Assembly: GCA_024278345.1 (NCBI GenBank)
Contig: JAJRTK010000164.1
Coordinates: 1-14,278, forward strand
Source of the DNA: a bacterium
GTDB lineage: Bacteria > CSSED10-310 > JAJRTK01
Reading direction: 5' to 3'
DNA: 14,278 nucleotides
Part shown: positions 1 to 14,278 of the stretch, piece after piece
Layout: each line of letters begins with the position of its first letter
Numbering within the stretch: position 1 is the first letter of the stretch
The notes under the pieces: model-generated
What the model saw: the letters and a program-made list of their open reading frames with translations, nothing else
Databases searched by the model: none
What the model was told of the DNA's origin: nothing
Made by a program: the position numbers and the translations under genes

Positions 1-510
1 AACTGTTCGGGTTCGTCATGGGACAAGATACAAGGGAGCAAGCTCCCTGGCGAGGGTCTGGGAGCAGCGATCCCAGCGGAGGTCCGGAGGCGGAGCCGGT
101 TCGCCGGGTTCCAGGGCCGGAAGCCCCGGGGCGGCGTCTGAAATCTGAACCGTGGCCGGTACCATGACCGAGGCCTGTCATGCTGCTTCAGGATTGTCAG
201 AAATCCAGAAACTCTGTGCGGGTGGACTCACGGCACTATTTAGTTGATCCGGTATTTGAGGGAGCATCTTACGCGGATCGCTGTTCATCGTATGATCCAC
301 AATGCCGTAGGGGCGACGTAAAAATCACCCGCAGGATGACGAACTCGATTCGGCCGGATGCCATGACGAGCCTGCGTCCAAAAGGCGGGACCTATCAAAT
401 CATCGTGTTTTTGGTTTACAATTTTCTCCGTCGAAACCGTGGCACAGGCATCTTGCCTGTGAGGCGCCATCCGGGCTTCACGGAGTCAGAGGCCCGCCCC
501 AACGCTGAAG
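1..510. other. Gene-poor left edge with hairpins
   Basis: I see no convincing gene here. Two plus-strand frames are open from the left edge: one closes with TGA at 139-141 and has mostly G or C in third positions, another closes at 165-167. Either could be the last codons of a gene lying outside the window, but neither tail resembles a family I recognise. The stretch has strong inverted repeats: AGGGAGC/GCTCCCT at 33-48 with a 2-base loop, and CTGGGA/TCCCAG at 58-76. A dispersed palindrome lies at 443-461. Frames between 180 and 510 look non-coding, with mixed composition and no ribosome site. Confidence 0.5.
443..461. repeat. Palindromic core of a dispersed repeat
   Basis: CACAGGCA (443-450) and TGCCTGTG (454-461) form a perfect 8-bp stem around a 3-base loop. 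Read in other frames this core and its flanks give the phrases GTGILPV, TGKMPVP and RQDACAT. I remember these as very common in spurious proteins from Verrucomicrobiota and Planctomycetota, where they mark a dispersed intergenic repeat. The full element probably runs from about 435 to 525, up to the pssA promoter. The palindrome is seen directly; the family assignment is from memory. Confidence 0.6.
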
Positions 511-540
511 TTGTAAACCGGATCTGATAGATCCTATATG
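511..540 (+). promoter_or_regulatory. Candidate sigma70 promoter of pssA unit
   Basis: TTGTAA (511-516) lies 18 bases ahead of TATATG (535-540), each matching 4 of 6 consensus positions. The spacer carries a small inverted repeat, GGATC/GATCC at 520-534, which could be an operator or chance. It is the best-placed promoter-like pair before pssA. The hexamers are weak, so this is tentative. Confidence 0.35.
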
Positions 541-556
541 AAGGAGATGGATTTGG

Positions 557-622
557 ATGGCGAGAGCGGCGACAATGGCGAGTGGCGGCGGACGGATTGC
601 CGTCGCCGCGAGCGGAACGTAA
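557..622 (+). CDS. Possible 21-codon leader peptide
   Basis: A near-perfect Shine-Dalgarno AAGGAG sits at 541-546 but is not well placed for pssA. The ATG at 557, 10 bases after it, opens a 21-codon frame ending at TAA 620-622, 26 bases before the pssA start. The predicted peptide is Ala/Gly-rich with no recognisable motif. Most of it lies in the 55-bp dispersed repeat, so it may be an accident of repeat insertion behind an old ribosome site. If translated, it could couple leader structure to pssA expression. Low confidence that it is a real gene. Confidence 0.2.
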   Translation: MARAATMASGGGRIAVAASGT

Positions 623-631
623 CCCAAAGAA
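577..631 (+). repeat. 55-bp dispersed repeat, copy A
   Basis: This stretch matches the reverse complement of 4550-4604 over 55 bases with only three differences that I can count. It contains an imperfect GC-rich hairpin (GCGGCGGACGG against CCGTCGCCGC around an ATTG loop). It lies in the pssA leader and stops just before the pssA ribosome site. That argues that codons upstream of 649 in the pssA frame are not part of the protein. Confidence 0.75.
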
Positions 632-636
632 TGGTA

Positions 637-641
637 AAGGA
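637..641 (+). promoter_or_regulatory. Ribosome binding site fixing pssA start
   Basis: AAGGA lies 7 bases before the ATG at 649. Upstream in-frame ATGs at 538, 547 and 631 have no properly spaced site, and 631 falls at the end of a dispersed repeat. Confidence 0.6.
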
Positions 642-648
642 TGAAAGC

Positions 649-1287
649 ATGGAGCGATTGCCGCCATTGCGAAGATTCTTCAACCTGCCCTGCGCCGTAA
701 CGATGAGCGGTCTTTTCTTTGGCCTCGCGTCGGCGGTTTTGTCGGTCTCGGGACAATTCCGGCTGGCGATGGTCGCCCTGATTGCCGCTGGACTTTCGGA
801 TCTGTTCGACGGATTCGTGGCGCGGCTATTGGATCTGTCGGACGAAGAGAAGCGGTTTGGCGAACAGCTTGATTCCCTTGTGGATGCCTGTTCGTTTGGG
901 ATGGCTCCAGGCCTCTTTCTGGTTTGCCGGGGATTTCGCTCCGCACCCGAACTGGCACTCGTTGGTTTTTACTTGGCGGCGGTGGTCTGGAGACTTGCCT
1001 ATTTCAATGCCTTCGCCATGGAGATGACCCACAGGGACGACACCTATCGCGGGCTTCCCGTCACCTTCGCCGCTCTCTTTTTTCCCTTGGGATACCTGAT
1101 CGACCTCGTGCGCCCGGACTGGGTCGAGCCCACCCTGGCCATCCTTGCGTTTGGTGCGGCCTGCCTCATGTTGAGCCCATTGCCGGTGAAGAAGCCGCGG
1201 GGAAAATGGTACGCGGTATTCGCGGCATCGGCGGTCATCGTGACGATCCTCTTTTTGACGGCGCGCAGCGGATCAGGGCAGGGGTGA
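649..1287 (+). CDS. pssA: CDP-diacylglycerol-serine phosphatidyltransferase
   Basis: Integral-membrane enzyme of the CDP-alcohol phosphatidyltransferase family. It makes phosphatidylserine from CDP-diacylglycerol and serine, the precursor of phosphatidylethanolamine. The signature is complete in the 212-residue protein: D54-G55-x2-A58-R59, then G71-x3-D75-x3-D79. The spacing from AR to G is 11 residues instead of the classical 8, a variant I recall in other bacterial PssA proteins. Several hydrophobic segments follow (about 15-52, 90-115, 130-150 and 160-205), as expected for six membrane helices. The ATG at 649 is chosen for its ribosome site and because the upstream frame runs through a repeat. 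The downstream gene starts 8 bases after the stop, so they are probably co-transcribed. No psd gene is visible. Serine as substrate is the commonest case, but other acceptor alcohols cannot be excluded from sequence alone. Confidence 0.85.
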   Translation: MERLPPLRRFFNLPCAVTMSGLFFGLASAVLSVSGQFRLAMVALIAAGLSDLFDGFVARLLDLSDEEKRFGEQLDSLVDACSFGMAPGLFLVCRGFRSAPELALVGFYLAAVVWRLAYFNAFAMEMTHRDDTYRGLPVTFAALFFPLGYLIDLVRPDWVEPTLAILAFGAACLMLSPLPVKKPRGKWYAVFAASAVIVTILFLTARSGSGQG

Positions 1288-1295
1288 AAGAGTCG

Positions 1296-4025
1296 ATGTT
1301 GAAATCTCAGACCATCTTCAGAGGAGGAAACTGTCCCAAAAAGGCGGAGCTTCTTGGCGGGAAGGGGTTTGGCTTGGAGCGGCTTACTCGGGCCGGATTG
1401 CCGGTGCCCCGATGGATCTGCCTGACCCCGGCTTTCTTCCAGGATCTTCCACGGGAGTTCACGGAGAGCCTTGCCGGCCTGACCCCGCCAGACGGAAGCT
1501 CCAATAGCCGGTATCTTCAAGAGATGAGCATCCGAGTAGGATCGCTCATCCGCGAGCAGGGCGTCGGAGCCTGCCAGTGGGAAATGCTCCGAGACGCCGT
1601 GAGCGAACATCTGAGGGGAAAAAGTTTTGCCGTGCGCTCATCGGCTCTTGGCGAAGACGGTGCCAGGGCTTCCTTCGCGGGCCTGATGGACAGCTTTCTG
1701 TGCGTGCCTCTTCAAGATCTTCCAGAGAGGATTCTTCGTTGCTACGCATCAGCCTGGTCGGCCCGTGCCATGGCTTATCGCCTTCGGCGGGGCTTCGGCA
1801 TCACATCCATCGAGAGCGGCGTTGTCATTCAGGAAATGGTGGATGCCCGGGCTAGCGGAGTCATGTTCACGGCCGATCCGCGGAGCGGTGGGGAAGACCG
1901 GTTTGTCATCGCGGCCGCTCTGGGCCTGGGAGAAGGGGTTGTCGCCGATCGTGCCCAGGCGGATGAATACGTTCTCCAGAGGCTCGATGGCAAGGTCCTG
2001 GAAATGAGCATTGCCAAGAAGAAACAGCGCATCAGCCCAACCGATGGCGGAACACAGATCGAGGAAGTTCCCATGGCTGTGGCCGACGTGCCCTCTCTTG
2101 GGGATGAGGAGTTGAGGCAGCTCCACGGCTTGGCCCTTCAGGTGGAAGCGGCACTCGGCACCGGCCAGGACATCGAGTGGTCCATGGATCACCGGGGAGA
2201 GCTCCATCTCTTGCAGGCTCGGCCCATCACCTTTCTTCCGCCAGGGCATGTCCGGGTCTTCGACAACACGAACATTATCGAGAGCTATCCAGGAGTCACG
2301 ACGCCGCTCACTTTTTCCTTTGTCCGCGGCGCCTACGAAATCATCTTTCGTCAGTCGGCTCGGGCCTTCGGCGTGCCAGAGCCGGTCATTGCCCGGGAAC
2401 AGGCCCTCTTTGCAAACATGGTGGGCTTCCTCAATGGGCGTATCTACTACAACATCTTGAATTGGTACCGCTTGTACGGCCTGATTCCCGGATTCGAAGG
2501 CCGCCTGGAGGCGTGGGAAAAATCGCTGGGGCTCAGCGGGAGAAGCCTGAAGGGGCAAGCTCGGGAGACAGTGACTTTTTCCTGGTTCAGCCAACGGTTG
2601 GCCCAGGTCCGTGTTGTCATCCGGATCATCCGGAACTTTTTTCGGCTGGAATCGGAGATCCGGGCTTTCGATGGAAGATTTCGACAGGTCCAGGAAGATT
2701 TTCAGAAGCTGGATCTCGAAAGCTGCTCTGCTGATGACCTAGCGGACCTCCACGATTCCCTCGTCCAGAGGCTCCTTTGGAAGTGGGAGGTGACGACGCT
2801 CAACGATTTTTATGCCTTCAATTTCTACGACCTGGCAGAGCGATTGCTCCAGAAGTGGGGACTGGAGGGAAAAGGGGTGCGCATCAACGACCTGGTAGGC
2901 GGTGAGACAGGGATGCAAAGCCTTGAACCCCTCCAGTCGGCTCTCGATTTGGCCAAGAGCATCCGCGCCAGCTCCAGCCTGCGCGCCACTTTGACCAGCG
3001 ATGCCAAACCCGACGCCATCTGGCGCGACCTCATGTCGGGAATAAGTCCGGCGGCCTTTCGCCACGCTCTTTCTGAGCATGTTCAGCGGTTCGGTGACCG
3101 AACTCTTCATGAGCTGAAGCTCGAGACACCGGCGCTGGAGGACGATCCAAGCTTTTTTATCCAGACGCTCCGGCGGTACGTGGAATCTCCGCCGGATCTC
3201 GTGGAGACCCTTGCTGGCGAGAGAGCCCAACGCGCACGGGCGGAAAAAGCTCTACGGGATTCCCTCCGAGGTCATCCCCTAAGACTTCGGATCTTGAAGT
3301 TTGCCCTTGGTCAGGCACGCATCGGCCTCAAGAACCGGGAGAATCTACGCCTGGCACGTTCCCGGGCCTTCGGCATCGTGAAACGGATCTTCGGAGCCAT
3401 GGGAGCGAAGCTGGCACGGGCCCAAGCCCTCGACTCCCCCCGGGACATCTTCTTCCTGGGAGCGGACGAGATTCTGGGATTCCTTCGAGGCTCATCGATG
3501 ACCCTCGATCTCCGGGCGCTGGTCAAGATCCGGCGCGCCCAGCACACGGCTTGGAAGCTGTCAGACTCCGCGGATCGGATTCGAACCCGAGGGATTGTCT
3601 ACGGCAACCTGCTTCGGAGCAGAGCCACTGCCGAGTCAGCCAAACCCACGGAAACGGCCGGTCACGATCTCCAGGGAATCGGCGCCTCCTCTGGCCGCGT
3701 GACGGCACCTGCCGCCGTTGTCATCGACCCAGAATCCGCAGAGCCAGAGAGCGGCGCGATCTTGGTGGCGCCCATGACCGACCCCGGCTGGGTCTTTTTG
3801 ATGGTCTCCGCCGCTGGCCTTGTAGTGGAGCGGGGCAACCTGCTTTCTCACACGGCGATCATCGGCCGTGAGCTTGGAATCCCCGTCGTCATCGGCCTTT
3901 CTGAAGCGACCAAGACGATTCGAACAGGCCAGAAGATCGAAATCGACGGCGCATCGGGAACCGTCCGGATTCTTGCTGAACCCAACGAGACAAGCGAACC
4001 GAAGAAGTCAACGGAACCAGGCTGA
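1296..4025 (+). CDS. PEP synthase/rifampin phosphotransferase-like enzyme
   Basis: A 909-residue protein with an N-terminal PPDK/PEP-synthase ATP-grasp domain (about 15-305). It shows the G-rich loop GGKGFGLERL, AVRSSALGED with Arg114, GVMFTADPRSG, and the closing motif QDIEWS (291-296) followed by LLQARPIT. A long helical middle of unknown role (about 310-765) follows, then a C-terminal swivelling phospho-His domain with His852 in LLSHTAIIGRELGIP. The PEP/pyruvate-binding TIM barrel of true PEP synthase is absent. This order and length match rifampin phosphotransferase (about 865 residues), where ATP charges the His and the phosphate passes to a substrate held by the middle domain. The middle begins with a stretch I recall from uncharacterised family members (FDNTNIIESYPGVTTPLTFS), so an antibiotic substrate should not be assumed. 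The start could be the ATG at 1296 or a GTG at 1284 that overlaps the pssA stop; either implies coupling to pssA. Family is firm, substrate unknown. Confidence 0.8.
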   Translation: MLKSQTIFRGGNCPKKAELLGGKGFGLERLTRAGLPVPRWICLTPAFFQDLPREFTESLAGLTPPDGSSNSRYLQEMSIRVGSLIREQGVGACQWEMLRDAVSEHLRGKSFAVRSSALGEDGARASFAGLMDSFLCVPLQDLPERILRCYASAWSARAMAYRLRRGFGITSIESGVVIQEMVDARASGVMFTADPRSGGEDRFVIAAALGLGEGVVADRAQADEYVLQRLDGKVLEMSIAKKKQRISPTDGGTQIEEVPMAVADVPSLGDEELRQLHGLALQVEAALGTGQDIEWSMDHRGELHLLQARPITFLPPGHVRVFDNTNIIESYPGVTTPLTFSFVRGAYEIIFRQSARAFGVPEPVIAREQALFANMVGFLNGRIYYNILNWYRLYGLIPGFEGRLEAWEKSLGLSGRSLKGQARETVTFSWFSQRLAQVRVVIRIIRNFFRLESEIRAFDGRFRQVQEDFQKLDLESCSADDLADLHDSLVQRLLWKWEVTTLNDFYAFNFYDLAERLLQKWGLEGKGVRINDLVGGETGMQSLEPLQSALDLAKSIRASSSLRATLTSDAKPDAIWRDLMSGISPAAFRHALSEHVQRFGDRTLHELKLETPALEDDPSFFIQTLRRYVESPPDLVETLAGERAQRARAEKALRDSLRGHPLRLRILKFALGQARIGLKNRENLRLARSRAFGIVKRIFGAMGAKLARAQALDSPRDIFFLGADEILGFLRGSSMTLDLRALVKIRRAQHTAWKLSDSADRIRTRGIVYGNLLRSRATAESAKPTETAGHDLQGIGASSGRVTAPAAVVIDPESAEPESGAILVAPMTDPGWVFLMVSAAGLVVERGNLLSHTAIIGRELGIPVVIGLSEATKTIRTGQKIEIDGASGTVRILAEPNETSEPKKSTEPG

Positions 4026-4101
4026 AGGCGAGGCCGCCGGCAAAATCGCCGAGTCCGCCGCCGGGTGGCTCCCCACGAGAAGCTCCCACAGACGAATCAG
4101 C

Positions 4102-4374
4102 TCATTCTTCTTGAGATCGAGCTGCGTTTTCGGATGGTTCAGCTTCTGGCACTGGCTCTGAATTGGCCGACTCCTCCAACATCTCTCCGGCAGCCCGCTC
4201 GATGACGACTTCCAGGGCCTTTCTGCGATCCTCGTCGAAGAATTCAAAGAGAGCCCCGGCCATCGCCGCGCCGCCAGGCCGATCCTCAACGTCGGTCTCC
4301 GCGTTTTTTACTACGAACCAAAGAACAACGAAGAGAAAAGCCAATCCCACTGCCGCCGACAAAAAGAAATTCAT
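4102..4374 (-). CDS. Small membrane-anchored protein, unknown function
   Basis: A 90-residue protein that I do not recognise. Residues 3-23 form one strongly hydrophobic segment (FFLSAAVGLAFLFVVLWFVV), followed by KN and a soluble acidic tail that should face the cytoplasm or periplasm. The tail has a helical Glu/Arg/Ala-rich part (about 44-70) and a Glu/Pro/Ser-rich end. The ATG at 4374 has GGGAG four bases upstream. The frame stays open further upstream and includes a lipobox-like VSAC, but that stretch lies in repeat-rich DNA and lacks a charged N-region, so I do not include it. The gene converges on the PEP-utilising enzyme, with 76 bases between the stops and no clear terminator. Codon use and the membrane helix make it a plausible real gene. 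Confidence 0.5.
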   Translation of the reverse strand: MNFFLSAAVGLAFLFVVLWFVVKNAETDVEDRPGGAAMAGALFEFFDEDRRKALEVVIERAAGEMLEESANSEPVPEAEPSENAARSQEE

Positions 4375-4549
4375 CACGCTCCCGTTTCTTTGGAAACATG
4401 CCGACACAAGCAGACAAATAGCGGCCAGCAAACCGCCAACGTGCCCATCGCCCCCCCCTGGATTGGCGCTCTGTCCTAAAAACGCACCACAAACCCCGGT
4501 TTTTGTTGTGGGACTCCTGCAGGGCATGATTGAAGCAAACCACTCTCTT

Positions 4550-4604
4550 TTCTTTCGGTTGCGTTCCGCTCGCGGCGCCGGCAATCCGTCCGCCGCCACT
4601 CGCC
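4550..4604 (-). repeat. 55-bp dispersed repeat, copy B
   Basis: Inverted relative to the copy at 577-631, with three differences over 55 bases. It lies upstream of the 90-residue gene, again in intergenic DNA. It is followed 12 bases later by the first 37-bp direct repeat, so the two repeat families may be nested or have accumulated at one site. Confidence 0.75.
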
Positions 4605-4616
4605 TTCCTTAGCTTC

Positions 4617-4653
4617 CCTCTGGGGCGCGAGTCCTGGTAGGGTTCTTTTGAGG
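4617..4653. repeat. 37-bp direct repeat, unit 1
   Basis: Identical base for base to 4689-4725. It begins CCTCTGGGGCG and ends TTCTTTTGAGG. The period is 72 bases with a 35-base spacer. With only two units, a nearby cas locus missing and one odd spacer, this is not a CRISPR array. Confidence 0.85.
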
Positions 4654-4688
4654 TCCTCAGCGCGGTTGTCATGCCCGATTCTAGCCAT

Positions 4689-4725
4689 CCTCTGGGGCGC
4701 GAGTCCTGGTAGGGTTCTTTTGAGG
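4689..4725. repeat. 37-bp direct repeat, unit 2
   Basis: Exact second copy of 4617-4653 in the same orientation, followed by a G-rich run (GGGGGTGGGGA). Perfect identity suggests recent duplication or active homogenisation. No transposase or integrase is visible. Confidence 0.85.
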
Positions 4726-5049
4726 GGGTGGGGATTTCTTTCCATCGCGGTTTGCTTTCAAAAAGCATTTCCAGATCTAGCCCAAGGTGAAACACCCACC
4801 CGGAATGTCTCAGAATTGATATTATGTTAACTTCACGGTGAGAACAAAGTGACAGTAGCCCCGCTATCTTATCAAGAATCGTCGCGTGGCGGTCTGCAAC
4901 GCGTTATCAGCCAGGGATGCCTCGGCGATTGGGCAGAATGCCCGCCGGCGAGAAGGATCTTCCGACGAGCTCGGGATGGAACGCGCGGCGTGACCCGCCG
5001 AGCGATAGCGAGGCCTTGCCCGGACGCTTGCGATTCCACAGTCCCGGGA

Positions 5050-5396
5050 ATGTCCCGCCTTGCGTGGATACCCAACTCCGTCGTGGGCTCCGAGCAAGGC
5101 AGAATTCGTCCTGCTCTCATCGTCCAGAACGACATCGGCAACCGCTATAGTCCTGTTGTCATTATCGCGGCCATCAGGTCTGCCCGAGGTCAAAAACAGT
5201 TCCCCACAGACGTCCTTGTTCAACCTTCAGAAGAAGGAGGACTCAGTAACCAGTCGTTTGTATTGATCAACCAGATTAGAACAATCGATAAGAGCCGACT
5301 GGCCGACTGTACGAGTATTGGGGCAAGCTCAAGCCCGCCACGATGCTCAAGGTCGATGAGGCCTTGAAAATCAGTCTTGGCCTCATTCCCCTCTAA
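5050..5396 (+). pseudogene. mazF: Decayed MazF/PemK-family toxin
   Basis: MazF toxins are small RNases, normally paired with a MazE antitoxin. Here the body is clear: VVGSEQG, RPALIVQNDIGNRYSPVVII, and QIRTIDKSRL. The C-terminal part, GRLYEYWGKLKP to ALKISLGLIPL, is in another frame from 5298 to the TAA at 5394-5396, so one base has been lost near 5298-5302. Compared with Bacillus EndoA/YdcE as I remember it, the first five residues and the RGD-type N-terminus are missing or changed. The catalytic Arg25 is kept (here Arg20), but catalytic Thr48 is Arg (codon 5176-5178). No antitoxin frame is visible upstream. Three independent lesions make a non-functional relic the simplest reading; a sequencing error could explain the frameshift but not the Thr loss. 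Confidence 0.8.
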
Positions 5397-5442
5397 ATGC
5401 CAGCTCATTGGCGTTCCACAAGTTACGTAACGATGACCGAGG

Positions 5443-5462
5443 CCCGCCAGCGAAATGGCGGG
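5443..5462. other. Perfect hairpin after mazF relic
   Basis: CCCGCCA (5443-5449) and TGGCGGG (5456-5462) form a 7-bp GC-rich stem with a 6-base loop, 47 bases beyond the mazF stop. No T-run follows on either strand, so it is not a standard intrinsic terminator. The rest of 5397-5590 shows no gene. Confidence 0.45.
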
Positions 5463-5594
5463 TCATCATCCACCACCAGATGCCTTCTCAGGTTGGGATT
5501 GCCGACTGGTCTCGATCCGCCTGACCCTGGCGGAAGGTTCGTGGGACAGGGCCTTGGCGAGGATATTGGGCTCTGGAATGCGCCCAATTTCCCG

Positions 5595-5625
5595 AAAAAA
5601 AACGCCCGGAGCCTTGGCCCGGGCG
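5595..5625 (-). terminator. Rho-independent terminator of tRNA-Val
   Basis: On the minus strand a 7-bp stem, CGCCCGG/CCGGGCG (5625-5603), is followed at once by eight T (5602-5595). It begins 15 bases after the mature tRNA end, so it closes the tRNA transcript and any read-through from the glutaredoxin operon. Confidence 0.85.
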
Positions 5626-5639
5626 CAATGGTTTCTTTA

Positions 5640-5711
5640 TGGGCCGTGCTGGATTTGAACCAGCGACTTCTACCGTGTGAAGGTAGCACTCTCCCACTGA
5701 GTTAACGGCCC
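5640..5711 (-). tRNA. tRNA-Val(CAC)
   Basis: A full 72-nt cloverleaf. The 7-bp acceptor stem is GGGCCGT with ACGGCCC plus discriminator A. The D stem is ACTC/GAGT. The anticodon stem is CTACC/GGTAG with loop TTCACAC, placing CAC at 34-36, which reads GUG (Val). The T arm is GCTGG/CCAGC with loop TTCAAAT. The 3' CCA is not encoded. It lies 39 bases after the glutaredoxin-like gene on the same strand and has its own promoter-like pair and terminator. All stems pair without mismatch. Confidence 0.93.
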
Positions 5712-5725
5712 TTTTCCGTGGATTC

Positions 5726-5754
5726 TGAATACGCCATCATGGGACATTTGTCAA
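5726..5754 (-). promoter_or_regulatory. Candidate promoter for tRNA-Val
   Basis: A consensus -35, TTGACA (5754-5749), is followed after exactly 17 bases by TATTCA (5731-5726), a weak -10. The predicted start is near 5719, about 8 bases before the tRNA. The TGA stop of the glutaredoxin-like gene lies inside the -35 box. Confidence 0.5.
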
Positions 5755-6062
5755 GAAAAGGACAGCGATTCCAAAAGTTCCTCCAAGGCTGCGAGAAAGG
5801 GCCGGGTGGACAGCCTGTGGCGAAACAGCACTCGATCCCGAAATGCCAAGACGGGAATCTCGTAGCGATAGAGATCCCACCATTTGCCATTCTGCGTGAT
5901 ATCCCGCTCTTCCAAGGAGATGGGGAGGTTTTGAGCGACTTTCTGGATCACGGTCTTCATTTTGTGGCAAAGACGGCAGTTCTCCTTAGTGTAAAATACG
6001 AGCTCAATGCACGGGATTCCCTGCCGCAGCATCAGATTGCGGATTCTATCCACGGGTTCCAT
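5751..6062 (-). CDS. Glutaredoxin-like thiol protein
   Basis: A 103-residue thioredoxin-fold protein. The first strand, ELVFYTKENC, leads to a CRLC active site (Cys29, Cys32) on helix 1. The EIPVLAF segment supplies the conserved cis-Pro loop, and the helical end matches the short glutaredoxin-like family related to DUF836. Such proteins are presumed cytoplasmic disulfide reductases, but substrates are mostly unknown. The start is uncertain: ATG at 6062 overlaps the dehydrogenase end by 17 bases, ATG at 6074 by 29, and neither has a strong ribosome site, so translation is probably coupled. It is the last protein gene of the FHA-dehydrogenase unit. Confidence 0.75.
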   Translation of the reverse strand: MEPVDRIRNLMLRQGIPCIELVFYTKENCRLCHKMKTVIQKVAQNLPISLEERDITQNGKWWDLYRYEIPVLAFRDRVLFRHRLSTRPFLAALEELLESLSFS

Positions 6063-7032
6063 TTTCGTTTTCATCCCAACGGTGAATTCTCGCGGAAATG
6101 AGGCCGTCGATCTCACTGGCAAGGCTGAGTGCGGCCAGAGCTCGCCGGCCATTGACCCTTGGTGCCGCCTTCTTGCGGACGGTATCGACAAAGCTCTCGA
6201 TTTCCCGCTTCAAGGGCTCTCCCTCCTGGACTTCGAGACAGACTGGCTTAATTTCGGGCACTCCTTCGTTGTTTTGTCGGCGTTCGGCACATTCCACCGA
6301 GCGTTCCAGGAAATCGATCCGGACGTAGCGATTTTTCATGAAGAGCCGAAAACGGCGTTGGGGCCGCAAGCTGACGCGGCTGGCGGTGAGATTCGCGATA
6401 GAACCTCCGGGAAACTCTAGCCTCACACTGGCCATGTCGATCCGTGAGCTGAGAACGGGAATGCCGATGGCGTGAACTAAATTGGGTTTTTCGCCCATCC
6501 AGTGGAGGACGAAGTCAAGATCGTGGATCATGAGATCGGCGACCACATCGACATCAAGACTTCGGCCACTAAAGGCGCCAAGACGATGAGCCTCGATAAA
6601 ACGGGGCTTTTCAATCAGGTGCCGGCAGGCTTCCAGGGCTGGATTGAATTCCTCCACGTGCCCGATCTGGAGGATGGTTTTCGTCGCATCCGCTTCCTCC
6701 ACAAGAACCTGAGCATCTGCTTGTGTGGCGGCAATGGGCTTTTCCAGAAGGACCGGGATCTGGCGCCGGAGGAATGGGATCGCCACCGGCCGGTGGGTCG
6801 ATGTGGGAGTGGCGATGGAGACGAGATCGATCCGGCTCCGGAGCAGAGACTCGATGGAATGGTGGAAAGAAACCTTGCCCGGCCCCAGTTCCAGATTCTT
6901 GAAGGCTCCGTCATGGATATCGACGACCCCGGAAAGCTCGATTCCGGGCATTTGGGAGTAAATGCGGGCATGGTGGCGACCCAGGTGCCCGACGCCCACC
7001 ACCGCTGCTTTCAGAGTCTCGGGAAGCGGCAT
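6046..7032 (-). CDS. Gfo/Idh/MocA NAD(P)-dependent dehydrogenase
   Basis: A 328-residue oxidoreductase. An N-terminal Rossmann fold has GVGHLGRHHARIY (13-25). The conserved EKPIA motif (Lys98) ends the nucleotide domain. The C-terminal domain has GHVEEFNPAL (124-133) and DLMIHDLD with Asp166 and His170, the usual catalytic positions. The family oxidises or reduces sugars and sugar nucleotides. Its place three genes from lpxD and two from lpxA recalls GnnA, the UDP-GlcNAc 3-dehydrogenase that, with aminotransferase GnnB, supplies a 2,3-diamino sugar for lipid A in Acidithiobacillus and Leptospira. No GnnB is in the window, and similar dehydrogenases sit near lpx genes in many genomes, so the substrate is open. 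The ATG has AAGGA seven bases upstream, overlapping the stop of the FHA gene. Confidence 0.85.
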   Translation of the reverse strand: MPLPETLKAAVVGVGHLGRHHARIYSQMPGIELSGVVDIHDGAFKNLELGPGKVSFHHSIESLLRSRIDLVSIATPTSTHRPVAIPFLRRQIPVLLEKPIAATQADAQVLVEEADATKTILQIGHVEEFNPALEACRHLIEKPRFIEAHRLGAFSGRSLDVDVVADLMIHDLDFVLHWMGEKPNLVHAIGIPVLSSRIDMASVRLEFPGGSIANLTASRVSLRPQRRFRLFMKNRYVRIDFLERSVECAERRQNNEGVPEIKPVCLEVQEGEPLKREIESFVDTVRKKAAPRVNGRRALAALSLASEIDGLISARIHRWDENENGTRG

Positions 7033-7042
7033 CCGGCATTCC

Positions 7043-8275
7043 TTAGCGAAAGCTCATCATCGACTCGCCGATCAAGATTTCATCTTCTTCTTGGAGCATG
7101 ACCCGCGTTACTCTCTTGCCATTGACATAAGTTCCATTGGAGCTTCCCAAATCCACTAAGAAAAACGAGCCTTCTTCGAACACGACTTTGGCGTGGCGTC
7201 TGGATATCTTGCCTTCAGTCAAGACGATGTCGTTGTCCTGTGACCGCCCGATACTCACTTCTCCGGGTCCGATGGGGTAGCTGACTTCACCGCTTTTGTC
7301 GTCGGAAAAGACGAGCACTTTGGCCGGCGGCTCTGGTTCGGTGAGCGTCGGGGTTTCCCCCCAGACCATCGTGGAATCGCGTTCCTCCTCGGCTTCGGTC
7401 CAATCGATCGTGGTGGCGGGAAGATCACCAAAGTCACCAGGCATTCCCACGTTTTCCAGCTCGTCGCCAGTCCATACGCCGGTGGACGAGTCCTCCGGCG
7501 ACATGGGGGAAGGCGGTTCTTTGAACTCGATTGCGGGAGTGATTCTTGGGGTTGCCATCTCCGGGATGGCAGAGCCGGATTCTCCGTTGGTGTACTTCGG
7601 TTCCAAAAGCAAAGGTGGCGTCGCGGCGGCAGTGGCGATATCCGCGGTGGCGGTGGGCCCGGGAAAAGGGGCAGGCTCTGGCTCGCCGGCGACGCTTGCA
7701 GCGGTTGCGTCACCTTCATCGAGCATTTCCGGCGGGAAAAGCTCCACGGCCAGATCTTCTTCAAGCTCCTTATGCTCTGGGTCATAAGCCATGGCTGGAG
7801 CTGACGGGAAGCTAGCCTCCTCGAATCGAATCCGTCTCTGGAATTCCCGGTCATCGCCAATGAGAGAGCGATAGCTCTCGATATTGCTGTTTAGATCATC
7901 CCAACCGGCCTGGATCTGATCGACCTGCGCCAGATAGTCGTATTCAATGCGGCGGAACTCGTCTTCGGAATACTCGCCAAGATCATGGCGAAACCGGAGC
8001 TCAATCACTTTGTCTTTGGCAAAGATCAGTTTTTTCTCTATCTGTGCGAGCTCCGTGTCGAACTCACTGAGTTTCTTGACAATCCTGATTCTAATGGGTC
8101 GAAACTCGTCGATGATGGTCCGCAATTGACCTTCGTAGTCGGCTTTGATTTTGTCGAAGATTGCGTGCTTAATCCGGTCACGCTTCGCCTCCATGTTCGC
8201 CAACCGGTCCAGAAGAGTTGCCTTCTGCGAAATGTACTCCTCCAGAGCCAGGAAGTCATCGTCTTTACGATCCAA
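7043..8275 (-). CDS. Coiled-coil protein with C-terminal FHA domain
   Basis: A protein of about 410 residues in three parts. Residues 1-170 are highly charged and helical, rich in Glu, Lys, Arg and Ile, and probably coiled coil. About 175-318 is a disordered Pro/Ala/Glu/Thr linker. Residues 319-410 are a textbook FHA domain with SIGRSQDNDIVL, ISRRHAKVVF and LGSSNGTYVNGKRV, so the phosphothreonine-binding Arg, Ser, His and Asn-Gly positions are intact. FHA domains bind phosphothreonine peptides, suggesting that a Ser/Thr kinase elsewhere controls it. No membrane helix is seen. The start is chosen as TTG 8275, which has GGGAG six bases upstream and lies below a consensus promoter. GTG 8308 is an alternative; ATG 8383 overlaps the -10 box. 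I do not recognise a named family beyond the FHA domain. Confidence 0.8.
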   Translation of the reverse strand: MDRKDDDFLALEEYISQKATLLDRLANMEAKRDRIKHAIFDKIKADYEGQLRTIIDEFRPIRIRIVKKLSEFDTELAQIEKKLIFAKDKVIELRFRHDLGEYSEDEFRRIEYDYLAQVDQIQAGWDDLNSNIESYRSLIGDDREFQRRIRFEEASFPSAPAMAYDPEHKELEEDLAVELFPPEMLDEGDATAASVAGEPEPAPFPGPTATADIATAAATPPLLLEPKYTNGESGSAIPEMATPRITPAIEFKEPPSPMSPEDSSTGVWTGDELENVGMPGDFGDLPATTIDWTEAEEERDSTMVWGETPTLTEPEPPAKVLVFSDDKSGEVSYPIGPGEVSIGRSQDNDIVLTEGKISRRHAKVVFEEGSFFLVDLGSSNGTYVNGKRVTRVMLQEEDEILIGESMMSFR

Positions 8276-8281
8276 TGCTCT

Positions 8282-8286
8282 CTCTC
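8282..8286 (-). promoter_or_regulatory. Ribosome site supporting TTG start
   Basis: GGGAG lies six bases before TTG 8275 of the FHA gene. The upstream ATG at 8383 has no spaced site and sits on the promoter's -10 box. Confidence 0.45.
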
Positions 8287-8381
8287 CCGTGTTCCTTCCG
8301 TGGCTCACTGTGCTTACCCCTTGGATTGAGCGCTTTCCCGCCGCCTGAAAAAGCCGTGACACCAACTCGCTTTCCACTGAC

Positions 8382-8410
8382 ATCCTATTTTGACACACAG
8401 GAGTTGTCAA
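8382..8410 (-). promoter_or_regulatory. Sigma70-type promoter after lpxA
   Basis: TTGACA (8410-8405), a perfect -35, is followed after exactly 17 bases by TAGGAT (8387-8382), matching 4 of 6 -10 positions. It lies just downstream of the lpxA stop and would start a transcript near 8375 for the FHA, dehydrogenase and glutaredoxin-like genes, separately from the bamA-lpxA transcript. Confidence 0.6.
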
Positions 8411-8453
8411 CGCAGAGCCACAGCCGGTGTCGTTCCCGCAAAGTCGATTGCGG

Positions 8454-9311
8454 CTAACCGGGATTCTCCTCCCGCGGAGGCGCTACACCAAATCCCGCCG
8501 ACCATTCGCCCGCTGCCCGCCTGCCACTTTTTCGCCGACGCAGGAGCCCCCGGTGAGAGGTGCGGACAAACTTGAGAATCTCCGTGGCCAGCGGATCATC
8601 GGAACCGGAGCAAAGGGATTCCAGTTCTTGCTGGATGGGAACTCTGGATTCAAGGAGCTTGCGGTAGAGTTCCCGTACGTGTTCGATCTTCTTTGGGGAG
8701 AATCCGTGTCGCCGGAGCCCTATGGCATTGTAGTGGAGGAGCTCCGCACGGTTTCCCGCGGCGAGGCCATAGGGTAAAATGTCCCGATCCACTGCCGAGC
8801 AGCCGCCAACAAATGCGTAACGACCGATCCTAGCGAATTGGTGGACTCCGCTCAGGCCGCCCACAGTGGCGTGATTGTGGAGCTGGACGTGGCCTCCTAG
8901 AACTGCTCCTGAAGACAAGACGCAACCATCGCCAATCATCACATCATGAGCGATGTGGCAATGGGACATGATCAGGTTCCCCGAGCCGACGGAAGTCCGG
9001 CCTCTTCCAGCGGCGGTTCCCCGGTGAATTGAGGTGTACTCCCGGATACAGTTTTTGTGGCCAATCTCCAGAGACGTCTCTTCCCCGGCGTACTTCAGAT
9101 CCTGGGGTGGCAGGCCAAGAGCCGTGTGGTGGTACACGTGGTTTTCGGAGCCCAAAGTCATGGGACCTTGGAGTATGGCATGGCTTTCGATTGTACAATC
9201 TGGACCCAAACAGACGGCACCCTCGATCATCACGTAGGCGCCAATCCGGCACCCCGAAGAGAGCTCAGCCTTCGGATTGATTTGGGCAGTGGGATGGATC
9301 ACCACGGACAT
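8454..9311 (-). CDS. lpxA: UDP-GlcNAc O-acyltransferase
   Basis: First enzyme of lipid A synthesis; it moves a 3-hydroxyacyl chain from acyl carrier protein to UDP-GlcNAc in the cytoplasm. The 285-residue protein has an N-terminal left-handed beta helix of hexapeptide repeats (about 5-190), with family landmarks DLKYAGE (71-77), [11 protein letters not shown] (89-99) and HIAHD, where His122 matches catalytic His125 of E. coli. [14 protein letters not shown] and GLRRHGFS follow, then a helical C-terminus. A basic tail of about 30 residues makes it longer than the E. coli protein (262). The ATG at 9311 is preferred (AAAGG nine bases upstream) over ATG 9338, which has no site; it overlaps lpxD by 47 bases, indicating coupling. 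The adjacent dehydrogenase leaves open a 3-amino sugar substrate. Confidence 0.93.
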
Positions 9312-10350
9312 CGGGGTCGCCTTTCCCTGAGAGTTCATTGAGGAGTTTCTGCATGGACAGGAGCCGCTGCCACATGCGAGGAAGTCGCTTCCTCAATGCC
9401 ACCATACGCCTCCAGGCTTCCATGGGGATCGCCGGCCAGCCGCCCACGATAGCGCCCGGAGCAACATTTCCTACAACTCTGGACGCTCCGGCAACAACGG
9501 CGTCAGGACCAATAGAAAGGTGTCCAGCTACGCCAACCTTGCCGGCCAAAACCGCCCGGTCGCCGATCCGAACACTCCCCGAGATCCCTACCTGAGCGAT
9601 GATGAGGCAGTCTTCACCAATTCGGACATTGTGGGCGATGTGGACCAGGTTGTCAATTTTCGTGCCGCGACCGATGGTCGTCTTCCCCATCAGTCCGCGA
9701 TCAATGCAGCACCCGGCCCCAATCTCCACATCGTCGCCGATTTCCACGATCCCCACGTGCTTGAGCGGGATGTGCTGAACGCCCTTGGAGACGTAGCCGA
9801 ATCCCTCAGAACCAATCACCGTGCGACTTTGGATGCGGACGCGGCTTCCTAGAGCGACCCCATCGAGGAGGGTGACACCTGGGTCCAGCCTGCAATCCCG
9901 CCCAACAGTGACACCACGACCCAAAAGAACACCGGCGCCAAGGCGGGTTCCTTGGGAAATCTTGGAACCCGGCCCCACGACGCAGGCCGGACCGATGGAG
10001 ACGTTCTTGTGGATCACGGCTCGCTGATGAACGGTGGCGCTGGAGTGGACTCCCGGTTTCAACGATGAATCGGGGAAAAAAAACTCAAGACAGAGTCCCA
10101 AAGCCCCGCGCGGGTCGTCCACCAAGACCTGGGCCGCCTGGCAAGCTTCAATCTTCTCTTGGGTCAACAAAGCGCCGGCACGGCTACGGGAAGCGGCTGA
10201 GAAATAGCCTTTCCCCGCCACGAAGGAGATCTCCTTGGGGCCAGCGTCATCGAGGCTGGCCACTCCCTCGAAAGAAAGATCGGGCGAACCGAACATCCTC
10301 CCGCCCACCAGTTGGGAAAGCTGCCGTAGAGTCATCTGGCGACCGGTCAC
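9265..10350 (-). CDS. lpxD: UDP-3-O-acyl-glucosamine N-acyltransferase
   Basis: Third step of lipid A synthesis: adds an N-linked 3-hydroxyacyl chain to UDP-3-O-acyl-glucosamine. The 361-residue protein has an N-terminal uridine-binding domain (about 1-100, with [13 protein letters not shown]), a hexapeptide-repeat left-handed helix (about 101-315), and a C-terminal helix ([20 protein letters not shown]). The catalytic motif is [11 protein letters not shown] with His240, equivalent to E. coli His239; the second conserved His is in AGHLSIG. It starts at GTG 10350, which shares its G with the skp TAG stop and has GGAAG six bases upstream; ATG 10335 lacks a site. The last 30 or so residues look extra and overlap the lpxA start. 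lpxC and fabZ, often between lpxD and lpxA, are absent here. Confidence 0.93.
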
Positions 10351-10886
10351 TAGCGGCTTCCGGATTTGTCATAAAGAGCGATGATCTTGTCAGTCACTTC
10401 AAGCTTGGGATCGACATAAAGAACCGCATCCGATTCCCTCTGAAACAGGAAAGAATAGCCATTCTCTTTGCCGAATCGTTCGATGAGCCTGGAAACATCC
10501 CGGTTGATCTTTTCCAAAAGCTGGTTTCTGCGCTTTCGGAGGTCGCGATCGGAATCCTCAAGCAACCGTTTGAGCTTGATTTCCATTTCCTGGATCCGTT
10601 CCGCCTGGATCTTCTTGGCGTCGTCGGTCAGGGTAAACTGCTGGGCTTCAAACTCCTTTTTAGCCTTGAGGAGCTCCTGTTCTTTGTCACTGATCTCTTT
10701 TTGCCGGGCCTCTTGGAAGCTCTTGATCTCCGCGATACCAGCTTTTCCGGCCTTGGAGTCGAAGACGATTTTTTGGAGCACCACATACCCGATCTTGGGC
10801 GCCTGACCCGCCATCACGATTGCGGGGGTCATGAAAACGGCGGCCGTGAGGGCCAGCAGTCTGATGAACGCGGTTTTCTTGAACAC
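10350..10886 (-). CDS. skp: Periplasmic chaperone Skp/OmpH family
   Basis: Periplasmic chaperone that holds unfolded outer-membrane proteins for the BAM machinery. The 178-residue protein has a signal peptide (KK at 3-4, hydrophobic 8-24, cleavage likely after VMA at 26), then IGYV and a short beta part. Two long charged helices (about 50-135) should form the coiled-coil tentacles of the trimer, with a closing beta segment ([15 protein letters not shown]) and a final helix. Length is close to E. coli Skp. The GTG start at 10886 has AGGAG six bases upstream and gives a clean signal peptide; the frame extends upstream, but those residues are Arg/His/Pro-rich and unlike the family. It lies downstream of bamA after a 214-base gap and overlaps lpxD by one base, the standard order bamA-skp-lpxD. 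Confidence 0.9.
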
Positions 10887-10892
10887 GGTCTT

Positions 10893-10897
10893 CTCCT
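10893..10897 (-). promoter_or_regulatory. Strong ribosome site fixing skp GTG start
   Basis: AGGAG within GAAGGAG, six bases before GTG 10886, is the best Shine-Dalgarno in the envelope cluster and decides a non-ATG start immediately ahead of a signal peptide. Confidence 0.75.
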
Positions 10898-10920
10898 TCG
10901 ACAATCCATGGTCACGGTGG

Positions 10921-10956
10921 AAAAAAGGGCACGCCTGGAGGGCAAAAAAACCAGGC
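10921..10956 (-). terminator. Weak terminator or attenuator before skp
   Basis: On the minus strand GCCTGG (10956-10951) pairs with CCAGGC (10938-10933) across a 12-base T-rich loop. Six bases later comes TTTTTT (10926-10921). The gap and long loop make it a poor intrinsic terminator, but it lies in the only long gap of the bamA-lpxA run and could reduce read-through into skp. Confidence 0.3.
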
Positions 10957-10979
10957 CAACGCCGATGAAAAGGCGAGCA

Positions 10980-10995
10980 GCGGGCGTGGGCCCGC
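10980..10995 (-). other. GC-rich hairpin in bamA-skp gap
   Basis: GCGGGC and GCCCGC form a perfect 6-bp stem with a 4-base CCAC loop. It lies 24 bases upstream of the weaker T-rich hairpin in the same transcript. No T-run follows directly. It could be an RNA processing or stability element. No convincing promoter was seen in this 214-base gap. Confidence 0.35.
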
Positions 10996-11100
10996 GCACG
11001 ATGGGAGCGGAAAGCAACACAAAGAAAAACGAGCCGGCTGAAACTGAGGTCGCCGTCAGGGAACATCATCCTCGGATCCAGGGATGAGAAAAGGGAATGG

Positions 11101-13686
11101 TTAGAATGTCGTTCCAATGGAAAAAGTGAAGTCCGAAGGGTCTTCGTTATCCTTTTTGTCGAGCTTCCAGCCCCAAATGAAGCGGATGGGAACCCAGAAT
11201 TGGGGGATGAAGAAACGCACCTCTATGCCTGCGCTTTTCCGCATATCAACCAGATCGTAGGGTTCATCTTCGGAATAGACGTTTCCGGCATCGAAAAAGA
11301 GCACCAGCCGAAGGGGATCAGCGATGGGCACGATGAATTCCGTGTTGAGTAAGAGCTCCTTGTTTCCACCAAGGTTGTCCCCGTTCTGGTTCAGCGGTCC
11401 CACGGAGTAGTTTTCGAATCCCCGGATTGAGCGCTCTCCTCCCAAACGGTACCTTTCAAAAAAGGGAAGCGAGTGCCCTCGAAAAGATCCTGCGTATCCC
11501 GCTCTTGCGCGAATTGCAAACGTGAGCTTTCCCGCCACGGGAAAATAGCGCACCGTCTGTGCCTGGACCTTGAAGTAATTGTTGTCACCGCCAAGAACAT
11601 ACCCGGCCAATTCGGTGGAGAGGTAGGTCGATGATCCCAGGGAGGGGTCGCGAGCGTTGTTGAGGGTGTTCCTGGAAGCGCTGAAGGTGACGCTGGAGGT
11701 GGACGAGATGCCTTCCAGCTCGAGAAGGTTGAGATTCGCTTCATTGGAATCGAACTCTGAAAGCGATGTCACCTGGTAACCGTAACTCATGCGCGCTTGA
11801 AAGCGCTCGAAAAGATGGCGACCAAAGGTGAGCCGAGCGCCGGTTCTTTTTTCCCGAAAGTTCCGATAGGTCGTGGGGGATCGCTCGAACCGGAAGAGAT
11901 TGGCTCCGACGGCGTACCTCGAGTCGAACAGGTAGGGTTCTGAAAAGGAGAAATCGTAGTTTTGACTTCTCTGGCTAGCTGAAACCGATAGACTCACGTT
12001 TTGACCGTACCCAAGGAAGTTGCGCTCGGCAATGGAGAGTGTCCCAAAAAAACCATCGACGGAGCGGAAGCCGCCGCCAAACTGGAATTCAGTCTGGCGT
12101 GTGTCGTTGAGCTTGATTTTGATGTCGAGGTCTCTCCGGTTTTCCGTCGGCTGGACATCTGGCACCAGCTCGGTGATATACCCCAGAGCTTGAATTCGGC
12201 TCAAGCTGTACCGGAAAAGGCTTGACTTGAAGACGTCCCCCTCCAAGATTCGCAGCTCCCGGCGAAGCACCTTGTCGCGAGTCCTAGTGTTTCCTTCGAA
12301 TTCAATACTTCGCACGTAGGCGACGCGATCCTCCGAGACAGTAAACTCGATGTCCACGATGTGATTCTCGCGGTCCAGTGTCCGTTTCGGGTAGACGTTG
12401 GCATAGATGTACCCGGCATTTCCGTAGAGATCCTGGATGTTGCTCATGGCGGTTCGGAGAGCTTCGAGGCTGAACCAGTCGCCTTCTCGCAGCACTTTCT
12501 CTTTTTTCGTCAAGATCCCTTTCTGGATCGCCCGCTCCTTAGAGGGCCTTGCTAGGGCTCGCAAGACAACTTCATCTTTGAAAACCTCGTTGCCCGCGAC
12601 GGCGAGCTTGCCGACGCGATAGCGAGGCCCTTCTTGAAGCGGCATCAGCAAGTGGAGCCGCTTGGGGAGTTCTTTGATCTTTTCTGGGGACTTGCCCTTG
12701 GCAATCCATTTTTCCCGCCGCTTGTCATCGAGGATCGTCAACTTGGGTTCTCCGATCTTGACTTCCAAGAACCCCTTGTTGACGTAGAACTCCTTGAGCG
12801 CCACCAAGTCCTCTTCAAGCCCTTCGGGAGTGAACTTCCCCGCCTTGGACAAGAAAGAAAAAAACCAGTGTTCGCGGGTTTTCTTCAGTTTTCCCTTGAG
12901 TCCCCGGAAGCGGTTGCCTGCAGGGAAGGACTCATTGCCCACGAATTCGATCTTCTCGATCCGGATCTTGTTGCCTTCGTCCACTTCAAAGACGACCCGT
13001 GACTCTTCATCGTAAATCGCCTGGATGACCGGACGTACCGTCACATAGTAATAGCCGTTTTTGACGTATTCCCCCCGTATCTTTTCCGCGGCCTTTTGAA
13101 GAGCCTTGGGCTTCACGAGAGCCTCAGGCTCAAGCTCGATGAGCTTGAGGAGCTTTTCTTTGGAAATCGAGTGATTTCCCACGATCTCCACGTTCCGGAG
13201 CGCTGGCTTTTCGACGACGACCACCATGAGTTTGACTTTGGAGTCATCGCGTTTTCCCACGATGGCCACGTTGTCAAAAAAACCGCTTTCGAAGACAGCC
13301 GTCAAGCCTCCTTGGAGGCGAGTCAGTGTGAGTTTTTCCCCCACCCTCAACCCAAGCTTGAAAAGCACTGTTCCAGGGTCGATGCTTTGAGTGCCCACCA
13401 CTTGAATGTTGGCGATCTCAAGGCCAATTAAGGCTGAGACATCCCCCGGTCGCCACTCTTCGATGAGGGCCGAACTGTCGAACTTTTTTGCGCCGTCGTC
13501 TGAAGCGGCTTGTCCCAAAGCCGAAGATTTGGGGCTCTCCGCCGGCGGCTGGCCGGCACTCTGATCAGGAAGACCGAGGAACGGGAAGAGCAGAAAGGCG
13601 ATGAGGAAACGTGGAGGTAATCCCCGTCGCACAACATCGACACCACCACGCCCGCCAGCCCATCGGATCGCTCTATCAACCGACAT
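11101..13686 (-). CDS. bamA: Outer-membrane protein assembly factor BamA
   Basis: Essential Omp85 protein that inserts beta-barrel proteins into the outer membrane. The 861-residue protein starts with a long signal peptide (basic N-region to about 26, hydrophobic FLIAFLLFPFLGLP) and a Ser/Ala-rich linker to about 88. Five POTRA domains follow, each opening with a strand and a VGN or EGN-type turn (about 90, 162, 243, 358 and 460), then a 16-strand barrel from about 540. The diagnostic SIRGF motif (RGF) is in the barrel, and the C-terminus FTFSIGTTF is a beta-signal ending in Phe. POTRA3 has a charged insertion (REKWIAKGKSPEKIKELPKR). ATG 13686 has GGTGGAG seven bases upstream. It follows clpC by 18 bases and precedes skp. 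Confidence 0.95.
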   Translation of the reverse strand: MSVDRAIRWAGGRGGVDVVRRGLPPRFLIAFLLFPFLGLPDQSAGQPPAESPKSSALGQAASDDGAKKFDSSALIEEWRPGDVSALIGLEIANIQVVGTQSIDPGTVLFKLGLRVGEKLTLTRLQGGLTAVFESGFFDNVAIVGKRDDSKVKLMVVVVEKPALRNVEIVGNHSISKEKLLKLIELEPEALVKPKALQKAAEKIRGEYVKNGYYYVTVRPVIQAIYDEESRVVFEVDEGNKIRIEKIEFVGNESFPAGNRFRGLKGKLKKTREHWFFSFLSKAGKFTPEGLEEDLVALKEFYVNKGFLEVKIGEPKLTILDDKRREKWIAKGKSPEKIKELPKRLHLLMPLQEGPRYRVGKLAVAGNEVFKDEVVLRALARPSKERAIQKGILTKKEKVLREGDWFSLEALRTAMSNIQDLYGNAGYIYANVYPKRTLDRENHIVDIEFTVSEDRVAYVRSIEFEGNTRTRDKVLRRELRILEGDVFKSSLFRYSLSRIQALGYITELVPDVQPTENRRDLDIKIKLNDTRQTEFQFGGGFRSVDGFFGTLSIAERNFLGYGQNVSLSVSASQRSQNYDFSFSEPYLFDSRYAVGANLFRFERSPTTYRNFREKRTGARLTFGRHLFERFQARMSYGYQVTSLSEFDSNEANLNLLELEGISSTSSVTFSASRNTLNNARDPSLGSSTYLSTELAGYVLGGDNNYFKVQAQTVRYFPVAGKLTFAIRARAGYAGSFRGHSLPFFERYRLGGERSIRGFENYSVGPLNQNGDNLGGNKELLLNTEFIVPIADPLRLVLFFDAGNVYSEDEPYDLVDMRKSAGIEVRFFIPQFWVPIRFIWGWKLDKKDNEDPSDFTFSIGTTF

Positions 13687-13693
13687 GCACACA

Positions 13694-13700
13694 CTCCACC
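13694..13700 (-). promoter_or_regulatory. Ribosome site of bamA
   Basis: GGTGGAG fills the 18-base gap between the clpC stop and bamA ATG 13686, at 7-base spacing. It favours ATG 13686 over the in-frame GTG at 13692. Confidence 0.6.
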
Positions 13701-13704
13701 ACTG

Positions 13705-14278
13705 CTATGGCCTCGATTCCACGATGCTTTCTGAGACCTCTTCGAAGGGTCGCTCATCAAGAATGTCGTCTGTCGTCAATTCATGGTCAAAGACCAGCTT
13801 TCCTTCTTCGATGCTCACGATGATCCTGCCGCCTTTGAGAAGGTCTCCGCGGATGACTCGTTCGGCAATGACGTCTTCGATTTCTCGCTGTATGACCCGC
13901 TTGATGGGACGTGCGCCGTACCGGTTACTGTCCTCTTTCTTGAGGATCCAATCAATGGCACTCGGCTCAAGCTCGATCCGCATGTTGACTTCGCTTTCCG
14001 CAAGCTGCTTGTTCAAAAGGCGAAGCTCTTTCTCCACGATCTTCCATAGATGGTCTTGACCAAGCGAGTGGAAGACAATGACCTCATCGAGACGGTTCAA
14101 GAACTCAGGGTTGAAGGTCCGCTTGACTTCGCCCATGACAAGCTCTTTCATCCGCCGGTACGTGACATCGGCCGAATTGGCGGTGAAACCAAGGCTCGTC
14201 TTCTGCGTGATGAGTCGGGCGCCAACGTTGGAGGTCAGGATGATAACGGTGTGTTTGAAATCGATTTTTCGGCCCATG
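13705..14278 (-). CDS. clpC: ClpC-type AAA+ unfoldase, C-terminal end
   Basis: Partial: only the last 190 or so residues are in the window and the gene continues beyond the right edge. ClpC is a Hsp100 hexamer that unfolds proteins for ClpP. Visible are the end of the second AAA+ module with the sensor-1 region VIILTSNVGAR, the FNPEFLNRLDEVIVF segment carrying the Arg-finger region, and the sensor-2 motif YGARPIKRVIQ. The C-terminal D2 small domain follows. TSNVGA is typical of ClpC, while ClpB usually has TSNIGS, so ClpC is preferred. A Glu-rich tail ends at TAG 13705-13707. It is on the same strand as bamA and 18 bases away, so the two are likely co-transcribed. Confidence 0.88.
   Translation of the reverse strand, partial: MGRKIDFKHTVIILTSNVGARLITQKTSLGFTANSADVTYRRMKELVMGEVKRTFNPEFLNRLDEVIVFHSLGQDHLWKIVEKELRLLNKQLAESEVNMRIELEPSAIDWILKKEDSNRYGARPIKRVIQREIEDVIAERVIRGDLLKGGRIIVSIEEGKLVFDHELTTDDILDERPFEEVSESIVESRP

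Follow-up and report, generated by a model that had tools for sequence, protein, structure and literature searches.

A rifampin phosphotransferase-like dikinase encoded beside pssA probably takes part in the assembly of a non-standard bacterial membrane phospholipid

Introduction

The stretch of bacterial DNA analysed here (the window, 14,278 nucleotides) carries a pssA-like gene followed immediately by a gene encoding a large dikinase, PPS1, of the type represented by rifampin phosphotransferase (RPH) and PigC. What would an enzyme that resembles an antibiotic-inactivating phosphotransferase do next to a gene of phospholipid synthesis? A sequence-only reading had proposed that its phosphate acceptor could be a lipid head group, an alcohol or a lipid precursor instead of an antibiotic. 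Among the open-licence papers searched, no paper joining PEP synthase or RPH with UbiA or phosphatidylserine genes was found.

Results

Gene structure of the pssA–PPS1 locus

Both pssA and PPS1 are real, intact genes (Table 1). As had been read from the sequence, they either lie 8 bases apart or overlap: pssA stops with a TGA at 1285–1287, and PPS1 starts at the ATG at 1296 (909 residues) or at the in-frame GTG at 1284, the latter giving 913 residues and a 4-base overlap (GTGA).

Table 1. Features at the pssA–PPS1 locus, in window coordinates.
Feature	Position	Strand	Description
Interspersed genomic repeat copy, just upstream of pssA	557..640, approximate	+	23-bp core exact at 580-602
pssA-like CDP-alcohol phosphatidyltransferase	649..1287	+	212 aa; archaetidylserine/phosphatidylserine synthase type
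PPS1, RPH/PigC-type dikinase	1284..4025	+	PF01326 + PF00391, RPH fold match, conserved R681/E682/R685/H852
PPS1 ATP-grasp domain, residues 18-314	1347..2237	+	PF01326
PPS1 middle (acceptor-binding) domain, ~residues 319-768	2250..3600, approximate	+	AlphaFold model, alignment to 5hv1/5fbs (VIA-align) and Listeria RPH
PPS1 swivelling phospho-His domain, residues 818-888, His852	3747..3959	+	PF00391
Same repeat, inverted copy downstream of PPS1	4537..4625, approximate	-	core exact at 4579-4601, minus strand

In a Pfam profile search, PssA matched PF01066 above the cut-off (51.9 bits), and its catalytic motif, DLFDGFVARLLDLSDEEKRFGEQLDSLVD, is intact, with the pattern D..DG..AR...G...D...D. Its best NCBIfam matches both fell under their cut-offs (archaetidylserine synthase, 83 bits against 240; pssA TIGR00473, 75 bits against 107), so that a specificity for serine is putative. 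Against an HMM of the PssA family found in the operons described below it scored 168 bits, the next paralogue of its own genome reaching 100 bits.

PPS1 has the fold and catalytic residues of rifampin phosphotransferase

The Pfam search assigned PF01326 (about 216–219.5 bits) and PF00391 (82 bits) to PPS1 and gave no match to a PEP-barrel domain, in agreement with the earlier description of ATP-grasp and phospho-His domains (His852) without the barrel. PEP synthase (TIGR01418) was accordingly rejected as its identity, the score of 250 bits comparing with a cut-off of 739.75. Chance resemblance is excluded because the best full-length NCBIfam match reaches 706 bits.

The AlphaFold model of PPS1 (mean pLDDT 87.8) aligned nearly end to end with Listeria monocytogenes RPH (5hv1), which bears out the RPH layout proposed for the 909-residue protein. 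The alignment covered 795 residues (PPS1 3–894) at 25% identity, with a Z of 36.8 and an overall rmsd of 17 Å, attributed to a mobile domain arrangement. PPS1 thus has the ATP-grasp, middle and C-terminal phospho-His domains in the order that defines the RPH fold and mechanistic class, with no PEP barrel. Since the match runs over the full length, the middle domain, previously called unknown, is homologous to the rifampin-binding domain; it is mostly helical and bears R681-E682-xx-R685.

The likeness to Listeria RPH (PDB 5HV1 / 5FBS-5FBU) extends to catalytic residues on both the ATP side and the acceptor side. Arg666, Glu667, Lys670 and His825 of RPH align with R681, E682, R685 and H852 of PPS1, and mutation of Arg666 or Glu667 abolishes rifampin inactivation (PMC4844700). 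R681, E682 and H852 are invariant in an alignment of 115 relatives (80 PPS1 and 35 of the paralogous dikinase PPS2), and are common to PPS1, PPS2 and Listeria RPH together with K23, R114, D292, E294, Q307 and R309. However, PPS1 differs from RPH in its low identity, its separate clade, its genomic partners and an additional invariant arginine, R688, close to the acceptor site.

The shared architecture and catalytic residues would also be expected if PPS1 were itself an antibiotic-inactivating RPH, lying beside pssA by accident. This is scarcely credible: the RIF_Ptrans_rph model (NF041857, cut-off 999) gave PPS1 299 bits, the supported PPS1 clade in the tree does not include RPH, and the conserved genomic partners of PPS1 are lipid genes. 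A defence system was also discarded, with no PADLOC match.

The conserved partners of PPS1 are lipid genes

At least one gene of phospholipid head-group synthesis or lipid assembly was present at 72 of the 80 PPS1-related loci, and the same set occurs in the window's own genome. The lipid rather than antibiotic role suggested earlier is thereby upheld, as far as the role and not the exact acceptor is concerned. The neighbours at the 80 loci were UbiA-family proteins (63), tandem GNAT proteins (47), CarS-like CTP transferases (40), PPS2 (38), PS decarboxylase (PSD, 36) and PssA or a second CDP-alcohol transferase (32). Neighbour protein F2 had no Pfam match, and its predicted fold pointed to a tandem GNAT. 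In Bacillota, PPS1, UbiA, GNAT, CarS, PPS2, PSD and the CDP-alcohol transferase are joined in one operon, and the module was seen in at least nine phyla. That these genes form a lipid module is well supported.

A genome survey did not recover pssA plus PPS1 as a conserved pair, and this pair alone was rejected as the unit in favour of the wider module. The usual partner of PPS1 is UbiA, encoded within 200 bp on the same strand in 53 cases, while the usual dikinase neighbour of PssA is PPS2, which abuts pssA at 19 Bacillota loci (gap −7 to +66). Among 148 Clostridia genomes, PPS1 occurs in four and its UbiA partner, F1, in three, all of them among those four; in the window's phylum the two co-occur in the same two of eight genomes. 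No lipid genes neighboured the PPS-like genes carried by plasmids of Peptoclostridium and Ilyobacter.

In the window's genome the core pieces of the module are spread over three contigs, so that pssA is the one module gene in physical linkage with PPS1. Contig C517 carries CarS, UbiA, an MMPL transporter and a GNAT protein, and contig C235 carries PPS2, a TamH/PigE-like enzyme and PSD. The two other PPDK_N genes of this genome (contigs C397 and C275) were rejected as module members, lacking the catalytic His and Arg-Glu pair in the alignment as well as lipid neighbours.

The first aspartate-rich motif of UbiA F1 (ND..D...D) is present and conserved as D81-[DE]-x-K-D85-x-E-x-D89, with N changed to D. 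In place of the second stands E211..R214-K215, which is the same in all 21 of the 21 sequences, and for this reason the donor of F1 may not be a diphosphate.

Proposed role of PPS1

We estimate a probability of roughly 60% that PPS1 is an RPH/PigC-type dikinase that helps to build a non-standard membrane phospholipid. Most likely it phosphorylates a hydrophobic lipid precursor that feeds UbiA, CarS, PssA and PSD, and the most likely product is a non-standard phosphatidylethanolamine, perhaps of the ether type. By homology to RPH, the β-phosphate of ATP would be transferred to His852, releasing AMP and Pi; the phospho-His domain would then swing to the middle domain, where R681 and E682 would pass the phosphate to the hydroxyl of the acceptor. 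From the genomic context we infer a lipid precursor as this acceptor, our best guess being a lipid alcohol of fatty or prenyl-like character or a precursor such as an incompletely assembled alkyl/acyl glycerol. Once phosphorylated, it would be used by the UbiA-family membrane protein; CarS would activate the lipid phosphate with CTP, PssA would join the activated lipid to serine, and PSD would decarboxylate the product to an ethanolamine phospholipid.

The operons shared with PssA and PSD could alternatively mean that PPS1 phosphorylates a small head-group alcohol (serine or ethanolamine), one of the acceptors first considered. We find this very unlikely: the PssA family uses free serine and CDP-lipid, so that PssA and PSD make the head group with no need for phosphorylated serine, and Bacteroidota clusters without this PssA and PSD still keep PPS1 and UbiA.

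Prodiginine-type coupling as the main rival

PigC-type members of the RPH/dikinase superfamily are condensing enzymes, not kinases, and PigC has the TamH-type enzyme PigE as its partner in making prodigiosin. The main rival to a kinase role for PPS1 is that PPS1 and PPS2 are likewise ATP-dependent condensing enzymes, in which one partner is activated through transient phosphorylation and joined to a fatty aldehyde or amine from the TamH/PigE-like protein; the N-alkyl or aldehyde-derived lipid would then receive its phospho-head group. The prodiginine ligases PigC and RedH share superfamily and domain order with PPS1, which they match at 321 and 337 bits, respectively. The TamH/PigE-like gene lies directly after PPS2 on C235 (ATGA overlap) and in Desulfobacterales, and by analogy with the PigC–PigE pairing the two proteins may act together. 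This protein is a fusion of a class III transaminase followed by an acyl-ACP reductase, with PigE as its best NCBIfam match (313–324 bits); the order is that of PtTamH (tambjamine), which turns acyl-ACP into fatty amines (PMC9594044).

However, the scores of PPS1 are about a quarter of the PigC and RedH cut-offs (1300 and 1350 bits), no pyrrole-pathway genes were seen, and the partners of PPS1 are CarS, PssA, PSD and UbiA. Unlike PtTamH and PigE, the C235 protein lies in a phospholipid gene set, and only some phyla carry it: it is absent from Bacillota and Bacteroidota clusters, the latter having an HMG-CoA-reductase-like protein and APH fusion in its place, while alpha/gamma clusters have the reductase alone. 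We consider such coupling possible but rather unlikely.

Discussion

One module operon brings together homologues of UbiA, CarS, archaetidylserine synthase and PSD, as in the archaeal ether-lipid pathway (GGGPS, DGGGPS/UbiA, CarS, archaetidylserine synthase and decarboxylase). Their co-occurrence, and the HMG-CoA-reductase-like protein added in Bacteroidota, would suit an archaeal-type isoprenoid route in which UbiA transfers prenyl chains like DGGGP synthase and prenols or prenyl-glycerols receive their phosphate from the dikinases. GGGP synthase is the committed first enzyme of that pathway, yet 18 of the 21 carrier genomes, the window's (88% complete) among them, lack it (PF01884); one has a clear match and two have marginal fragments. 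The route through this enzyme was therefore mostly rejected, and the non-canonical second UbiA motif and the fatty-acyl reductases or acyl ligase of some clusters further make the isoprenoid reading distinctly improbable. The module is bacterial and, in contrast to the archaeal pathway, adds two dikinases and the tandem GNAT as well as these fatty-acyl enzymes.

More tentatively, and with odds well short of even, the module might use fatty acyl chains to build ether-type bacterial phospholipids along archaeal-like lines. A reductase would make a fatty aldehyde or alcohol; PPS2 and then PPS1, with its extra arginine, would phosphorylate it in succession to give an alkyl/alkenyl phosphate or diphosphate; and the UbiA-family protein would form the ether bond from this activated product, with CarS, PssA and PSD completing the head group. 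The phylum range resembles that of the bacterial Ger/PlsA, ElbD (elb operon) and AGPS-like routes (Planctomycetota, Myxococcota, Desulfobacterota, Spirochaetota and Bacteroidota), and ElbD shares the logic of fatty-acyl reductase and acyl ligase. As described, however, those routes are without UbiA, CarS and RPH-like dikinases (PMC9131029, PMC11868695). Should the product prove to be an ether lipid, its route would be distinct from all three, with consequences for the question of which bacteria produce the ether lipids serving as environmental biomarkers.

Genes annotated one by one as ‘PEP synthase', ‘prenyltransferase' and ‘phosphatidylserine synthase' thus appear as one co-inherited lipid-building module, carried, among others, by Clostridia of the rumen and gut and by Planctomycetota and Bacteroidota of aquatic settings. 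Part of the RPH-like dikinase superfamily, which is large and mostly unassigned, thereby gains a lipid context, and the finding cautions against calling such genes rifampin resistance.

The pssA and PPS1 genes are flanked by inverted copies of an interspersed repeat, for whose 23-bp core 0 chance occurrences are expected. More copies of it were seen on contigs C235 and C321 of the same genome.

The PPS1 protein and its relatives

In the window, the gene of the PPS1 dikinase follows pssA on the same strand, with 8 bases between the pssA stop and the ATG at 1296; with the GTG at 1284 as start, the genes would overlap by 4 bases (GTGA). A domain search of the protein placed a PPDK_N ATP-grasp domain at residues 18–314 and a PEP-utilizer phospho-His domain at residues 818–888, and found no PEP barrel. 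The sequence-only reading was right on the coordinates of the pair, both spacings, the domains and the missing barrel. Its one point needing correction was the middle domain, described as unknown: in the structure comparison that it had proposed, an AlphaFold model of PPS1 (54 input sequences, mean pLDDT 87.8) matched Listeria rifampin phosphotransferase (RPH, PDB 5hv1) end to end, with 795 residues aligned at 25% identity and Z 36.8. The large overall rmsd was put down to a mobile domain arrangement.

By alignment, PPS1 R681, E682, R685 and H852 correspond to Listeria RPH Arg666, Glu667, Lys670 and His825. RPH relies on Arg666 and Glu667 to hold the phospho-His and phosphate in place, and losing either abolishes rifampin inactivation (PMC4844700). 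The R681, E682 and H852 positions are invariant in 80/80 PPS1 proteins and in all 35 aligned sequences of the paralogous dikinase PPS2. R688 is also invariant in PPS1, is Ser in 34/35 PPS2 and Met in Listeria RPH, a weak hint that the PPS1 acceptor may be anionic. NCBIfam models scored PPS1 below their cut-offs: RPH 299 bits (cut-off 999), PEP synthase 250 (740), the prodiginine ligases PigC/RedH 321–337 (1300–1350), and PRK06241.2-2, named PEP synthase by NCBI, 706 (883). Judged from fold, catalytic residues and these scores, PPS1 is a dikinase of the RPH mechanistic class that belongs to no named function. An approximate FastTree tree separated PPS1 from PPS2, except for one long-branched PPS2, and placed RPH outside the PPS1 group and two Streptomyces proteins within it.

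Conserved neighbourhood of PPS1

One scan of 84,980 genomes yielded 80 PPS1 loci, whose neighbouring ORFs were clustered and modelled with HMMs. At least one lipid gene surrounds PPS1 in 72 loci. By number of loci, the neighbours are a UbiA-family protein (63; in 53 cases within 200 bp and on the PPS1 strand), a GNAT-like protein (47), a CarS-like CTP transferase (40), PPS2 (38), PS decarboxylase (PSD; 36), PssA (24) and a further CDP-alcohol transferase (8). At 19 loci PPS2 lies directly beside PssA, with gaps between −7 and +66. The GNAT partner is a tandem GNAT (AlphaFold pLDDT 90.6; Z 21 to glucosamine N-acetyltransferase).

The Bacillota order (for example L053, L064, L065 and L075) is CarS–PPS2–PssA–PSD–UbiA–PPS1–GNAT, and an AMP-binding acyl ligase often comes next; consecutive genes mostly overlap or almost touch at their stop and start codons. 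Desulfobacterales have PPS2–TamH-like–UbiA–DUF3419–PPS1–GNAT–PSD; the DUF3419 gene (BtaA-like, betaine-lipid type) also adjoins PPS1 in some Planctomycetota and Bdellovibrionota. Bacteroidota often show UbiA–PPS1–HMG-CoA-reductase/APH fusion–CarS–ICMT/PEMT–CDP-alcohol transferase. The reductase-like domain of this fusion, which is joined to an APH kinase domain, carries NASGQNM in place of the usual DAMGMNM and may therefore have a different substrate. On two Streptomyces plasmids, a PPS1-like gene runs with an AfsA-like gene and a gene for an ICMT-like methyltransferase, and in S. clavuligerus a UbiA-like gene comes after them (116 bits to the UbiA-partner HMM); we read these runs as the same enzymes within a putative gamma-butyrolactone-type cluster.

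PPS1 and the UbiA protein also co-occur across genomes. Of the 8 genomes in the window's small phylum, the same 2 carry both. Four of 148 Clostridia carry PPS1, and the three that have this UbiA all belong to those four (chance by hand calculation ~8e-6; 3e-4 without the genome used as centre). In a sample of 27 PPS1 genomes, picked mostly for having no obvious UbiA beside PPS1, 22 encode it somewhere; of the five lacking it, four belong to the Clostridia and come mostly from gut or rumen samples.

Proposed chemistry

What the data show directly is the architecture, the catalytic residues and the partners of PPS1. By analogy with RPH, ATP would phosphorylate His852, which would pass the phosphate to an acceptor hydroxyl with release of AMP and Pi. 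The context points to a hydrophobic lipid precursor as the probable acceptor: the acceptor pocket of RPH is mostly hydrophobic (PMC4844700), PPS1 has a UbiA-family integral-membrane protein as its nearest partner, and the genes downstream would make an ethanolamine phospholipid from a lipid phosphate. The tandem GNAT, acyl ligase or reductases could provide or attach fatty chains. We prefer to view PPS1 and PPS2 as putative lipid-alcohol kinases.

A competing reading makes them PigC-like condensing enzymes using fatty aldehydes or amines. The window's genome encodes a TamH/PigE-like fusion of class III transaminase and acyl-ACP reductase with the domain order of PtTamH, which produces fatty amines in the tambjamine pathway (PMC9594044); PigE reduces a thioester and then transaminates the aldehyde (PMC8341465). 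An archaeal-type isoprenoid pathway is disfavoured because GGGP synthase was not found in 18 of 21 carrier genomes. Published descriptions of the Ger/PlsA, ElbD and AGPS bacterial ether-lipid routes lack this module's genes (PMC11868695, PMC9131029), and a limited literature search found no paper connecting RPH-like dikinases with UbiA, CarS or PssA, though one may exist.

The module in the window's genome and other features

The core pieces are present in this genome but dispersed over three contigs: PssA and PPS1 in the window; CarS, UbiA, an MMPL-type transporter and GNAT on C517 (L089); and PPS2, the TamH/PigE-like protein, a LolA-like protein and PSD on C235 (L095), where the PPS2 and TamH-like genes overlap by ATGA. 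Among the genome's eight CDP-alcohol transferases, the window's pssA product matches the operon PssA family best (168 bits, against 100 for the runner-up). The run of hydrolase, CarS, UbiA and transporter genes on C517 is immediately preceded by an exosortase-family gene and a second, small ORF; the module's lipid might conceivably be connected with protein sorting.

Features of the window and of related loci
Feature	Source	Position	Strand	Remark
Repeat copy	window	580-602	+	23-bp exact core
pssA	window	649-1287	+	
PPS1	window	1296-4025	+	909 codons
Repeat copy	window	4579-4601	-	23-bp exact core
tRNA	window	5640-5711	-	Rfam RF00005, 69 bits
Gfo/Idh/MocA oxidoreductase	window	6046-7032	-	
bamA–skp/ompH–lpxD–lpxA	window	8454-13692	-	ordinary outer-membrane block
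lpxA	window	8454-9338	-	
lpxD	window	9265-10350	-	
Exosortase-family gene and ORF	C517 (L089)	7402-8485	+	
HMG-CoA-reductase/APH fusion	L041, others	8495-10900		Bacteroidota
DUF3419	L027, others	4776-5891		
DUF3419	L034, others	8526-9581		
PPS1-like run	L131	4669-9423		Streptomyces plasmid
PPS1-like run	L132	8399-13734		Streptomyces plasmid

Inverted copies of an interspersed repeat, which looks REP/MITE-like, flank the pssA–PPS1 pair, and further copies occur on contigs C235 and C321. The outer-membrane block marks the organism as a diderm that has lipid A genes. Near lpxD–lpxA, with an FHA-domain protein in between, the oxidoreductase resembles UDP-GlcNAc 3-dehydrogenase (185 bits, under the cut-off), which could hint at an amide-linked, GlcN3N-type lipid A.
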